Shown in pieces: positions 1 to 64,000 of a stretch of 64,000 bases of DNA (position 1 is the stretch's first letter; every line of letters begins with the position of its first letter). The notes beneath the pieces were generated by a model. It saw nothing but the letters and a program-made list of their open reading frames with translations. It had not been told where the DNA came from and made no database searches. A program made the position numbers and the translations under genes. This DNA is from Marispirochaeta aestuarii (GTDB lineage: Bacteria > Spirochaetota > Spirochaetia > JC444 > Marispirochaetaceae). The stretch lies in the NCBI RefSeq assembly GCF_002087085.1, contig NZ_MWQY01000020.1, positions 1 to 64,000 of the forward strand. Direction: 5' to 3'.

Positions 1-113
1 TGTCCAAGTTTGATCACGATCTTTTCCGCCCCCTTCTCTTTCTGCCCGTCCGCGACAGCTCCAGTCACGAAGATAAGAGATACAAGAATAACAATTCCAA
101 CAATCTTTTTCAT
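1..113 (-). CDS. TRAP transporter substrate-binding protein, N-terminal fragment (DctP-like)
   Basis: Only the first 37 codons are inside the window; the rest lies beyond base 1. The reading starts MKKIVGIVILV, a Sec signal peptide, followed by a mature start around ADGQKEKGAEKIVIKLG. The closing IKLG strand start is typical of DctP-family TRAP receptors, but this is short evidence. A strong Shine-Dalgarno GGAGG (complement of 119-124) precedes the ATG whose complement is at 111-113. The gene is read away from the LacI-type palindrome at 139-172, so it is probably the substrate-capture component of the same regulon. An ABC binding protein is the main alternative. Confidence 0.6.
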   Translation of the reverse strand, partial: MKKIVGIVILVSLIFVTGAVADGQKEKGAEKIVIKLG

Positions 114-138
114 TTTATCCTCCTTAAAAAAGCACAAC

Positions 139-193
139 GATACAGTGATGTATACGTATACATCACTGTATCATCACATTTATGGTCCGTCAA
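139..193 (-). promoter_or_regulatory. LacI-type operator and promoter of the TRAP receptor gene
   Basis: Bases 139-172 form a perfect 34-base palindrome centred between 155 and 156, with core ATGTATAC/GTATACAT. On the minus strand a TTGACG (188-193) and TACAGT (165-170) are separated by 17 bases, so the palindrome covers the -10. It is the longest of four related sites in the first 10 kb. Repression by the LacI-family protein at 7636-8658 is inferred from co-location. Confidence 0.8.
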
Positions 194-268
194 CTTTTTC
201 TTTTCTGACTTTTAAGTTCCTCGTAAATCCTGAAAATACATAACGAACTAGGCTCCTAAAAAATGGAA

Positions 269-1048
269 TCATGAAAAGCTCTCACGAAACATCCGGAGAC
301 GTTCTCGAGCCACGCTGCTAAGGGTAGTTGTATCGGAAAAGAAAAAGACCATACTGTAGCCACGTTCATACTTTTCCTTTGCATCCTCCCAAGTCCCCGC
401 CACAGTCGCAAGAGATTTTCCAGAGGAAATTACTTTCTCTTCTATTACACGGATAGACTTCTGTACTTCGTCGGCCTTCGGGTTGCCAAAATAGCCCATA
501 TTGGTAGCAAGATCCATGGGACCGATAAAAATACCGTCCAATCTGCCGACGGACAGGATTTCATCCAGATGACTGACCGCTTCGGGAGTTTCTACTGCTG
601 TCATAAGAAAAACTTCTTCATTTGAACTTTTAAGATAGTCCATAGAGTTATTTCCGTAGTGAGCAGCACGTGGGCTGCCGGCGACCCCTCGGATACCATC
701 GGAAGGATAGGATACAGCACTAACCGCCGCGAGCGTTTCTTCCTTGGAATTGACATAGGGAACCAAGAGACCGTAGACCCCAGCATCCAATATCCTTTTA
801 ATCTGAACAAAATCATTCCATGGGGCCCGGCAAAACGGTATCGCCACTTCTCCCTTCATTGCCTGAATCTGATGAATCGTAGCCATGATGTCTCCTGGTC
901 CGTGTTCCAGGTCGATCATTAAAGCGTCATAGCCTGCTTCAGCAAGGATCTCCGTGGTTATGGGACTTCCAGACTGGCACCAGGCACCGGAGACTTTTTT
1001 CCCTTGCTTCAGCATGGCTTTTACAATATTCTTGTTTTTTTCCAGCAT
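269..1048 (-). CDS. HpcH/HpaI-family 2-keto-3-deoxy-sugar-acid type aldolase
   Basis: This 259-residue protein has the normal length of class II HpcH/HpaI aldolases, which cleave 2-keto-3-deoxy acids into pyruvate and an aldehyde. Visible family landmarks are IDLEHGP (about 45-51, with the catalytic His49), Arg74 in FCRAPWND, the GVYGLLVPYV strand (90-99), YPSDGIRGV (114-122), and the metal ligands Glu153 (VETPEAV) and Asp179 (IGPMDLA). The start at 1048 has a GGAAAGGA Shine-Dalgarno just inside the 17-base gap after the transaldolase gene. A longer reading to 1195 would overlap that gene deeply and is not preferred. It is the last gene of the operon reading down from 6465. The true substrate cannot be told from sequence. 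Confidence 0.85.
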   Translation of the reverse strand: MLEKNKNIVKAMLKQGKKVSGAWCQSGSPITTEILAEAGYDALMIDLEHGPGDIMATIHQIQAMKGEVAIPFCRAPWNDFVQIKRILDAGVYGLLVPYVNSKEETLAAVSAVSYPSDGIRGVAGSPRAAHYGNNSMDYLKSSNEEVFLMTAVETPEAVSHLDEILSVGRLDGIFIGPMDLATNMGYFGNPKADEVQKSIRVIEEKVISSGKSLATVAGTWEDAKEKYERGYSMVFFFSDTTTLSSVARERLRMFRESFS

Positions 1049-1065
1049 CTTTTTTTCCTTTCCGC

Positions 1066-2112
1066 CTAGCGGTCTCGGCTTCGTTGCTCGATTATTCGGG
1101 AGGCTTCTGACCAGGCCTTCTCGAAGGATTCTCTGAACAGTACTACAGGACCGTACTCTTCGTACTCTGATGGTTTCAGTCCCGTTATTCTCCAAGCTCT
1201 TCCAAATTCACCGATCCGGTCAAGCAGTTCATCCAGAACACCTTCGGGGACCAATGCATGATATCTGTCCACCACCGGAGGATCCAATTCGATAAGTTCT
1301 TCTGCAGTTCCTTTCCAGTTGATGGTCACGCAACAATCAGCGCCTACCATCTCCGTAAAATGGTGAAGTCCACGGGCACCACCGCCGATAAACCCCACTT
1401 CGCTGCCCCGTTCGTCAAGCAATCTCCGTATTTTTCGCGCCACGATCATTCCCGCCTGCCATAGAGTGTCGGGGCTGATTTGGATAGAGTTTTCTGAAAC
1501 ATGATTCTGGAGATACTCATCAAATATGCCGGTAATATGGGAAAAGTAAACCGAAGGCATAGTCCTTCCTCCGGCGGCTACACGATCATAAATATCACAT
1601 ACATCCAGGGCTTGACGAACTCCCATAACTTCGGTTGCGTTAACAGGTATGCCTTCGGACAGGAGTATTTCAATTGCCTTCAGACCATCCTCGGTTACGG
1701 GAACCTTTGCCATAATATTAAGCCCCGCTTCTCGATTGAACCGCGCATTTCGAAGGATATTCTCTACATCCTCTTTGAAAGGATTTCCCTGAATGCTTAC
1801 ATATCCATATTTCCCATTACTTTTTTCCCAGAGAGGCAGGAATTTTTGAGCCACCGCCGCGACCAGATCCCGTTGAACAGTCTCCTGGACAAGGTCTATA
1901 TCCTCAACACTCTGCAGGATCTTATCCAGCCGTTCAAAAGCATAATCCTTTTCCTCGTCATTGGTTAACATCTTGTATACATAGGAGGGATTCTGGGTAC
2001 AACCCACAGCTCCGGCAGCGAGAGAAAGATCCGCTTCTTTTCGAGTAACATTATTTATCCAGAACCTAGTTGGAGTCTGTGTGACAACTCGGTGAAAATA
2101 TCCTTTCTTCAT
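1066..2112 (-). CDS. transaldolase-family protein
   Basis: The 348-residue protein has the transaldolase barrel. Landmarks are FWINNVTRKE (17-26), TQNPS (39-43, TTNPS in classical enzymes) and the Schiff-base lysine at about Lys136 in MAKVPVTEDGLKAI. It is clearly longer than the roughly 215-residue MipB/TalC type, and its C-terminal part beyond about 250 is not one I recognise. A Shine-Dalgarno AGGAGAT overlaps the stop codon of the upstream isomerase gene, 11 bases away. Placed between an isomerase and an aldolase and with no sugar kinase nearby, it may act on an unphosphorylated or otherwise substituted ketose. That role is inference; the family assignment is firm. Confidence 0.85.
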   Translation of the reverse strand: MKKGYFHRVVTQTPTRFWINNVTRKEADLSLAAGAVGCTQNPSYVYKMLTNDEEKDYAFERLDKILQSVEDIDLVQETVQRDLVAAVAQKFLPLWEKSNGKYGYVSIQGNPFKEDVENILRNARFNREAGLNIMAKVPVTEDGLKAIEILLSEGIPVNATEVMGVRQALDVCDIYDRVAAGGRTMPSVYFSHITGIFDEYLQNHVSENSIQISPDTLWQAGMIVARKIRRLLDERGSEVGFIGGGARGLHHFTEMVGADCCVTINWKGTAEELIELDPPVVDRYHALVPEGVLDELLDRIGEFGRAWRITGLKPSEYEEYGPVVLFRESFEKAWSEASRIIEQRSRDR

Positions 2113-2123
2113 GTCCTTATCTC

Positions 2124-3554
2124 CTAGGCAAAGACTTCCGCTTCAATATCCAATATGCTACAAACTTCCAACAGCTCATTAAGATAGTTCCCTTCAACAC
2201 CGGATATGTGGTTTGATCCATATTCGTTTATAAAGGCATCCAGGTCAAAATCCACCTTAGCAAAAAGGGCGGGAAGCTGATGAGGACCCCGGGCTTCGAT
2301 AAATTCTTCAAGCATTTCTTTAGTAGGATCTTCAGCCTGACAGGGGATAATTGCCATTTTGTACTTACCGTTTTTGCGGTATAGTCGAGCCAACTGCATT
2401 GGTCCGGGAGCTGCATTAAAATAGGTAATCCCGCCGCCTCCCGGACGAACAGACTGCTTGATAACGATTTTCTTCAGATTCTCCCGAGTATCATTACTCC
2501 GGTTGGCATAATACACGCAAAGAGCACCGCAGTTTACACAATACATCTTCTTCCGGTCATTATCTATATGACTGACATCGGCAAAGAATGTGGGCTTGCC
2601 CCCGGATAGCAGCTTAAGGATCTGTTGGGTAAGGGCGCCGTCGGCATCGGCTTCACAAGCTATGGGAGTAGTCTCTTTTTCGCCCTCAGCATCATCATAG
2701 TTAGCCAGTAAAGCCTGGGTAATACACTGGGGAACATAGGAATTGGAGAGCTCGTGCATACACTTCAGTGCGACGAAATCCATACCGTACTCTTTTACCA
2801 GATCCTTTGTTGCCAGATAGCAGGCAATTTGAAAATCGAATTTCTCTTTTGTGAGCTTGGCATCATTGTAGACCACTTCGCTTACACCAGCTTCCAGCCA
2901 ATCCCGGTGTTTATCGATTCTGTCCTGGGGAATGGTTTCAGCAACTCGAATAATCTCCACTTGGTCCAGATGCTCCGAATCTACACCGAATTGGGTTTTC
3001 CACTGCATGGGATCGTAGGTGCTCGTATCAATACCGATTGACCGTCCTCCAAAAAGACCGAAAACGGATCCCTTGAGCTTCTCTCTGACCGCTGCCGCGT
3101 TGAGCAAAGGCAAGACTTTCCTTTGATAAATCTCTCCATCATAATTCTCTCGGATACATCGATGGGGAAATCCAATCTGAGAAAGAGCACCCGAAGCTCC
3201 CAGTAAACCGACGCATCCATGGGAGCCCGGATCCCGGTTACCCAAGATTACGGTAAAAATGCCCATGCGCTGGACACCGTGGACAACGAGGTTAGGGCTT
3301 GTCCAGCATGGAACATGTGCCACAAGAACGTCGACATTCTGTGACTTGAGATAATCAACAGCATCATTAATCTGATCCCGGGTGCGAGCCACTTCCTCGG
3401 CACAAACTAATTCGACAGGGAGTTTCTTCAGTTCCGCCATTGCTTTTTGATGAAGCGGAATGGCCAAGCGTGAGAAAACGTTTTTCCACATATCCGGACG
3501 ATGATCGCCGAATGTCATAAAACCGATTCTCGCTACATCACTTGTTATTCGCAT
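2124..3554 (-). CDS. L-fucose/L-arabinose isomerase-family protein
   Basis: This 476-residue protein belongs to the aldose-ketose isomerase group (FucI/AraA fold, COG2407-like). The N-terminal half is a Rossmann-like substrate domain. The C-terminal half carries candidate metal and active-site residues Glu268 in KCMHELS and Glu301/Asp303 in CEADADGALT, the signature of the L-fucose isomerase C-terminal domain, followed by FFADVSHIDN. The start at 3554 is set by AGGAGAG upstream; it lies 17 bases inside the preceding SDR gene, so translation is probably coupled. An upstream in-frame start at 3674 would overlap the SDR gene by more than 130 bases and is rejected. The substrate sugar is unknown. 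Confidence 0.8.
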   Translation of the reverse strand: MRITSDVARIGFMTFGDHRPDMWKNVFSRLAIPLHQKAMAELKKLPVELVCAEEVARTRDQINDAVDYLKSQNVDVLVAHVPCWTSPNLVVHGVQRMGIFTVILGNRDPGSHGCVGLLGASGALSQIGFPHRCIRENYDGEIYQRKVLPLLNAAAVREKLKGSVFGLFGGRSIGIDTSTYDPMQWKTQFGVDSEHLDQVEIIRVAETIPQDRIDKHRDWLEAGVSEVVYNDAKLTKEKFDFQIACYLATKDLVKEYGMDFVALKCMHELSNSYVPQCITQALLANYDDAEGEKETTPIACEADADGALTQQILKLLSGGKPTFFADVSHIDNDRKKMYCVNCGALCVYYANRSNDTRENLKKIVIKQSVRPGGGGITYFNAAPGPMQLARLYRKNGKYKMAIIPCQAEDPTKEMLEEFIEARGPHQLPALFAKVDFDLDAFINEYGSNHISGVEGNYLNELLEVCSILDIEAEVFA

Positions 3555-4389
3555 TGCTCTCTCCTTTCTTATACTCCTGGAGCAGGTTAAAATCCTGCTC
3601 TGTAACAGTCTTGAATCCTGGTACTGGAAACGCTTGGAAACTTCGACCGCCATCGTTATAAATTGATTGTCCAAAAATGAAATCCGAATCGTCTGACGCT
3701 AAAAATACCGCCAGACGACCGCATTCTTCAGGGGTTCCGATCCTGCCTATCGGAGTACGGGAAATCACGGTGTTATACAGCTGCTCATCCGATCCGACCC
3801 GTCGCATTAGTTCCGTATCAATCGGTCCCGGCGCCATGGCGTTTACCTTGATTCCGTACGGCGCCAGAGCGACTGCCTGTACTTTGGTTAGCTGCTGTAT
3901 TGCCCCCTTGGATGTTGTATAAACCATTTGGCTATCCAGAGCGAGATATGCATTTACAGAGGAAATATTTATGATAACCCCGCCCTCGCCCTGCCTTGCC
4001 ATACGCCTGGCTGCATACTGACCGCCAAAAAACAGCCCCCGGAGATTTACATCCATGATCCTGTCATACTGCTCAGGAGTGATATCAAGATAGCGCGTCT
4101 TGTCGGGATCATTGATCCCCGCATTGGCAACATAAATATCCAGGCGTCCGAACTTCTCTACCGTAAAATCCACCAGCATTTCCAGATCATCCAGAACAGA
4201 CACATCGCATTTCGTAAAGACGGCATCTCCATCAAGAGCCTTCAGCTCTCCGCAAGCTGCTTCACCCTGCTCCTCATTTCTCGAGCAGATGACGACCTTT
4301 GCTCCTTCACGGATAAATTCTTTCGCTATGCCCAGGCCTATTCCTTTTGATCCGCCGGTTACAATAGCAACCTTATCCTTAAGTCTCAC
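3538..4389 (-). CDS. short-chain dehydrogenase/reductase (SDR)
   Basis: The 283-residue protein is a classical SDR. It has the cofactor loop TGGSKGIG (11-18), NAG (89-91), the active-site Ser143/144 in NISS, and Tyr157-x3-Lys161 in YTTSK. It begins with GTG (complement at 4387-4389) behind AGGAGG. A C-terminal extension of about 25 residues follows the usual SDR end. It probably oxidises or reduces a sugar or sugar-acid carbonyl. An intrinsic-terminator-like hairpin separates it from the upstream creatininase gene, so it and the genes after it may be expressed less than the first two genes. Confidence 0.85.
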
Positions 4390-4403
4390 TCTTTCCTCCT
4401 GTT

Positions 4404-4439
4404 AAAAAACGACTTTCGGTCATCATGGCCGAAAGTCGT
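4404..4439 (-). terminator. hairpin plus T-run inside the catabolic operon
   Basis: On the minus strand a 13-bp stem with one G-U pair (arms 4427-4439 and 4409-4421, 5-base loop) is followed directly by six T residues (A-run 4404-4409). This is the form of an intrinsic terminator or attenuator. It sits between the creatininase and SDR genes, in the middle of an otherwise continuous operon. Confidence 0.7.
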
Positions 4440-4449
4440 CTAAGCGCTC

Positions 4450-5355
4450 TTATTTTTTTAGCCGCCCTTTTTCATCATGATCTTTATCATACTTAATCTG
4501 ATCAGTATAATTGTATCCAATGGGGTTTCTAAATCCTAGAGGATTGATGCCGCAGGCATATTTCTTCCGTATCTCCTCGACCAGACGTACATAATGATTC
4601 GCTACCCCTTCTACAAGCTTTTCACCTTTCTCTCGACTTGCACTTGTAGGATCGCCGATTGTGCCGTTGTCCAGATCATCTTTTTCCGGTAGAGCGAAAG
4701 TGCCTTCGAAGTGATAAAGCATACCCGGCGCCGCTGCTGCCCCCGGCGCGATCTTCCAGTCACCTTCAATCAGGCCTTGTCCACCACCTGGTTCGGCAAG
4801 ACTCATGTCGATCATTTCAGGATACAGGTACAGTCCAACCGAAGTCTCCGCTTCATCAGCATGCCACATATAGTCCTTCAGGACTGTTTTATTATCACGA
4901 AGAAAATCGTACCATGTTGAGGAAATGGTAAAATAACCTTCGATGCCCAGTTTGTGGACCGCCACAATCGTGGAGGACACCTGTCCATGAGCGGAAATAA
5001 TGATAAATTTGTTAAAACCGGATACTGCCGCACCGCGAACGATGTCCATAAGAAGTGCGATATGAGTCTCGAAAGTCAGAGGAATCGTTCCAGGCATTCC
5101 CCAATGGTGGTGAGGATGAGACCCGTACATGGGGCATGGCAAGAGCATGGCGCCCGTCTTTTCGGCAACTTTTTCTGCTATACCTATAGCGTTAAAAGTA
5201 TCCATTCCACAGGGGCAGTGTGCCGCATGCTGTTCGATCGCCCCGATGGGCAGAATGGCAACATCACAGACGTCTTTCGCATAGGCCGAATTGACCGGAG
5301 CGGAATTCTCGTGAAACCAAACAGACTTTCTTCCTTCTAGTCCTTCTTTTAGCAT
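4450..5355 (-). CDS. creatininase-family amidohydrolase
   Basis: The 301-residue protein has the creatininase fold landmarks: LPIGAIEQHAAHCPCGMDT with metal ligands Glu41, His43 and Asp52, GSHPHHHWGMPGT (78-90), SAHGQ with His123, and HADEAETS with Glu170. Family members hydrolyse cyclic or linear amides (creatinine, FAPy, mycofactocin precursor), so its role in a sugar operon is not obvious. It might act on a lactam or lactone-like intermediate. The start at 5355 has AAGGAGAG; a longer in-frame start at 5391 lacks one. It follows the Ldh2-type gene by 54 bases. Confidence 0.85.
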   Translation of the reverse strand: MLKEGLEGRKSVWFHENSAPVNSAYAKDVCDVAILPIGAIEQHAAHCPCGMDTFNAIGIAEKVAEKTGAMLLPCPMYGSHPHHHWGMPGTIPLTFETHIALLMDIVRGAAVSGFNKFIIISAHGQVSSTIVAVHKLGIEGYFTISSTWYDFLRDNKTVLKDYMWHADEAETSVGLYLYPEMIDMSLAEPGGGQGLIEGDWKIAPGAAAAPGMLYHFEGTFALPEKDDLDNGTIGDPTSASREKGEKLVEGVANHYVRLVEEIRKKYACGINPLGFRNPIGYNYTDQIKYDKDHDEKGRLKK

Positions 5356-5409
5356 CTTATCTCTCCTTAATACGTGAAAAAAATATTCCAAAAACTCATA
5401 GAGTTCCTG

Positions 5410-6465
5410 TTACAAGGGAAACGATATTTTCAGTTGATGCGCTAATGCTTTCAACTCTTCAGAGAGGGTCACCGGCACGGGTATGCCCGAGACCTTCCTC
5501 TCCTGTTCGTTTTTACACTCAATCTCTCCCGGCACGATCTGATGTATATTCGGATCGTTCATTGGTGTATTACGGATCATACGGGCCCATTCAGTGATCC
5601 TCTCCTCATAATCCTGTTTCACGAGAAAAAAGGAAGGATTGATTGTCATGAAGAGGTGTGTCGTAAGACTGGTTTCGTCAGGATTCTTGTACATGCTTTT
5701 CAAATCATGAAGGAACGGACCTCCGCTCAATACCCCGGTAACGAGATCCACGAACAAGGACAATCCGAAACCTTTGTGCATCCCTACCGGCAACAGAAAA
5801 CCTTCAAAGCCCTTTTGAGGGTCATCGGTCTCATCCCCTTCCTTGGTAACCGCCCAATTGGTGGGTATTTTTTCTCCTTTTTTGGCCGCGAGCAGCAGCT
5901 TCCCGCCAGCCACTGCGGATAAGGAGATATCAAGAACGAAAGGATGATCGCCAGTCATAGGAGCAGCTACAGCAATAGGATTATTCCCGGTGGAAGGTTT
6001 CGTATTACCCTTCATGCCTATGTTGGGAATAACGTTGGTACTTGCTATCCCAATCAAACCGGCCTCGACGGCAAGACGTGCATACAGAGCCGCCGCCCCG
6101 AAGTGATTACTGTTTCGCACAAGAGTCATTCCTATTCCGAAGGTCTTCGCCTGCTCTATGGCTTTCTCCATCCCGGCCCTTCCAAGGACGAACCCCATTC
6201 CTCCATCGCCGTCCAGCAGGGCTACTGGACCGCTACTCGGCAAAAGTGACTTGATTTCCGGTGTCGGATTCACCGCACCTGAAATAACTCGTTTAAGATA
6301 GACAGGAACGCGAAGCACGCCGTGGGAATCGACTCCCCAAAGGTTGGTTTTTACTAAACAGTCGGCGGTAAAATCGGCATCCGGACCATTCATCCCGCCT
6401 TTGCGGAACAGATCAGCAATAAACCTGCGAAGCACATCCGGCTGAACCATTATGTCTTTATCCAT
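5410..6465 (-). CDS. malate/L-lactate dehydrogenase (Ldh2)-family oxidoreductase
   Basis: The 351-residue protein matches the NAD(P)-dependent Ldh2/MDH2 family, which includes L-sulfolactate, ureidoglycolate and 2,3-diketogulonate reductases. It shows the conserved WGVDSHGVLRVPVYL segment with catalytic His48 and Arg52, NSNHFGAAALYA, and TGNNPIAVAAP. It likely interconverts a 2-hydroxy and a 2-keto acid. It is the first gene of the six-gene operon, directly behind an operator that overlaps its promoter. The Shine-Dalgarno is GGAGAGGGT just before the ATG at 6465. Confidence 0.85.
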   Translation of the reverse strand: MDKDIMVQPDVLRRFIADLFRKGGMNGPDADFTADCLVKTNLWGVDSHGVLRVPVYLKRVISGAVNPTPEIKSLLPSSGPVALLDGDGGMGFVLGRAGMEKAIEQAKTFGIGMTLVRNSNHFGAAALYARLAVEAGLIGIASTNVIPNIGMKGNTKPSTGNNPIAVAAPMTGDHPFVLDISLSAVAGGKLLLAAKKGEKIPTNWAVTKEGDETDDPQKGFEGFLLPVGMHKGFGLSLFVDLVTGVLSGGPFLHDLKSMYKNPDETSLTTHLFMTINPSFFLVKQDYEERITEWARMIRNTPMNDPNIHQIVPGEIECKNEQERKVSGIPVPVTLSEELKALAHQLKISFPL

Positions 6466-6474
6466 ACCCTCTCC

Positions 6475-6505
6475 AATGTATACGTATTCATTTCTGACAA
6501 AACAA
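6475..6505 (-). promoter_or_regulatory. LacI-type operator and promoter of the six-gene operon
   Basis: Bases 6475-6492 match the 18-base operator at 17 of 18 positions (one break in symmetry). On the minus strand TTGTTT (6500-6505) and TATACA (6477-6482) are 17 apart, so the operator covers the -10. The -35 abuts the stop codon of the SMP-30 gene. Confidence 0.7.
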
Positions 6506-7396
6506 TTACCTGATTTTCATCCGGTAAACAGTAGACGTTGCGGTAATATACAGGGTTCTCTCGTCCTCTCCCCAGGTAAAATTTGCCGCTACTTCAGGAA
6601 TATTGATCCGTCCAAGACAATCACCGTCTTCATCGATTATGAATATACCCCCCGGCCCCGTACAGAAAATTGTGCCGCGGGAGGTACATTTCATACCATC
6701 AAGCACTCCGTCCCCGCTGCCCTGAGGAGACGAGAAGATGCGCTTGTTTTCCAGCATACCCTTCGTTCCGACATCGAAGGCAAAAATTATTCCCTGTGCG
6801 CTATCGTTTACATAGAGAATTTTTTCATCCGGGGAAAAGCAAAGTCCGTTGGGCAATTGCAGTCCATCTTCCAGCAAATAAAGAAAAGCGTTTCTCCGAT
6901 CATACATGTATACTCCCTGAAAAGAGAGTTCCGGCGGTCGAGGGATTCCAACACGCGGAAACCTGCCGGGCATGGGATCGGTGAAATATATATTCTTATC
7001 TGATTTAAGCACCACATCGTTCGGACTATTAAGACATCTTCCATTGTACGAATCGGCCAGAACCGTATAAGTCCCGGATCGTAAATCCGTTGCCGAAACA
7101 CGACTTGTACCGTGTTCGCAGGTAATGAGGATCCCGTCCTTGTCGTATGCGTTTCCGTTGGCGAGGTAGCTGTTTGGACGCAGCAGTGAAATTCCCTTAT
7201 TTTCATCCCAGCTATAGAGAGCATTGCCCGGAATGTCGCTAAAAATCAAACGATTTTGATCCTCTATCCAAACAGGACCTTCAAGAAAACGAAAACCCGT
7301 CGCCAACGTCTCCAGGAAAATCTGATTCTTTACAATCTGCCTAAACCTGTTATTAAAGGCTTCGACTTCAACCGGAATTTTGCTCGCTTCTTTCAT
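6506..7396 (-). CDS. SMP-30/gluconolactonase-family lactonase
   Basis: The 296-residue protein is a six-bladed propeller of the SMP-30/gluconolactonase/LRE type. Candidate divalent-metal ligands are Glu39 (LEGPVW), Asn126 (LNSPNDV), Asn183 (LPNGLCFSPD) and Asp198 (YVNDS), the standard set. No signal peptide is present, so it should act in the cytoplasm on a sugar lactone. The start at 7396 is an ATG behind GGGGAG; a TTG at 7408 would place the start inside the operator. It has its own operator-promoter and ends 40 bases before the Ldh2-type gene. Confidence 0.85.
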   Translation of the reverse strand: MKEASKIPVEVEAFNNRFRQIVKNQIFLETLATGFRFLEGPVWIEDQNRLIFSDIPGNALYSWDENKGISLLRPNSYLANGNAYDKDGILITCEHGTSRVSATDLRSGTYTVLADSYNGRCLNSPNDVVLKSDKNIYFTDPMPGRFPRVGIPRPPELSFQGVYMYDRRNAFLYLLEDGLQLPNGLCFSPDEKILYVNDSAQGIIFAFDVGTKGMLENKRIFSSPQGSGDGVLDGMKCTSRGTIFCTGPGGIFIIDEDGDCLGRINIPEVAANFTWGEDERTLYITATSTVYRMKIR

Positions 7397-7407
7397 CCTG
7401 CTCCCCA

Positions 7408-7449
7408 AATGTATACGTATACATTACCACGGGTTTTTTACCCTGTCAA
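7408..7449 (-). promoter_or_regulatory. LacI-type operator and promoter of the lactonase gene
   Basis: Bases 7408-7425 are a perfect 18-base palindrome with half-site AATGTATAC. On the minus strand TTGACA (7444-7449) and TAATGT (7421-7426) are spaced by 17, so the operator overlaps the -10 and start region. Confidence 0.8.
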
Positions 7450-7542
7450 GTTTTCTTTTTGATAAAAGTTACAATTTTATGCAAGGCACCTCAAAGAACT
7501 ACTGGTTTTCTCATATTCCAAGGCATCAAGATTTAGCCCGAT

Positions 7543-7581
7543 CCTCATCCTGCATCAAAGCATTATCAGTGCAGGATGAGG
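7543..7581. terminator. hairpin downstream of the lacI-type gene
   Basis: A perfect 12-bp stem (7543-7554 with 7570-7581, half CCTCATCCTGCA) and a 15-base loop lie about 55 bases after the regulator stop. There is no T-run on either side, so termination is uncertain; an RNA stability or processing role is equally possible. Confidence 0.4.
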
Positions 7582-7635
7582 CGATACAAAATATTTCCTT
7601 CTTGACCATAGAAAAAATACTACAGAGGAACTGTC

Positions 7636-8658
7636 CTAGGTTCGATCAATCACGGATTCTCTTTCGATTATTTCCCCGGAAATCATCCTTAGAACGACTT
7701 CATCCTTGTCGGAATCTATTTTTTCCAGCAGTACCTGAATCGTTACTTCTACCATTTCTTTCACTGGCTGATTGATGGTAGTGAGCTTGTAATGGGGGCT
7801 TGCTGCCATAACGGAATTGTTGAATCCGATTATCGACATATCGGCCGGGATCTGCAGATTAAACTCGTCCTCAAGACAATCAATCAGGCCAAAGGCCATC
7901 TCATCGCTGGCACAAAACACTGCATCAGGCAGAATGTTCTGTTTCATCATCTTCTTCCCCGCCTTAATGCCCGATTCGTAGGTATAGTCCCCAACATACC
8001 GATCGAAGAGTGTTTTTCCACTATTAGCCAGATATTGCTTTAGTCCTTTTTCTCTATCCATGTTGGTAGAACTGTTAACATCGCCCGAGAGATATGCAAT
8101 TTTTGAATGACCTCGGTTCAGCAAGTATTCTGCAGCATTCTCTCCAGCGCGTTTATTGTCCAAACAGATAGCACTTACATCCAAACCTTTGGAATATCGG
8201 TTAAACTGAACAACAGGAACATTCAGATCCATGCAGCTTCGTATCAATTTTGGAGAAAGTGATACTGCGGTTGTTATCAGTCCATCGACCTGATACTGAA
8301 ATGCGATGGGAATCACATCTTCCAAAGCTGCCGTCCTGGGTATATTCAAGAGCATTACGGTATACCCCCTGCTCTGCAAACCCAGGGTGAAGAAATCCAA
8401 TGCACCCAAGTAAAAATACCCGCCAAAAGCAGGGTTTACAATTCCGATGATGTTGGTTTTTCTCATATTCAAACTGCGAGCCAGGTTGTTAGGCTGGTAA
8501 TTCAGCTCTTTTGCGGCAGCCAGGACTTTTTTCCTAAGAACATCAGAAACCTTTTCGGCCGGTGTAAATACTCGCGACACCGTCGCCTGGGAAACACCGG
8601 CCATTTTTGCAACATCTATGGATGATACTCTTTTAAGATTTTTTTTCCCGGTGCTCAT
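7636..8658 (-). CDS. LacI-family transcriptional repressor
   Basis: The 340-residue protein has the LacI layout. A DNA-binding helix-turn-helix and hinge occupy residues about 12-65 (SSIDVAKMAGVSQATVSRVF, then YQPNNLARSL). A periplasmic-binding-protein-like effector domain follows from about 67 (NIIGIVNPAFGGYF) to the end. The recognition helix SQATVSRV is typical of proteins that bind centrally symmetric operators. Four palindromes with such symmetry lie in the flanking 10 kb, so it is the likely local repressor, induced by the pathway sugar or a product. A weak 15-base palindrome lies before its own start at 8674-8688. Confidence 0.9.
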   Translation of the reverse strand: MSTGKKNLKRVSSIDVAKMAGVSQATVSRVFTPAEKVSDVLRKKVLAAAKELNYQPNNLARSLNMRKTNIIGIVNPAFGGYFYLGALDFFTLGLQSRGYTVMLLNIPRTAALEDVIPIAFQYQVDGLITTAVSLSPKLIRSCMDLNVPVVQFNRYSKGLDVSAICLDNKRAGENAAEYLLNRGHSKIAYLSGDVNSSTNMDREKGLKQYLANSGKTLFDRYVGDYTYESGIKAGKKMMKQNILPDAVFCASDEMAFGLIDCLEDEFNLQIPADMSIIGFNNSVMAASPHYKLTTINQPVKEMVEVTIQVLLEKIDSDKDEVVLRMISGEIIERESVIDRT

Positions 8659-8673
8659 GGTACCCCTGCCGAT

Positions 8674-8688
8674 TTCTTAATTTAAGAA
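8674..8688. promoter_or_regulatory. short palindrome before the lacI-type gene
   Basis: TTCTTAA and TTAAGAA flank one base, 16 bases upstream of the regulator start and next to its AGGGGT ribosome site. It differs from the ATGTATAC operators. It could be a second operator or a chance AT-rich repeat. Confidence 0.25.
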
Positions 8689-8858
8689 TTCCTGAAAAGA
8701 ATATCGATGGATACCGTATAGCTTTTCGGGAATTCAGTACTGTTACATTATTTATATATGTCAAAGACCCTGGTTTCAATAGGATTGCGTAGTAAACCTG
8801 TAAACAAGCTTTTGAGGTGCCTCCTAATTTACCCGAGCGGATTCTGCCCCTGCCTTCT

Positions 8859-9995
8859 TCAAATTCTTTGGAAAGGTGCTGAATTGAACTCTTTTATTGC
8901 ATCATAAAGAGCCTTTATATTGACAGGCGGAATATCATGCCCGACATTGTGACAGGTACATATAATGTACCCCCCATTAACTGCCAGATCACAGATACGC
9001 GTGTTAACTTCTTTCCTGATCTCTGCCGGAGACATATTTACCAGGACTTTTTGAACATCGATTGCTCCGTGAAAGCAGATGTCGTCACCGAATTCTTTTT
9101 TCAAAAGCCCTGTATCCCTTAGTTCCTCAACCGATGTTTGTATGGGATTCAGAAAATCAATCCCCATTTTTTCAATCATCTTCCTGAGCAGCGGTTTGAC
9201 AGAACCATCCGTATGGAAAATAACCTTTACATGAGGAGCGCACGACTTTATATGTTGAATCAAATCCGCTTCATACGGCAGTATAAATTCTTCCCACATA
9301 TCCGGAGACATAAGAAGGGAATTCTGTGTACCAAAATCATCGGTAAGGTATATGACCTGGATAAAATCACTTACCTCGGCCATATACCGGGTGTACATCT
9401 CCTTATAGACTCCGGTTATCCGCCCTAATAAGGCATGTGCAAATTCCGGGTCCAGCACCAGATCCATAAAAAACTGATCATATCCGGCAAGTTCAAGAGA
9501 TGTCTGAAGGGGCCCCCCTTTTATTCCGTCTGCACCTATTACATAGTCGGTATTGTGATACCAGGACTCGGCCTGCTGACGGAGTCCCTCAAACTGCGAC
9601 GGGTCATCCGTTTCAGGCCATGCGTGCTTTTCGATCCCTTCAAGACCTTTCCCCTTAAGCGGTGCATCGGCAATCGCATAGTAATCCCCGGAATCCTTGA
9701 ATAGGGTCCCGAAGGTATTCCGGTAACTGACTTCACTGATCTCCTGTATATTTGTCCAGTGAGGGATGAGCCACCTGAAGTCAATTCCCCATATTTCCAG
9801 AAGATCTTCGTCGGTATGAACGCACTGACTCATTCGATCAAGTATTCGCAGCGGTTGCGGCTCAAGACCGTACTCCGCCCGAATCTTGTTATAGACAAAT
9901 TTATGAATCGAGCTGACCTGCTTTCCATGGTCAAGCAGTATTCTATCAGATTTCTGATGGTTCACTGTTCGCTTAAAAATCTCTCTTCTGTTCAC
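8859..9995 (-). CDS. uroporphyrinogen-decarboxylase-family (MtaA/CmuA-like) protein
   Basis: The 378-residue protein is of the URO-D barrel family. It lacks the heme-pathway N-terminal signature and resembles the zinc methyltransferase branch, with candidate metal ligands His261/Asp263 in FHTDGS and Cys346/Cys348 in ICTCHN. Branch members move methyl groups between corrinoid proteins and thiols, but many sit in sugar clusters with unknown roles. It begins with GTG (complement at 9993-9995) behind AAGGGGG and has its own operator-promoter, so it belongs to the LacI regulon. No corrinoid protein gene is nearby. Confidence 0.75.
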   Translation of the reverse strand: MNRREIFKRTVNHQKSDRILLDHGKQVSSIHKFVYNKIRAEYGLEPQPLRILDRMSQCVHTDEDLLEIWGIDFRWLIPHWTNIQEISEVSYRNTFGTLFKDSGDYYAIADAPLKGKGLEGIEKHAWPETDDPSQFEGLRQQAESWYHNTDYVIGADGIKGGPLQTSLELAGYDQFFMDLVLDPEFAHALLGRITGVYKEMYTRYMAEVSDFIQVIYLTDDFGTQNSLLMSPDMWEEFILPYEADLIQHIKSCAPHVKVIFHTDGSVKPLLRKMIEKMGIDFLNPIQTSVEELRDTGLLKKEFGDDICFHGAIDVQKVLVNMSPAEIRKEVNTRICDLAVNGGYIICTCHNVGHDIPPVNIKALYDAIKEFNSAPFQRI

Positions 9996-10039
9996 GATAT
10001 CCCCCTTATTATCAGTTCAAATGTTTCAGATACACGTTA

Positions 10040-10080
10040 AATGTATACGTATACATTATCACACATCTGCAATATGTCAA
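10040..10080 (-). promoter_or_regulatory. LacI-type operator and promoter of the URO-D-like gene
   Basis: Bases 10040-10057 are a perfect 18-base palindrome identical to that at 7408-7425. On the minus strand TTGACA (10075-10080) and TAATGT (10053-10058) are 16 apart, with the operator over the -10. Confidence 0.8.
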
Positions 10081-10157
10081 GGAAAAAAACGTGCAGAACA
10101 CCGCAGCTACCACTGTCAGCAAGGATCGAAACGTCATACTGGACGGACTTTTGCGCC

Positions 10158-10198
10158 AAAAAAAGCCCGCCGCCTGCTTTTCAGTCTGCCGGGGAGCT
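10158..10198 (-). terminator. probable intrinsic terminator after tyrS
   Basis: On the minus strand a 9-bp GC-rich stem with one mismatch and one G-U pair (10190-10198 with 10164-10172) is followed by seven T residues (A-run 10158-10164). It lies 25 bases after the tyrS stop. A second short hairpin (TAGCCGG/CCGGCTA, 10205-10225) overlaps the stop codon. Confidence 0.6.
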
Positions 10199-10222
10199 TT
10201 CGTATAGCCGGGTTTCAGCCGG

Positions 10223-11455
10223 CTACTTCACCACCACCCGGAAAAACCGCTTTTTTCCTGCCTTGAGCATCATCTCGCCGTCGACCGCCCGGGAGGCATT
10301 GACCACCTCGTCGATGCTCTCGACCTTCACGTCATTGATTCTCGCTCCCCCCTGCTGAACCAGTCTGCGTGCCTCACCGTTGGAGGAGCAGAGATCGGTG
10401 CGGGAAAAGAGCTCCAGCACGCCGATGCCCTTTTCCAGTTCCGAGGCGGATAGCTCGAGGCTCGGGATGGAGCTTTTGTCGCCGCTTCCGCCGAAGGCGG
10501 CTTTCGCGGCGGCCAGAGCTTTGTCCGCCTCCTCTTTGCCGTGGACCAGACTGGTGTACTCCCAGGCCAGGCGCTCCTTGGCGGCGTTCAGGGCGGCCCC
10601 TTCACCGGCACAGAGCTCCCGGATCTCCTCCAGCTCCATAAAGGTAAAGAGCTTCAGGAACTTCTCCACGTCCGCGTCGGCAACGTTGCGCCAGTACTGG
10701 AAGAAATCGTAGACCGAGAAAAGCCCTGAATCGAGAAAGACCGCGCCCTTCTCGGACTTGCCCATCTTCTGGCCGTCCGCCCGGGTAACCAGGGGAAAGG
10801 TCAGGCCGTAGGTCTCGGCCCCTTCCATACGCCGGATAAGGTCGATACCGGCCACGATGTTGCCCCACTGATCGTCCCCGCCGATCTGAAGCCGGCAGCC
10901 TTTGCGGCGGTAAAGCTCCAGGTAATCGTAGGACTGGAGCAGCTGGTAGTTGAACTCCACGAAGGAGAGCCCGGTCTCCAGCCGCTTTTTATAGGACTCG
11001 AAGGTCAGCATCCGGTTTACTGAAAACTGGCTGCCGATCTCCCGTAAAAAATCGATGTAGTTAAGGTCGGCGAGCCAGTCGGCATTGTTCACCAGCCAGC
11101 CGTTCTCCCCGTCCAGGGTAACGAAGTTGGTCAGCTGCCCTGCAACGCTCTTTACATTGGCTTCGATCTCCTCGTAACTGAGCATCTTCCGCATTTCCGT
11201 CTTCCCCGAGGGGTCGCCGATGCGGGCGGTGCCGCCGCCCACAAGGAGGACGGGCTTATGGCCCGCCCGCTGCAGGTGAGAGAGAGCGAAAATCGGAACC
11301 ATGTGCCCCACATGCAGGGAGGGCCCCGTGGGATCGACTCCCACGTAGAAAGCCACCGGTCCCTTGTCCATCAGGGAGCTCAGGGTCTGCAGATCGGTAC
11401 ACTGTTGAATGAATCCCCTTTCCTGGAGGATCTGCAAGGCAGGATTCAGGTTCAT
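10223..11455 (-). CDS. tyrS: tyrosyl-tRNA synthetase
   Basis: The 410-residue protein is a class I TyrRS of normal bacterial length. The HIGH-type site is HVGH (48-51) within DPTGPSLHVGHM. GGDDQWGN (192-199) contacts substrate, and the KMSKS loop is KMGKS (230-234). The C-terminal 80 residues form an S4-type RNA-binding domain (NGEARRLVQQGGARIND). Its ATG overlaps the stop of the upstream glycyl-tRNA synthetase gene in an ATGA tetranucleotide, implying coupled translation. Confidence 0.97.
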   Translation of the reverse strand: MNLNPALQILQERGFIQQCTDLQTLSSLMDKGPVAFYVGVDPTGPSLHVGHMVPIFALSHLQRAGHKPVLLVGGGTARIGDPSGKTEMRKMLSYEEIEANVKSVAGQLTNFVTLDGENGWLVNNADWLADLNYIDFLREIGSQFSVNRMLTFESYKKRLETGLSFVEFNYQLLQSYDYLELYRRKGCRLQIGGDDQWGNIVAGIDLIRRMEGAETYGLTFPLVTRADGQKMGKSEKGAVFLDSGLFSVYDFFQYWRNVADADVEKFLKLFTFMELEEIRELCAGEGAALNAAKERLAWEYTSLVHGKEEADKALAAAKAAFGGSGDKSSIPSLELSASELEKGIGVLELFSRTDLCSSNGEARRLVQQGGARINDVKVESIDEVVNASRAVDGEMMLKAGKKRFFRVVVK

Positions 11456-12789
11456 ACGCGCTTGTACTCCTTGATCTCTTTCCGGATACGTGCGGCAAGC
11501 TCGCTCCGGTGGACCCGGACCTGCTCCATGGAGTCCCGGAAGCGCAGGGTAACCGTGCCGTCTTCCTTGGAGTCATAATCCACGGTAACGCAGTAGGGGG
11601 TGCCCCCTTCGTCCTGACGGCGATACCGCCGGCCGATAGCCCCGGACTGGTCGTAGAATACGTTGAAGTCCTCCCGCAGCTCCGCCTCGATTTCCCGGGC
11701 GAGTTCTGCAATGCCGTCCTTCTTGACCAGGGGAAGAATCGCAACGGTTATGGGCGCCACGGCGGGGTGAAAACGCATCACCGTTCGCAGATCCCCGTCT
11801 TCCAGCTGTTCCTCCTCGTAGGCGTCGGAGAGGACCATCAGAACCGAACGGGTAAGTCCGGCGGAGGTTTCGATTACATAGGGCACGTAGCGTTCACGGG
11901 TCTCCTCGTCCAGGTAGGTCTGGTCCTTTCCGGAGAACTCCTGGTGGCGGCCCAGATCGAAATCAGTCCGGTTATGAACCCCTTCCAGCTCCTGCCATCC
12001 CATGGGGAAGAGATACTCGATGTCGTAGGCGTCTTTGGCGTAGTGGGCCAGTTCATCCGGCCCGTGCTGGTGCCAGCGGAGCCGGTCGCCGCGGATACCC
12101 AGCTTTTCGTAGTAGCCCATCCGCCGTTCCCGCCAGTAGTTGAACCATTCGTCATCGCTGCCGGGTTTAACGAAATACTGCATCTCCATCTGCTCGAACT
12201 CGCAGGTACGGAAGATAAAGTTCTTGGTGACGATCTCGTTGCGGAAGGCCTTTCCCACCTGGGCGATACCGAAGGGAATCTTGACCCGGCTGGTCTGAAC
12301 AACATTGCGGAAGTTGACGAAGATTCCCTGGGCGGTCTCCGGCCGCAGATAAACAATGTTCTTGTCGTCCTTCACCGGGCCCAGATGAGTCTGGAACATC
12401 AGGTTGAACTGCCGGGGTTCGGTAAAGGTCCCGGAGTTGCCGCAGACGGGACAGGGAGCGGAGAGGTCGATGTGGTCCGCCCGGAAGCGGTTTTTGCATT
12501 CCTTACAGTCCACCAGGGGGTCGGAAAAGTTGGCCACGTGGCCGGAAGCCTCCCAGACCCGGGGGTGCATCATGATGGCGGCATCCAGTCCCACGATGTT
12601 TTCGTGGAGCTGGGTCATCTCCTTCCACCAGAAATTCTGAATATTCTTTTTGAGCTCCACACCCATGGGGCCGTAGTCCCAGGCAGATGAGAGGCCTCCA
12701 TAGATTTCGGAAGACTGAAATACAAAGCCCCGGCGTTTGCAGAGGGAAACGAGTTTGTCCATGGTTACTTCGGCGGTTTTTTCTGCCAT
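11452..12789 (-). CDS. glyQS: glycyl-tRNA synthetase, single-chain class II type
   Basis: The 445-residue protein is the dimeric (alpha2) GlyRS. It has GFVFQSSEIYGG near the N-terminus, a zinc-ribbon-like CKECKNRF...CPVCGNSG segment at about 96-123, motif 2 around FRNEIVTKNFIFRTCEFEQM, motif 3 GLTRSVLMVLSDAY, and an anticodon-binding domain at the end. AGGAG precedes the ATG. It is 41 bases after gltX and overlaps tyrS by 4 bases. Spirochaetes and many Gram-positives use this single-chain form rather than GlyQ/GlyS subunits. Confidence 0.97.
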   Translation of the reverse strand: MAEKTAEVTMDKLVSLCKRRGFVFQSSEIYGGLSSAWDYGPMGVELKKNIQNFWWKEMTQLHENIVGLDAAIMMHPRVWEASGHVANFSDPLVDCKECKNRFRADHIDLSAPCPVCGNSGTFTEPRQFNLMFQTHLGPVKDDKNIVYLRPETAQGIFVNFRNVVQTSRVKIPFGIAQVGKAFRNEIVTKNFIFRTCEFEQMEMQYFVKPGSDDEWFNYWRERRMGYYEKLGIRGDRLRWHQHGPDELAHYAKDAYDIEYLFPMGWQELEGVHNRTDFDLGRHQEFSGKDQTYLDEETRERYVPYVIETSAGLTRSVLMVLSDAYEEEQLEDGDLRTVMRFHPAVAPITVAILPLVKKDGIAELAREIEAELREDFNVFYDQSGAIGRRYRRQDEGGTPYCVTVDYDSKEDGTVTLRFRDSMEQVRVHRSELAARIRKEIKEYKRV

Positions 12790-12830
12790 ACTGTGCTCCT
12801 GACGTAAAAAATATATGGATTTGCTAAGCC

Positions 12831-14306
12831 CTAGAGGCGTTCTTTCAATGCTGCTATCAGGCGGTCGATGCGCCTGAGGGACTCATCGGTTCCGATCAAT
12901 CGGCAACTTTCGATAAGCGGCGGCGATACGGTGCTTCCGGTCAATCCGACTCTTACCGGCCCCATCATGTCTCCCAGTTTGACTTCCAGCTTTTCCGCTC
13001 CGGCACGGAATTGCTCTTCCATCTCCTCATCCCCGAGGGAATCCAGGCGGGAGATGAGTTCCCGGCCGGCTTCCAGGACCTCGATGGTTCCGGCAAGGTC
13101 CAGCTTTTTGGGCACGGCGATCTCGGGATCCTCGGGCTCGACATCCTGAAAAAGGAAGCGGACCAGAGGACCGATCTCACCAAGGGTCTTAAGCCGCGGT
13201 TTGACCAGGGGAATAAAGTTGTCAATGATGCGCCGTTCATCCTCCGTGGGAGGATCGGAGACGATGCCGTCCCGAACCAGGAAGGGAATCAGGGCTTCCT
13301 TGAGTTCGCCGTCCTCCGTCTGCCGTATATACTGACCGTTGAACCAGGCGAGTTTCTTGTAGTCGAAGACCCCCGGAGCCTTGTTCAGCTTTTCCAGACT
13401 GAAGAGCTCTTCCAGCTCCTCCCGGGTAAAGAACTCCCTGGAGTCATCGTAGCTCCAGCCCAGCAGGGAGACATAGTTGACCAGAGCCTCCGGCAGGTAG
13501 CCTTCAGTGCGGAACTCCCGCACGCTGGTGGATCCGTGGCGTTTGGAGAGCTTCTGTCCGTCCTTGCCCATGACCATGGGAAGATGGCAGTACTTCGGGG
13601 GCTCCCATCCGAAGGCTTCGTATAACAGAACATGCAAAGGTCCAGAGGGGATCCACTCCTGGGCCCGGAGAATGTGGGTAATCTCCATCAGATGGTCGTC
13701 CACCACGTTGGCAAGGTGATAGGTGGGAAAACCGTCTCCTTTAAGGATGACAGGGTCGGGATTTATGTCCTTGTTTTTGCGGGTGATGGTCCCCATGATT
13801 TCGTCGGAGAAACTGGTGGAACCCTCCAGGGGAATCTTGAAACGGATTACCGGCTCCTGCCCCCGGGATTTCAGTTCCGCCGCCAGGCGCTTCTCCTCTT
13901 CGGAAGAGAGCTCCCGGCAGCGCCGGTCGTAACCGGTGGCTTTTTTCTGGCTCTTTCTGAGCTCCTCCAGTCGTTCGGCCGTGCAGTAGCAGCGGTAGGC
14001 GTGGCCGCTTTCAAGGAGTTTGTTCGCGTATTCCCGGTACAGGTCGAAGCGTTCGGACTGTACGTAAGGACCGAAGTCGCCCCCCACGTCGGGGCCTTCG
14101 TCCCATAGGATTCCCAGCCACTGAAAGGTATCGTACAGGTCCTGCAGGGCTTCGTCGGAATAACGGGTACGATCGGTGTCTTCTACCCGCAGGATGAAGC
14201 TGCCCCCCTGACTCCTTGCAAAGAAATAGTTGAACAAGGCGGTCCTGACCCCGCCTATATGCTGAAGGCCCGTCGGTGACGGGGCGTAGCGTACGCGCAC
14301 GCTCAT
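12831..14306 (-). CDS. gltX: glutamyl-tRNA synthetase
   Basis: The 491-residue protein is a class I GluRS. It has VRYAPSPTGLQHIGG with the HIGH site (about 16-19), ILRVEDTDRTR, the KMSKS-like KLSKRHG at about 250, and an alpha-helical anticodon-binding C-terminus. A GAGG Shine-Dalgarno lies 7 bases before the ATG. Whether it charges tRNA-Gln too (non-discriminating form) cannot be decided here. It is first in the gltX-glyQS-tyrS run. Confidence 0.96.
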   Translation of the reverse strand: MSVRVRYAPSPTGLQHIGGVRTALFNYFFARSQGGSFILRVEDTDRTRYSDEALQDLYDTFQWLGILWDEGPDVGGDFGPYVQSERFDLYREYANKLLESGHAYRCYCTAERLEELRKSQKKATGYDRRCRELSSEEEKRLAAELKSRGQEPVIRFKIPLEGSTSFSDEIMGTITRKNKDINPDPVILKGDGFPTYHLANVVDDHLMEITHILRAQEWIPSGPLHVLLYEAFGWEPPKYCHLPMVMGKDGQKLSKRHGSTSVREFRTEGYLPEALVNYVSLLGWSYDDSREFFTREELEELFSLEKLNKAPGVFDYKKLAWFNGQYIRQTEDGELKEALIPFLVRDGIVSDPPTEDERRIIDNFIPLVKPRLKTLGEIGPLVRFLFQDVEPEDPEIAVPKKLDLAGTIEVLEAGRELISRLDSLGDEEMEEQFRAGAEKLEVKLGDMMGPVRVGLTGSTVSPPLIESCRLIGTDESLRRIDRLIAALKERL

Positions 14307-14401
14307 AATAATCCTCGTTAATCCTAGTTTTTTTCTAAGCGACTGGTGAGTGATTATAGCGGGGGCAAGCGGGTACCGTCAACGGGCCCGAACCGGGGGG
14401 A

Positions 14402-14710
14402 TCAGGGTATGTCCTGGCGGTAAAACTCGAGAGCCTCCTCCACCAGGGTCCGCCACTCTTCATCCAGGGAACCGGCAAAAAGCGGACGTCCGGCATGGCT
14501 GTACCAGTAGCGGGCGTTCCACTCCTCCCCTTCCCTGCGGTGGAGATAGGCGTGTACCGCGCTTCCCAGAACCGTGGGTGTGGACTGGGCTATGGAATGA
14601 GCAAAATCCCAGTCGCCTTTTTTATCCCACCACAGGGCCTTTAGGACCTGATCCGGGACGGAGTCGGGTGATGAGGCTTCAAGACTTGCCAGAAACTCGT
14701 TAAAGGTCAT
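14402..14710 (-). CDS. small conserved protein of unknown function
   Basis: The 102-residue protein is rich in Trp, Asp and His. It contains LKALWWDKKGDWDFAHSIAQ, VHAYLHRREGEEWNARYWY and a SHAGRP segment. I recall this pattern as a widespread small hypothetical family, with helices spaced like a single TPR-type pair, but I cannot name a function. No signal peptide or membrane segment is present. The ribosome site is weak. It stands alone between gltX and a CoA-binding protein gene. Confidence 0.7.
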   Translation of the reverse strand: MTFNEFLASLEASSPDSVPDQVLKALWWDKKGDWDFAHSIAQSTPTVLGSAVHAYLHRREGEEWNARYWYSHAGRPLFAGSLDEEWRTLVEEALEFYRQDIP

Positions 14711-14763
14711 ACTGCGTGTAAAATGTACATACAGACGGCCCCGGGGTCGAGATAAAAGGAGAA

Positions 14764-15147
14764 TTAGTTCAGGATGGCGGAATCCTTTTCAAACTGGCCG
14801 GTGGAGAGAAGAACCAGGGTGCAGGCTTCCATGTAGGGAATCCCTGCGGAATCCAGGGCCGCTTTCAGCTCCTCCGACTCGGTTCCCGGATTGAAGATGA
14901 CCCTCCCGGGGTTCAGCTTGACGATTGCATCTATCTCGCTTCCGATATGCCGGGGACCTACATAAAGGGTAAGGGTGTGGATCTTTTCCTTAACCTCGGA
15001 AAGAGAATTGTGGACCGGTACCCCCTCAATTTCTTTCAGGGTGGGATGCACGGGAACAACCTTGTAACCATGATTGCGAAGCATGTTGAGAGCCTTATAT
15101 GAGTATCGTTCCGGATTACGGCTTGCGCCGAGAATGGCAACCTGCAT
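14764..15147 (-). CDS. CoA-binding domain protein (YccU-like)
   Basis: The 127-residue protein is a single Rossmann-type CoA_binding_2 domain. It has VAILGASRNPERYSYKA (3-19), VVPVHPTLKEIEGVPVHNSL, the TLYVGP strand and RVIFNPGTESEEL. Homologues bind CoA in crystal structures but have no established reaction. GGAGGAA precedes the ATG at 15147. It is probably monocistronic. Confidence 0.85.
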   Translation of the reverse strand: MQVAILGASRNPERYSYKALNMLRNHGYKVVPVHPTLKEIEGVPVHNSLSEVKEKIHTLTLYVGPRHIGSEIDAIVKLNPGRVIFNPGTESEELKAALDSAGIPYMEACTLVLLSTGQFEKDSAILN

Positions 15148-15259
15148 GTGTTCCTCCAGTATATGCTTTATAATATATAATAATTATCGCAAAGACAAGC
15201 TCCGGCATTTTCCCGTCTTTTATTGACCGGAAGGTTTTTTCCTCCTATTGTGGTGAGCA

Positions 15260-16549
15260 ATGAGCACAACAGGTCTTGCACCCCGGGTAACCCAGAAAAG
15301 CATCTTCCTCGCATGGCTTCCCCTGGCGGCCATGTGGATTTTCATGGCTGTAGAGCAGCCCGGTATTGCCGCGATAATAGCACGAATGCCGGAGGTAAAA
15401 AAACAGCTTGCCATTTTCGGGGTGGTTTTTTCCTTTTCCCTGATAATAGAGAGCCCCATAATCCAGATGCTCTCTGCCGGGGCCGCCCTGGGAACAGACC
15501 GCAGCAATTACAAAAAACTGCTGCATTCCATGCACCTTATGGGTGTCGTGCTTACCCTGATACATGTTCTCGTGGGGGTAACTCCTCTTTTCGATTTCCT
15601 CATCCTGAAAGTTATCGGTATGCCAGAGGACTTTCTTGCCGACAGCCGGACGGCCTTTCTGTTCATGTCTCCCTTTACCGCCTCCGTGGGATACCGCAGG
15701 CTCTGGCAGGGGGTGCTCATCCGGCAGGGACAGTCCAGGGTAATCCCCGCTGTCATGCTGACCCGGCTGCTGACCTCCGCCTGCGTCCTTCTCCTGGGGA
15801 TGTTTTTCCGTTTCCTTCCCGGAGCCGCCGTCGGGAGCCTTGCCCTGACCCTGGGGGTCATAGTCGGAGCCCTGGGTTCCTATGCCTTCGTCCGCCGGGA
15901 GCTTCCCCGAATGCGCCGGGGGGAGGGGGATTTCTCCTATGTATCCCTTTTTCATTTTTATTATCCCCTGGCCCTCACCTCCTTTATTGATCTTGCCGCG
16001 CGGCCGATCCTTTCGGTGGGTGTTGCCCGGGCGGCCAGACCCATCGAGTCCCTGGCCATATGGCCGGTGGTGATGGGCTTCATGTTTCTGTTCAACTCCT
16101 TTGCAAAGTCCTACCAGGAGATTGTAATAACCCTGAACGACAAACCCGGTGGACAGCGGGAGCTGAAACGCTTTGCCCTCCGCATGGGTCTCACCGTTTT
16201 CATCTCCTTCCAGCTGGTGGTGTTCACCCCCTTGAGGGACCTCTGGTTCCGCTACGTCTCGGGGCTCGATGCGGAACTGATGGAACTTCTGCCCATGTCG
16301 GTATTATTCGCTTCCTTTGTCCCGGCAATCTTTTCCTCCATATCCTATAACCGGGGGGTTCTGATAACCAGTAAACGGACCGGTTTGGTCAGCCTGGGGG
16401 TGTTTATCAATTTTATATCCATGGTGACCTTCATGTTCACCCTGCTGCTTGTCCCGGGGATTACCGGTGCAACCCTGGCCGCCGCTTCATTCTTCGGTGC
16501 CATGGCGGTGGAAGCCGTCTTCCTGGCATGGAAAAGGAGCAGGGGATAG
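15260..16549 (+). CDS. multi-pass membrane protein, ANKH/MATE-like (MOP superfamily)
   Basis: The 429-residue protein has about 10-12 hydrophobic segments. The N-terminal [23 protein letters not shown] resembles bacterial relatives of the ANK (progressive ankylosis) transporter, with a following [23 protein letters not shown] segment like the second ANKH repeat motif. Broader MATE/flippase kinship is also possible. Animal ANKH exports pyrophosphate, ATP or citrate; the substrate here is unknown. A GGTGAG site precedes the ATG. It is followed closely by azlC but does not overlap it. Confidence 0.6.
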
Positions 16550-16587
16550 CTTTTCCATGGCCCGGAAAATCTGCTATTCTTGAAACC

Positions 16588-17340
16588 ATGAGCAGTCATG
16601 AGCAATATATCCCCATCACTCAGGATTACAGCCCGGCCAGGGAATTTGCTAGGGGCGCCCGGGACACCATTCCCCTGCTTCTGGGGGCCCTGCCCTTCGG
16701 CATGATCTACGGGACCCTGGCGGTAACCGCGGGCTTGAGCAGAGCAGCTGCCATAGGCATGTCCGCCCTGGTTTTCGCAGGTTCCGCCCAGTTCATCGCC
16801 GTAGGTTTGATTGCCGCGGGAACTCCGGTACTGGTCATTATCGGAACGACTTTTATCGTAAACCTGCGTCACCTGCTCTACAGTACAACCCTGCTGCCCC
16901 ACCTGAAAAAGCTCCCCCTTTTCTGGCGCATGCCCCTGGCTTTCTGGCTGACCGACGAAACCTTCGCCGTGTCGGTCCATCGCTGGATGGCGGAGGACCC
17001 TTCCCCCAACAAGCACTGGTACCAGCTGGGATCATCCCTTGCCATGTACCTGAACTGGCAGTTCTGGTGCTTCATGGGCCTCGTCCTGGGCGAGAGTCTG
17101 CCCCGGGCCGCCGAATGGGGACTCGATGTAGCCATGCCGGTTACCTTTATAGGGATGACCATTCCCTTTGTAAAAAACCTGCCCATGCTGGTCTGTGTTT
17201 TGACCGCTTCTTTCTGTGCACTGGTCTTTAACGGGCTCCCCTACAAGGCAGGACTGATGATCGCCTGTACCCTGGGGATTCTTGCCGGGCTAATCAGTGA
17301 ACGGCTGCGCAGGACCGCGGGAAACGGAGGGCCGACATGA
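16588..17340 (+). CDS. azlC: AzlC-family branched-chain amino acid exporter, large subunit
   Basis: The protein from ATG 16588 has 250 residues and several membrane segments. It shows the AzlC landmarks [43 protein letters not shown] and a LTDETFAV segment. An earlier in-frame ATG at 16528 lies within the preceding gene and lacks a ribosome site. Its stop overlaps the azlD start (ATGA), the usual pairing for this two-component exporter of valine/leucine-type amino acids. Confidence 0.9.
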
Positions 17341-17666
17341 ATGGAACAGAGCTGAGCATCATCCTCGGCATGACCCTGGTCACCTTCGGTATTCGGGGGC
17401 TGGTTCTTCTCTTTTCAGGGAGAATCGAAATTTCCGGTCCCTGGGAGAGAGCCCTTGTCTTTGTTCCGCCGGCGGTGCTGAGCGCCATAATCGCTCCCTC
17501 GGTGCTGATGCCCCGGGGAAGCCTTGAACTCAGCTTCGGGAACTTCTACCTGATCAGCGGATGCGCCGCCCTGATGGCCGGAATCATTTTCCGCCGTTAT
17601 GCCCTGTGGGCGGCCATCGTTACGGGGCTTGCGGTCTTCGGGATCTACCGCTTTTTCTTGCTCTAG
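17337..17666 (+). CDS. azlD: AzlD-family branched-chain amino acid exporter, small subunit
   Basis: The 109-residue protein has about four membrane segments, with [15 protein letters not shown] and [16 protein letters not shown] as AzlD landmarks. It overlaps azlC by 4 bases and would form the small subunit of the exporter complex in the inner membrane. Confidence 0.9.
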
Positions 17667-17696
17667 TCCTGAACCTGTTGTAGGGTATAGCAAACA

Positions 17697-18707
17697 GTGA
17701 GAGTCATCGACAGCATAGAAAACAGAGAGAAAACAGGCTTCCTGGGCTCCGCTCCGATTTTTTCCTCCCTGGGGGCGGAGGAACTGGATTTTATCGCCGA
17801 ACACTGTGCACTGTACGAGTTCGATGGCGGAGAGCTCATTTATGAGGCCGGTTCCAGACGGGCGGAACTTTTTGTTCTTGCCGAGGGAAAGGTCGGCATA
17901 TACCGTCACGCTGAGAATAAGGAAACAGACGAAGCCGTGGCCCGCTTTCTCCCCGGAGAATGCTTCGGGGAACTCGGTCTCCTGGCCGATGAGCCCCGGG
18001 AGGAACTCGCAAAAGCGGAGGAAAAATCCCGCATTCTTGTCTTTCCTCAGCGAAGCACGGACTTCCGGGAGATTCTTGCCGCCCGTCCCGCCCTTTCTTC
18101 CCGTCTGCTCCGTAAACTCATGGAGTCAACCGCTTCCAGGCTGCGCCAGGCCAACCGGCTCATCAAGCAGAACTCCCCATGGATACGGGAATTGCGGCGC
18201 CAGGTATATACCGATCCTCTGACGGGGCTTCCAAACCGGACCTACCTGGAGGAAAACCTGATCAGCTTTTTTTCCTCCCCTCCCTGCGCTCTGCTGATGT
18301 TCAAACCGGATAACTTTAAACAGATCAACGACAGCTTCGGGCACGAGGCCGGGGATGCGGCGATTCAAAAGATCGGCCGCTTTTTATCAGGAATAGCCCT
18401 GCCGGAGGAGAAGGTCGTACGTTTCATGGGTAACGAATACGCCCTGATCTGTCCCCAGACCGATATTGAAGAAGCCGTAGAACGCGCCAGAGAAATACAG
18501 GAACGCCAGGGGAACCTCAGCTACGAATACCAGGGTCGACCGAACGACCTCGTGGTTACCGTCAGTGCCGGCATCGCCGTCTATCCCAGGCACGGGGGAA
18601 GTGCCGCCGGGCTTATCGCCGAAGCCCACAGACTCGCCATGCGGGGCAGGACCCTGGGGGGGCGGCAGCTTCTGATCGCCTCCCCGGAAAACGGTGAAGC
18701 ACCATGA
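17697..18707 (+). CDS. cyclic-nucleotide-binding domain plus degenerate GGDEF protein
   Basis: The 336-residue soluble protein begins with GTG behind TAGGGT. Residues about 15-130 are a cNMP-binding fold with FLPGECFGELGLL (84-96). The following PREEL replaces the usual PR(S/T)A phosphate-cassette end, so nucleotide affinity is doubtful. Residues about 165-330 form a GGDEF fold (TDPLTGLPNR, MFKPDNFKQINDSFGHEAGD), but the catalytic loop reads MGNEY (244-248) instead of GGDEF, so cyclase activity is unlikely. It overlaps the next gene by 4 bases; the pair probably works together. Confidence 0.85.
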   Translation: MRVIDSIENREKTGFLGSAPIFSSLGAEELDFIAEHCALYEFDGGELIYEAGSRRAELFVLAEGKVGIYRHAENKETDEAVARFLPGECFGELGLLADEPREELAKAEEKSRILVFPQRSTDFREILAARPALSSRLLRKLMESTASRLRQANRLIKQNSPWIRELRRQVYTDPLTGLPNRTYLEENLISFFSSPPCALLMFKPDNFKQINDSFGHEAGDAAIQKIGRFLSGIALPEEKVVRFMGNEYALICPQTDIEEAVERAREIQERQGNLSYEYQGRPNDLVVTVSAGIAVYPRHGGSAAGLIAEAHRLAMRGRTLGGRQLLIASPENGEAP

Positions 18708-20866
18708 CGGAGAGGGTCTTTCTCCGAGGCGTGGATATCTTTTCTACCCTTTGTGCCGAAGAACTGGAGATCCTTGCAGGCCTGCTGAAGCGTCGTCTTT
18801 TACGGAGGGGTGAACTCCTTTTTTCGGAAGGTGATGACGGGGAAGAGATGTTCATCGTCGAAAGCGGCAGGATGGGAGTAAGCGTAGCCCTTGAAAAGGG
18901 GGGAGACCTGGAGGTCGCGGAGTTCGGCCCCCGGGAGTTCTTCGGAGAAATGTCGATCTTTGAAGGCGAACCCCGCTCCGCCAGCTGCAAGGCAAAAGAG
19001 GACTGCTCTCTCTTCAGTCTGAAAGCCGGGGATTTCTTCAGCCTGGCGGAGCGGTATCCTGAAACTTCAAACAGAATAATGCATCGTATGCTGAACATAA
19101 CCGCCCGGAGGCTCCGGAATACGAACCGCTTTCTGACGGAAATGGTAAGCTGGGGAGAATCCGCCCGGAAACGTGCTGTAACCGACGAGCTGACCGGCCT
19201 GTACAACCGGGGCTTCTTTGATGTCAGCCTCAAGCGCACGATTTCCGAAGCCCTCAGTGCGGGAGAGCCCCTGTGCCTTGCCATGGCGGACCTCGACGGC
19301 TTCGGCAGGCTGAACAGCCTCCACGGAGAGGAAACATGCAACCTGGTAATCCGGAAGGCGGCGGAGGTTTTCCGTCAGGGTTTCTCCGACGGGGATATCC
19401 TGACCCGTTACGGAGGGGATGAGTTCGCCTTTATTCTGCCGGGACGAAACTTGCGGGAAGCAAAGGAGTTATGCGATGATATATGCAGAAGAATGCAATC
19501 CCTCAGAATCGAGACGAATCGGAACCGGGAGTCTATACTGTTAAGTACGAGCATCGGTATAGCGGCCCTTTCCGACAGGACCTCCTTCGATGAGGACCTG
19601 GTAAAGATGGCGGATGAAGCATTGTACAGAGCCAAGGAAACAGGCCGCGGCCGGGCTCTCAGTTACAGCGGGGGACAAGGGGTGATGAGAAAAAGTGACA
19701 TTCCGAGCATTGCCGCAAAAAACAGAATAGTCCTGCGGATCATTGAGGCGCTGCTTCAAAGCCGCAACGTCCTGGTACTGGGACACAGGAACAGCGATGA
19801 AGACTGCATTGCTTCCATGGTGGCAATATCCCTTCTGGTAAAAAAGCTCAACAGAAACGTCTCCATTCTGCTGACCGAACAGATACATGAGCGATTTCAC
19901 TACCTTCTGAATATCTGCCGCTACAACGCCATCCATGTTATACCGGACTGTTCCGGCGGGGCGGATGAAATCGATACCATCTGCGTTGTGGATACCCCAA
20001 AACCGGAAATGCTCCAGATCTGCGAAGGAGCGCAGAAACTGCTTGCTTCTCCCAGGGTAAGGGTAATCGAATTTGATCATCACCTGGCAGCGGATTCCGC
20101 CTATATCGCCCCCAGGGAAACGGCCCTGGTGACGACAGCATCGTCGACCTGCGAGCTGATCGGCTTTCTGGCCCTGAAGATGCGATGTCTTCGGGATCGT
20201 TTCGAGGAGATCGACGGGGAAGACCTCTTCAGCCGGAACTTTGTTCTGGCCGTTCTCACCGGAATTGTCGGGGACTCGAAGATGGGGAAGTTCATAAAAA
20301 ACCACCGGGAGCGCTGGTTTTACAAACTCTTCTCCTCCCGTTTTTCCCGCATGCTCAGCGAGAAGACCCATCAGACCTCATCGAACCTCTCCTCCATGGA
20401 GGACATCTTCAAGGAGATCACCAGGCTCTCCCAGCTGGAAGAGCGATGTTTCAAGTACTTCATGAAATACAGACAGAGCCGGGGCTGTATTGCCTACACC
20501 GTCCTCGATGAAGAGATGACAAGTCCCCTCCCGGAGGAGACCGATATTGATCTCTTCGTCGCCACCGCCCGTTCGGTGGCGGATGCCCTGGCGGAAGAGA
20601 GCGGCTGCCTGGGAATGGTGGCCTACCACGACCCTCCGGAGGTTTCGGATCTTATCCAGTTTCGTATACGTCGCAGCCACTCCTTCCAGAATTTCGACCT
20701 GCGGGAAATTCTCTCCGCCGCCGGAATCGAGAACGGCGGCGGCCACGAAGGAGCCATCGGATTCCGGATTCCCAAAAAGGAGATATCGGACATCCGGGAA
20801 TACTGCAGTCACCTTACAGATATCATCATCGGTTTATTTACACCCCCTCAGGGCAAAGTAAAATAG
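18704..20866 (+). CDS. cNMP-binding, GGDEF and DHH-DHHA1 phosphodiesterase fusion protein
   Basis: The 720-residue protein has three parts. Residues about 5-130 are a cNMP domain with a standard FFGEMSIFEGEPRSA cassette (79-93). Residues about 155-320 are a GGDEF domain with an intact YGGDEF (236-241) but no RxxD product-inhibition site (SDGD at 228-231). Residues about 340-715 are a DHH-DHHA1 phosphodiesterase with LGHRNSDEDC (359-368), the Asp430 motif VVDTPKP, DHH at 458-460, GIVGDSKMG and the C-terminal NGGGH loop. c-di-AMP phosphodiesterase GdpP also joins GGDEF to DHH but is membrane-anchored, has PAS, and has a degenerate GGDEF. This protein has no membrane segment. Making c-di-GMP and cleaving a cyclic or short oligonucleotide under cAMP control is inferred. 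Confidence 0.88.
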   Translation: MTERVFLRGVDIFSTLCAEELEILAGLLKRRLLRRGELLFSEGDDGEEMFIVESGRMGVSVALEKGGDLEVAEFGPREFFGEMSIFEGEPRSASCKAKEDCSLFSLKAGDFFSLAERYPETSNRIMHRMLNITARRLRNTNRFLTEMVSWGESARKRAVTDELTGLYNRGFFDVSLKRTISEALSAGEPLCLAMADLDGFGRLNSLHGEETCNLVIRKAAEVFRQGFSDGDILTRYGGDEFAFILPGRNLREAKELCDDICRRMQSLRIETNRNRESILLSTSIGIAALSDRTSFDEDLVKMADEALYRAKETGRGRALSYSGGQGVMRKSDIPSIAAKNRIVLRIIEALLQSRNVLVLGHRNSDEDCIASMVAISLLVKKLNRNVSILLTEQIHERFHYLLNICRYNAIHVIPDCSGGADEIDTICVVDTPKPEMLQICEGAQKLLASPRVRVIEFDHHLAADSAYIAPRETALVTTASSTCELIGFLALKMRCLRDRFEEIDGEDLFSRNFVLAVLTGIVGDSKMGKFIKNHRERWFYKLFSSRFSRMLSEKTHQTSSNLSSMEDIFKEITRLSQLEERCFKYFMKYRQSRGCIAYTVLDEEMTSPLPEETDIDLFVATARSVADALAEESGCLGMVAYHDPPEVSDLIQFRIRRSHSFQNFDLREILSAAGIENGGGHEGAIGFRIPKKEISDIREYCSHLTDIIIGLFTPPQGKVK

Positions 20867-20892
20867 CCCGGAAGGCTGTGGTATACTGGGGT

Positions 20893-22161
20893 ATGAGCAC
20901 CGGACAGATCCCTCATGCATTTCCCTCCCCCAGACACAGACCACCGGAAGCAGGCAGCCTGTATGAGGCACCTGAACGGCTTCTGTCGACGATATCCTCC
21001 AGGACAGGGCAGATTCCCGCGGTACTGAACATTGTCGCCCCCATTGGATACGGAAAAACAAATCTGGCCGCCGCGGTCTGCCGTTCCCTTTTTTCCAGGA
21101 GTATATGGCTCAGCCTGACAGAAGGATGTGCCGATGAGCTGACCTTTAATTCCGACCTGCTCCTGTCAATCAGGGAGGCCGGACTTCCTGTTACGGGACA
21201 TCAGGACCTTAGCGACGTTTTTCAACAACAAAGCCCGGTCTGCCTGGTCCTGGACAATCTGCATCTGCTGCCCCGGGGGACCTCCGGATTTGTTCTGGAG
21301 TTTTTCGCGTCCCTGCCGGAGAACAGCCTGATGGTTCTCTGTGCCGACGAGGACCACAGTCTTCCGCTTTCCCGCCTCAGGATCGACGATCGTGTTCTGG
21401 AAATTCGTATTGAAGATTTAACAGCCACAAAGGATGAACTCGCGGCGTTCTTTGTCCGCCTCGGATCTTCTCCGTCGGAGGAGGACCTGGAGCTTATTCT
21501 GCAGAAGACCGGGGGATGGTGGGCCTGTATCCGTCTTTGTGCGATCAGCTGGCGCCAGCTCGATGCGGCAGGCAGAAAGGCGTTTCTGAACCAGTTCAGG
21601 GCCACGGACCGCTTTATCCGGGAGTTCCTGACCGAAAACATCGATACCCATCTTGCTCCGGAACACCTGGATTTTTTACGGACCATTTCAGTCTGCACCC
21701 ATATCAGAACCGAACTTGCATCCCGGCTTTGCGGGATCCCGGAGGATCGTATCCGGACTCTTGTACAGGAACTTGCGTCCCGCTTCATTCTGCTTCCCAT
21801 CGGTCACGGCTGGTACCGACTTCCGGTCATTCTCAAGCAGCACTACTGTGCGGAACTCGACAGAAGCAGCCGGGAGAATCTGCACCGCAGGGCATCCGGG
21901 TGGTTCCAGTTACAGCATATGCCGAAACTGGCCTCCCATCATCTTCAGAAAGCCGGAATACAGTCTCCCCTGGCTCCCAGGGAAACGGAGATCCTCCTCC
22001 AGGCAGCTCAGGGTCTGAGCAATGCGGAGATCGGTGAACGCCTCTTTATCAGCCAGGGTACGGTAAAGTGGCACATGAACAGGATCCTGGAAAAACTCGA
22101 CTGCAGCAACCGGACCGCTGCAGTTGAAACCGCAAGAAGAAACGGTTTTATCTCCGGCTGA
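20893..22161 (+). CDS. compact MalT-like LuxR-family regulator with STAND ATPase domain
   Basis: From ATG 20893 the protein has 422 residues (a GTG at 20878 is also possible). Residues about 46-250 form a P-loop STAND ATPase: Walker A APIGYGKT (49-56), Walker B VCLVLDNLHLL, then a winged-helix region. Residues about 355-415 are a LuxR helix-turn-helix (LAPRETEILLQAAQGLSNAEIG, ISQGTVKWHMNRI). Classical MalT/LAL proteins carry some 400 residues of TPR sensor repeats between these parts; only a remnant is present here. The effector is unknown. It is 26 bases after the DHH fusion gene. Confidence 0.8.
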   Translation: MSTGQIPHAFPSPRHRPPEAGSLYEAPERLLSTISSRTGQIPAVLNIVAPIGYGKTNLAAAVCRSLFSRSIWLSLTEGCADELTFNSDLLLSIREAGLPVTGHQDLSDVFQQQSPVCLVLDNLHLLPRGTSGFVLEFFASLPENSLMVLCADEDHSLPLSRLRIDDRVLEIRIEDLTATKDELAAFFVRLGSSPSEEDLELILQKTGGWWACIRLCAISWRQLDAAGRKAFLNQFRATDRFIREFLTENIDTHLAPEHLDFLRTISVCTHIRTELASRLCGIPEDRIRTLVQELASRFILLPIGHGWYRLPVILKQHYCAELDRSSRENLHRRASGWFQLQHMPKLASHHLQKAGIQSPLAPRETEILLQAAQGLSNAEIGERLFISQGTVKWHMNRILEKLDCSNRTAAVETARRNGFISG

Positions 22162-22252
22162 AACAAACATAAATCCTAACCGTACTCCTGCCTTTGGATA
22201 GGTGCCCTCCTCATCCCCGGAGAAGTACACTCCCATACAGGGAGACGCGGGA

Positions 22253-22498
22253 ATGAACGCCAGTCGTAAACGGTCCTATCAGATTCTCGCAGAGGGAACA
22301 ATAACCCGGATAGAAGATGAACGGCTTTCGTCATGGATATTCCAGTCCCTGGAGGATGGAAAAACCCTCATGACCGGGCCGCAAATCGACAGTTCCGGCC
22401 TCTACGGAATTCTGTCGGCCCTGCGGGACAGCGGAATCGTGCTCCTGGGAATCAGAGAAGTCAAACCACCCCACAGAACAGGAGGAGACAGAAAATGA
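22253..22498 (+). CDS. small conserved protein of unknown function
   Basis: The 81-residue protein starts at ATG 22253 behind GGGAG. It reads AEGTITRIEDERLSSWIFQS, then LTGPQIDSSGLYGILSALRDSGIVLLGIREV. The final helix-strand (LYGILSALRDSGIVLLGI) resembles a common family of small proteins found in many phyla with unknown role. It overlaps the next gene's start (ATGA). No signal peptide or membrane segment is seen. Confidence 0.65.
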   Translation: MNASRKRSYQILAEGTITRIEDERLSSWIFQSLEDGKTLMTGPQIDSSGLYGILSALRDSGIVLLGIREVKPPHRTGGDRK

Positions 22499-24939
22499 AG
22501 CATTCAATTTTCATCGCTGCATGTATTGCAGCCGTATCACTGATGGCAGGCTGCGCCAGCTTTACAGGGACCATCCCCATAGAAAGCGATGCACCAGAGG
22601 CGTTCTATATCTCACCCAAAAACGCCGACGGAATCAAGGACAGCCTGGCAATAGCGCTGGATTTCCCGGAAATAAAGGGACTGACAATCTCTTTCTATGA
22701 GTATTCGATTCAGCGTGACGACGGATCTTCGTTCTACAGTTATTCCGAGCGGGCGGAACGCCCTCCGTGGTATAAACGGATTATCGGCGCAAAGGCGGCG
22801 GTAAAACTGCCCCGGGAAATCGTCTGGGACGGCCGGGGAGACACGGGCGTTTTTGCCCCGGACGGGAAATACTACATGCTTGTACGTGCGGAAGATGCAA
22901 AGGGCAACCGGGGAGAAGCCGGGCCTTTTACGGTCATCGTGGACGATACCCCCCCGGCGGTACATGTAATGCTTCCCTATACCGTGTTTTCTCCCAACGG
23001 TGATAATAACCGTGATACCCTGGATATCTATTTTCGCGACGCTTCTCTGGAAGAAACCTGGGAAGCCCGGATTCGAAAAAGCGACAATACCCCGGTTCTG
23101 GACTACAGCTGGCAGAAGTTCCCCATGGACACCCGCTGGGACGGCAGGACTGAAACCGGAGAACTTATGGCAGATGGCGAATACATCTTCTCGCTAAGCT
23201 CCACAGACCTGGCGGGCAACAGCTTCAGCTGGGACAGCGGCCCCCTCTTGAAGGAATCCGCCCTCCCCCCGATCTCCGCCAGGCTTTCGGATACAATACT
23301 GTCCCCCAACGGAGACGGAATAAAGGATTCAGTAATTCTGTATCTTGACGCCGAAACGCCGGACAGGATTGTCAAGGCCGGGATATCTGTGATCGGGAAA
23401 AACGGTGCAAGTCTGGCCAGTCTTCCGGCGCCTTCGAGTTACCCGACAAGCATAACAATAAACGGTATAATGGATAACGGGCGCCCGATTCCTGACGGTA
23501 TATATTATATCCGGTTCAACGTGGAATACCGCAACGGGGCTGTTCCCTCCACCGTGACACCTCCTCTTCTCATTGATACAGCTCCCCCGTCAGCAGTAGT
23601 CAGCGTCGATTACCGGCTCTTTTCTCCCGACGGCGACGGTCGCAGGGATGAGCTGAGCTTTTACCAGAGCAGCGAAGAAGCCTCTGCCTGGAGCGGATCC
23701 ATAACCGACCAGAGCGGCCGCACGGTTTTTCGCCGCGATTTCGGTCCCCGGGCCCCCGGTTTCGTCTGGAACGGCCGGGACTCCCAGGGCAGGGCTGTTC
23801 CTGACGGCGTTTATACATACAGCCTTCAGGGTTCCGACGAGGCCGGCAACAGAGCCCTCCGGCGGATTGACGGTATTCGTGTCGATACCCGGCCCACCCC
23901 GGTGGCGCTGCGCTCCATGGATACCAGCTTCAGTCCCAACGGGGACGGGATCACCGAAACAGCCCGTTTTACCCCGGTTATAGAGATTACCGAAGGAATC
24001 AGCTCATGGCTCTTCGAGATCACCGACAGCAGGGAAACTGCAGTCTTCGCCCTTTCCGGAAGGAGCTATAACGATCTTCCCCGCACCCTTCTGTGGACCG
24101 GAGAAGGGGCTCCCGAAGGACTCTACGGCGGACGCCTTACCGCGGAATATGAAAAGGGAAATGTCGCTGTCAGCGTCAGTCCTGAACAGGTTGCCCTGGA
24201 TATCAGCGGACCTGGAATCAATGTTCAGGTATCGTCACTTCCCTTCGGACCCGATGGAGACGGGGTAAACGACAGGCTGATGATCAAAATCGCTGTGGAT
24301 GATCCCTCGGGAATCATCCTTCGGGAAGCCGAGATTCTCGATCCCGCGGGGAACGCCTTCCTTCGTCTGCCTGCCGCTGCTTTTACATCCGCAGGCTGGT
24401 CCTGGGATGGAAAATCCGCCTCGGGGGAGCTGGTACAGTCCGCTTCCGACTACACCCTCGTTGTCCGGTCCAGGGATACCGTGGGAAACGAAAGCCGCTA
24501 CAATCTGGCAATCCCGGTGGATATTCTGGTAATCCGTGACGGAGACCGTCTGAAAATCAGTATCTCCAGCATTTACTTCAAACCGAACACTCCCGACTAC
24601 ATCAATGTGGAGCCGGAGACCGCCAAACGGAACCTTGCAACCCTGGACAGACTGGCTGAGATTCTCAAAAAGTATGCCGACTACCGGATCAGACTCGAAG
24701 GTCATGGCGTACGAATCTACTGGGACCAGCCGCAGCGCTGGCTGACTGAGGAAACCGAGGTACTGGTGCCCCTCTCCAGGGCCCGGGCAGAGGCCATCCG
24801 ATCCGCCCTCAGCTCCCGGGGAGTCAAACCCGAACGCATGAGTATAGAAGGTTTCGGAGGTTATCGGCCGGTGGTTCCCCACGGAGATCTGGATAACCGC
24901 TGGAAGAACAGGCGGGTGGAATTTATCCTGGTTAAATAA
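22495..24939 (+). CDS. lipoprotein with repeated SPNGDG (FlgD-like Ig) modules and OmpA C-terminus
   Basis: The 814-residue protein starts at 22495 behind AGGAGG and has a lipoprotein signal peptide with lipobox LMAGC. At least five modules carry a calcium-loop-like motif and then a D-G-R-x2-G-x4-DG-x-Y turn. The loops read FSPNGDNNRD, LSPNGDGIKD, FSPDGDGRRD, FSPNGDGITE and FGPDGDGVND. They resemble FlgD-type immunoglobulin folds. The last about 130 residues form an OmpA-like peptidoglycan-binding domain (LEGHG, SRARAEAIRSALSSRGV, NRRVEF). It would link the outer membrane or periplasm to the wall. Such architecture is frequent in spirochaetes. Confidence 0.88.
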   Translation: MKHSIFIAACIAAVSLMAGCASFTGTIPIESDAPEAFYISPKNADGIKDSLAIALDFPEIKGLTISFYEYSIQRDDGSSFYSYSERAERPPWYKRIIGAKAAVKLPREIVWDGRGDTGVFAPDGKYYMLVRAEDAKGNRGEAGPFTVIVDDTPPAVHVMLPYTVFSPNGDNNRDTLDIYFRDASLEETWEARIRKSDNTPVLDYSWQKFPMDTRWDGRTETGELMADGEYIFSLSSTDLAGNSFSWDSGPLLKESALPPISARLSDTILSPNGDGIKDSVILYLDAETPDRIVKAGISVIGKNGASLASLPAPSSYPTSITINGIMDNGRPIPDGIYYIRFNVEYRNGAVPSTVTPPLLIDTAPPSAVVSVDYRLFSPDGDGRRDELSFYQSSEEASAWSGSITDQSGRTVFRRDFGPRAPGFVWNGRDSQGRAVPDGVYTYSLQGSDEAGNRALRRIDGIRVDTRPTPVALRSMDTSFSPNGDGITETARFTPVIEITEGISSWLFEITDSRETAVFALSGRSYNDLPRTLLWTGEGAPEGLYGGRLTAEYEKGNVAVSVSPEQVALDISGPGINVQVSSLPFGPDGDGVNDRLMIKIAVDDPSGIILREAEILDPAGNAFLRLPAAAFTSAGWSWDGKSASGELVQSASDYTLVVRSRDTVGNESRYNLAIPVDILVIRDGDRLKISISSIYFKPNTPDYINVEPETAKRNLATLDRLAEILKKYADYRIRLEGHGVRIYWDQPQRWLTEETEVLVPLSRARAEAIRSALSSRGVKPERMSIEGFGGYRPVVPHGDLDNRWKNRRVEFILVK

Positions 24940-25099
24940 GGGCGTCTCTAAAAACGTGGTATTTTTGCCATAGTCAAGGAGGAAAGATTTTGTAGCGCCC
25001 GCACCCAGCCACGAAATCCTCGATTTAGTGGCTGGGGAGGACCGCGGGAAATCTTGACGACGCAGGATAAGGGAAAAAGAGTAGTTTTTAGAGGCGCCC
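24940..25099. repeat. MITE-like or REP-like imperfect palindrome, about 160 bases
   Basis: The ends 24940-24955 and 25084-25099 are inverted repeats matching at 15 of 16 bases (GGGCGCCTCTAAAAAC type). The centre is a hairpin of 14 bp with one mismatch (25004-25012 plus AAATC, against GATTT plus 25028-25036). The intervening arms also pair loosely. The element begins on the base after the stop codon of the repeat lipoprotein gene. No open frame of note and no clear target-site duplication is present. A terminator role for the preceding gene is also possible. Confidence 0.6.
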
Positions 25100-25166
25100 G
25101 GAAAAATATGCCGGGGGAGCTTCCGTCCCGTAGACAGAGCCTCCCCCCGGCCCTACAATACCCGCC

Positions 25167-26387
25167 ATGGCAGACATCGCTGTAATCGGCGGCGGACCGG
25201 CGGGACTGTTTGCCGCCCTCAGGGCGGTACAGCGGGGGAACCGGGTGCGCATCCTGGAAAAGATGAAAAGCCCCGGCCGCAAGCTGCTCCTGAGCGGTTC
25301 CGGCCAGTGCAATATTACCCACGCGGGAGAGGTAAGGGACTTCCTTTCCCGCTACGGCGAGGCCGGCCGTTTTCTGCGCCCCGCCCTATTTCATCTGAGC
25401 CCCCGGGACCTCCTGAATTTCTTTGAACAGAGGGGTATCGGTTTCGAGACGGAAGAAGAGGGCAAGATCTTTCCCGCAAGCCGCCGCGCCCGGGACATTC
25501 TCGATGTGCTGATCCGGGAGCTCGAGGCATCCGGAGTTGAGCTTGTAAGCGGCATGGCTGTATCGTCCATACAAGCAGACAGGGACGGATTCACTCTCAT
25601 GAGCAGAGGAGAAGTGATCGGTCCCGTGGACAGGGTCATACTGGCAGCCGGGGGGGCCTCGTATCCCTCCACCGGTTCCGACGGTTCGGGCTTTGCCCTG
25701 GCACAGCAGCTGGGACACGATATCGTGAGCCCCCGACCGGCCCTTACGGACGCGGTAATCCGGGACTTCGATATGGAGGAGCTGGCAGGCATATCCTTAA
25801 GGAACTGCAGGGTACTCCAGTACAGAAACGAACAGCTCCAGGCCCGCCTTACAGGGGATTTCCTTATCACCCATACGGGTTTTTCCGGCCCCGTCATCAT
25901 GGATGCCTCCCGGAACATCTATCCCGGGGATGTCCTGGTTCCCGATTTCGGCGGCCACGGGGAAGATACGGAAGAGATAGTCCGGCGTTTTGCAGAGGAA
26001 AACGGGAAAAAACAGATAAAATCCTTATCCCGGATTCTCAGCTGTCCCGAAGCACTCCTTGAGAAGCTGCTTATCCGGGCCGGTATAGCCGGGGAACAGC
26101 GCCTGGGGGAACTCTCCAGAAAGATGCGGCGCCTGCTGGCCCGGATAATCGCCGAGACCCCCTACCTGGTTGACCGCACCGGGGGTTTCCAAAGAGCCAG
26201 AGTCACCGCAGGCGGCGTGAACCGCCGGGAAATCAGTCCCGGCAGTATGGAGAGCAGAATCGTACCCGGACTCTTCTTTGCCGGGGAGCTCATCGACATT
26301 GACGGTGATACCGGGGGCTTCAACCTGCAGGCGGCCTTCTCCACCGGGGCCCTGGCGGGGGACAGCTGCGACCAAAAAGACCAATAA
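25167..26387 (+). CDS. BaiN/HI0933-family FAD flavoprotein
   Basis: The 406-residue protein is a two-dinucleotide-binding-domain flavoprotein: IAVIGGGPAGLFAALRA (4-20) is the FAD-binding fold, LLLSGSGQCNITHAG (40-54) is the family hallmark, and RVTAGGVNRREI and GLFFAGELIDIDGDTGGFNLQ near the end complete FAD binding. Homologues (YhiN/BaiN) are oxidoreductases of uncertain substrate; one has been linked to bile-acid reduction. No signal peptide is present. It is monocistronic, after the MITE-like element. Confidence 0.88.
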   Translation: MADIAVIGGGPAGLFAALRAVQRGNRVRILEKMKSPGRKLLLSGSGQCNITHAGEVRDFLSRYGEAGRFLRPALFHLSPRDLLNFFEQRGIGFETEEEGKIFPASRRARDILDVLIRELEASGVELVSGMAVSSIQADRDGFTLMSRGEVIGPVDRVILAAGGASYPSTGSDGSGFALAQQLGHDIVSPRPALTDAVIRDFDMEELAGISLRNCRVLQYRNEQLQARLTGDFLITHTGFSGPVIMDASRNIYPGDVLVPDFGGHGEDTEEIVRRFAEENGKKQIKSLSRILSCPEALLEKLLIRAGIAGEQRLGELSRKMRRLLARIIAETPYLVDRTGGFQRARVTAGGVNRREISPGSMESRIVPGLFFAGELIDIDGDTGGFNLQAAFSTGALAGDSCDQKDQ

Positions 26388-26454
26388 AAACAATACGGTG
26401 TAAAACCTTGTTCCTTGGCAGCTTCTGCCGTACCCTCCTAATCGTTAATAATTT

Positions 26455-26472
26455 ATCTATAGGAATATAGAT
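26455..26472. promoter_or_regulatory. inverted repeat over the ribosome-site region of the reductase gene
   Basis: ATCTATA (26455-26461) and TATAGAT (26466-26472) are perfect inverted copies around GGAA, directly before the start region of the fumarate-reductase-like gene. It might be a response-regulator site or a short RNA hairpin. The evidence is position and symmetry only. Confidence 0.35.
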
Positions 26473-26488
26473 CATGAAGGAGTCAAGG

Positions 26489-28207
26489 ATGAGAAAGATC
26501 CGTATTGCATCGACCGTTTGTACTGTAGTTCTGATTGCCCTTCTCGCCTCCTGCGGGAGCGCTGTCTATACGGCAGGCACCTACACCGGAGAGGGAGAAG
26601 GTCACGGCGGAACGATTCGTCTTGAAGTTTCGGTGGACGACAAATCCATTACCGATATCACAATCACTGAGAACCCGGAATCGGATTTCAGTCTTCCCGC
26701 CATCAACAAGCTTATCGATACCGCCATCGAGAAGAACAGCGGTGAAATTGACAGCATCAGCGGCGCAACGGAGACCTCCGCCGGCGTAATCACCGCCATT
26801 CAGGCAGCCCTTGCCAAGGCCCGCACCGGCGAAGCGGCACCCCAGGGGGCAGAAAAAGAGCGCACAGGCGCCCGGGACATCAGCGTGGACGTGGCTGTTG
26901 TCGGTTCCGGCGGAGCGGGGCTCTCCGCGGCCATCGAGGCAAAGAATGCCGGCGCTACCGTGATAATCATTGAAAAGATGGCCGTTGCCGGGGGTAACAC
27001 CAATTACGCCACCGGAGGACTCAACGCCGCTGAAACCAGCTTTCAGAAGGAGCAGGGAATCGAGGATTCGGCGGAGCTCTTCTTTGAAGACACCATGAAG
27101 GGCGGAAAGAACATCAACAATCCCGACCTGGTAAAAGTCCTGACCTCCCGCTCGGCAGACACAGTCGCATGGCTCACCGACCTGGGAGCGGATCTGAGCG
27201 ACGTTGGACGCCTGGGAGGCGCCTCGGTTAACCGCGCCCACCGGCCCAAGGGCGGTAAAGCCGTTGGAGCCCACATTGCGGGTACCCTGCAGAAGGTTGC
27301 CGAAGCCGCAGGCGTCGAAATACTGCTGGATAACAGGGCAGTCGCCCTGGTAAGTCAGAACGGCAGCGTTACCGGAGTAAAGGTCGAATCCCCCGAGGGA
27401 AGCTATACCATAAACGCGAAGGCGGTAATTCTGGCAACCGGCGGTTTCGGCGCCAGCCCCGAAAAGATCGTCCGGTACAAACCCGAACTGGAAGGCTTTG
27501 GCACCACCAACCATCCCGGCGCCACCGGTGATGCCCTGGATCTGGTAAAGGACCTGAATGTCGCCCTGGTGGATATCGAACAGATCCAGACCCATCCCAC
27601 GGTTGTCCCGGTCAAGAACACCATGATCACCGAGGCGGTCCGGGGTAACGGAGCCATCCTGGTCAACCGTGACGGAGTGCGCTTTGTCTCCGAGCTTGAA
27701 ACCCGGGATGTCGTATCCGACGCCGAGCTGGCCCAGAAGGGAGGAACAGCCTTCCTGCTCTTCGACCAGGGCGTACGGGAGTCCCTGGCGGCCATCGAGA
27801 AATACGCCAGGAGCGGACTTCTTACCGAAGGAGCAAGCCTTGAGGAACTGGCGGCAAGCATGGACATTGATGCCACAGTTCTGGCGGAGACAGTTGAAAC
27901 CTACAACTCCTATGTAGCCTCCGGTACGGATGCCGATTTCGGCAGAGCCAGCATGGCCCGGCAGCTGACCCAGGCGCCCTATTACATGGTAGAGGTGGGG
28001 CCCGCGGTCCACCACACCATGGGCGGAATCAAGATCGATACCGAAGCCCGGGTCATCAATAAGGACGGAAAGGCCGTTCCCGGACTCTACGCCGCCGGTG
28101 AGGTTACAGGAGGAGTCCACGGCGCCAACCGTCTCGGCGGCAACGCCATGGCGGACATTACAATCTTCGGACGCATCGCAGGCAAAAGCGCTGCTGAAGG
28201 TAAATAA
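26489..28207 (+). CDS. extracytoplasmic FMN/FAD fumarate-reductase-type lipoprotein
   Basis: From ATG 26489 (AAGGAG at good spacing; an alternative ATG is at 26474) the protein has 572 residues. The lipobox is LLASC (Cys22). Residues about 30-110 are an FMN-binding domain ending DSISGAT (88-94), the ApbE flavinylation motif with Thr94 as likely FMN site. From about 126 comes the FAD fumarate-reductase fold: VVGSGGAGLSAA, TNHPGATGD, EAVRGNGAILV, HHTMGGIKID and HGANRLGGNA, carrying the catalytic His and Arg residues of flavocytochrome c3. Urocanate and methacrylate reductases share this layout, so the acceptor (fumarate or another enoate) is unresolved. It is followed by a CitA/CitB-type system. 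Confidence 0.88.
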   Translation: MRKIRIASTVCTVVLIALLASCGSAVYTAGTYTGEGEGHGGTIRLEVSVDDKSITDITITENPESDFSLPAINKLIDTAIEKNSGEIDSISGATETSAGVITAIQAALAKARTGEAAPQGAEKERTGARDISVDVAVVGSGGAGLSAAIEAKNAGATVIIIEKMAVAGGNTNYATGGLNAAETSFQKEQGIEDSAELFFEDTMKGGKNINNPDLVKVLTSRSADTVAWLTDLGADLSDVGRLGGASVNRAHRPKGGKAVGAHIAGTLQKVAEAAGVEILLDNRAVALVSQNGSVTGVKVESPEGSYTINAKAVILATGGFGASPEKIVRYKPELEGFGTTNHPGATGDALDLVKDLNVALVDIEQIQTHPTVVPVKNTMITEAVRGNGAILVNRDGVRFVSELETRDVVSDAELAQKGGTAFLLFDQGVRESLAAIEKYARSGLLTEGASLEELAASMDIDATVLAETVETYNSYVASGTDADFGRASMARQLTQAPYYMVEVGPAVHHTMGGIKIDTEARVINKDGKAVPGLYAAGEVTGGVHGANRLGGNAMADITIFGRIAGKSAAEGK

Positions 28208-28234
28208 TACCTGCCGGAAAACAGGATAAACACG

Positions 28235-28258
28235 GGCCGGGGCCCCGGGGCCCCGGTC
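28235..28258. terminator. GC-only palindrome between reductase and sensor kinase genes
   Basis: Bases 28237-28256 are a perfect 20-base palindrome made only of G and C, extended by a G-U and a G-C pair. It is followed by a T-rich stretch (TCATCTATTTTCT). It could end most transcripts after the reductase gene and let a fraction continue. Confidence 0.5.
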
Positions 28259-28302
28259 ATCTATTTTCTATTATGGCAGTTTTAAGTACACTGGCGGGGA
28301 AC

Positions 28303-29835
28303 ATGAAACTCAGCCGGAAGATCTCCCTCTTTATCATCCTCATACTGATTTGTACGGTTTTTATAACCTCCTTCTTTTTTCTCAGCCAGTGGCTCGATTC
28401 CCTCCGCTTTCAGATGAGCAGCCAGGCCATGGACCTGGCGGAAACCCTGAGCAGGGCGGCGCAGATCCGGGAGAACATCAGCAGCCCCAATGGGGATATA
28501 ATCATTCAGCGGGAGATGGAACGGATCCGGCTGCATACCCGCATTCAGTCCATCCAGATTGCAAACGTCGAGGGGCTCATCTACGCCCATTCCCTGGAGT
28601 CGGAAATCGGCAAAAGAACAGGGAATCCTCTGCTTCGGATGGTTCTGGAATCAGGCGAGGCGGCCCGGCGTGAGGAACGAAGCCTTACCTCCCCCTCCTT
28701 CCAGGCGGCAGCCCCGATCTACCACCGGGGTATTCTGTCGGGGGCCGTACTGGTTGAGCTTTCCTATGGACGGATCTACCAGGAAAACCGACGGAACATC
28801 ATGATAATCGCTGCGGTGGCCCTGATTACCCTGGGCTGCGGAATTGTCCTGGCCCGGCTGCTGTCGACAAACATCAAGAAGAGCATCTTCGGTCTTGAAC
28901 CGGTGGAGATCGCCCGCCTCCTTACCCAGCAGGATCTTATCCTCTCCACCTTTGACCTGGGAGTCGTCTTTTCCGACCAGGACGGCTCGACGAGCATGAT
29001 CAATCCCGCTGCGCGGAAACTCCTGGGGCTCTCGCCGGAGGATAAGGACATCCGCATCGGGCCCTTTGAAGAAGGACCCCGGGAGTACCAGAGCAGGAAC
29101 GGACGGGTTCTCCTCTGCCGCAGCTATCCGGTAATCGATCACCACAAGGAGGAGGCGGGACGGGTTACCGTTTTTGAAGACCTGACGGAGGCCCGACGTC
29201 GGGCCGAGGAGCTTACCGGAATGCGGCAGCTGACCAGCGCCCTCAGGGCCCAGAATCATGAATTTCTGAACAAGCTCCACAGCATTTCTGGCCTGATTCA
29301 GCTGAAGGAGTACGACGAGGCCCTGCGTTTTATCTCCGATGCCGCCGGGCACCGGGGAGAGCTTACAGCGGTGTTGACCCACAGGATACGGGAACCCGCC
29401 ATAGCGGGGCTTCTGCTGTCAAAGTACAACCGCGCTGCAGAGGCCCGCATCTCCGTTACCATCGACGAAGAATCCTGCCTCTCCTCATCCTCCCCCTTTA
29501 TTACTCCCCAGGATCTCTCCACCATCCTTGGGAATCTGCTGGAAAATGCCTACGAAGAGCTCAGGGGAAAAGAGGGAGGAGAGATCTTCGTCGGCATCTA
29601 CGAGGGGGAACATTCCCTGCAGTGCTGCGTGGAAGATAATGGACGGGGAATCCCCGACCATATCCGGGAAAGCCTCTTCCGGCGGGGAGTCTCCACCAAG
29701 GGGGATTCCCGCGGAATAGGACTCGCCCTGGTAAAGGAGATAATCGACCGCCTGGGCGGAACAATTCAGATAGACGGAGTCCACGGTACCTCGGTGGATC
29801 TGGACATTCCCGGCTCGAAGGAGAGGCAGGCATAA
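28303..29835 (+). CDS. CitA/DcuS-family sensor histidine kinase
   Basis: From ATG 28303 (behind GGGGAAC; an ATG at 28273 is possible) the protein has 510 residues. A membrane segment (about 8-28), an extracytoplasmic PAS-like sensor (about 30-160, with the IQIANVEGLIYAHSLESEIGK stretch typical of CitA/DcuS), and a second membrane segment (165-187) come first. A cytoplasmic PAS (about 205-300), the phospho-accepting His319 in RAQNHEFLNKLHSISGL, and an HATPase (NLLENAYEE, DNGRGIPD, GIGLALVKEI) follow. Relatives sense C4-dicarboxylates or citrate outside the cell. Here it most likely detects the acceptor of the neighbouring reductases. Confidence 0.9.
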   Translation: MKLSRKISLFIILILICTVFITSFFFLSQWLDSLRFQMSSQAMDLAETLSRAAQIRENISSPNGDIIIQREMERIRLHTRIQSIQIANVEGLIYAHSLESEIGKRTGNPLLRMVLESGEAARREERSLTSPSFQAAAPIYHRGILSGAVLVELSYGRIYQENRRNIMIIAAVALITLGCGIVLARLLSTNIKKSIFGLEPVEIARLLTQQDLILSTFDLGVVFSDQDGSTSMINPAARKLLGLSPEDKDIRIGPFEEGPREYQSRNGRVLLCRSYPVIDHHKEEAGRVTVFEDLTEARRRAEELTGMRQLTSALRAQNHEFLNKLHSISGLIQLKEYDEALRFISDAAGHRGELTAVLTHRIREPAIAGLLLSKYNRAAEARISVTIDEESCLSSSSPFITPQDLSTILGNLLENAYEELRGKEGGEIFVGIYEGEHSLQCCVEDNGRGIPDHIRESLFRRGVSTKGDSRGIGLALVKEIIDRLGGTIQIDGVHGTSVDLDIPGSKERQA

Positions 29836-30515
29836 TGAAGATTCTCATCCTGGAAGATGACCCCATGGTCAGCTCGATAACCAGCCGCTTTCTGAAACAG
29901 ATATCCCCAGATTTCCATGTCCTATGCGCCGGAACCATCGATGAGGCCCACAGGCTCTGCCGGGAAAACGACTTCGAACTTATGCTGGTGGACGTCTATT
30001 TCCCCGATAAGACGGGGGTGGATTTTCTCCAGGAGGAACGGGCCAGGGGAAACGCGGCTGCAGCGATCATGATAACCGCAGACAAAACTCCCCGTACGGT
30101 GGAACAGACCCTGGCACTGGGGGCGGTGGACTACCTGATCAAGCCCTTTGAGTTTGACCGCTTCAGCGAAGCCGTCCTCCGGGCCCGGGAGCGTATATCA
30201 AAAATACAGGACTCCGGAAGCTCGGATCTTGACCAGAGCCAGCTGGACAGTCTTATCCGTTCCGGCGGCCGCGTACAGGCAGAGCCCCTTCCTGAAAAAG
30301 GAATGGGGGCCCAGACCTACAGCATGGTAAAGGAGATCATTGAAAAACACGAAGACGACTTCAGCGCCCGGGACATTGCCGAAGAGGCGGGCCTTGCCCG
30401 GGTGACAGTGCGCCGTTACCTTGAAAGCATGCTCGCCGACGGCCTGCTTGAAATGTCGCCGGTTTACGGTCACGTTGGAAGACCCATGCACCGATACCGA
30501 AGGAGCCGGAAATAA
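29835..30515 (+). CDS. CitB/DcuR-family response regulator
   Basis: The 226-residue protein has a receiver domain with the acidic pair Glu7/Asp8/Asp9, phospho-acceptor Asp53 (MLVDVYFPD) and Lys in DYLIKPF. It ends in a helix-turn-helix of the CitB/DcuR type (SARDIAEEAGLARVTVRRYLESM). Its ATG shares one base with the kinase stop codon (TAATG), and its own stop overlaps the next gene in the same way. It likely activates the two flanking reductase genes. Confidence 0.92.
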   Translation: MKILILEDDPMVSSITSRFLKQISPDFHVLCAGTIDEAHRLCRENDFELMLVDVYFPDKTGVDFLQEERARGNAAAAIMITADKTPRTVEQTLALGAVDYLIKPFEFDRFSEAVLRARERISKIQDSGSSDLDQSQLDSLIRSGGRVQAEPLPEKGMGAQTYSMVKEIIEKHEDDFSARDIAEEAGLARVTVRRYLESMLADGLLEMSPVYGHVGRPMHRYRRSRK

Positions 30516-31924
30516 TGAACAAAAGAAAGCTTCTCACTAGCCTGGTGGCAGGTCTCCTTCTGGCGGGGATCTTCTTTCTTCTGGGCAGGCCGGAAAAGTA
30601 TGACGTCCTGGTGGTCGGGGCCGGTGCCGCCGGCCTTTTTGCCGCCCTCGAGGCCGAGGCTGAAGGGGCTTCGGTCCTGGTTATCGAAAAGATGCCCACC
30701 ATCGGGGGAAACACCATCCGGGCAACCGGCGGAATGAACGCCGCGGAATCTGAGGTACAGGAAAAGCTCGGAATTTCAGACAGCCTTGAATCCCACCTGG
30801 AAGATACCCTTCAGGCGGGACACAGGACCAACAATCCGGTTCTGGCGGAGATACTCGTGGAGCAGGCGAAGGAGGCGGTCAGCCGGCTCCGGGCCCTGGG
30901 GGCGGATCTGGAAGATGTGGGCTACCTCGCCGGCCACAGCGCGCCCAGGACCCACCGGCCCACCGGAGGAGCCCCCGTGGGAACTGAAATTGTACGGGTG
31001 CTGGAAGAAGCCCTGAAGGAACGGGGGATACCGATCCGGCTGGAGACACGCATTACAGGCCTTATCCGCAAAGGAGACGGCGTAAAAGGGGCCCTGGTGC
31101 GGGACAAGACCGGCAGGGAATACCGGATACTCAGTTCCGCCCTGGTTCTGGCCACAGGCGGCTACGGCGGCAGTCCCCGCACCTTCGTTCGCTACAATCC
31201 CGCCCTGGCGGGATTCAATACGACCAACCATCCCGGGGCTACCGGGGACTACATTCCCCTGGCAGAAGATATAGGCGCCCGAATGGTGGACATGGACCAG
31301 ATCCAGGCCCATCCCACGGTGGAACCGGACCACGGAATCCTGATAACCGAGGCCCTGCGGGGAAACGGAGGAATCCTCGTGGACCTTATGGGCCGCCGCT
31401 TTACCGACGAACTGGCCTTCCGGGACATCTTGAGTGCCAGGATCCTGGAGCGGCGTAACGGAACAGCCTATCTTGTTTTTGACGACAGGGTCCGCAGGTC
31501 CCTGTCGGCGGCGGAGAATTATATCCAACGCAACCTGGTAAAAAGCGCAGATACCCCTGAAGAACTCGCCGGTAAGCTGGGGATCGACCCTCCCCTCTTT
31601 TCCGGGGAGCTGGAAAACTACAACAGGATACACCACTCCGGTCTGGATGACCCCTACGGCAGGAGCGGGCTCAGTATTCCCCTTGATACACCACCCTACT
31701 ACGGCATCAAGGTATCGCCGGGAGTACACTACTGTATGGGAGGTCTTGCAATCGACGATCACACCCGGGTGCTGCGGGACTCCGACGGAAAAGCGATCCC
31801 CGGTTTGTATGCCGCCGGAGAGGCGACGGGGGGAATCCACGGAAACAACCGCCTGGGGGGAAACTCCCTGGCAGACGCGGTGATCTTCGGCCGCATCGCC
31901 GGTCGCGAGGCGGCGAGAAAATAA
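30515..31924 (+). CDS. membrane-anchored fumarate-reductase-type flavoprotein without FMN domain
   Basis: The 469-residue protein has an N-terminal signal or anchor (residues 4-23, KLLTSLVAGLLLAGIFFLLG) running almost directly into the FAD fold (DVLVVGAGAAGLFAALEAE, 30-48). It retains TNHPGATGD, EALRGNGGILVD, HYCMGGLAID and HGNNRLGGNSLAD; a Tyr-Cys replaces His-Thr in the HHTMGG motif of its neighbour. It lacks the flavinylated FMN domain, so electrons must come from another carrier. It is cotranscribed with the CitAB pair through 1-base overlaps. Its substrate may differ from that of the first reductase. Confidence 0.87.
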   Translation: MNKRKLLTSLVAGLLLAGIFFLLGRPEKYDVLVVGAGAAGLFAALEAEAEGASVLVIEKMPTIGGNTIRATGGMNAAESEVQEKLGISDSLESHLEDTLQAGHRTNNPVLAEILVEQAKEAVSRLRALGADLEDVGYLAGHSAPRTHRPTGGAPVGTEIVRVLEEALKERGIPIRLETRITGLIRKGDGVKGALVRDKTGREYRILSSALVLATGGYGGSPRTFVRYNPALAGFNTTNHPGATGDYIPLAEDIGARMVDMDQIQAHPTVEPDHGILITEALRGNGGILVDLMGRRFTDELAFRDILSARILERRNGTAYLVFDDRVRRSLSAAENYIQRNLVKSADTPEELAGKLGIDPPLFSGELENYNRIHHSGLDDPYGRSGLSIPLDTPPYYGIKVSPGVHYCMGGLAIDDHTRVLRDSDGKAIPGLYAAGEATGGIHGNNRLGGNSLADAVIFGRIAGREAARK

Positions 31925-31928
31925 AAGC

Positions 31929-33425
31929 CTACTCTTCCGAGGTGGCGTAATCGAGGATGATCTCCTTGGTCGCCTCTTCCCGGGGCAGGTCACAGGCGAT
32001 CCGCCCGCCTGCGAGCACCAGAACCCGGTCGCACATTCCGAGGATCTCTTCGATCTCCGAGGAGATCAGAATCACCGAGGCCCCCTTGCCGATAAGATCG
32101 TTTATTGAGTTGTATATATCCACTTTGGCCGCGGCATCCACACCCCGGGTCGGTTCGTCCATTATGTAAATCCCCGCCCTGCACATGAAGGAACGGGACA
32201 GAAGAACCTTCTGCTGGTTACCCCCGGAATAGAAACGCAGGATGTCCTTGAACTGCCCCGGGAGGATACCCAGACGCCGGATATATTCCCCCGTCAGCTG
32301 GCGCATGTACAGCTCGTTCAGAGCCAGGCTGTTCAGAAAGCGCGACAGGGTGGCGATGGTCAGGTTGGTTATCAGGTTCAGGGGCGGGAATATGCCGTTC
32401 TCCGACCGGTTTTCCGGAACCAGGATTACTCCGCTCTGCATGGCATCAAGGGGATGATTGAACCGGACCTGCCTTCCGTGGAGAATTATCTCACCCCCGT
32501 CATAGGGAGCCAGGCCGAATAGGCAGTTGCTCAAGAGAGTCCTCCCGGAGCCCATGAGACCGGTAATTCCCAAAATCTCCTGTCTGCGCAGGGAAAAGGA
32601 GACGGAATGGAGTATCGGTTCGCTGGAGAGTTCCCTCACCTCCATAATCGTCCCCCCGGGACGCAGGGAGAGACGGGGATAGCGCTCCCGGTGGGGGTCC
32701 TCTATCATCATGCCCACCAGGGTAGTCTTGTCGATCTCGTGGACCCGGTTTGTCGAAACAACCCGGCCCTTGTGAATCACCGTTACCCGGTCACCCACCC
32801 GTCTGATCTCGTCCATTCTGTGGGAGATGTAGAAAATTCCCTCCACCCTCTCCTTGAGCTCCTCGAGGATCTTGAAAAAGAGGTTGCGCTCGATCTCTCC
32901 CATGGCGGCAGTGGGTTCATCAAAGATCACCACCTCCGCTCCGGAGACATAGGCCTTTACCGCAGAAAGAAGCTGCCGTTCCGCGTAGCCCAGGCGGCTT
33001 ACCCGCAGGGCGGGGTTGAAATCGATGCCGAAGTACCTCAGAAGCTCCGCGCATTCAAGCTCGGTACGGGACCGGCTGAAGTAGCGGCACAGGCGGCCTT
33101 CCCTGGCATAGCGGTCAAAGAAGACATTCTCCGCAACACTCAGGTTTCCGAAGAGCTGATTGTCCTGGTGCTGATAGAAGATTCCCCCCTTGCGGGCGGC
33201 GTGGAAGGAATCGAACTCTATCTCCTCACCCTTCAGACGGATGGAACCTGAATCCCTGGAATAGAGGCCGCTGACAATCTTCATGAGGGCTGATTTACCG
33301 GATCCGTTCTCACCGATTATTACGTGGACTTCCCCCGGTAACAGATCGAGATCGATGGAGTCCAGAAGAAACTCATTGTCGAAGTTCTTACTGATATTTT
33401 CCAGTACCAGCAGCGGAGAACTCAC
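31929..33425 (-). CDS. sugar ABC transporter ATP-binding protein, duplicated (MglA/RbsA type)
   Basis: The 498-residue protein has two ABC ATPase domains. The first has Walker A GENGSGKS (37-44), the divergent signature RLGYAERQLL and Walker B VVIFDEP. The second has the altered P-loop GLMGSGRT usual for this group, the signature YSGGNQQK and Walker B IYIMDEP. It begins with GTG (complement at 33423-33425), 3 bases after the DeoR stop. No permease or binding protein is encoded beside it on this strand. It may serve the divergent ChvE/GguB system or a transporter elsewhere. Confidence 0.9.
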   Translation of the reverse strand: MSSPLLVLENISKNFDNEFLLDSIDLDLLPGEVHVIIGENGSGKSALMKIVSGLYSRDSGSIRLKGEEIEFDSFHAARKGGIFYQHQDNQLFGNLSVAENVFFDRYAREGRLCRYFSRSRTELECAELLRYFGIDFNPALRVSRLGYAERQLLSAVKAYVSGAEVVIFDEPTAAMGEIERNLFFKILEELKERVEGIFYISHRMDEIRRVGDRVTVIHKGRVVSTNRVHEIDKTTLVGMMIEDPHRERYPRLSLRPGGTIMEVRELSSEPILHSVSFSLRRQEILGITGLMGSGRTLLSNCLFGLAPYDGGEIILHGRQVRFNHPLDAMQSGVILVPENRSENGIFPPLNLITNLTIATLSRFLNSLALNELYMRQLTGEYIRRLGILPGQFKDILRFYSGGNQQKVLLSRSFMCRAGIYIMDEPTRGVDAAAKVDIYNSINDLIGKGASVILISSEIEEILGMCDRVLVLAGGRIACDLPREEATKEIILDYATSEE

Positions 33426-33428
33426 CGT

Positions 33429-34208
33429 CTATACCCTACCCTCAAAAACATTGATGGAAGTATGCAGCTGGATGTTTCGCACAAAAATCTGATGCTTATA
33501 CTCATCGGAAATGGATGGATTCGTTATAACCTTGTCCGCAAGCTTCAGGCTCCCCAGGCGAAAAAAGGCATTCCGGTTGAAATTATCCCCCAGGCAGAGG
33601 AGAATCTTCTCTTCCGCCGACTCCATGGCCGCCTCTATAAGCTCCGCCTTTTCATGGCTTGCTACGCTTACCTCCAGGTTCTCATCGATGCCTTCGACCT
33701 CGGCAAACAGCCGGTTCACATGAAAGCGGCGCAGGTTGGCCACCGAGAGGGAGCCGTAAAGGGACCTGCCGTCATCCGCCACGTCTCCTCCCAGGAGGAC
33801 CACCCGGTTGGCGGGCTGCCGGGCGATTTCCGTGGCCACGGGGATATAGTTTGTGAGGACTGTAATCCCGTTCTTTTCGACTATGCGCCGGGCGATACAG
33901 TCGCAGATATCGCCCCCTGTGAGCATTATGACGTCCCCGTCTTCTATCATGTTGAGGGCAACCGAAGCGATTTCCCGGGAGTCCTGGGATACATCAGGAT
34001 TTTTCTCGACCTGAACAGATTCCTCGATCTCCCGCAGAACAGCGCCGCCGTGGGTACGGGTCAGGATACCGTCCCGCTCCAGTTTTTCCAGGTCCCGTCG
34101 GATGGTCACCTCCGAAACATTGAGCATGGAGCTCAGGGCGTGGACCTCCACCTGTCGGTTTTCCCTGAGAAAGTTCTTTATAATCCGGTTTCGTTCAACT
34201 GCAAACAT
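33429..34208 (-). CDS. DeoR-family transcriptional regulator
   Basis: From ATG 34208 the protein has 259 residues. The N-terminal helix-turn-helix reads VHALSSMLNVSEVTIRRDL, followed by the DeoR family GILTRTHGGAVL. A sugar-phosphate-binding DeoR C-terminal domain follows (VIMLTGG, VLTNYIPVATEIA, VVLLGGDV); VEGIDENLEVSV and SHEKAELIEAAM stand where typical members have a GaxGid..gg..t motif. The start at 34301 would cover the promoter of the divergent operon and is not preferred. It is probably the repressor of the divergent sugar transport operon and of itself. Confidence 0.88.
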   Translation of the reverse strand: MFAVERNRIIKNFLRENRQVEVHALSSMLNVSEVTIRRDLEKLERDGILTRTHGGAVLREIEESVQVEKNPDVSQDSREIASVALNMIEDGDVIMLTGGDICDCIARRIVEKNGITVLTNYIPVATEIARQPANRVVLLGGDVADDGRSLYGSLSVANLRRFHVNRLFAEVEGIDENLEVSVASHEKAELIEAAMESAEEKILLCLGDNFNRNAFFRLGSLKLADKVITNPSISDEYKHQIFVRNIQLHTSINVFEGRV

Positions 34209-34310
34209 GACAAACTGGTCATTACTATACGGGATTGCAGCTCTCTTGACAATCAAAAACTCCGTGTTCCCCGGGAAATGAAAATAAACGATAAGAAACA
34301 AAACTTTTTG

Positions 34311-34339
34311 TTGACGGCTGAGGTAACCAATGATAGGAT
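34311..34339 (+). promoter_or_regulatory. promoter of the sugar ABC operon
   Basis: TTGACG (34311-34316) and TAGGAT (34334-34339) are 17 bases apart, reading toward the binding-protein gene. The palindrome at 34356-34374 lies at about +10 to +30. Confidence 0.5.
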
Positions 34340-34355
34340 TTATTCATATTCGTAA

Positions 34356-34374
34356 GCAAACGAACATCGTTTGC
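34356..34374. promoter_or_regulatory. candidate DeoR operator
   Basis: GCAAACGA and TCGTTTGC are perfect inverted repeats around ACA, between the predicted promoter and the binding-protein gene. Its place between the divergent regulator and transport genes makes it a natural repressor site. A second small palindrome (CACGCGTG) lies about 20 bases on. Confidence 0.5.
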
Positions 34375-34477
34375 GAGCGTTTTTTTATTACACGCGTGCG
34401 TGAACGTACACACGAGATCATACTGTCGGTCCTGTGATCGATGGATTATGATACTATCTTTCTTAAAAGGAGTTTTT

Positions 34478-35548
34478 ATGAAGCGAATTGTACAAGCACT
34501 GGCAATTCTCGTCATCATCGGCCTTGCAGCTTCAATGCTGGTGGCTGAAGGTCAGAAGGAAGGGGATCAGAAGGTTGTAGGTATCGCCATGCCTACCCAG
34601 TCCTCCCAGCGTTGGATCCAGGACGGCGGCAACATGAAGGACATCCTCGAGGAACGGGGCTACAAAGTCGACCTGCAGTACGCCGAAGACAACATCGACG
34701 CTCAGGTAAACCAGCTTGAGAACATGATCGTCAAGGGCGCGGATGTACTGGTAATAGCCTCCATCGATGGCGAATCCCTTACCAACGTACTGGAAAAAGC
34801 AGCGGCCCAGGATATTCCCGTTATCGCCTACGACCGCCTTATCCGCAACTCCCCCCATGTAAGCTACTACGCCACCTTCGACAACTTTCTGGTGGGCGTG
34901 CTTCAGGGAGACTACATTGTCGAAAGTCTGGGACTCAAAGAGGGCAAGGGCCCCTACAACATCGAGATCTTCGCAGGATCCCCCGACGACAACAATGCAT
35001 ACTTCTTCTTCAACGGCGCCATGTCCAAGCTCCAGCCCTACATCGACAAGGGCCAGCTGGTAATCCGCAGCGGACAGACTGAATTCGACCAGGTTGCAAC
35101 TCTGCGCTGGGACGGTGCCACTGCTCAGCAGCGCATGGACAACATCCTTACCGCCCACTACTCCGGCGCCAATGTGGATGCAGTCCTCAGCCCCTACGAC
35201 GGAATATCCATCGGTATTCTCTCTTCCCTGAAGAGCGTCGGTTACGGCAGCTCCAAACCGATGCCCGTTGTAACCGGACAGGATGCGGAGCTTCCTTCCG
35301 TAAAATCCATCCTGGCGGGGGAACAGGCCCAGACAGTCTTCAAGGACACCCGGGTTCTGGCACAGCGCGCTGCCGACATGGTCGATGCCGTACTGCAGGG
35401 TAAAAAGGCAGAAGTCAACGACACCAAAACCTACGATAACGGTGTAAAGGTCGTTCCTTCTTACCTGGAACAGCCGGTCTCTGTAGACAAGAGCAACTGG
35501 GAAGAAGCCCTTATTGCTACCGGATACTATACCAAGGACATGTTCTAA
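34478..35548 (+). CDS. chvE: ChvE-type sugar-binding protein of an ABC transporter
   Basis: The 356-residue protein starts at 34478 behind AAAGGAG. A signal peptide (about 1-22) is followed by the mature start [20 protein letters not shown]. The fold is the type I periplasmic-binding protein, with ChvE-like [40 protein letters not shown] split across the first lobe and IVIAYDRLI-type and [12 protein letters not shown] segments in the second. ChvE relatives bind glucose, galactose, arabinose and related sugars. There is no lipobox Cys. It is first in the chvE-gguA-gguB order. Confidence 0.88.
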
Positions 35549-35566
35549 AAAGAATCCGATAAAACG

Positions 35567-35590
35567 ACCGGCGGCACTGGTGCCGCCGGT
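35567..35590. repeat. intercistronic hairpin between chvE and gguA
   Basis: A perfect 10-bp stem (ACCGGCGGCA with TGCCGCCGGT) closes a 4-base loop, without a T-run. Such structures after binding-protein genes commonly protect the upstream mRNA, giving more binding protein than membrane parts. Confidence 0.65.
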
Positions 35591-35638
35591 TTCACTGTAT
35601 ATTCTTCCGGTATATTCCGGAATCACGAAGGCAAGAGT

Positions 35639-37210
35639 ATGGCAGATATTCATCTGGAAATGCGCCGGATAACCAAGAGGTTTCCCGGTATAACCGCCCT
35701 GGACCAGGTAACAATGCAGGTCAACAACAGAGAGATACACGCCCTGGTGGGAGAAAACGGAGCCGGCAAATCCACCCTCATGAAGGTCCTGAGCGGGGTG
35801 TATCCCTACGGCAGCTATGAGGGAGAGATTTTCCTGAACGGGGAGGAGTGCCGTTTCAGGGATATCAGGGAAAGCGAACGCCTGGGCATTGTAATAATTC
35901 ATCAGGAGCTGGCCCTTATTCCCTACCTCTCCATTGCGGAAAATATCTTTCTCGGAAACGAACAGGCAAAAAACAATATAATAGACTGGTTCAAAACATC
36001 CTCCCGGGCCCGGGAACTCCTTGCAACCGTCGGGCTGGATGAGAACCCGGCGACCCTTGTGGGAAATATCGGCGTGGGAAAACAGCAGCTGGTGGAGATT
36101 GCCAAGGCCCTGGCCAAGAATGTAAAGCTGCTGATTCTGGACGAGCCCACCGCCGCCCTGAATGATAAAGAGAGCAACCAGCTCCTGGATCTTCTCATTC
36201 AGCTTAAAAGCGAAGGTATCACCTCCATTCTGATCTCCCATAAACTCAAGGAGGTCGAAAAGGTCGCCGACGCAATCACGGTAATCCGGGACGGCAGGGT
36301 CATCGATAATCTCATAAAAGGTAACGACGAGATCGACGAAGACCGTATAATCAAAAGCATGGTTGGCCGGGAACTGACGAACCGCTTTCCCGAACGGGAA
36401 ACGCAAGTCGGTCAAACCGTCTTTGAAGTCCGGAACTGGAGTTTCTATCATCCCCAGCACGAAAACCGGCTGGTCATAAACAAGGCGAACTTCAATGTCA
36501 GAAAGGGAGAGGTTGTAGGTTTCGCGGGACTCATGGGAGCCGGACGTACCGAACTGGTGATGAGCCTCTTCGGAAAATCCTATGGAAAGCGACACAGCGG
36601 GCAGATCCTTTTAAACGGGAGTGAGATTGTCATGAACAGCGTCAGCGACGCCATTGACAACGGCATCGCCTACGTTACCGAAGACCGGAAGGGTTACGGG
36701 CTCATTCTTATCGACGATATACGCCATAATCTGTCCCTCCCATCCCTGAAGAATCTGAGCAACAGCGGCATGGTCAACTCCTCGGAAGAGGTCCTTTCGG
36801 CGGAAAAATACCGGAAAAAGATCAGCATAAAATGCTCAGGGATTGATCAGAACGTCGACAACCTCTCGGGGGGAAACCAGCAGAAGGTTGTCCTGGGTAA
36901 ATGGATAATGCTGGAGCCGGAAGTGCTCATACTGGATGAACCTACCCGGGGAATCGACGTGGGCGCCAAATACGAGATATACCAGATAATCAACCAGCTG
37001 GCTGCGGAAGGAAAATCGATCATCATGATCTCCTCGGAAATGCCCGAGCTCCTGGGTATGTGCGACCGTATATATGTTGTCGCCGGCGGAGAAATTGCGG
37101 GAGAACTTGACAGGCAGAAAGCCAGCCAGGAAAGTATCATGAAGATAATCATGAGCCATCAAAACCAGAGCAAGGAAATCAGCCATGGACAGCCTCAAAC
37201 AGTACTTTAA
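35639..37210 (+). CDS. gguA: sugar ABC transporter ATP-binding protein GguA-like
   Basis: The 523-residue protein has two ABC domains: Walker A GENGAGKS and LLILDEP in the first, and [16 protein letters not shown] and VLILDEP in the second. The strong match to GguA (also called MmsA) is seen in [10 protein letters not shown] and [19 protein letters not shown]. The GAAGG site precedes ATG 35639. Its end overlaps the permease gene by 26 bases, so the two are co-translated. Confidence 0.92.
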
Positions 37211-38357
37211 ATCAAATATTCGCCAGTACGGTATGGTGCTGGCCCTTGTCGTTATCATGTTCTTCTTTCAGATTGTTACCGGCGGGATTCTTCTGAAACC
37301 GGCCAACGTTACCAATCTTATACTGCAGAACAGCTATGTACTCATTCTCGCCGTGGGGATGCTGCTGTGTATCCTCACCGGAAACATCGACCTCTCGGTC
37401 GGGTCCGTCGTTGCCTTCGTTGGTGCCGTCTCTGCCGTAATGATGGTCGACTGGAACATGCCCGTGCTCCCTGCAATTCTGATAGCCCTTTTAATAGGAA
37501 TCGCCGTCGGGGCTTTTCACGGGGTCTTCATTGCCTACCTGCGGATACCCCCTTTTATCGTAACCCTGGCGGGCATGCTTATTTTCCGGGGCCTGACCAT
37601 GGTTATCCTGAAGGGACAGACAAAGGCACCCTTTGAGAAATCCTTCCAGGCCATTGCCGCGGGCTATATCTCGGGAGAGGGCTTAAGCATCGGCGGATTC
37701 AATATGATTGCCGTTCTAACGGGAATTGTACTGTCCGCCCTGTTCATACTGGGAATCGCCGTTAATCGCCGCAACCAGAAAAAGTACGGCTTTGAGGTTC
37801 TTCCCACCGGCTTCGAGACGATCCGCGCCCTTATCGTGGTGGCCGCCATCAACTGGCTGACCCTCAGTCTGGCCCTCTACAACGGGATTCCCGTCGTAAT
37901 GGTTGTACTTTTCGGCCTTGTACTTATCTATACCTTTATTACCCAGAAAACCATCTTCGGCCGGCACATCTACGCCCTGGGAGGAAACGAGAAGGCCGCA
38001 AAACTGTCGGGAGTCAAGACAAAGAGGGTCATGTTTCTGGTTTATACGAACATGGGACTGCTCTCCGCTGTTGCCGGAATGGTAGTCGCCGGCCGTCTGA
38101 ACGCCGCAACCCCCAAAGCGGGAACCATGTTTGAGCTCGATGCCATTGCAGCCTGCTTTATCGGCGGTGCTTCAGCATCGGGAGGTATCGGGACTGTAGT
38201 GGGAGCTATAGTCGGAGGCCTTGTTATGGGTGTTCTGAATAACGGTATGTCCATTATGGGAGTGAGCGTCGACTGGCAGCAGGCAATCAAGGGAATGGTT
38301 CTTCTGGGTGCCGTATGTTTTGATGTGTACACGAAATCAAAGTCTCAGGCGGACTGA
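37185..38357 (+). CDS. gguB: sugar ABC transporter permease GguB-like
   Basis: The 390-residue permease has about 10 membrane segments and belongs to the branched-chain/ribose (BPD_transp_2) group. Typical segments are [39 protein letters not shown] and [22 protein letters not shown]. The length near 390 fits GguB rather than the shorter RbsC or MglC. A clear terminator follows at 38386. Confidence 0.92.
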
Positions 38358-38385
38358 TTCTCGTTCACATACCACCTCCTTTTCT

Positions 38386-38426
38386 GGTGCTGTCCGGGAT
38401 AAGCCACGGACAGCACCTCTTTTTTT
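38386..38426 (+). terminator. intrinsic terminator of the chvE-gguAB operon
   Basis: A perfect 11-bp stem (GGTGCTGTCCG at 38386-38396 with 38407-38417) and a 10-base loop are followed by TCTTTTTTT. The T-run touches the stop codon of the convergent DUF2784 gene. Confidence 0.9.
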
Positions 38427-38844
38427 ACCCTTTTCTCTTTTTCCCGGGAGGAACGAAAATAAGGGTCACCAGAACAAGTCCTCCGAATCCCACATAGAGC
38501 AGGGTAAAAAACCAGGGGGGAAAATCGTAGAAAAGTACCGTCCGTATCAGCCTGCCCACAAAGGAGATCTCCTCTTCCGCCGACTGCCCCGCCGCCTGCC
38601 GCAGGCGATACTCCCACAGGGTGAGGGGGCACCAGATACCCATTACCGCTTCAAAAGCAACCAGAAGAACCGAAAGAAGGTGGATGATCCTGAACACCCG
38701 GTTGCGCACCCAGTTCCAGCCCAGGAGCCATCCGACGAGTATGGATGCCTCTCCGCCGACTGTGAAAACCAGGTAGCAAAGGTGTATGAAGACGATAAAA
38801 TCCGCAAAGAGGGACAGCAGATCGGCGTTAAAGATTGCCGGCAT
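38425..38844 (-). CDS. DUF2784-family membrane protein
   Basis: From ATG 38844 the protein has 139 residues with about four membrane segments. LLSLFADFIVFIHLCYLVFTVGGEASILVGWLLGW (first two helices) and NRVFRIIHL are recognised DUF2784 landmarks, together with GIWCPLTLWEYRLR. The function of the family is unknown. The ribosome site is weak. An upstream in-frame start at 38925 would run through the terminator of the cupredoxin gene. Confidence 0.8.
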   Translation of the reverse strand: MPAIFNADLLSLFADFIVFIHLCYLVFTVGGEASILVGWLLGWNWVRNRVFRIIHLLSVLLVAFEAVMGIWCPLTLWEYRLRQAAGQSAEEEISFVGRLIRTVLFYDFPPWFFTLLYVGFGGLVLVTLIFVPPGKKRKG

Positions 38845-38877
38845 ACTGTAATGATACACCCGGAAAGACCTCCGGAC

Positions 38878-38916
38878 AAAAAAAACCGTGGGGGGATCTA
38901 CCTTCCCCCCACGGTT
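38878..38916 (-). terminator. intrinsic terminator after the cupredoxin gene
   Basis: On the minus strand a perfect 12-bp stem (AACCGTGGGGGG with its complement, arms 38905-38916 and 38884-38895) and a 9-base loop are followed by eight T residues. It lies 22 bases after the cupredoxin stop. Confidence 0.9.
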
Positions 38917-38937
38917 CACACACAAGAGATGAAGAGG

Positions 38938-39306
38938 CTACTCAACTACAATAAACTTTCCCCACATGCCCCTGGCACGGTGGTTACCAACGCTGCAGTA
39001 GAACTCGAACTCACCGCTCCGGTCAGCAACGAACTCAATAGTTTCGCTTCTGCCTCCAGGAATCTGTTTGGTCGCGGCATCGAACTCATCGAGAACCCAG
39101 TCGTGGAAACCTCCCCCGTTGGTATAGGTCAGCCGGATGGTATCACCCTTTTTGACCCTGATCTCTTTCGGCATATAGTCAAAGCCTTCGTTGGTGACGC
39201 TGATCTCCTTTACACCGGGGCCCTGACCGGAGAGATCAACAACTTCCTGGGCCGCGAGGGGTAAGAACGCTGCACTCAACAGCGCGATAAATAAAATCTT
39301 TTTCAT
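38938..39306 (-). CDS. secreted cupredoxin (type I copper protein)
   Basis: The 122-residue protein starts at 39306 behind GAGGT. A cleavable signal peptide (1-19, ending LAAQ) is followed by a plastocyanin-like domain. The full type I copper ligand set is visible: His68 (GGFHDW), Cys104 and His109 (FYCSVGNH) and Met114 (RARGMWG). It should act as a periplasmic electron carrier. Readings extending upstream to 39720 run over the next gene and are not used. It probably shares a transcript with the membrane protein gene at 39345, 38 bases upstream. Confidence 0.9.
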   Translation of the reverse strand: MKKILFIALLSAAFLPLAAQEVVDLSGQGPGVKEISVTNEGFDYMPKEIRVKKGDTIRLTYTNGGGFHDWVLDEFDAATKQIPGGRSETIEFVADRSGEFEFYCSVGNHRARGMWGKFIVVE

Positions 39307-39344
39307 GTCTATAACCTCACTATTCTGATCATTATTGTCAAGTA

Positions 39345-39830
39345 TTATTTGTTCGGCACCAGGATAAGCATGCCTCCGCTGCCTGCAGCGGCGGCTATCA
39401 GGTACTGATAATAGAGCAACCCGGGAATGAAAAGCGGCAGCAGCCCCGCTGCAATCTGCACAACACCGCCGATAATAAAAAGCCGAGGAGTCCACCAGCG
39501 GGCATTCACCAGAAAAGCGACTCCCATCAGCAGCAGCCAGAATACCCCCAGGTAGGATATCAGCCACATGATTCGGGGTACCATGAATACAAGAAAAGAG
39601 ACGACCATACCGAAACCCACCGCGACTATCCAGAGGACCATGATCTTCCGCAGTTTTACCGACTTCATGGGCATATAGAGGACCATGGGGATAAATCCGA
39701 TTATCGTAAGAACCAGCCACACCCAGTTTACCCGCGGATCAGGCCAGTAATGTGTAGCAAGCCAGCCGACAAGCTCCACAATAGCCCAGGTTACGAAAAC
39801 GATACGTGGTTTATTCCAGACACCTTTCAT
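39345..39830 (-). CDS. five-helix membrane protein of unknown function
   Basis: The protein from ATG 39830 has 161 residues and about five membrane segments (VFVTWAIVELVGWLA, VWLVLTIIGFIPMVLYM, IMVLWIVAVGFGMVVSFLVF, WLISYLGVFWLLLMGVAFLV, LFIIGGVVQIAAGLLPLF). I do not recognise a named family. An ATG at 39902 would add 24 residues, without a better ribosome site. Its place just upstream of a cupredoxin gene suggests a shared role in copper handling or electron transfer, which is inference. Confidence 0.65.
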   Translation of the reverse strand: MKGVWNKPRIVFVTWAIVELVGWLATHYWPDPRVNWVWLVLTIIGFIPMVLYMPMKSVKLRKIMVLWIVAVGFGMVVSFLVFMVPRIMWLISYLGVFWLLLMGVAFLVNARWWTPRLFIIGGVVQIAAGLLPLFIPGLLYYQYLIAAAAGSGGMLILVPNK

Positions 39831-39926
39831 GGGAATAATATAACTAATTTTGTAATATAAAGAAACTTTCCCTTTTTTTTGTAAATAAACCAAAGCTGTC
39901 ATATAATGATACCGGGGGTAGTTATC

Positions 39927-40457
39927 ATGAAAACTATTGTTTTTCTAATGATCTGCTGCACCCTGTTTATTTCATCATGTGAAACCCTTAGCGACATTGA
40001 ACAGGGTGCATCGAAAATCTCAGGGACCATGTCAAAAGGTGAAGCTGCAGGAGGAAGCGCAACAAGCCTTGGCTCTGTTGACTTCCGCAAGGATGAGGTT
40101 TTGTGTTCCGTCAGCGGCAACGAAGCGCGGGAAAAAGCCCGCTATCTTCCGGCGCTGATCCTTACCGCGCCCACGGCGGCAACCGGCAATCAGGCGGAGG
40201 TAATGTATCCCGACGGTAAAAAGGACTGGACATACATTGTTTTGCCCTCCCGCAAGGCAAATGAGGCTGACCTGAAGATTGGTGAATCCGTACTGTATAT
40301 GTATTACCAGAGCGACGACGAAGACATGACCCAGGAGAAGTACCGCAACAGCAGCTGGAGCTTTGGTACGGTAACCTCCACGGACGAACTCTTTAAAGGG
40401 GTGGTGGAGATCGACGGCCGCCCCATGCTGGTTCAATGGATCAGGATTGCCCAGTAG
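39927..40457 (+). CDS. lipoprotein of unknown function
   Basis: The 176-residue protein starts at 39927 behind GGGGGTAG and carries a lipoprotein signal with lipobox FISSC. After a Ser/Gly/Ala-rich linker, a beta-rich segment follows (YPDGKKDWTYIVLPSRKA, LKIGESVLYMYYQSDDEDM, SSWSFGTVTSTDELFKGVVE), with alternating strands like an SH3 or Tudor barrel. No family is recognised. It reads away from the cupredoxin pair and toward the CvfB-like gene. Confidence 0.75.
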   Translation: MKTIVFLMICCTLFISSCETLSDIEQGASKISGTMSKGEAAGGSATSLGSVDFRKDEVLCSVSGNEAREKARYLPALILTAPTAATGNQAEVMYPDGKKDWTYIVLPSRKANEADLKIGESVLYMYYQSDDEDMTQEKYRNSSWSFGTVTSTDELFKGVVEIDGRPMLVQWIRIAQ

Positions 40458-40484
40458 CCTCAAGGGATTGCAGTCTCCCGGGGA

Positions 40485-41360
40485 ATGCACTATATTCAGC
40501 CCATGATCCCCTTAGGTGTCCCAGTCAACGCTGTTATTAAGTCCATAGGTTCCGGCCGCTGTATGCTGCTGGTCGAAGGGCGGGAGGTCCCGATGAATAT
40601 CTGGGAACTCCCCCCTAAAAGCAAACCCGGCGGAGAACTGGAAGTTACCGTTTACAACGATGCAAAAGAGAGCCTCAAGGCAACTGTACTCAAACCCTTC
40701 GCCGGTCTGGATGAGTTCGCAGCTCTGAAGGTCAAGACTGTCAACGACTGGGGTGCCTTTCTTGAGTGGGGGCTGCCCAAGGACCTGTTCCTTCCCAAAA
40801 GGGAACAGACCCGCCCGGTACACCCTGGGGAGAAAATCGTTGTGCGGGTCATTCTGGACCACGAAAAAAAGGGCCTCATTGCAACGAGCAAGCTTGACTC
40901 CTGTTTCAACTACCGCCCGGCAGAAATTAATCCGGGAGACCAGGTTGACCTGCTCATTTTTGAGGAGATCAAGATCGGCTTCGGGGTCGTTGTCTCCGGA
41001 CGGTATCGGGGAATGATCTATAAAAACGAAATATTCCAGGATATTGAAACAGGTCAGCACCTGAAGGGAACAGTAAAGAAGATCAGAGAAGACGGAAGAA
41101 TCGACTGCAGCCTGAACCCGGTGGGCTTCAATGCCGCCATGGAAGCTGCCAAGGAGACCATCCTCACTGCCCTGGAAGAACAGCGGGGGTTTCTTCCCCT
41201 TCACGACAAGAGCTCCCCGGAAGATATAGCCTCCGCCCTGAACATGAGCAAGAAGAACTTCAAGAAGGCATCGGGGATTCTCTTCAGGGAAGGAAAAATC
41301 AGTATCGAGGATCAGGGTATCAGGCGGAAAAAGCTATTCCCAAGGGAAAGACGAGGGTAA
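40485..41360 (+). CDS. cvfB: CvfB-like S1-domain RNA-binding protein
   Basis: The 291-residue protein resembles CvfB/YitL. It has tandem S1-like domains (VNAVIKSIGSGRCMLLVEGRE, LKVKTVNDWGAFLEWGLPKDLFLP with the internal KREQTRPVHPGEKIVVRV, then GFGVVVSGRYRGMIYKNEIF) and a C-terminal winged helix (ASALNMSKKNFKKASGILFREGKI). S. aureus CvfB affects virulence gene expression by binding RNA. The ATG at 40485 has a GGGG immediately before it; ATG 40503 is an alternative. Its last 41 bases overlap the end of the convergent kinase gene. Confidence 0.85.
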   Translation: MHYIQPMIPLGVPVNAVIKSIGSGRCMLLVEGREVPMNIWELPPKSKPGGELEVTVYNDAKESLKATVLKPFAGLDEFAALKVKTVNDWGAFLEWGLPKDLFLPKREQTRPVHPGEKIVVRVILDHEKKGLIATSKLDSCFNYRPAEINPGDQVDLLIFEEIKIGFGVVVSGRYRGMIYKNEIFQDIETGQHLKGTVKKIREDGRIDCSLNPVGFNAAMEAAKETILTALEEQRGFLPLHDKSSPEDIASALNMSKKNFKKASGILFREGKISIEDQGIRRKKLFPRERRG

Positions 41361-42195
41361 AGCGGGTCCCCTGCGGACCGGTCTGGATGCTGATTTCGCC
41401 CTTCAGCTGTTGGGCGAGGATTTCTATGAGCTGCAGGCCGAAGGATTGACGCTCCTTTTGCGGATCGAAACCCACACCGTCATCCCGGATTTCCAGCAGC
41501 TTTTTATCGCCCTCCCTCAGAAAGCTTACCCAGATATTTCCCGTTCCGCTGTCCGGAAAGGCATACTTGAAACAATTGGTCAGTATTTCATTAATGATTA
41601 TGCCGCAGGGAATAACTTCGTCATGTTCCAGAGGGATGGGGTCAATCTCGGAATGTATGGTAATGCCGCTGAAGAAACTGACGCCGTGAATATTGCTTAT
41701 CAGCTCATTCAGGTAATCCTCGATTGAGAATTTCCCGGGATCCCCGGCTTTATACATCTGTTCGTGAATCAGGGCCATGGAGTAAATCCGCTCGTTCAGC
41801 TCTTCCATCAATTCAGAGGGGTCGGTATGGTCCTTCTGCAGATTAAGCTGGATCATGCTTTGAATCATCTGCATGTTGTTCTTTACCCGATGGTGAACCT
41901 CCCGGACAAGAAGTTCCTTCTCTGCCAGTCGTGCCCTGGCTTCCCGTTCCCGTTCTCCCAGACTCACGACAAGCCGCTCCTTGTAGACGGCATAGGCCCG
42001 AACCAGGGCGTAGACAAGAACGGTGGTAAGCACCACATAAAGCCAACCCTTCAGGGTTTGAAACCTCATGTAGAGTCTGATATCCGGGAACAGTATGCTC
42101 AGAAGAGAATCCGAAAGAAGAATCCAGAGAAAACCGAACAGGAAGTAGATACCCGCGATCAGAACCGGGGCTCTGAAGAATCGTTTACCCGACAC
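41320..42195 (-). CDS. membrane sensor histidine kinase, HisKA_2 type
   Basis: The 291-residue kinase has two N-terminal membrane helices (about 10-35 and 49-68) and little between them, then a short coiled coil. The HisKA_2 box is ELLVREVHHRVKNNMQMIQSM with phospho-acceptor His101/102. The HATPase shows NEILTNCFKYAF, DDGVGF and SFGLQLIEIL. The signal is unknown; no response regulator lies beside it, so it is an orphan. The convergent overlap with the CvfB-like gene means their 3' mRNA ends are complementary. Confidence 0.88.
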   Translation of the reverse strand: MSGKRFFRAPVLIAGIYFLFGFLWILLSDSLLSILFPDIRLYMRFQTLKGWLYVVLTTVLVYALVRAYAVYKERLVVSLGEREREARARLAEKELLVREVHHRVKNNMQMIQSMIQLNLQKDHTDPSELMEELNERIYSMALIHEQMYKAGDPGKFSIEDYLNELISNIHGVSFFSGITIHSEIDPIPLEHDEVIPCGIIINEILTNCFKYAFPDSGTGNIWVSFLREGDKKLLEIRDDGVGFDPQKERQSFGLQLIEILAQQLKGEISIQTGPQGTRFTLVFPLGIAFSA

Positions 42196-42382
42196 TATTT
42201 TACCTCATTAAAAGACCCGCTCCCGAGATGATATGATCGGCTGCTCTTTCCGGAGGTCCCGATACCGTCGATGGCTATAACGAAGGGCCGCCTGGTCCTG
42301 GGGCCGACAGGAGAAGGCAGCAGGTTTCGCGGTATGCCGGCAAAGTCATCCATGGAACCTGTATACTCCGGTAAAAAGCGTC

Positions 42383-42410
42383 TTGTAAAGCCTTATGAAT
42401 TGTATATACT
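42383..42410 (+). promoter_or_regulatory. possible promoter of the GH13 glucosidase gene
   Basis: TTGTAA (42383-42388) and TATACT (42405-42410) are 16 bases apart, ending 39 bases before the start codon. The rest of the 42196-42449 gap shows no clear gene. Confidence 0.4.
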
Positions 42411-42449
42411 ACAGCCAGGGAATGCAAATTCTCCCTTCCAGGAGCAGAT

Positions 42450-44102
42450 ATGGAACGCAGGTGGTGGAAAGAGGCTGTTGTCTACCAGATATATCCCAGA
42501 AGCTTTAAAGATACCAATGGCGACGGGATCGGAGATCTTCAGGGAATAATCGAAAAGCTGGATTACCTTTCCTATCTGGGAGTGGATACCATCTGGCTGA
42601 ATCCGGTTTACCGGTCTCCCAATGACGACAACGGATACGACATCAGCGACTACCGGAACATAATGGATGAGTTCGGCAGCATGGAGGATTTCGACGAGCT
42701 GCTTTCGGCGGTCCATCAGCGGGGCATGCGGCTCATAATGGACCTGGTGGTGAACCATACCTCCGACGAACATTCCTGGTTCATCCGGAGCCGGGAGTCC
42801 CTGGATAATCCCTACCGGGATTACTATTTCTGGCGACCCGGGAATGCCGGGGCCCCGCCTAATAACTGGCGCTCCTTTTTTGAAGGTCCCGCGTGGGAGT
42901 ATGATGAGAAGACCGCCCAGTGGTATCTGCACCTCTTTACCCGCAAACAGCCTGATCTTAACTGGGACAACCCGAAAGTCCGCGACGAGGTGCGGGGAAT
43001 AATCCGATTCTGGCTTGAAAAGGGAGTGGACGGCTTTCGCATGGACGTCATTAACCTGATCTCGAAACATCCGGGACTTCTCGACGGAAAGGACAGCTCA
43101 AATCTTTCGGGACATGAATACTTTGCCAACGGCCCGAAAATCCATGAATACCTCCGTTTTGTACAGGAGAGCCTGGGAGACCGGGACGTAATGACCGTGG
43201 GCGAAACCGTCATCGCCGATCTGGACACTGTGGCAGAATATGTTGACAGAGAAACGGGCAGCCTGGATATGGCCATCAATTTCGAGCATGTTACCCTGGA
43301 TCGGGGCGTGGATTCCTTTGACCCCCTGCCCCTGGACCTGAAGGCTCTGAAGGACTGCTTCTCCCGCTGGCAGAAGAAACTCGACGGCCGGGGCTGGAAC
43401 TGCCTTTACATGAGCAACCACGATCAGCCCCGGCAGGTCTCCCGCTTCGGTGACGACAGGGATTATCACCGGGAATCCGCCACCATGCTGGCTACGCTGC
43501 TTCATACGATGCAGGGGACACCGTTTATCATGCAGGGAGAAGAGATCGGCATGACAAACGTCGACTTCCCCTCCATCGAGGACTACCGGGATGTGGCAAC
43601 CCTCAACTACTACCGCGAACGACTGGCCGCAGGGGACAACCCGGAATCCATCCTGAAAAGAATCCGTCAGTGCAGCCGGGACAACGCCAGGACGCCGATG
43701 CAGTGGAACAACCAGGACAATGCCGGTTTCAGCGAGGCCGGGCCCTGGATCAGCATAAACCCGAATTTTCACTCCATCAATGTTAAACGGGAGGTCGAAG
43801 ACCCCGACTCGATACTGAATTATTATCGCAGGCTGATCTCCCTGAGACGGGAATACCCGGTTTTTGTTTACGGCAGTTTTTCGGAAATTCAGCCGGAGCA
43901 CCCCCTGGTATTTGCCTACAAGAGAGAGTTCGAAGGATCAAGGCTGCTTGTCGTCCTGAACCTGAGCGGCAAAGAGTGCAGTTTTGAACTCCCCGAGGAA
44001 AGATCAGGAAGGCTGCTTATAGGCAATTACGACGGCAGACAGCATATTACCGGAACCCTCGCACTGCGCCCCTACGAGGCTATGGTCCTTATATCCGAAT
44101 AA
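42450..44102 (+). CDS. GH13 oligo-1,6-glucosidase-type alpha-glucosidase
   Basis: The 550-residue cytoplasmic enzyme has the GH13 subfamily 31 layout. Region I is DLVVNH (98-103), region II GFRMDVIN with nucleophile Asp199, region III GETV with acid-base Glu252, and region IV SNHDQP with Asp325. Val200 right after the nucleophile is, in this subfamily, associated with alpha-1,6 specificity (isomaltose, dextran oligomers), while Ala or Thr marks alpha-1,4 enzymes. The related trehalose-6-phosphate hydrolases share these motifs and are not excluded. Nothing nearby encodes a PTS. The ribosome site is GGAG 8 bases before the ATG. Confidence 0.9.
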   Translation: MERRWWKEAVVYQIYPRSFKDTNGDGIGDLQGIIEKLDYLSYLGVDTIWLNPVYRSPNDDNGYDISDYRNIMDEFGSMEDFDELLSAVHQRGMRLIMDLVVNHTSDEHSWFIRSRESLDNPYRDYYFWRPGNAGAPPNNWRSFFEGPAWEYDEKTAQWYLHLFTRKQPDLNWDNPKVRDEVRGIIRFWLEKGVDGFRMDVINLISKHPGLLDGKDSSNLSGHEYFANGPKIHEYLRFVQESLGDRDVMTVGETVIADLDTVAEYVDRETGSLDMAINFEHVTLDRGVDSFDPLPLDLKALKDCFSRWQKKLDGRGWNCLYMSNHDQPRQVSRFGDDRDYHRESATMLATLLHTMQGTPFIMQGEEIGMTNVDFPSIEDYRDVATLNYYRERLAAGDNPESILKRIRQCSRDNARTPMQWNNQDNAGFSEAGPWISINPNFHSINVKREVEDPDSILNYYRRLISLRREYPVFVYGSFSEIQPEHPLVFAYKREFEGSRLLVVLNLSGKECSFELPEERSGRLLIGNYDGRQHITGTLALRPYEAMVLISE

Positions 44103-44120
44103 GCGCCCCGGAGGTCGGGA

Positions 44121-44462
44121 CTATTCCCAGGTGGCAATATCCAGGGGATTGAAATCCTCCAGAGCTTTGGACTCTTTCCGGGAAAATACCCTGCAGGAGG
44201 GGGGCGACAAAGAGATCAGGTGATAATACCTGCGGCTGTCTTCACCGTAGATCCAGTAGTCACCGGGTCCGGGATTCAGCTGCAGCGGCCGGAAGGTAAA
44301 AACCGATGACTCTTCGGGAATAAAATAGGACTCTTCCGTAAGCAGGAACCAGAGGTTCGTTCCAAGGGGGGCAAAGAGAATCAGGCCCAGGAAAAGAAAG
44401 ACCAGAATCCCCAGGGTCCTGAGGGCTGTACGCAGAAGTCTCTTCATTATCATGGCAGGCAT
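44121..44462 (-). CDS. small membrane-anchored protein of unknown function
   Basis: The 113-residue protein has one strong N-terminal membrane helix (RTLGILVFLFLGLILFAPLG) and a 65-residue tail outside the helix, rich in Tyr, Ser and Pro (YWIYGEDSRRYYHLISLSP, CRVFSRKESKAL). No family is recognised. Starts at 44453 and 44447 are also possible. It faces the GH13 gene and diverges from the J-domain gene by about 40 bases. Confidence 0.6.
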   Translation of the reverse strand: MPAMIMKRLLRTALRTLGILVFLFLGLILFAPLGTNLWFLLTEESYFIPEESSVFTFRPLQLNPGPGDYWIYGEDSRRYYHLISLSPPSCRVFSRKESKALEDFNPLDIATWE

Positions 44463-44503
44463 CTTAGCCGGAAAACTTCAAATATGCTACAATCCTGTAT
44501 CAG

Positions 44504-45262
44504 ATGAGGCGGAAAAGACGGGTCTCCCCGAAAAGCTATTCCCTTGCCCGGCTGTTGTCAAAACAACCTAAAAGCCTGGCCAGACACCCCCTGTATCCCC
44601 GGATGTTTCAGTTCTACAGGCTTTCGACAAGTCTTAAGTCCCTGCGATTCAGCCGCCGCTGCTACTCCCTTCTGGATCGGGCGGTTATTGCCCCTGAACA
44701 CCTCGGAAACTTCTATAAGACCTATCGTCTGCCGAAGGATCCTTTTTTTCCCCTGTTTTTTGCCATCAAGCGGGACTACCTGAACCACCGGAAGGATCTT
44801 AAACGACGTCGTGAGAGCTATATTCTGGCCCGGGTGCGGGAGCTTGACCCGCAGATACTAAGGTTTATCCGCTACCTGGGAAAATTGGAGCAGAAACTCA
44901 ACGCCGCCGGCAAAACCCCGGTATGGGAAAAAACCGTCTACCCGGGGAGCAAGAAACGGGCAGACGAGTATCTGCGCTGCAGCCTCGATCAGTGGATCCA
45001 AATATTCAGGTCCTTTGGCGATGGACTGCAGAAACGCTACCCCCGTAAAGCGGGAATTGCAGACTGGGAGCGGGTCTTTGCCGCCTTTATTCTCGAGTGT
45101 CCCCCCGGAGAAGATTCTGCTCATTACCCCGATGAGGCGCTGGTACGACGCCAGTACCGGAAGCTGTCCAAGCTTTACCATCCCGATTCGGGGGGTAATC
45201 CGGAACATTTCCGTCTCATCAAACAGGCCCGGGATATCCTGACCGAGGGCTTCAGAGAGTAA
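44504..45262 (+). CDS. protein with C-terminal J-domain (DnaJ-like)
   Basis: The 252-residue protein has a basic N-terminal part (about 1-110) of unknown fold and a central helical section. A J-domain sits at the very C-terminus (about 210-250): LVRRQYRKLSKLYHPDSGGN with the HPD tripeptide that stimulates Hsp70. The J-domain is normally N-terminal in DnaJ. Its last 11 bases overlap the convergent M23-like gene. It probably delivers a specific client to DnaK; the client is unknown. Confidence 0.8.
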   Translation: MRRKRRVSPKSYSLARLLSKQPKSLARHPLYPRMFQFYRLSTSLKSLRFSRRCYSLLDRAVIAPEHLGNFYKTYRLPKDPFFPLFFAIKRDYLNHRKDLKRRRESYILARVRELDPQILRFIRYLGKLEQKLNAAGKTPVWEKTVYPGSKKRADEYLRCSLDQWIQIFRSFGDGLQKRYPRKAGIADWERVFAAFILECPPGEDSAHYPDEALVRRQYRKLSKLYHPDSGGNPEHFRLIKQARDILTEGFRE

Positions 45263-45935
45263 AGAGCATCAGCGGGGACGGGCAGAAAGCTCTAATTACC
45301 GGAAGGTCCTTGGCTGAACAGTAGCCCCGGGAAAGAAAACCCTCATCCAGGCCTTTTTCCGTAAGTACCTGCAGATGGGTATGATGAAACCAGTTGCCGT
45401 TTTCATCGAAGTCCCCCACCACAGCAAAGCGCTCTCCTGCCCTGAACTCCCTGTTCCGGGGAGGCAGGGATGCGAGGGACAGATGTCCGTAGAGACTGTA
45501 GAAGGTCCGAAAATGGACAGAGGAGTGCCGGAGCAGTACGAAGGCGCCGTAGTTGCCCTCCCCTTCCTCGTAGCCCTGGAACTCAACCACTGAATCCAGA
45601 GGGGCATGCAGGCCCGTTCCGGCGGGAACGATTATGTCCAGTCCAAGATGAAAGAAGCGCTCCTCCCGCTGCATCTGAGGACAGGAGGAGAGGAGCTTTC
45701 TCCGGTCCTCCATATAGGATGCGAATCCCCAGGTACAGCGTCCCGACATCTGCTCATCGATGATGTGCTGGTACCGCCGCTGGTCCCTGGGATCGATTCC
45801 GTCGAAGAGGCTGCTTTCGGGAGAAAGATCAAGAATATAGGGGTCTCCCCGGAGGTCAGGAACAAGAGGGGCCCGTCTGGTATTTTCACCATAGAAGATA
45901 TAGGGGTATCTCAGCTCACCCGATAAGCCTGTCAT
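45252..45935 (-). CDS. M23-like metallopeptidase-fold protein without signal peptide
   Basis: The 227-residue protein has LytM/M23 landmarks: HLGLDIIVPAGTGLHAP with His96 and Asp100, YSLYGHLS with His151, and FHHTHLQV with His185/His187. These correspond to the zinc and catalytic residues of cell-wall endopeptidases. There is no signal peptide or membrane segment, which is odd for a peptidoglycan hydrolase; it may be exported otherwise or act inside the cell. It overlaps the upstream KamA-like gene by 4 bases (ATGA) and is surely cotranscribed. Confidence 0.78.
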   Translation of the reverse strand: MTGLSGELRYPYIFYGENTRRAPLVPDLRGDPYILDLSPESSLFDGIDPRDQRRYQHIIDEQMSGRCTWGFASYMEDRRKLLSSCPQMQREERFFHLGLDIIVPAGTGLHAPLDSVVEFQGYEEGEGNYGAFVLLRHSSVHFRTFYSLYGHLSLASLPPRNREFRAGERFAVVGDFDENGNWFHHTHLQVLTEKGLDEGFLSRGYCSAKDLPVIRAFCPSPLMLFTL

Positions 45936-48388
45936 ATGGGGAACTCCGTGGAACTGACAAGGCCGGAAACGGGAATTACTGGTTTTCCGTCCTTTCCGAT
46001 TTCAACATTTTCCGGGAGCTGATAATCCGGATACATTTCCCTGAAATAGGGCAGGCTGTAGCTGTCGAGCTTTACCCGGATTCCGTCTTCACCGTGAATA
46101 AACGACGAGGTAAGGCCGTAGTAAACCTCTCCCAGGGGAGTCTGCAGGATGTAGCGGGGACCTTCGCGACCGCTTCCCTCCCGGCGGATTTTGGAAGCGA
46201 TATCGATGACATCATACATGTCCACGGGATGCTCCCGGTTCCACTCCCGTTGAACGGGATGACCGGCCACATAAAGGTGATGAAACTCGATTCCCGCTTT
46301 ACGGTAGGCAAAGGTGAGCTGACAGATCTCATCGGGAAAGTCGTTTATACCCCCCAGAAGCGGGGTATTGGCATACACGGTGATTCCCCGGTTTGTCAGA
46401 CGGCGGGTGAGCCGACGATGTTCCCCGGTAAGCTGAGAGGCGTTCAGGAACCATGTTTCAATTTCCAGGCGAAGGGGGCCGGAAACACTCAGATGGTTCA
46501 TGTCCGCCAGGGCAGTAACGAGGGGGCGGGAGAATACTTCCGGAGCGCAGGTGAATTCACTGCTCCGAATCCGCATTGCGTTTATATGACCGATTTTTCC
46601 AAGTTCCCCTGCTATTCTCTTCAGTCGGTACAGGGACTCGCCGACACCCGATTCCGGACGGACAATCACATCGCTTATGACGGGGTTTTCACGGAGATAC
46701 TCGAACACCTCTTCTCCGGCACGGCAGTCCATCTCCACTCTGGTTTCGTGGACCCGGTCCAGCCCGGGGATACCGGTTGGAACGATGGACTCACATCTGA
46801 GAAGGGGCCGGAGAGAAAGCCCTTTGAGGGTTTCCGGGACATCCATGGGAACAGGAACATGCTGGATCCTTAAAGGGCGAGACCCCAGAAAGTAGGCGTC
46901 CTTGCCCATCTTTGCCATATACTGAATATCCAGGGTGCCCTCCGGATTTACCCGGATATTCGGCAGCTCCGTCGCCAGGGGGGCGAAGGACTTGAAGTAA
47001 TCCGGAGTATAGGGGGTCCTGATCCAGATAAAGTTTTCCTCCCCCTCCACGGGCTCCACCGCCCATCCGCTGGTGTACCACTCCATCTTGCCGATGGGGG
47101 TAGCGGTACAGATTTTCGGTACGCTTCTGTCGGAGAGGTGCGCCCTCAGGTACTCGGCAATATCGATACCATCGGAAAGGGGCGACCAGTAGACGCTGTT
47201 TCCGTGGATGGGACTGCAGGGAATGTAGATATAATGCATCTCGGCGCCGGCACCCCGCAGAAGCTTGAAGAGCCTTGCCAGTTCCGGTCCCCGGTCGTTG
47301 CAGTCCTTCAGGAAAGGAGTCTGGATGTAAACGGCGATACCCGATTTTACAAGTTCCGTTATGATCTCCAGGCTGACCGGAGAGACCTCGTCGGGATGAA
47401 TAAAATGGGTGGCGATTTCCATCCGTTTGCCGTGAAGCTGAAGCTCGTAGTTCTTGTGCTTCAGGAATTTCATCCAGGATTCATCCTTCCGGAGGAACAG
47501 ATCGGGATAATAGGCCACCGAGCGGGTGGCAAGGCGCAGGGTCTGTACATGATCGATGGTCATAAGTCCGTCGATGGTGGCCTCCATGTTTCGACGGCTC
47601 AGAAAAGGGTCTCCCCCGGTAATGACAATCTCCTTTATGTCGGGAGAACTTCGCACATGCTCTATGGCTTTTTCGACATCCTCCACCGTGGGGTTCTCTT
47701 CGTTTCTCGACTCCTTGTGCTTGCGGAAACAGAAGCGGCAGTAGACCGGGCAGCTCATGTTCAGCAGATAAATAACCCTGTTCTGGTACATCTGTTCCAG
47801 AAGTCCCTGGTGAAACTGGCCTATCCAGGTGTTGGCATGACCCACCGGATCAAGCTCCTCCACGAAGGGCATGTACTGATAGGCGACATCCGGTGAGAGC
47901 ATCATCTGACGCACTGTATGATAGGACAAACGCACCGGGTACATCTCCATAACCTTCTGCAGGTCCTCACGCTGACTGTCGGGGACCTCGAGGTTGGTCA
48001 GGTCCACCAGGCTTTCCACATCCTTCACCGAAACATAACCATGCTGAGGGATTACAAGTTCAAGCAGGGAGAGGAGATACAGATAGGGAAGCCTGATACC
48101 CCGGACTGTTGCGTCTGCCGGCCCGGTACCGTCAAGGAGGGGAACCAGGGCAGAAAAGAACCCCGCGGAATCATCCTCGAAACCGCAGGCCCTGAGCAGT
48201 CCGGTGAAGCGCTCCGTCCCGTCTCCTTCGCCCAGGAGGGCTCTGAACTCCGGCCCCACCAGGTCAAAGGTGGCGTAGTTCTCCAGAAACTCCCTGCTCT
48301 TGTCTTCCAGTAGGGAGAGCGGGACGCTCAGTTCCCTGCCCGAGTTCTTCAATACGATTCTGACTGCATCTGTTCCGCTGTTCGTCAT
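45932..48388 (-). CDS. KamA-family radical SAM protein with a duplicated, cluster-less second half
   Basis: From ATG 48388 the protein has 818 residues, about twice a lysine 2,3-aminomutase. Residues about 190-480 are a complete radical SAM domain: CPVYCRFC with Cys213, Cys217 and Cys220, and ITGGDP (256-261). Residues about 570-800 repeat the same barrel. NPVISDVIVRPESG matches SPDIKEIVITGGDP, and ITVYANTPLLGGINDFPDE matches IAVYIQTPFLKDCNDRGPE, but the cysteine triad and GGDP are lost. I cannot see the PLP-binding lysine motif of true aminomutases, so aminomutase activity is doubtful. A longer start at 48490 lacks a ribosome site. Confidence 0.85.
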   Translation of the reverse strand: MTNSGTDAVRIVLKNSGRELSVPLSLLEDKSREFLENYATFDLVGPEFRALLGEGDGTERFTGLLRACGFEDDSAGFFSALVPLLDGTGPADATVRGIRLPYLYLLSLLELVIPQHGYVSVKDVESLVDLTNLEVPDSQREDLQKVMEMYPVRLSYHTVRQMMLSPDVAYQYMPFVEELDPVGHANTWIGQFHQGLLEQMYQNRVIYLLNMSCPVYCRFCFRKHKESRNEENPTVEDVEKAIEHVRSSPDIKEIVITGGDPFLSRRNMEATIDGLMTIDHVQTLRLATRSVAYYPDLFLRKDESWMKFLKHKNYELQLHGKRMEIATHFIHPDEVSPVSLEIITELVKSGIAVYIQTPFLKDCNDRGPELARLFKLLRGAGAEMHYIYIPCSPIHGNSVYWSPLSDGIDIAEYLRAHLSDRSVPKICTATPIGKMEWYTSGWAVEPVEGEENFIWIRTPYTPDYFKSFAPLATELPNIRVNPEGTLDIQYMAKMGKDAYFLGSRPLRIQHVPVPMDVPETLKGLSLRPLLRCESIVPTGIPGLDRVHETRVEMDCRAGEEVFEYLRENPVISDVIVRPESGVGESLYRLKRIAGELGKIGHINAMRIRSSEFTCAPEVFSRPLVTALADMNHLSVSGPLRLEIETWFLNASQLTGEHRRLTRRLTNRGITVYANTPLLGGINDFPDEICQLTFAYRKAGIEFHHLYVAGHPVQREWNREHPVDMYDVIDIASKIRREGSGREGPRYILQTPLGEVYYGLTSSFIHGEDGIRVKLDSYSLPYFREMYPDYQLPENVEIGKDGKPVIPVSGLVSSTEFPI

Positions 48389-48522
48389 TGGCCGTAATCC
48401 TTGTGTTGTTGTCGAAACCCAGTATAGGGGATGTCCGGGCGGATAACAAGGAAAGGGAGCTTCAGGCGAAGGTATTTCTGTTTCCCCCATAAACGGAAAA
48501 CATGTTATTCTGAAGAGGAAAA

Positions 48523-49788
48523 ATGGTTCATGTCATAAAATCGTACTCCGAAGATCCTCTTCGTTCTGCGGCACTGGCCATATCTCTGCTGCTTCACGCT
48601 TCCACGGCCCTGCTCTTCCATTACGCATATATCGATTCAGGACAGCAGCATCTGATTCTGCAGGAGTTTGCCTGGCATTTCCGCATTCTGCTGGCCCTAT
48701 CCGCTGCCCTTTCGGTACTGCTGCGATTATTCCGGAAGAATGCTTCCCTGCTTCTCATTTTTAAAATAGGCCTCTTTTTCCTGATTACCTACCCCCTCGG
48801 ACTGGAGGTCGGTCTGTTCCTTGTTCTCCTGCTTACGGTTCTTACGGAGATTTTCGCTTATCTCCCGGTAAAAACAGCAGTTCTATACTGCGTGCTCTGT
48901 CTGGGAACGGCCGGAACCCTGGGCAAACCCGGGTCTGCATTCAACTACCCCCGGGACAGCGCCGAAATCCAGGAGCTGATCACAGTAGGGCTTACAAGCC
49001 TTCTCTGCTCCTTTCTTCTTCTGATATACCGGCAGACAAGGATAAACCTCTCCACGGAGAAACATAAAACCGGGCATCTGAATTCGGTCATTTCCCAGCT
49101 TTCGGACGCCAATCTCGACTTTCAGCGTTATGTACACAGCGTGGAATACTCGGCGGTTCAATCCGAGCGGCGAAGAATAAGCAGTGAGATTCATGACACC
49201 GTCGGTTACTCCCTGACAAATATTCTGATGACCCTGGAGGCCGTCAGCGACCTGATCGACAGGGATAGCCGGAGGGCACATGAGGCCCTCGAACGTTCCA
49301 TACGGGAAGCCCAGAACTGCCTGGAGGAGACCCGCCGTTCAATGCAGGAACTCAGGTCGAAGGAACAGAATGAGGCGGTGGGGCTTCAGGCCCTGGCCCA
49401 CCTGGTCCGTTCCTTCAGCGAAGCCACGGGAATCAGGGTGAAAATGGAGTTCGGCAACGCCCCCAACAGCTTCGGCAGCAGGATTGACCTTGTGCTTTTC
49501 AGGATAATACAGGAAGGCCTTACCAACGCTTTTCGCCACGGCCAGGCGGATACGGTCAGAATCGCATTATGGATCGAAAACAGTGAGCTGCTTGTTTCAA
49601 TACTGGATAACGGCCGGGGAACAAGCCAGATCGTCGAAGGAATAGGCATCAGCGGAATGCGGGAACGGGTGGAAAACATAAAGGGTACAATCAGTTTCAA
49701 AAACTATCCCGACGGTTTCAGTGTAAAGGCTGTACTGCCGCTTACGGAGGATGATAATGGACAGAATACGGGTAGTCCTCGTGGATGA
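48523..49788 (+). CDS. NarX/DesK-type sensor histidine kinase
   Basis: The 421-residue kinase has about six membrane helices in its first 170 residues, followed by a coiled-coil stretch. The HisKA_3 box SERRRISSEIHDTVGYSLTN holds His224, and the C-terminal HATPase shows IIQEGLTNAFRHG, DNGRG and GISGMRERV. It pairs with the response regulator gene, which begins 32 bases before its end. The membrane domain has no recognised sensor, so the signal is unknown. The ribosome site is GAAGAGGAA. Confidence 0.9.
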   Translation: MVHVIKSYSEDPLRSAALAISLLLHASTALLFHYAYIDSGQQHLILQEFAWHFRILLALSAALSVLLRLFRKNASLLLIFKIGLFFLITYPLGLEVGLFLVLLLTVLTEIFAYLPVKTAVLYCVLCLGTAGTLGKPGSAFNYPRDSAEIQELITVGLTSLLCSFLLLIYRQTRINLSTEKHKTGHLNSVISQLSDANLDFQRYVHSVEYSAVQSERRRISSEIHDTVGYSLTNILMTLEAVSDLIDRDSRRAHEALERSIREAQNCLEETRRSMQELRSKEQNEAVGLQALAHLVRSFSEATGIRVKMEFGNAPNSFGSRIDLVLFRIIQEGLTNAFRHGQADTVRIALWIENSELLVSILDNGRGTSQIVEGIGISGMRERVENIKGTISFKNYPDGFSVKAVLPLTEDDNGQNTGSPRG

Positions 49789-50446
49789 CCAGGTTTTATT
49801 TGTAGAAAGCCTGCAGACCGTTCTGGAGCTCAGGTCCGACGACATCGAGGTCGTGGGGACTGCCCATAACGGAGAAGAAGGGCTGGAGGTCATCCGGGCT
49901 GCCAGACCGGACATAGTCCTGATGGACGTACGGATGCCCGGGATGGACGGCGTAGAAGCCACCCGCAGGCTGCACCAGGAACACCCGGAAATCAAGGTTG
50001 TCATGCTGACAACCTTTGATGATGACGTCTACGTTCGCGAGGCCATGCAGTACAGCGCTGTAGGATACATTCTCAAGAATATCCCCGCCACCAACCTGAT
50101 CAATTCGATCCGGGCTGTCATGGACGGAACGATCCAGCTTTCTCCCAGCGTCATGCACAAGATAGTCAGCCCTGAAATCGACCCTGAACCTGCTGTGAAT
50201 GTCGGAAAAAAATCCCGGACTGAACTCCATGCCTCGGATTTCAGCCGCAGGGAGCGGGAGGTCCTCTACTTCCTGTCCAGGGGGCTGGATAACAGAACCA
50301 TAGGAGAAAAACTCTTTATTGCAGAGCAGACCGTGAAGAACCAGATTTCAAGGATATATGGAAAGATCGGCAGCCACGACCGCTTCAAAGCAGCGGAAAT
50401 CGCCCGGGAACTCGATATAGGCAGGTATATCTCCCGGGAGGACTAG
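49757..50446 (+). CDS. NarL/LuxR-type response regulator
   Basis: From ATG 49757 (GGAGG 7 bases upstream; an ATG at 49751 is too close to it) the protein has 229 residues. The receiver carries Asp10/Asp11 and phospho-acceptor Asp57 (VLMDVRMPG). The C-terminal LuxR helix-turn-helix reads FSRREREVLYFLSRGLDNRTIG with IAEQTVKNQISRIYGKI. It is the partner of the kinase just upstream. Targets are unknown. It ends 4 bases inside the convergent oxidoreductase gene. Confidence 0.92.
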   Translation: MDRIRVVLVDDQVLFVESLQTVLELRSDDIEVVGTAHNGEEGLEVIRAARPDIVLMDVRMPGMDGVEATRRLHQEHPEIKVVMLTTFDDDVYVREAMQYSAVGYILKNIPATNLINSIRAVMDGTIQLSPSVMHKIVSPEIDPEPAVNVGKKSRTELHASDFSRREREVLYFLSRGLDNRTIGEKLFIAEQTVKNQISRIYGKIGSHDRFKAAEIARELDIGRYISRED

Positions 50447-51435
50447 ATCCGTACAAGGGCCTCATTTTCAAGGGACTGAAGAAGCCGGTGAATGCAATTC
50501 TGAGCTTCCCGGGCTTCCCGTATCGGGACCTTCGCGGCCTTCCCTTCCCTCACGGAATCGAGAAAATCCATCAGGGCCATCCTGCGAAGGTCGGTTTCCG
50601 GCGGGAACTCTTCCACGCCCCTCTCCTCACCTGCAGTCCGGCGAAGTGTTCCGGTTTTCAGAGATGAGTACTCAGCCATAAGACGGGAGCAGACAAGACG
50701 GAATCCCGCCTCCCACCTGCCGGGAACGGCACAGTTGGAGGCAGCCAGGGAGACCAGGGCCCCGGATTTCATTACCAGGCAGGCTGTCGAGGTATCCTCG
50801 ATGGTATAACCCGGTACCTCACGATGACAGATGTTGTCCCGGAACCCGACGACCCCGGCGGCCGGACCGAGAAGGTGCAGAACCAGGTCGAAAAGATGGA
50901 TCACCTGTTCAAGAAGCTGTCCGCCGGAGATCTCCTCCCTTCGCCACCAGGAGGAATGAAGGGAATTGCACAGGTAAAAGCCCTGAAGCAGAGAAGCCGT
51001 ACCGGCCTCCCCGGAGCGCAGCAGTTCCTTGATCCTGACAACCAGGGGATGAAAACGGTGCTGAAAATCAACCTGGGTAATCACCCCGGCAGCCTCCGCC
51101 GCCCTGACCATATTCTCCGCTTCATTCTCTTTGAGAGCCAGGGGCTTCTCCAGAAAAAGGTGGATGCCCCGCCCCGCGGCCTCCTCCACTTCTCCCTGAT
51201 GCCCCCCGGGGGGCAGACAGACAAAGAGGGCATCGGGTTGTATCTGACCGAGCATTTTTCGGTGGTCCGTATACAGCGCTACCTTCCTGCCCAGCCGGGA
51301 GGCCAGGGCTTCGGCGCTTTCGATACGGCGGGAACAGAGGGCGACGATGCGAGCCTTGCCGCTGGCTTCGGCATTGAGGGCATGGGTCTGCCCCATGGAA
51401 CCGGTGCCGATGACAGCGCATCGCAGTCTATTCAT
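50443..51435 (-). CDS. Gfo/Idh/MocA-family oxidoreductase
   Basis: The 330-residue protein has an N-terminal Rossmann fold (CAVIGTGSMGQTHALNA, 6-22), the family EKP motif in HLFLEKPLAL at about 95-104, and a C-terminal alpha/beta domain with QLLEQVIHLFDLVLHLLG. It uses NAD(P) on a sugar, inositol or glycoside substrate. Its start overlaps the end of the MDR gene by 8 bases. In the local set it may oxidise a ring hydroxyl before or after glycoside cleavage. Confidence 0.88.
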   Translation of the reverse strand: MNRLRCAVIGTGSMGQTHALNAEASGKARIVALCSRRIESAEALASRLGRKVALYTDHRKMLGQIQPDALFVCLPPGGHQGEVEEAAGRGIHLFLEKPLALKENEAENMVRAAEAAGVITQVDFQHRFHPLVVRIKELLRSGEAGTASLLQGFYLCNSLHSSWWRREEISGGQLLEQVIHLFDLVLHLLGPAAGVVGFRDNICHREVPGYTIEDTSTACLVMKSGALVSLAASNCAVPGRWEAGFRLVCSRLMAEYSSLKTGTLRRTAGEERGVEEFPPETDLRRMALMDFLDSVREGKAAKVPIREAREAQNCIHRLLQSLENEALVRI

Positions 51436-52507
51436 CCTGTTCTCCCTCTGTTCCTGATTCCGCTGCAGGGAATACCACCCCAAGCTTTATTGCCCGGGCC
51501 GGATTCTCCATGCACATCCGGTACTCCTCCTTTAGCTCCGCGTAGGGAACAAGCCGGTCGATTATATGATGCCCCGGTATGAGCCCCCGCCCTGTCAGAT
51601 GCAGGCATTCGGCCTCTATGCGTTCGGCCCTCCAGCGGGGATGTTCCCTGTTGGGATCACTGGTGGCCCGGGAAAAGAGGATCTGCGGGCAGTTCATGTG
51701 GGCTTCGGCTCCCAGGTCCAGGCCGCCCCCCCAGGGGGGAGGAAAAGCTCCACAGACGACTCTTCCTCCGAAGGCAACACCGCGGAGGGCCTCCTGGAGG
51801 GCCTGCCGGGAGCCGGACATCTCAATAACCGCATCCGCGCCCATACCACCGGTACAAAGCTTCAACTCCCGTCCCACGTCAGAAGAACCCGGGTCCAGCA
51901 CCCCGGTGGCACCCAGTCGCAGGGCCGCAGCCAGGCGCTCCTTCAAGGGATCGACAGCCACGACCTGCGCCGCTCCGGAGAGCAGAGCCATACGGATACA
52001 GAGAAGCCCGATGGCCCCCATACCGAATACGGCCACCCTGTCCCCCAGGCGGACCTGACTGTCCCGTAGGGCCGCCAGGGCAAAACGGGCCGGGTCAAGA
52101 CACAGAGCGGAGCGCCAGTCAATCTTCGGCAGATGCCAGAGCCGGTCTGCGGGAACAAGCACATGTTCCGCAAAAGAGGAGAAGCCGAAAACACGCTCCC
52201 CTGCTGAAAAGTCCGTCACCCCCGAGCCGATGGCGGCAACCCTTCCTGCCACCATATTGCCGGCTAAAAAGAAGGATTCTCCACCCTCTTCCTTAATGTC
52301 CCCCGGTACTTTTTCATGGATTCGAAGTTCTTCGTTCCAGGTTCCCCTACGGGAAGGATACCCACGGGCCATGGAAAACTCGGTGCCATGTTTAATGGCC
52401 CCGTACTGAACTTTCACCAGAACCTCCCGCGGACCTGGATCCCGGCGGGGAATCTCCTTCCATTCCAGTCTTCCCGTCCCCTCCCCGACCTGCAGCACCC
52501 TGTTCAC
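51428..52507 (-). CDS. medium-chain dehydrogenase/reductase (zinc-type family)
   Basis: The 359-residue protein has an MDR fold. The N-terminal GroES-like half has KVQYGAIKHGTEFSMARG where zinc enzymes have a GICGTD motif; the catalytic Cys and structural zinc Cys cluster are not seen, so it may be zinc-free. The NAD(P)-binding half shows VAVFGMGAIGLLCIRMA. Similar proteins sit with Gfo/Idh/MocA enzymes in sugar loci. It begins with GTG (complement 52505-52507) within a 4-base overlap with the GH4 gene. Confidence 0.85.
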   Translation of the reverse strand: MNRVLQVGEGTGRLEWKEIPRRDPGPREVLVKVQYGAIKHGTEFSMARGYPSRRGTWNEELRIHEKVPGDIKEEGGESFFLAGNMVAGRVAAIGSGVTDFSAGERVFGFSSFAEHVLVPADRLWHLPKIDWRSALCLDPARFALAALRDSQVRLGDRVAVFGMGAIGLLCIRMALLSGAAQVVAVDPLKERLAAALRLGATGVLDPGSSDVGRELKLCTGGMGADAVIEMSGSRQALQEALRGVAFGGRVVCGAFPPPWGGGLDLGAEAHMNCPQILFSRATSDPNREHPRWRAERIEAECLHLTGRGLIPGHHIIDRLVPYAELKEEYRMCMENPARAIKLGVVFPAAESGTEGEQDE

Positions 52508-53811
52508 GGGATAATCCTGCAGTAGTCGCCGTGGGCCTCGAGCATGTCGTCGCAGAGGGAAACAATCTCGTCGATACTGAGCTCCGCCGCGGTATGGGGG
52601 TCAAGAAAGGCAGCCTGGTAGAGGGCCTCCCGGCTTCCCTTAAGGGCAGCCTCGATGGTCATGAGCTGCACATGCACTGCCGCACTGTTGAGGGCGGCAC
52701 ACTGGGTTGGGAGTTCCCCCGCATACACCCCCTGAACGCCGTTACGGTCAACCAGACAGGGAAGCTCCACCAGGGCTTTTGCCGGCAGGTTGGGAATGAG
52801 ACCCCTGTTCGGCACATTCCCGTGGACCCGCCGGGGAGTTCCGCAAACGACTGAGTCCATTATGCCGGCGGCATACTCGTAGGATAGGCCCCCAGCCTCT
52901 GCGCGGGAATCCAGGTCCTTACCTTTCTCCTGTTCCCACTCCCGGATCTGTTCCCTGCAGCGGCGGGGATATTCGTCCAGGGGGATATGGTATTCCTCGA
53001 TCAGCCCGGGATGCGTGCGCTTTATCCAGTAGGGAGTATACTCCGCATTGTGCTCCGAAGATTCAGTTACATAATAGCCGAAGCGCCTCATCATCTCGAA
53101 GCGCAGCCGGTCTTTATGCTCCCTGAGTCCTTGAGCCCTCCGCTTTATTTCCGGGTAGAGATCCCTGGCCTTGTGCTGTATTTCCAGCAGCCAGGCCATG
53201 TGATTTATCCCGGCAATCTTCCAACGGACTTCCTGCGGGTCGATGTCGATTCCGGTGTACTGCAGAAGCCGGGGGACGCAGATCTGTACGGAGTGGCACA
53301 GCCCGACGGTCCGGATCCCTGAAGCAGCCAGAATACCTCCGGTTACAATGGAGAGAGGATTTACATAATTAAGCAGAAGGGCATCGGGGCACTCCTTTTC
53401 CATCTCCTTAACGATCTCGAACATCACCTGCAGGGTCCGAATTCCCCGGAAGATCCCCCCGATCCCCAGGGTATCCCCGATGGTCTGCCTCAGCCCGTAG
53501 CGGGCGGGAATTTCAAAATCAATCACCGTTGCCGGTTCGTAGCCCCCCACCTGTATCGCATTTATGACAAAGTCCGCACTCCGCAGGGCAGCCCGCCTCT
53601 CATGATCACCGCAGAATCCCCGGACCCGGGCCAATCCGGCATTCAGTTTCTGGTTCATCCTGCCGATGATCGCCAGGGATTCCTCCAGCCGGACTCCGTC
53701 GATATCGTACAGGTGTATCTCGACATCCTGCAGAGCGGGAGTCTGAAAAACATCCCCCAGAATATTACGCACAAAAACCGTACTTCCTGCACCCAGAAAA
53801 GTAATGATCAT
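52504..53811 (-). CDS. glycoside hydrolase family 4 (alpha-galactosidase/MelA-like)
   Basis: The 435-residue protein is an NAD- and Mn-dependent GH4 enzyme: N-terminal FLGAGSTVFVRNILGD for NAD, metal-binding Cys in LCHSVQ and His in AGINHMAWL. GH4 subgroups are told by the motif around this Cys; CHSV is the pattern associated with alpha-galactosidases such as MelA. Glucosidase or glucuronidase activity is less likely but not excluded. GH4 works by oxidising C3, which fits the two adjacent dehydrogenases. The start has GAGGACAAGG upstream. It is the first gene of a three-gene operon. Confidence 0.88.
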   Translation of the reverse strand: MIITFLGAGSTVFVRNILGDVFQTPALQDVEIHLYDIDGVRLEESLAIIGRMNQKLNAGLARVRGFCGDHERRAALRSADFVINAIQVGGYEPATVIDFEIPARYGLRQTIGDTLGIGGIFRGIRTLQVMFEIVKEMEKECPDALLLNYVNPLSIVTGGILAASGIRTVGLCHSVQICVPRLLQYTGIDIDPQEVRWKIAGINHMAWLLEIQHKARDLYPEIKRRAQGLREHKDRLRFEMMRRFGYYVTESSEHNAEYTPYWIKRTHPGLIEEYHIPLDEYPRRCREQIREWEQEKGKDLDSRAEAGGLSYEYAAGIMDSVVCGTPRRVHGNVPNRGLIPNLPAKALVELPCLVDRNGVQGVYAGELPTQCAALNSAAVHVQLMTIEAALKGSREALYQAAFLDPHTAAELSIDEIVSLCDDMLEAHGDYCRIIP

Positions 53812-53857
53812 ATCCTTGTCCTCATACCCGCCATGCTAAAACAGCAGATTCCCGGGG

Positions 53858-53896
53858 TATATAGCAAAATGTGGAGTCCCATTGTAAAATGTGGAG
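53858..53896. promoter_or_regulatory. tandem direct repeats, probable AraC binding site
   Basis: The 11-mer AAAATGTGGAG occurs at 53866-53876 and again at 53886-53896, exactly 20 bases apart. AraC-family proteins bind such direct repeats near two helical turns. On the minus strand a TATATA (53858-53863) lies just beyond the inner repeat and could be the -10 of the GH4 operon, placing the repeats over its -35 region. Confidence 0.65.
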
Positions 53897-54749
53897 AATG
53901 AAGTCCGGCGCTGAGTTTTTCAACACCATTGTTCCCTCCGCCGATATAAACCTTCTGTTCACAGGGTACGAACAGTGTCCTCCGGAAAAAGCCTGCGGCG
54001 GCATTCGTGCCCATTTTCTTCTGCATTATGTACTGTCCGGCGGCGGAACGGTACTCACCGGAAAAACGACCTCCCGTATCTCCGCGGGGGATCTGTTCTG
54101 CTATTATCCGGAACAGCCCCTCTGCTACACGGCGGATCCTTTGCGGCCATGGAAGTTCGCCTGGGTGGGATTCACCGGAACACGAGCCGGAGAAATTCTC
54201 AGGTCATCCTCCGGGGGAGCTCCTCTGACCATCCATACCCATCCCTCTCCGTCACGAATGGAGTCTCTCTTTGAATCACTCTTCCGGCAGCAGGAGAAAC
54301 GACACGAGGGTTTTAACCTGGTTTCGGAAGGTATTCTCCTCGAGATTCTGGGAGAACTGTGCCGGGCTCGCCGCAGCTATCCCGAATCTGTTCCGGATCA
54401 CGCCACTCCTGCCGATCCCGGAGCTGCTGACCTTCGGTCCTTTTATGTGGAAAAGATGAAGCAGTTCATCCAATCCAATTATCAGAACGCCATTACCGTA
54501 CAGCATGTGGTGGACTACATCGGGATTGACCGCTCCTACGCCTCCCGGATATTTCATCGCATCGAGAAGCGGACGATACAGCGCTACCTCATCGATCTCC
54601 GGATGACCCAGGCCAGAAGGCTGCTTGCGGAAAAGAGACTGTCCATTGTAAACGTCGCCCGTTCGGTGGGGTATCAGGATTATGCCACCTTCGAACGGCG
54701 TTTCAGGCAGGAGCACGGAAGATCTCCCGGTTCCTTTCCGGATGTGTAA
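53889..54749 (+). CDS. AraC-family transcriptional regulator
   Basis: From ATG 53889 the protein has 286 residues; GTG 53871 and ATG 53898 are other choices and none has a well-placed ribosome site. The N-terminal half is a cupin sugar-sensing domain (RAHFLLHYVLSGGGTVLTG, ISAGDLFCYYPEQP, WKFAWVGFTG). The C-terminal about 100 residues hold two helix-turn-helices (ITVQHVVDYIGIDRSYASRIF, SIVNVARSVGYQDYATFERRF). It lies between the GH4 operon and the ABC importer and probably activates both in response to the imported glycoside. Confidence 0.88.
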   Translation: MWRMKSGAEFFNTIVPSADINLLFTGYEQCPPEKACGGIRAHFLLHYVLSGGGTVLTGKTTSRISAGDLFCYYPEQPLCYTADPLRPWKFAWVGFTGTRAGEILRSSSGGAPLTIHTHPSPSRMESLFESLFRQQEKRHEGFNLVSEGILLEILGELCRARRSYPESVPDHATPADPGAADLRSFYVEKMKQFIQSNYQNAITVQHVVDYIGIDRSYASRIFHRIEKRTIQRYLIDLRMTQARRLLAEKRLSIVNVARSVGYQDYATFERRFRQEHGRSPGSFPDV

Positions 54750-54754
54750 AACAG

Positions 54755-54777
54755 GTACGAAATCGGTACTTTCGTAC
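54755..54777. promoter_or_regulatory. inverted repeat before the ABC importer operon
   Basis: GTACGAAA (54755-54762) and TTTCGTAC (54770-54777) are perfect inverted repeats with a 7-base spacer, a few bases after the AraC stop. There is no T-run, so an operator is as likely as a terminator. Confidence 0.4.
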
Positions 54778-54848
54778 TATTGTTGCCCCGGAATACCGGC
54801 TTTATGCTGATGTATGGAACTCAACTATTTCAAGGAGGTAGTGACGTG

Positions 54849-56231
54849 ATGAAAAAGTTGACAGTTTTTATGATGCTTTTGATCCTGCTCGGCACTTTCA
54901 TGTGGGCCGGCGGCCAGTCCGAACCCGCCGCGGAGGCGGCAGAGGTATCCGGACCGGTTTCCATCGATTTCTGGACCACCCAGACCCAGTCGGACCGGAT
55001 GGCCACCATCCAGGTACTGATTGATACCTTTGAAGCCCTTAACCCGGATATTTCGATCAACCTGGTGGCGGTCGACGAAAATGACATGGCCACCCAGCTG
55101 AACACCTCAGCAGCCGCCAATACCCTTCCGGCCATGATTGAGTGTGCTGCGGAAAACGCCGTAGCCTTCGGCTCAGAGGGACTTCTCAATGCGGAGGCGA
55201 TTACCGAAGTAATCAGGGACATCGGAAAGGAGAGGTTCTATGCCGGCACCCTGCGGCTGAACGAGACTGCCCGGAAAGGGATGTACTATGCTGTTCCCTA
55301 CCACGGCTGGGTGCAGGGAATCTGGTACCGGGCTGACTGGTTCGAAGAAGCGGGACTGAATCCTCCTTCCTCCTGGGATGACATTCTGAAGGCCGCACAG
55401 TATTTCTACAAACCGGCAGAAAACCAGTATGGAATCCTCGTTGGTACCAAGGCGGAGGCCTATGCGGAACAGTGCTTTACCCAGATTGCCATGGCCAACG
55501 GTGCCCAGCTCTTCGACGCCGAAGGAAACCTCATCTTCAATTCACCGAAGATGCGCGAAGCCGTCGAGTATTACGCTGAACTGGCAAAATACAATCCTCC
55601 GGGACCCCAGACCTGGCGTGCACGGGACTATTACCTGCAGGGTAAAATGGCCATGTTCTTCTACTCCACCTATATTATGGACGATCTGGCAATAGAGGCG
55701 GCGGCAAAGGACTCCCTGACAAACGAGAACTTCGAGGATCTGGCGGGCAGGAATTTTGATCCCGAACTCGTCCAGAATACCCGGCTATCCCCGATCATCA
55801 GAAACACCCAGAATGCCGGATACGGAACCATTGTAAGCTTCGGAATCCCCGATCATGGCGACCAGGCAAAAATCGCAGCAGTCCAGAAGTTCATCAAGTA
55901 CCTCTTCACCCCCAATGCCTATATTACCTGGCTGCACATGGCCCCTGGGGGTATGAATCCAGTTCTTAAGGAGATCGCCACCAATGCCCGTTTCCAGAAT
56001 GATCCCAAGGGCCTTTTCCAGCACTACGGAAAAGACAAAATGGCGGAGATCATCCAGGGCCTGGACAGTATCGAAACCTTCAGCATTGTCGAAGGCAAGC
56101 GTATGGCCGCAGCGAGCACAATATACTCCAAGCAGATAATCCCGCAAATGCTCTACAAAATTACCCAGGAGGGGATGGATATCGACGCAGCCATGGAATG
56201 GGCCGAGGCCGAGATGAAAAAACTCATGTAA
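54849..56231 (+). CDS. carbohydrate ABC transporter substrate-binding protein (family 1)
   Basis: The 460-residue protein starts at 54849 behind AGGAGG and has a signal peptide ending MWAGGQSEP. The fold is the family 1 sugar-binding protein, with VSIDFWTTQTQSDRMATIQVL, LIDTFEALNPDISINLVAVD, AVPYHGWVQGIWYRADWFEEAGL and PPSSWDDILKAAQ. There is no lipobox Cys. It begins a three-gene importer operon beside the GH4 locus and likely binds an oligosaccharide such as an alpha-galactoside. No ATPase gene is present; a shared MsmK/MalK-type ATPase elsewhere is expected. Confidence 0.9.
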   Translation: MKKLTVFMMLLILLGTFMWAGGQSEPAAEAAEVSGPVSIDFWTTQTQSDRMATIQVLIDTFEALNPDISINLVAVDENDMATQLNTSAAANTLPAMIECAAENAVAFGSEGLLNAEAITEVIRDIGKERFYAGTLRLNETARKGMYYAVPYHGWVQGIWYRADWFEEAGLNPPSSWDDILKAAQYFYKPAENQYGILVGTKAEAYAEQCFTQIAMANGAQLFDAEGNLIFNSPKMREAVEYYAELAKYNPPGPQTWRARDYYLQGKMAMFFYSTYIMDDLAIEAAAKDSLTNENFEDLAGRNFDPELVQNTRLSPIIRNTQNAGYGTIVSFGIPDHGDQAKIAAVQKFIKYLFTPNAYITWLHMAPGGMNPVLKEIATNARFQNDPKGLFQHYGKDKMAEIIQGLDSIETFSIVEGKRMAAASTIYSKQIIPQMLYKITQEGMDIDAAMEWAEAEMKKLM

Positions 56232-56255
56232 TACGCTTTGCGCAGGGGAAACAGT

Positions 56256-57149
56256 ATGAACATGCAGCATACGCTACAGGCAAAAGGACTGGATCTCAGA
56301 CAGCGCGAAATCGTGCTGGGATGGTCGCTTGTTCTACCATCGGTTCTGATCATCCTGGCACTTATTCTGTATCCGATTCTCTACAATATTTATCTCAGTT
56401 TTTTCGATGTGGAACCTCTGGCGGCCAATACCTATATCGGGCTGGAAAACCACAAGAATGTCGTTCTCGATCCCGGTTTCTGGAACGCTATTGCCCTGAC
56501 TGTCATCTATGTGCTCTTTACTACCCTGGGAACGACCCTGATGGGACTCTTTGTGGCCCTGGTCATGAACAAGGAGTTCCCCTTCCGGGGACTTGTACGC
56601 AGTCTCATACTGTTTCCCTATGTTGCGCCCGTAATCTCGGTGGTTTTTGCCTGGCAATTCATCTTTGATCCGGTAAACGGCATATTCATGGACCTTGCCT
56701 ACGAAAAGCTGGGGCTTTTCTCCAGCCGCTTCAATCTCATCGGCTCCCCCTCCACCGCCGTGTGGGTGGCGGTTATCTTCAGTATCTGGAAGAATTTCCC
56801 CTTTTCCTACCTGATGATTCTTTCACGGCTGCAGGCCATCGACCAGAACCTGTACGAAGCCGCGGAGATAGACGGGGCTTCCGGCTGGCAGAAGTTCCGC
56901 TACATAACCCTGCCGGAGGTATATTTTGTAATGGGAGCTATCGTCCTTCTCCGGATGATATGGAACTTCAACAAGTTTGAGGAGATCTACCTGCTCACGG
57001 ATAACGTGCGGGTGCTTTCGGTATACACCTACTTCAAAGCCTTCGTGGGAACCATGGAACTCGGACAAGGTGCGTCCCTTGCGGTGATCCAGTTTCTGCT
57101 GCTCATCGGTTTTATCCTCTTCTACGTAAAACGGGTACTCAAATGGTAA
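56256..57149 (+). CDS. carbohydrate ABC transporter permease (MalF-like)
   Basis: From ATG 56256 (AGGGGAAA upstream) the protein has 297 residues and six membrane helices. The cytoplasmic EAA loop reads LYEAAEIDGASGWQKFRYITLPE. It is the first of two permeases, 24 bases after the binding-protein gene, and overlaps the second by 7 bases. Confidence 0.92.
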   Translation: MNMQHTLQAKGLDLRQREIVLGWSLVLPSVLIILALILYPILYNIYLSFFDVEPLAANTYIGLENHKNVVLDPGFWNAIALTVIYVLFTTLGTTLMGLFVALVMNKEFPFRGLVRSLILFPYVAPVISVVFAWQFIFDPVNGIFMDLAYEKLGLFSSRFNLIGSPSTAVWVAVIFSIWKNFPFSYLMILSRLQAIDQNLYEAAEIDGASGWQKFRYITLPEVYFVMGAIVLLRMIWNFNKFEEIYLLTDNVRVLSVYTYFKAFVGTMELGQGASLAVIQFLLLIGFILFYVKRVLKW

Positions 57150-58105
57150 GACGTAACACTTTTTTGAGACGAAGCGGTTTTGCCCTTCTGGTGCTGGCAA
57201 TAGTCCTTTTCAGCATATTCCCTTTTATTCAGATGCTCTCGATCTCCCTCAAGTATCCCGGGGAATGGGGCAATCCGAGCCTGATCCCGGAAAAGATAAA
57301 TCTGGAAGCCTACATGGAGCTTCTGAACATCGGCCAGAGTACAAAAAACGTTCCCGAATCCGTTCTGAACCTTCTGAATGAGACCCCTGACCTGACGAAG
57401 GAGCAAAGAGACGCGATACTGAGCAAATACAAAAGTACGGGAGACGTATTTCCCTTTCTCCGGTATTTTGGGAACTCCTTCATGCTCTCCTTTTCAGCGG
57501 CCTTTTTTACCGTAATATTCGCCATCTTCGGCGCCTACTCCTTCAGCCGTCTGAGGTTCCCGGGGCGCTCATTTATTCAACGGGGGGTCCTTTTTGTCTA
57601 CATGTTCGGAGGAATACTTCTTTTGATTCCCCTCTACAAGATGTTCGTCAGTATAGGCTGGATCAGCGTCCCCCCGGGAGCCTTCCTGAGCCTGCTGATA
57701 ATCTATGTTGTCCAGACACTGCCGGTCTCCCTCTACATGCTGGGCAACTACTTCCGGACCATACCCTTCTCCATAGAAGAGGCAGCCATGATCGAAGGGG
57801 CTTCACGGTTCGGGACAATCTGGCGAATTATAATTCCCCTTTCCATTGCGGCAATCGTTACTGTCTTCATCTACTGCTTCATGATTGCCTGGAACGAGTA
57901 CCTCTTTGCCTCGGTATTCCTGAAAAACTTCAAGGACCTCTACACCCTGCCCATGGGACTCAAGGCGCTTTTCACCTCCAAGAATGCAATATGGGACCGT
58001 ATCATGGCCGCATCGGTACTGACTGCGACGCCGGTAATTATTCTGTTTATCTCGATTCAGAGAAACCTGGCGGGAGGAATGGCCGCGGGGGGCGTAAAAG
58101 AGTAA
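57143..58105 (+). CDS. carbohydrate ABC transporter permease (MalG-like)
   Basis: The 320-residue permease has six membrane helices and the EAA loop EEAAMIEGASRFGTIWRIIIP. A long extracytoplasmic insert of about 65 residues (GEWGNPSLIPEKINL to FLRYFGNSF) separates the first two helices and is larger than the MalG norm. It forms the channel with the preceding permease. Confidence 0.92.
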   Translation: MVRRNTFLRRSGFALLVLAIVLFSIFPFIQMLSISLKYPGEWGNPSLIPEKINLEAYMELLNIGQSTKNVPESVLNLLNETPDLTKEQRDAILSKYKSTGDVFPFLRYFGNSFMLSFSAAFFTVIFAIFGAYSFSRLRFPGRSFIQRGVLFVYMFGGILLLIPLYKMFVSIGWISVPPGAFLSLLIIYVVQTLPVSLYMLGNYFRTIPFSIEEAAMIEGASRFGTIWRIIIPLSIAAIVTVFIYCFMIAWNEYLFASVFLKNFKDLYTLPMGLKALFTSKNAIWDRIMAASVLTATPVIILFISIQRNLAGGMAAGGVKE

Positions 58106-58129
58106 GGGCTGCCCGTATACGGACAGCCC
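58106..58129. terminator. palindrome at the end of the ABC importer operon
   Basis: Immediately after the stop codon a 24-base near-perfect palindrome (GGGCTGCCCGTA with TACGGACAGCCC, one G-U pair) can form a hairpin. There is no T-run. It lies between two convergent genes and might act on both. Confidence 0.45.
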
Positions 58130-58162
58130 CCGTGTTGACGATGGGAAACTATCTCTGAGGAA

Positions 58163-58939
58163 TCAGCGTTTTGCTCCTGCAAGGGCCTCTTCCACCAGGG
58201 AATAGAAGGTGTCATAGGAGATGGTTGCTCCGGTGACTGCATCAGGAACTGCAGTTTCCTGGCTCTCCAGGAAGGCCTTCTCTACGGCCTGGGCCTGCTC
58301 GTGCCACTCCCTGGTTGCATTGGAATTGGCCACCATGCCGTATTCCCCGTCCATGGAACGCTGAACCTTGTTGGTTCCGCCGTCTTCGGCCACGGCATCC
58401 CAGTGGGCGGATACCACATACCCGGAAGTTACCGTAAAATCTACAAAGTACTTCCATCCATTATGGAACTCGTCATCCGAAGCGGAGTAGGTACCGTCCT
58501 TGTAGGGACCATAGCCCACAGGACCTTTGGCCAGAGCTTCGGCGGCGAGTTCGTAGAACTCATTGTAGTGTATGGTAGCTCCGCTTATGGCATCGGGCAT
58601 CTCCGTGGAAGGATTTTCCCTGAAATACTCCTCCACCGCAGCGGCCTGAACATGCCAGTCTGCCTGGGCGCCCCCCTGGGCAACCATGGGATAATTACCT
58701 GCTTTGGAAACGGAAACCTTGTCGGGTCCGGCATTGATATTGGAGCCGTTCCACACAACCTCGGTGAACTCTCCGTCCTCAACCTTGAGGGTTACGTTAT
58801 ATTTCCATCCGCTTTTGGGGAATTCCGTCTGCTGGGCAAAGTAGATCCCGTCTTCGTAGCCTGTCCCCTTCGAACTGCAGCTTACAAAAAGAGCGGCAGC
58901 GAGGGCCAGTACAACGGTAATTCTTACAATGTGTTTCAT
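58163..58939 (-). CDS. lipoprotein with two FMN-binding (flavinylation) domains, PplA-like
   Basis: The 258-residue protein starts at 58939 behind GGAGG. A lipoprotein signal ends at LFVSC (Cys21). Two tandem FMN_bind domains follow (about 30-138 and 145-255), each with a GW-KY strand and ending in a flavinylation motif: DAISGAT (Thr122) and DAVTGAT (Thr239), where ApbE would attach FMN. The Listeria extracellular electron-transfer lipoprotein PplA has the same two-FMN design. It should pass electrons on the outer face of the cytoplasmic membrane. No ApbE or Ndh2 gene is visible here. Confidence 0.88.
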   Translation of the reverse strand: MKHIVRITVVLALAAALFVSCSSKGTGYEDGIYFAQQTEFPKSGWKYNVTLKVEDGEFTEVVWNGSNINAGPDKVSVSKAGNYPMVAQGGAQADWHVQAAAVEEYFRENPSTEMPDAISGATIHYNEFYELAAEALAKGPVGYGPYKDGTYSASDDEFHNGWKYFVDFTVTSGYVVSAHWDAVAEDGGTNKVQRSMDGEYGMVANSNATREWHEQAQAVEKAFLESQETAVPDAVTGATISYDTFYSLVEEALAGAKR

Positions 58940-59226
58940 AGAAACCTCCAATCCTCTTATATTGGCCTTTTAATATAGTGTGAATAATATACTATCTTAT
59001 ACCGACTTTGAATATATATTTCAATATATTTAAAGCATATTATAGAGAAAATTCAGCATTATAAAGGTTGAGACTTCTTTATCGCCCACAATATTCACAA
59101 TTTACGATATTTAATCACATTAAATTATTGACAGTATCTTATTTTACGTATACTGTAATCATGTTATATAAATTTTCCTTGATGTTTTGTCCGCACAGAA
59201 CAGAAACAGGGAAAAAGGAGTATTGC
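58940..59226. promoter_or_regulatory. AT-rich divergent control region
   Basis: This 287-base gap between two flavin lipoprotein genes is far richer in A and T than its surroundings. TTGACA (59128-59133) and TACTGT (59151-59156) are 17 apart, reading toward the rightward gene. They overlap an inverted pair ACAGTAT (59131-59137) and ATACTGT (59150-59156). Another inverted pair, TTGAA (59008-59012) and TTCAA (59020-59024), lies on the leftward side. No gene is seen in it. Confidence 0.5.
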
Positions 59227-59829
59227 ATGAAGACTATCCGTTTGATGGCAGGAGCACTGGTTCTGATTATGGTATTGGGCGCCTGCGGGGGCAATGCCGG
59301 GGCCGCAAAAGAGGAAGCCACCGCTGAAGCAGCCGAGCCTGCAAAGGGTATTACCCTGGAAAACGCCTTCTACTATACCCATGTTGACGGGCACAAGAAG
59401 GAGACACAGATTCCCGCGGTTGTTCTTTTCGAGTATGAGCAGCTGAAAACAGTCCGCTACCAGGTGGCATATATTGCCTGTACCTGCAGGGGACCGGAAG
59501 TAAACTACTGGTCCGTGGCGAATGTGGAAATCAATAAATCCAACCTCACCGTAGACCACATCTCCTATCACGAGGATTCCACCGACCATTACGTAGCCGG
59601 GATGTACGGCGACAGTACCGAATCCTGGGACGGTACGCCCGTGCGGGAGCTCTTTGACGGTTTTATCCAGGACAGCATCCTTGGAAAATCGGAAAGCGAG
59701 ATCGATGCCTATGTACCCATGCACGGGGAAGTTGATACCTACACCGGTGCAACAGTTACCCCCAACAACGCAATGCGCATGCTCCAGGGGCTCTTTGAGT
59801 ATCACAAAGAACACTACGGCAGCAACTAG
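59227..59829 (+). CDS. lipoprotein with single flavinylation motif (FMN_bind-like)
   Basis: The 200-residue protein starts at 59227 behind AAGGAG. Its lipobox is VLGAC (Cys20). After an Ala/Glu-rich linker comes a domain of about 150 residues that ends DTYTGATVTPNNAM; Thr176 is the likely FMN attachment site. Before it, the domain has a CTC pair (Cys85, Cys87) not usual in FMN_bind proteins. It is divergent from the two-FMN lipoprotein and 33 bases before the rhodanese lipoprotein gene, so all three probably act together outside the cytoplasm. Confidence 0.78.
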   Translation: MKTIRLMAGALVLIMVLGACGGNAGAAKEEATAEAAEPAKGITLENAFYYTHVDGHKKETQIPAVVLFEYEQLKTVRYQVAYIACTCRGPEVNYWSVANVEINKSNLTVDHISYHEDSTDHYVAGMYGDSTESWDGTPVRELFDGFIQDSILGKSESEIDAYVPMHGEVDTYTGATVTPNNAMRMLQGLFEYHKEHYGSN

Positions 59830-59862
59830 GGTTTCTGCCAAAAAAAATAGAGGAATAGAACT

Positions 59863-60759
59863 ATGATCAAGAAGACGACAATTATTCTGTTAACCTTAAT
59901 GCTGGCTCTCTCCATTGTCTCCTGCGGCAAGTCCGGCGCAGATGCGGGTCTTACGGGAACCGAAGAGATCACCATGGAGAATATCGACCAGTATATCGAC
60001 AAAGACGCCAGATTCATCGATCTGCGGAATTTCGCCGACATGTTCAATGGCGGCTACATCGCCGGTTTCGAGGTAGTGCCCTTTTTCCAGTATCTGGAAG
60101 GCCGCGCCCTTGTCCGGAACAACGGATGGGAGTTCTCCGAGGCTGACGTGGTTGAACCGGCAATCCTGGAGAACATCTTCGGTTCCAAGGAAGATGTAAT
60201 CGTCCTGATGTGCGGTTCCGGAACCCGGGCCGGATACGTAAAGGACGCCCTGAACAGTCTGGGCTACACCAAGGTTATCAATGCCGGAGGGATTCGGGAT
60301 TATAAGGGTGAAAACAAGGTCCTCGGGGACGGCAGCTACGCCGGCCAGATGGTCCTCCCCGCGGAGGTCACCATGGAGAACATCGACCAGTACCTTTACC
60401 GGGACGGAGCCAAATACGTTGATCTGCGCAATGTCGCCGATAAATACGTGGGCGGATACATCGACAGTTTCGAGCTCGTCTCCTTCTTTGAATACCTTGA
60501 AAACAATGCCCTTGTCCGGAACAACGGATGGGAGTTTTCCGAGGCTGACGTGGTTGAACCGGCAATCCTGGAGAACATCTTCGGCTCCAAGGACCGGGAA
60601 GTATTCCTGATGTGCGGCTCCGGAACACGGGCCGGATACGTAAAAGATGCCCTTGAAAGCATCGGTTACACAAACGTGTACAACGTCGGCGGGATTCGGG
60701 ACTATAAGGGAGATCACAAGATCTTCGGCGATGAATCCTTCAGCCTGAACCTTCAGTAG
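59863..60759 (+). CDS. lipoprotein with two rhodanese domains
   Basis: The 298-residue protein has a lipoprotein signal with lipobox SIVSC (Cys21) and two rhodanese-like domains (about 38-160 and 168-290). Both hold an intact active loop CGSGTR (Cys117 and Cys251). The two copies share long identical stretches including the segment from ALVRNNGWEF to IFGSK, a sign of recent duplication. Rhodaneses transfer or carry sulfane sulfur; this one would act outside the cytoplasmic membrane. It follows the FMN lipoprotein gene by 33 bases and is closed by a terminator. Confidence 0.88.
   Translation: MIKKTTIILLTLMLALSIVSCGKSGADAGLTGTEEITMENIDQYIDKDARFIDLRNFADMFNGGYIAGFEVVPFFQYLEGRALVRNNGWEFSEADVVEPAILENIFGSKEDVIVLMCGSGTRAGYVKDALNSLGYTKVINAGGIRDYKGENKVLGDGSYAGQMVLPAEVTMENIDQYLYRDGAKYVDLRNVADKYVGGYIDSFELVSFFEYLENNALVRNNGWEFSEADVVEPAILENIFGSKDREVFLMCGSGTRAGYVKDALESIGYTNVYNVGGIRDYKGDHKIFGDESFSLNLQ
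60106..60592 (+). repeat. internal direct repeat in the rhodanese gene
   Basis: About 85 bases from 60106 recur from 60508 (period 402) with about two differences, both synonymous or nearly so. This is the best-conserved part of the gene duplication that made the two rhodanese domains. Confidence 0.8.
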
Positions 60760-60779
60760 TATTCAGTTTATCCACCCCG

Positions 60780-60816
60780 GCCCGGGTCCTTTCTCAAAGA
60801 GGATCCGGGCTTCTTT
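60780..60816 (+). terminator. terminator after the rhodanese gene
   Basis: An 11-bp stem with one G-U pair (60780-60790 with 60800-60810) and a 9-base loop is followed by TTCTTT. It also touches the stop codon of the convergent CsgG-like gene, so it may act both ways. Confidence 0.7.
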
Positions 60817-61885
60817 ATGGAATCAGCTGAATTCCCGCCATAAGCTGGTGTCCATACGTCCTTATCAAGCCCGGATAATCCATGTGGTCAGACCCCAGGC
60901 CGTAGATTCCGAAACTCGCTATCCTGGGGCTGTAACGATACTCCAGGAAGAGGTTCAAGGAATCTCCAAGCCCCATGCTGTATCCCCCCAGAGCGGAAGC
61001 CCTAAGTCCGAAGCTTGTATAACAGTCACCTTCCCCCTCGGTGACAGAGAGTTCTCCGGCACCCGCCAGACCGAGGTATGCATGGCTGAGCTGAGGAAGG
61101 ACTTCGAAATAGCGCCACAGGGGAAGCCGCATAAGGAAACGCTGCCCCAGGGAGAAGGTATGGACTGTAAGATGAATCTGATCGTCGGTCTGTGACTGAA
61201 GGTTGTAGAGGAATTCCCATCCGCCGGAAAAAAAGCCTTCGCCCCCCTCAAGATACGATATCCCTGCCAGAAATCCCGGTCCGTCGGTCTTTTCAGCGTC
61301 TTCATGATCGAAATCATCATCGTAGCGGACAGTCTGAAAGCTTCCTCCCAGCTTGAATTCAAGAAAATCCGGGTATTCCGCTCTGCGGGAATATTCACGC
61401 CGTTGATAGGGAGATGTCATGTCGCTCTCCTCCACCTCTGCTGAAGCCGAGGCGATTACATTCCCCTGCTGAACATCAACAAGCTGCAGCAGAATTCTCA
61501 TTCCCCTGTTAGTGTATCCGGGTCTGGAAAAACCCCGTACGGAACCGAACACCAGGTACTCCGCTCCCAGGGCATTCCCGATGCTCACCGCTGTTTCGCT
61601 GTCCACAGCACCTGAAAGCTGGTATTCCAGCTCCTCCGTTATCCGGTCAATATTCTCGCGCTCAACGACCGCGATGCCGGCGCGTATAAATGCCCGGGTT
61701 ATTTCGTCGGCTACAAAACGCCCATTCTCCGGTTTCCCGTCAGTATCCATCTCGGCTACTGCAACGGTGGAAGTCCGCTGAAAACCGCTGATACATAGAT
61801 CCTGTACCAGAGTGTCGTAGGTATCACTGTAAAGCAGAATTGATGATACCATTGCAAGCATCATAATAACGAATTTCCTGGACAT
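60815..61885 (-). CDS. CsgG/FlgO-like domain joined to a beta-barrel-like domain
   Basis: The 356-residue protein has a signal peptide (1-20). The first domain (about 35-150) is CsgG/FlgO-like: TSTVAVAEMDTDGKPENGRFVADEITRAFI split over its first strand and helix, then VVERENIDRITEELEYQLSG and LGAEYLVFGSVRGF. From about 170 on, alternating amphipathic strands with aromatic girdles (FFSGGWEFLYNL, HTFSLGQRFLMRLPL, LNLFLEYRYSPR) suggest an outer-membrane barrel. The last strand does not end in Phe. The function is unknown; envelope-localised protein with repeats of this type are common in spirochaetes. Confidence 0.7.
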   Translation of the reverse strand: MSRKFVIMMLAMVSSILLYSDTYDTLVQDLCISGFQRTSTVAVAEMDTDGKPENGRFVADEITRAFIRAGIAVVERENIDRITEELEYQLSGAVDSETAVSIGNALGAEYLVFGSVRGFSRPGYTNRGMRILLQLVDVQQGNVIASASAEVEESDMTSPYQRREYSRRAEYPDFLEFKLGGSFQTVRYDDDFDHEDAEKTDGPGFLAGISYLEGGEGFFSGGWEFLYNLQSQTDDQIHLTVHTFSLGQRFLMRLPLWRYFEVLPQLSHAYLGLAGAGELSVTEGEGDCYTSFGLRASALGGYSMGLGDSLNLFLEYRYSPRIASFGIYGLGSDHMDYPGLIRTYGHQLMAGIQLIP

Positions 61886-62040
61886 TTTTTCCCTCTTTTC
61901 TATCGCTTTTTGGGCATTATAATACCATATATACAGCCCTTATATACCGGATTTTTACTTCTCCATGAACTATATTGTACGAAAACGGGACAGGATATCA
62001 GGCCGGTCCCCGTTCAATGCAGTTCGACAAGGAGGAAGAA

Positions 62041-62346
62041 ATGGCGGAATATACCTTCGACGGAACAACCCTGCGGGACGGCAAGGGAACAAAGATGGGC
62101 GAGATTGACAGGAGCTACATTCGCGGATGGAACGCAGCCCTGCTGGGGCAGCTTGACCGGAAGAATATACGGGATCCCAGGGGAAAGAAACTGCTGGAGT
62201 TTGACGGAAAAACCGTAAAGGATGATCTTGGAAAGAAGGTCACTACCATAAAGGAAATTCAGGAGCTGATAGACGGCGAAGCGGACATTTCCCTGGTGGC
62301 GGCCTGGTATTTTCTAATTAAAAAACAGCAGGCCAACATGACATAA
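62041..62346 (+). CDS. small beta-repeat protein (beta-flower type) of unknown function
   Basis: The 101-residue protein starts at 62041 behind AAGGAGG. It is built of short repeats such as YTFDGTTLRDGKGTKMGEID, NIRDPRGKKLLEFDGKTV and KDDLGKKVTTIKE, each a strand, an Asp-x-Gly turn and a strand. This pattern matches the small beta-flower proteins. No signal peptide is seen. It converges on the universal stress protein gene. Confidence 0.7.
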   Translation: MAEYTFDGTTLRDGKGTKMGEIDRSYIRGWNAALLGQLDRKNIRDPRGKKLLEFDGKTVKDDLGKKVTTIKEIQELIDGEADISLVAAWYFLIKKQQANMT

Positions 62347-62347
62347 T

Positions 62348-62815
62348 TCAGATCTCGCTCTCTTCCTCGTCGGGAACAACCAGCACCGGGCAATGGGCCT
62401 TTCGTATAACCTTCTCGGTAAAATTTCCGAGCATTCGGTTAATTACATTCGAGCCCGCTCCCCTCCCGATAACAACCAGGCTGACCGATTCTTCCCGGGC
62501 CTTCCGCAGGATCTCCTCTCCGACATTGCCGACGGAAAAATCCGAGGACCATTGTACCCCCTCAGGTATGGCGGGAATATAGACTTCGGCGATCTTGCGG
62601 TCGATGTCCTGCCTGGCCTTGGCATCGACATCCTCCACCTCGTATATATAGGACTTCCAGAACTGCGCGTCCGGCTCCGGTATGGCGTGAAAGATAATAA
62701 GTTCGCTCCCCTCATTGGCGGCGGCAATATTCAAGGCGTAGCGAAAGGCTCTCAGGGCGTCGGTGTTGAAATCGGTACAAAAGAGAATCTTTTTAAAAAT
62801 ATTCCTGTGGGGCAT
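62348..62815 (-). CDS. universal stress protein (UspA family)
   Basis: The 155-residue protein is a UspA fold with KKILFCTDFNTDALRAF at the start. The ATP-binding glycine pattern is seen in VVIGRGAGSNVINRMLGNFTEKV, then HCPVLVVP. AAAGGAGG precedes the ATG in the 12-base gap after the TRAP permease gene. USPs encoded directly beside TRAP transporters (TeaD is the known case) regulate uptake by binding ATP; the same is inferred here. Confidence 0.92.
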   Translation of the reverse strand: MPHRNIFKKILFCTDFNTDALRAFRYALNIAAANEGSELIIFHAIPEPDAQFWKSYIYEVEDVDAKARQDIDRKIAEVYIPAIPEGVQWSSDFSVGNVGEEILRKAREESVSLVVIGRGAGSNVINRMLGNFTEKVIRKAHCPVLVVPDEEESEI

Positions 62816-62827
62816 CCTGTTCCTCCT

Positions 62828-64000
62828 TTACCGAAGCAGTCCGGGCAGAAAAAGAGAGAGCTGGGGAAACACAATCAGAATAAGTGCGGAAATCAGCAGC
62901 ATCAGAAGATACGGCAGGGCACCTTTGAAGATGACCGTAAGCGGAATATCCCGTTCTATACCGCTGACCACGTAGACATTCACCCCCACGGGAGGTGTAA
63001 TTACCCCCATCTGAGTGATGACCACCACGATCACGCCGAACCATACAGGATCGAAACCGAGTTCCAGAATTACCGGATAAAAGATCGGTATCGTCAGCAG
63101 AATAAGCGCCAGGGCGTCGATAAAACAGCCCGCGAACAGAAAAAAGAGTATGATTATGATCATGACCCCCCAGCCCGGCAAAGGCAGGGAGACAAAGAAA
63201 CCCGCCACAGCAAAGGGAATCCGGGACACGGCAAGAAACCTGCCGAAGATAACCGCCCCGGCCACGATAAAGAAGATCATGCTCGAGGTCCGCACGGTCT
63301 CGAAGATTATCATCTTCAGTTTATGCAGGGACATCTCCTTCTGAAAGATGGCAATGGCAAAACTGCCGGCTGTTCCCACGGCCGCGGCCTCGATGGGGGT
63401 GAAAATCCCGAAGAACATCCCTCCCATGACCAGGAAAAAGAGAATCAGGGTCTCGATAACTCCGGTGAGGGACTGGAAACGCTCCTTCCAGCTGTGCCGG
63501 GGCCCCGCGGGACCGAGCCTGCTGTTGCCGATGCAGCTGAAATAGATGGACAGGCAGAAGAGCAGGGCAATCAGTATTCCCGGAATGATGCCTGCCAGAA
63601 AGAGATCTCCGATGGACTGCTCTGTCATAAGGGCGTACACGATAAAGACAACCGAGGGGGGAATCAGCATACCCAGGGAGCCTCCTGCTGCAACGGTCCC
63701 GGAGGCCAGGGAGTCCGCATAGCCGTAGCGCTTCATCTCCGGCAGGGCTACAGCGGACATGGTTGCCGCGGTAGCGGGTCCCGAACCGCAGATTGCACCG
63801 AATCCTGCGCAGGCGCCCACCGTGGCCATGGCAAGACCTCCCCTGAGATGGCCGATCCACACATAGGCGGTACGGAACATGCGCCTGCTTATTCCGGCAT
63901 GAAAGGCGATCTGCCCCATCATTACGAAGAGGGGAATCACCGTCAGGCTGTAGGAAGAAAAGGTCTCATACAGATCGGCGCTGACCATGCTGAAGGCCGC
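62828..64000 (-). CDS. dctM: TRAP transporter large permease DctM, N-terminus outside window
   Basis: The frame is open to base 64000, so the first about 40 residues of a roughly 430-residue DctM are missing; the internal Met near 63988 is not the likely start. About eleven membrane helices remain. Landmarks are YSLTVIPLFVMMGQIAFHAG, GFGAICGSGPATAATM, GTVAAGGSLGMLIPPSVVFI and LLTIPIFYPVILELGFDPVWFG. It forms the channel with DctQ, which lies beyond the window. It is cotranscribed with the universal stress gene. Confidence 0.93.
   Translation of the reverse strand, partial: AAFSMVSADLYETFSSYSLTVIPLFVMMGQIAFHAGISRRMFRTAYVWIGHLRGGLAMATVGACAGFGAICGSGPATAATMSAVALPEMKRYGYADSLASGTVAAGGSLGMLIPPSVVFIVYALMTEQSIGDLFLAGIIPGILIALLFCLSIYFSCIGNSRLGPAGPRHSWKERFQSLTGVIETLILFFLVMGGMFFGIFTPIEAAAVGTAGSFAIAIFQKEMSLHKLKMIIFETVRTSSMIFFIVAGAVIFGRFLAVSRIPFAVAGFFVSLPLPGWGVMIIIILFFLFAGCFIDALALILLTIPIFYPVILELGFDPVWFGVIVVVITQMGVITPPVGVNVYVVSGIERDIPLTVIFKGALPYLLMLLISALILIVFPQLSLFLPGLLR

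Follow-up and report, generated by a model that had tools for sequence, protein, structure and literature searches.

The genes at positions 58,163 to 60,759 of the DNA analysed here, a 64,000-nucleotide stretch of the Marispirochaeta aestuarii contig NZ_MWQY01000020.1 (hereafter, the window), raise the question of whether flavin and sulfane sulfur chemistry are coupled outside the cytoplasm. An initial annotation had proposed that three lipoproteins encoded at this place link flavin electron transfer with sulfane sulfur carriage. We find the three open reading frames, P1, P2 and P3, and in them the features that had suggested this proposal: two flavinylation motifs in P1, one such motif and a Cys-Thr-Cys sequence (CTCR) in P2, and two rhodanese domains with CGSGTR loops in P3. 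The features are located as follows:

58163..58939, minus strand: P1, PplA-like lipoprotein with two FMN_bind domains (ORF, 258 aa); an accessory, lineage-specific neighbour.
58574..58594, minus strand: first flavinylation motif of P1, DAISGAT (motif match).
58223..58243, minus strand: second flavinylation motif of P1, DAVTGAT (motif match).
59227..59829, plus strand: P2, lipoprotein with an RnfG/NqrC-like FMN domain (ORF, 200 aa; fold model; 62-row alignment A3); a core component.
59479..59490, plus strand: CTCR motif of P2, residues 85-88 (invariant cysteine pair in the alignment).
59734..59754, plus strand: predicted flavinylation motif of P2, DTYTGAT, residues 170-176 (motif match).
59863..60759, plus strand: P3, lipoprotein with two rhodanese domains (ORF, 298 aa; Pfam Rhodanese); a core component.
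60211..60228, plus strand: first rhodanese active-site loop of P3, CGSGTR (motif; its Cys is kept in the main rhodaneses outside Izemoplasma).
60613..60630, plus strand: second rhodanese active-site loop of P3, CGSGTR (motif).

The three genes had been described as divergently arranged. This holds for P1, which is divergent from the other two, but P2 and P3 lie on the same strand with 33 bases between them, so that the arrangement is that of P1 against a P2-P3 pair. Read by eye, all three proteins begin with a signal peptide followed by a lipobox-like Cys (Cys20 in P2), and they are predicted to be extracytoplasmic lipoproteins; that they all face outward, as had also been claimed, goes further, as surface exposure cannot be read from a sequence. 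An Rfam search of the window gave no match.

Whether the three genes form one system depends first of all on P1. This protein scores 36.3 bits with Pfam FMN_bind (cut-off 22) over two stretches and matches PDB 2kzx with an E-value of 4e-24, and two flavinylation motifs appeared in none of 100,000 shuffles of the same composition. It resembles PplA of flavin-based extracellular electron transfer in its two FMN_bind stretches, its canonical motifs and a partial match to NF041941, but its score with that model (60.8 bits) is far under the cut-off of 325, so P1 is PplA-like only. Of 148 relatives, 46 have genes for such PplA-like proteins, in most cases with no P2 or P3; these genes adjoin the P2-P3 pair in G000, G002 and G129 only (the window's genus and UBA5339). 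In the same 148 relatives P2 was found in 12 genomes (one match being weak), with a rhodanese gene adjoining it in nearly all of them; P1 occurs in 6 of 11 P2 carriers and in 40 of 137 other genomes, an enrichment that is not significant (p = 0.10). A P1-P2-P3 unit was consequently rejected as a general system. The likeness of P1 to PplA, whose flavinylated form functions in extracellular electron transfer in Listeria (PMC12052999), could also suggest that P1, P2 and P3 are together a branch of general extracellular electron transfer, delivering electrons to metals or other acceptors, with sulfur being incidental. We consider this highly unlikely, as it is the rhodanese and not P1 that is the constant partner. 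Other flavin carriers are found near P2 elsewhere, a pattern that we noticed and do not offer as a statistic: in several Erysipelotrichia and in rumen Treponema a canonical FMN_bind domain is fused to the N-terminus of P2, two loci (L089 and L092) encode an additional small FMN protein, and a multi-FMN RnfG-like protein is encoded in the Izemoplasma group.

The constancy of the rhodanese became apparent on a larger scale when we scanned 84,980 species genomes. The scan yielded 102 relatives of P2, and the loci of 80 of them were fetched. These relatives, about one hundred in all, are distributed in Spirochaetota, in Bacillota (the Izemoplasma group, Erysipelotrichia and Clostridia) and in other bacteria. 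A rhodanese gene adjoins P2 on the same strand, or is fused to it, in 76 of the 80 loci. Two of the four exceptions (L079 and L080) have a contig that starts on the side where close relatives carry the rhodanese, a third (L132) stops at a contig end, and the last (L066) is a true solo copy, the second P2 of G129. Twelve loci encode P2 and the rhodanese as a single polypeptide, and one of these fusions (L130) is over the Pfam cut-offs for both domains. The CTCR motif is present in all 80 loci; the scan used two patterns, one of which included the first Cys, so that conservation independent of the search can be claimed only for the second Cys and the Arg. Whole-genome HMM surveys, which are independent of both patterns and have a few genomes in common with the first set, agree with this picture: the fetched locus contained a rhodanese for 34 of 34 matches with CxCR or CTU and for none of the 5 matches that had no such motif. 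One P2-like protein without CxCR (L189, in G536) has no rhodanese adjoining, and the same genome also holds a normal pair. Carriers of P2 are a minority in their groups: they account for 11 of the 393 genomes of Spirochaetota, for 22 of the 296 from the class to which Holdemania belongs and for 4 of the 391 from that of Proteiniclasticum (at an E-value of 0.001, some of the matches being weak). In a midpoint-rooted tree of P2, shown without support values, the rumen Treponema copies are nested among those of Erysipelotrichia and Clostridia, a position suggestive of gene transfer from one phylum to another. The conserved core is thus P2 and P3, with P1 outside the conserved pair. The initial annotation had made its interpretation depend on the genes occurring together in other genomes, and this is what we observe for the pair but not for the set of three.

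With a Pfam FMN_bind score of 18.7 bits, P2 itself is under the cut-off of 22, while its homologue at L130 is over it (25.8 bits). Its DTYTGAT sequence fits the described ApbE site, D-x-x-[S/T]-G-A-[S/T] (PMC12052999), as is expected of an exported FMN_bind protein flavinylated by ApbE; in the shuffling analysis that used 100,000 trials for P1, one such motif arose in 0.1% of sequences with the composition of P2. In alignment A3 (62 rows) residues C85, C87, R88 and D170 are invariant, as is Val177, and the CxCR sequence of all 62 relatives reads CTCR in 61 and CNCR in one. The fold model of P2 (mean pLDDT 83.3) found its best PDB match with a second structural aligner in RnfG (7zc6_G, Z 9.7, 109 residues, rmsd 2.7), followed among its top matches by RnfG 8rb9_G (Z 8.4) and NqrC 4u9s (Z 6.5). 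Foldseek alone gave no match with E < 0.001, so the likeness to RnfG/NqrC comes from the second aligner. P2 does not match the curated RnfG model (TIGR01947; score 14.4 bits, cut-off 102), and we do not class it as RnfG, but it may act as an RnfG-like FMN carrier. When the A3 profile was compared with RnfG sequences, the alignment covered the C-terminal part alone (probabilities 15 and 83), from which the position of the CxC pair relative to the flavin cannot be mapped, and the model of the fused L130 protein has a pTM of 0.58, too low for reading its domain arrangement. Some homologues carry additional motifs: that of a Sphaerochaetaceae genome (L075) has DDHSGAS and DSHSGAS besides DDYTGAT, and another (L056, 8342-8938) ends in a C-terminal tail bearing a further DAVTGAT.

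Genes for ApbE and for possible sources of electrons are found around the pair in part of the loci. The co-occurrence of the three genes with ApbE and RnfC-like genes had been put forward as a check, and for P2 and the rhodanese it came out in favour of the proposal. ApbE genes (family f2, two members of which were confirmed by Pfam) are located in 33 of the 80 P2 loci, and 25 of 26 carrier genomes encode ApbE somewhere, the exception being a genome that is 85% complete. In the Izemoplasma loci, RnfC-like, RnfD and multi-FMN RnfG-like proteins are encoded divergently from the pair, together with an [FeFe]-hydrogenase and a fragment of NuoF type. In G504 the genes for RnfG, RnfE and RnfA precede the pair, and genes for selenocysteine (Sec) incorporation follow it, with hydrogenase genes after these on the other strand. 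The P2-P3 locus of the window has no ApbE or Rnf gene; the same genome encodes its one ApbE on a different contig, and its two Rnf-type operons also lie elsewhere. The ending of the P2 motif varies among the 80 loci, with about 30 canonical GA[S/T], 41 GSS and 9 with neither (by regular expression), and four aligned P2s are clearly without GA[S/T] and GSS. In the alignment the Asp is conserved, and so is the Ser/Thr position that ends the motif. Given the noncanonical endings of many P2s, it is uncertain for some members of the family whether the P2 domain itself is flavinylated.

A further indication of what the cysteine pair does comes from G504 (locus L186/L193), where the codon for the second Cys of CTCR, Cys87, is an in-frame TGA. 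The frame of this P2 homologue, which starts at L193:7913, is open past the TGA and contains the GDSS, DSYAGSSV and YH motifs. Directly downstream lie the genes of the Sec machinery, namely tRNA-Sec, selD, selA and selB, and both selA and selB are over their curated cut-offs. The selD gene is open from its start only if a TGA of its own, at SSCGG-TGA-AGK, is read through; SelD proteins that contain Sec are known and have a comparable in-frame TGA. Both TGA readings, in P2 and in selD, presuppose Sec. A stop-to-Trp code (table 4) was considered for the TGA of P2 and rejected: among ten neighbouring genes an internal TGA is found only in selD, and Trp, where present, is encoded by TGG. A hairpin, ATAAGCA-GGT-TGCTTAT, with a 7-bp stem and a GGU loop, is located 26 nt past the TGA of P2. 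One of equal quality arises in 4% of synonymous recodings (P 0.04), and a 7-bp stem was found at the corresponding place in none of 81 Cys homologues. The minimum free energy fold around the TGA has a different stem and is not better than shuffles (z -0.48). SelB is over its cut-off in two of the nine P2 genomes tested, and a second TGA variant of P2, sought in further genome samples, was not found; the variant described here comes from a single genome. From its sequence context, the G504 homologue is a candidate for a new selenoprotein family, and a search of a 2026 review of prokaryotic selenoproteins for flavin proteins, lipoproteins, RnfG and NqrC did not reveal it. The exchange of Cys and Sec at one position is the usual mark of a catalytic redox residue. 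Read as Sec, the TGA at the second Cys of the CxC sequence would mark the pair as redox-active.

The partner of this pair, P3, scores 48.5 bits with Pfam Rhodanese (cut-off 22.2) over two stretches. The two domains are approximately 72% identical to each other, and each has a Cys in a six-residue C-x-x-G-x-R loop, as is characteristic of rhodanese sulfurtransferases. At the loci of Spirochaetota, Erysipelotrichia and Clostridia, the main rhodaneses have retained a Cys loop of six residues that nearly always takes the form C-x-x-G-x-R. In the Izemoplasma group (L076-L090, L110 and L141) the loop is mostly Y[AD]DGC[IVM]R, with the Cys shifted from the first to the fourth position. Several Erysipelotrichia and rumen Treponema loci, L094, L105 and L098 among them, encode near the ApbE gene a second rhodanese-like protein in which STAGVE replaces the Cys loop. 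The shifted Cys of the Izemoplasma group and the additional Cys-less rhodanese of many Erysipelotrichia and Treponema suggest that the role of the rhodanese may differ in some lineages, and that sulfur transfer may not apply in every one. These altered loops, together with the CxU and UxC pairs known in thioredoxin-type redox proteins (table in PMC13188914), are what one would expect if P2 were an extracytoplasmic thiol-disulfide reductant, in which FMN passes electrons through CxC(U) to disulfides or sulfenic acids of envelope proteins and the rhodanese acts as a binding module or partner without carrying sulfur. Nevertheless, the retention of the Cys loop by the main rhodaneses of the other three groups and the strict coupling between the presence of CxC and that of the rhodanese make such a function unlikely.

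We therefore favour the interpretation that P2 and P3 constitute an extracytoplasmic flavin/thiol sulfur reductase, and give it a probability of about 0.6. It is supported by the conserved pairing and fusion, the invariance of CxC(R), the RnfG-like predicted fold, the linkage to ApbE and Rnf genes, and the TGA beside a complete set of Sec genes. ApbE would attach FMN to Thr176 of P2, an attachment that we infer from the motif, and a membrane source would supply the electrons that reduce it. This source would be in several lineages an Rnf-type complex with its flavinylated subunit, while at the window electrons would probably arrive via other flavin carriers such as P1. The FMN, presumably held close to the cysteine pair, would then reduce Cys85-x-Cys87 (Cys-x-Sec in one relative). 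The catalytic Cys of P3 would be loaded with a persulfide from its presumed substrate, be it polysulfide, thiosulfate or another sulfane sulfur donor, and the attack of the reduced pair on this persulfide would release sulfide. Sequence does not fix the direction of the reaction, and P2 could instead oxidise sulfide or low-molecular-weight thiols, pass a persulfide from the CxC pair to the rhodanese and send the electrons out via flavin carriers, as a form of sulfide detoxification. Sulfide oxidation likewise uses a flavin, a cysteine and a sulfur carrier, as in the chemistry of sulfide:quinone reductases. This direction appears rather improbable: the named carriers are mostly of anaerobic lineages and the Rnf and hydrogenase modules adjoining the pair are low-potential electron sources, which favours reduction. 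More tentatively, and at slightly less than even odds, the reductase interpretation may be extended to a widespread extracytoplasmic system in which electrons from Rnf would pass through covalent FMN and Cys-x-Cys or Cys-x-Sec to rhodanese-held sulfane sulfur, with no molybdenum or heme in the sulfur-reducing step and with a new selenoprotein family among its members.

The proposed reductase has parts in common with several known systems. In Wolinella, a periplasmic rhodanese-family protein, Sud, gives sulfane sulfur to the respiratory polysulfide reductase, which is a molybdenum enzyme. The role proposed for P3 is that of such a periplasmic carrier, while the reductase proposed here would be a flavoprotein of small size that contains a CxC pair. 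RnfG and NqrC provide the best fold matches of P2 and share with it the kind of FMN attachment motif and its location in the C-terminal region; P2 differs from them in being a free lipoprotein, in its CTCR motif and in its rhodanese partner. Like P2 with P3, the enzymes CoADR-RHD and Npsr (PDB 6PFZ and 3ICT) couple a flavoprotein to a rhodanese domain. The Cys of this domain has been proposed to supply the reductase with its sulfur substrates, and Npsr, a cytosolic protein that reduces persulfide, offers a precedent for flavin and rhodanese in such a reaction (PMC7969121). However, these are FAD/NADH enzymes of a different fold with bound CoA. P2, an FMN_bind lipoprotein located outside the cytoplasm, has a CxC pair and shows nothing that resembles a site for NADH or CoA; compared with both, its model gives Z-scores of 4-5, a range that the aligner calls common.

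We found no published account of the P2-rhodanese pairing in the literature searched, in agreement with the earlier statement that no description of the combination was known. Flavinylation, ApbE and rhodanese did not appear together in that literature, which comprised the main texts of freely available papers. An FMN-binding domain and a rhodanese were mentioned together only in an archaeal genome analysis that is unrelated, judging by its title and abstract. The word rhodanese is absent from a 2024 survey of flavinylation, and the passages of a 2021 survey that contain sulfur terms have nothing on rhodanese-like sulfur transfer. Flavinylated envelope proteins have been surveyed in depth, yet such a pairing did not appear in the surveys searched; the pair also adds a candidate selenoprotein family. 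A constant gene pair for flavin and sulfane sulfur would make envelope sulfur reduction by small flavoproteins directly testable, and might supply a genetic basis for unexplained thiosulfate effects; thiosulfate stimulates the growth of an Izemoplasma isolate (PMC8397711). The initial interpretation is, taken as a whole, partly supported. The linkage of flavin with sulfane sulfur that it drew extends well beyond the window, through the adjoining or fused genes, the ApbE genes, the Rnf genes of Izemoplasma and G504 and the candidate Sec in the CxC sequence.

Finally, the window contains another likely substrate of ApbE at positions 26474-28207, an exported protein of 577 aa with an FMN_bind domain (DSISGAT) followed by an apparent FAD-dependent domain of the fumarate/urocanate-reductase type.
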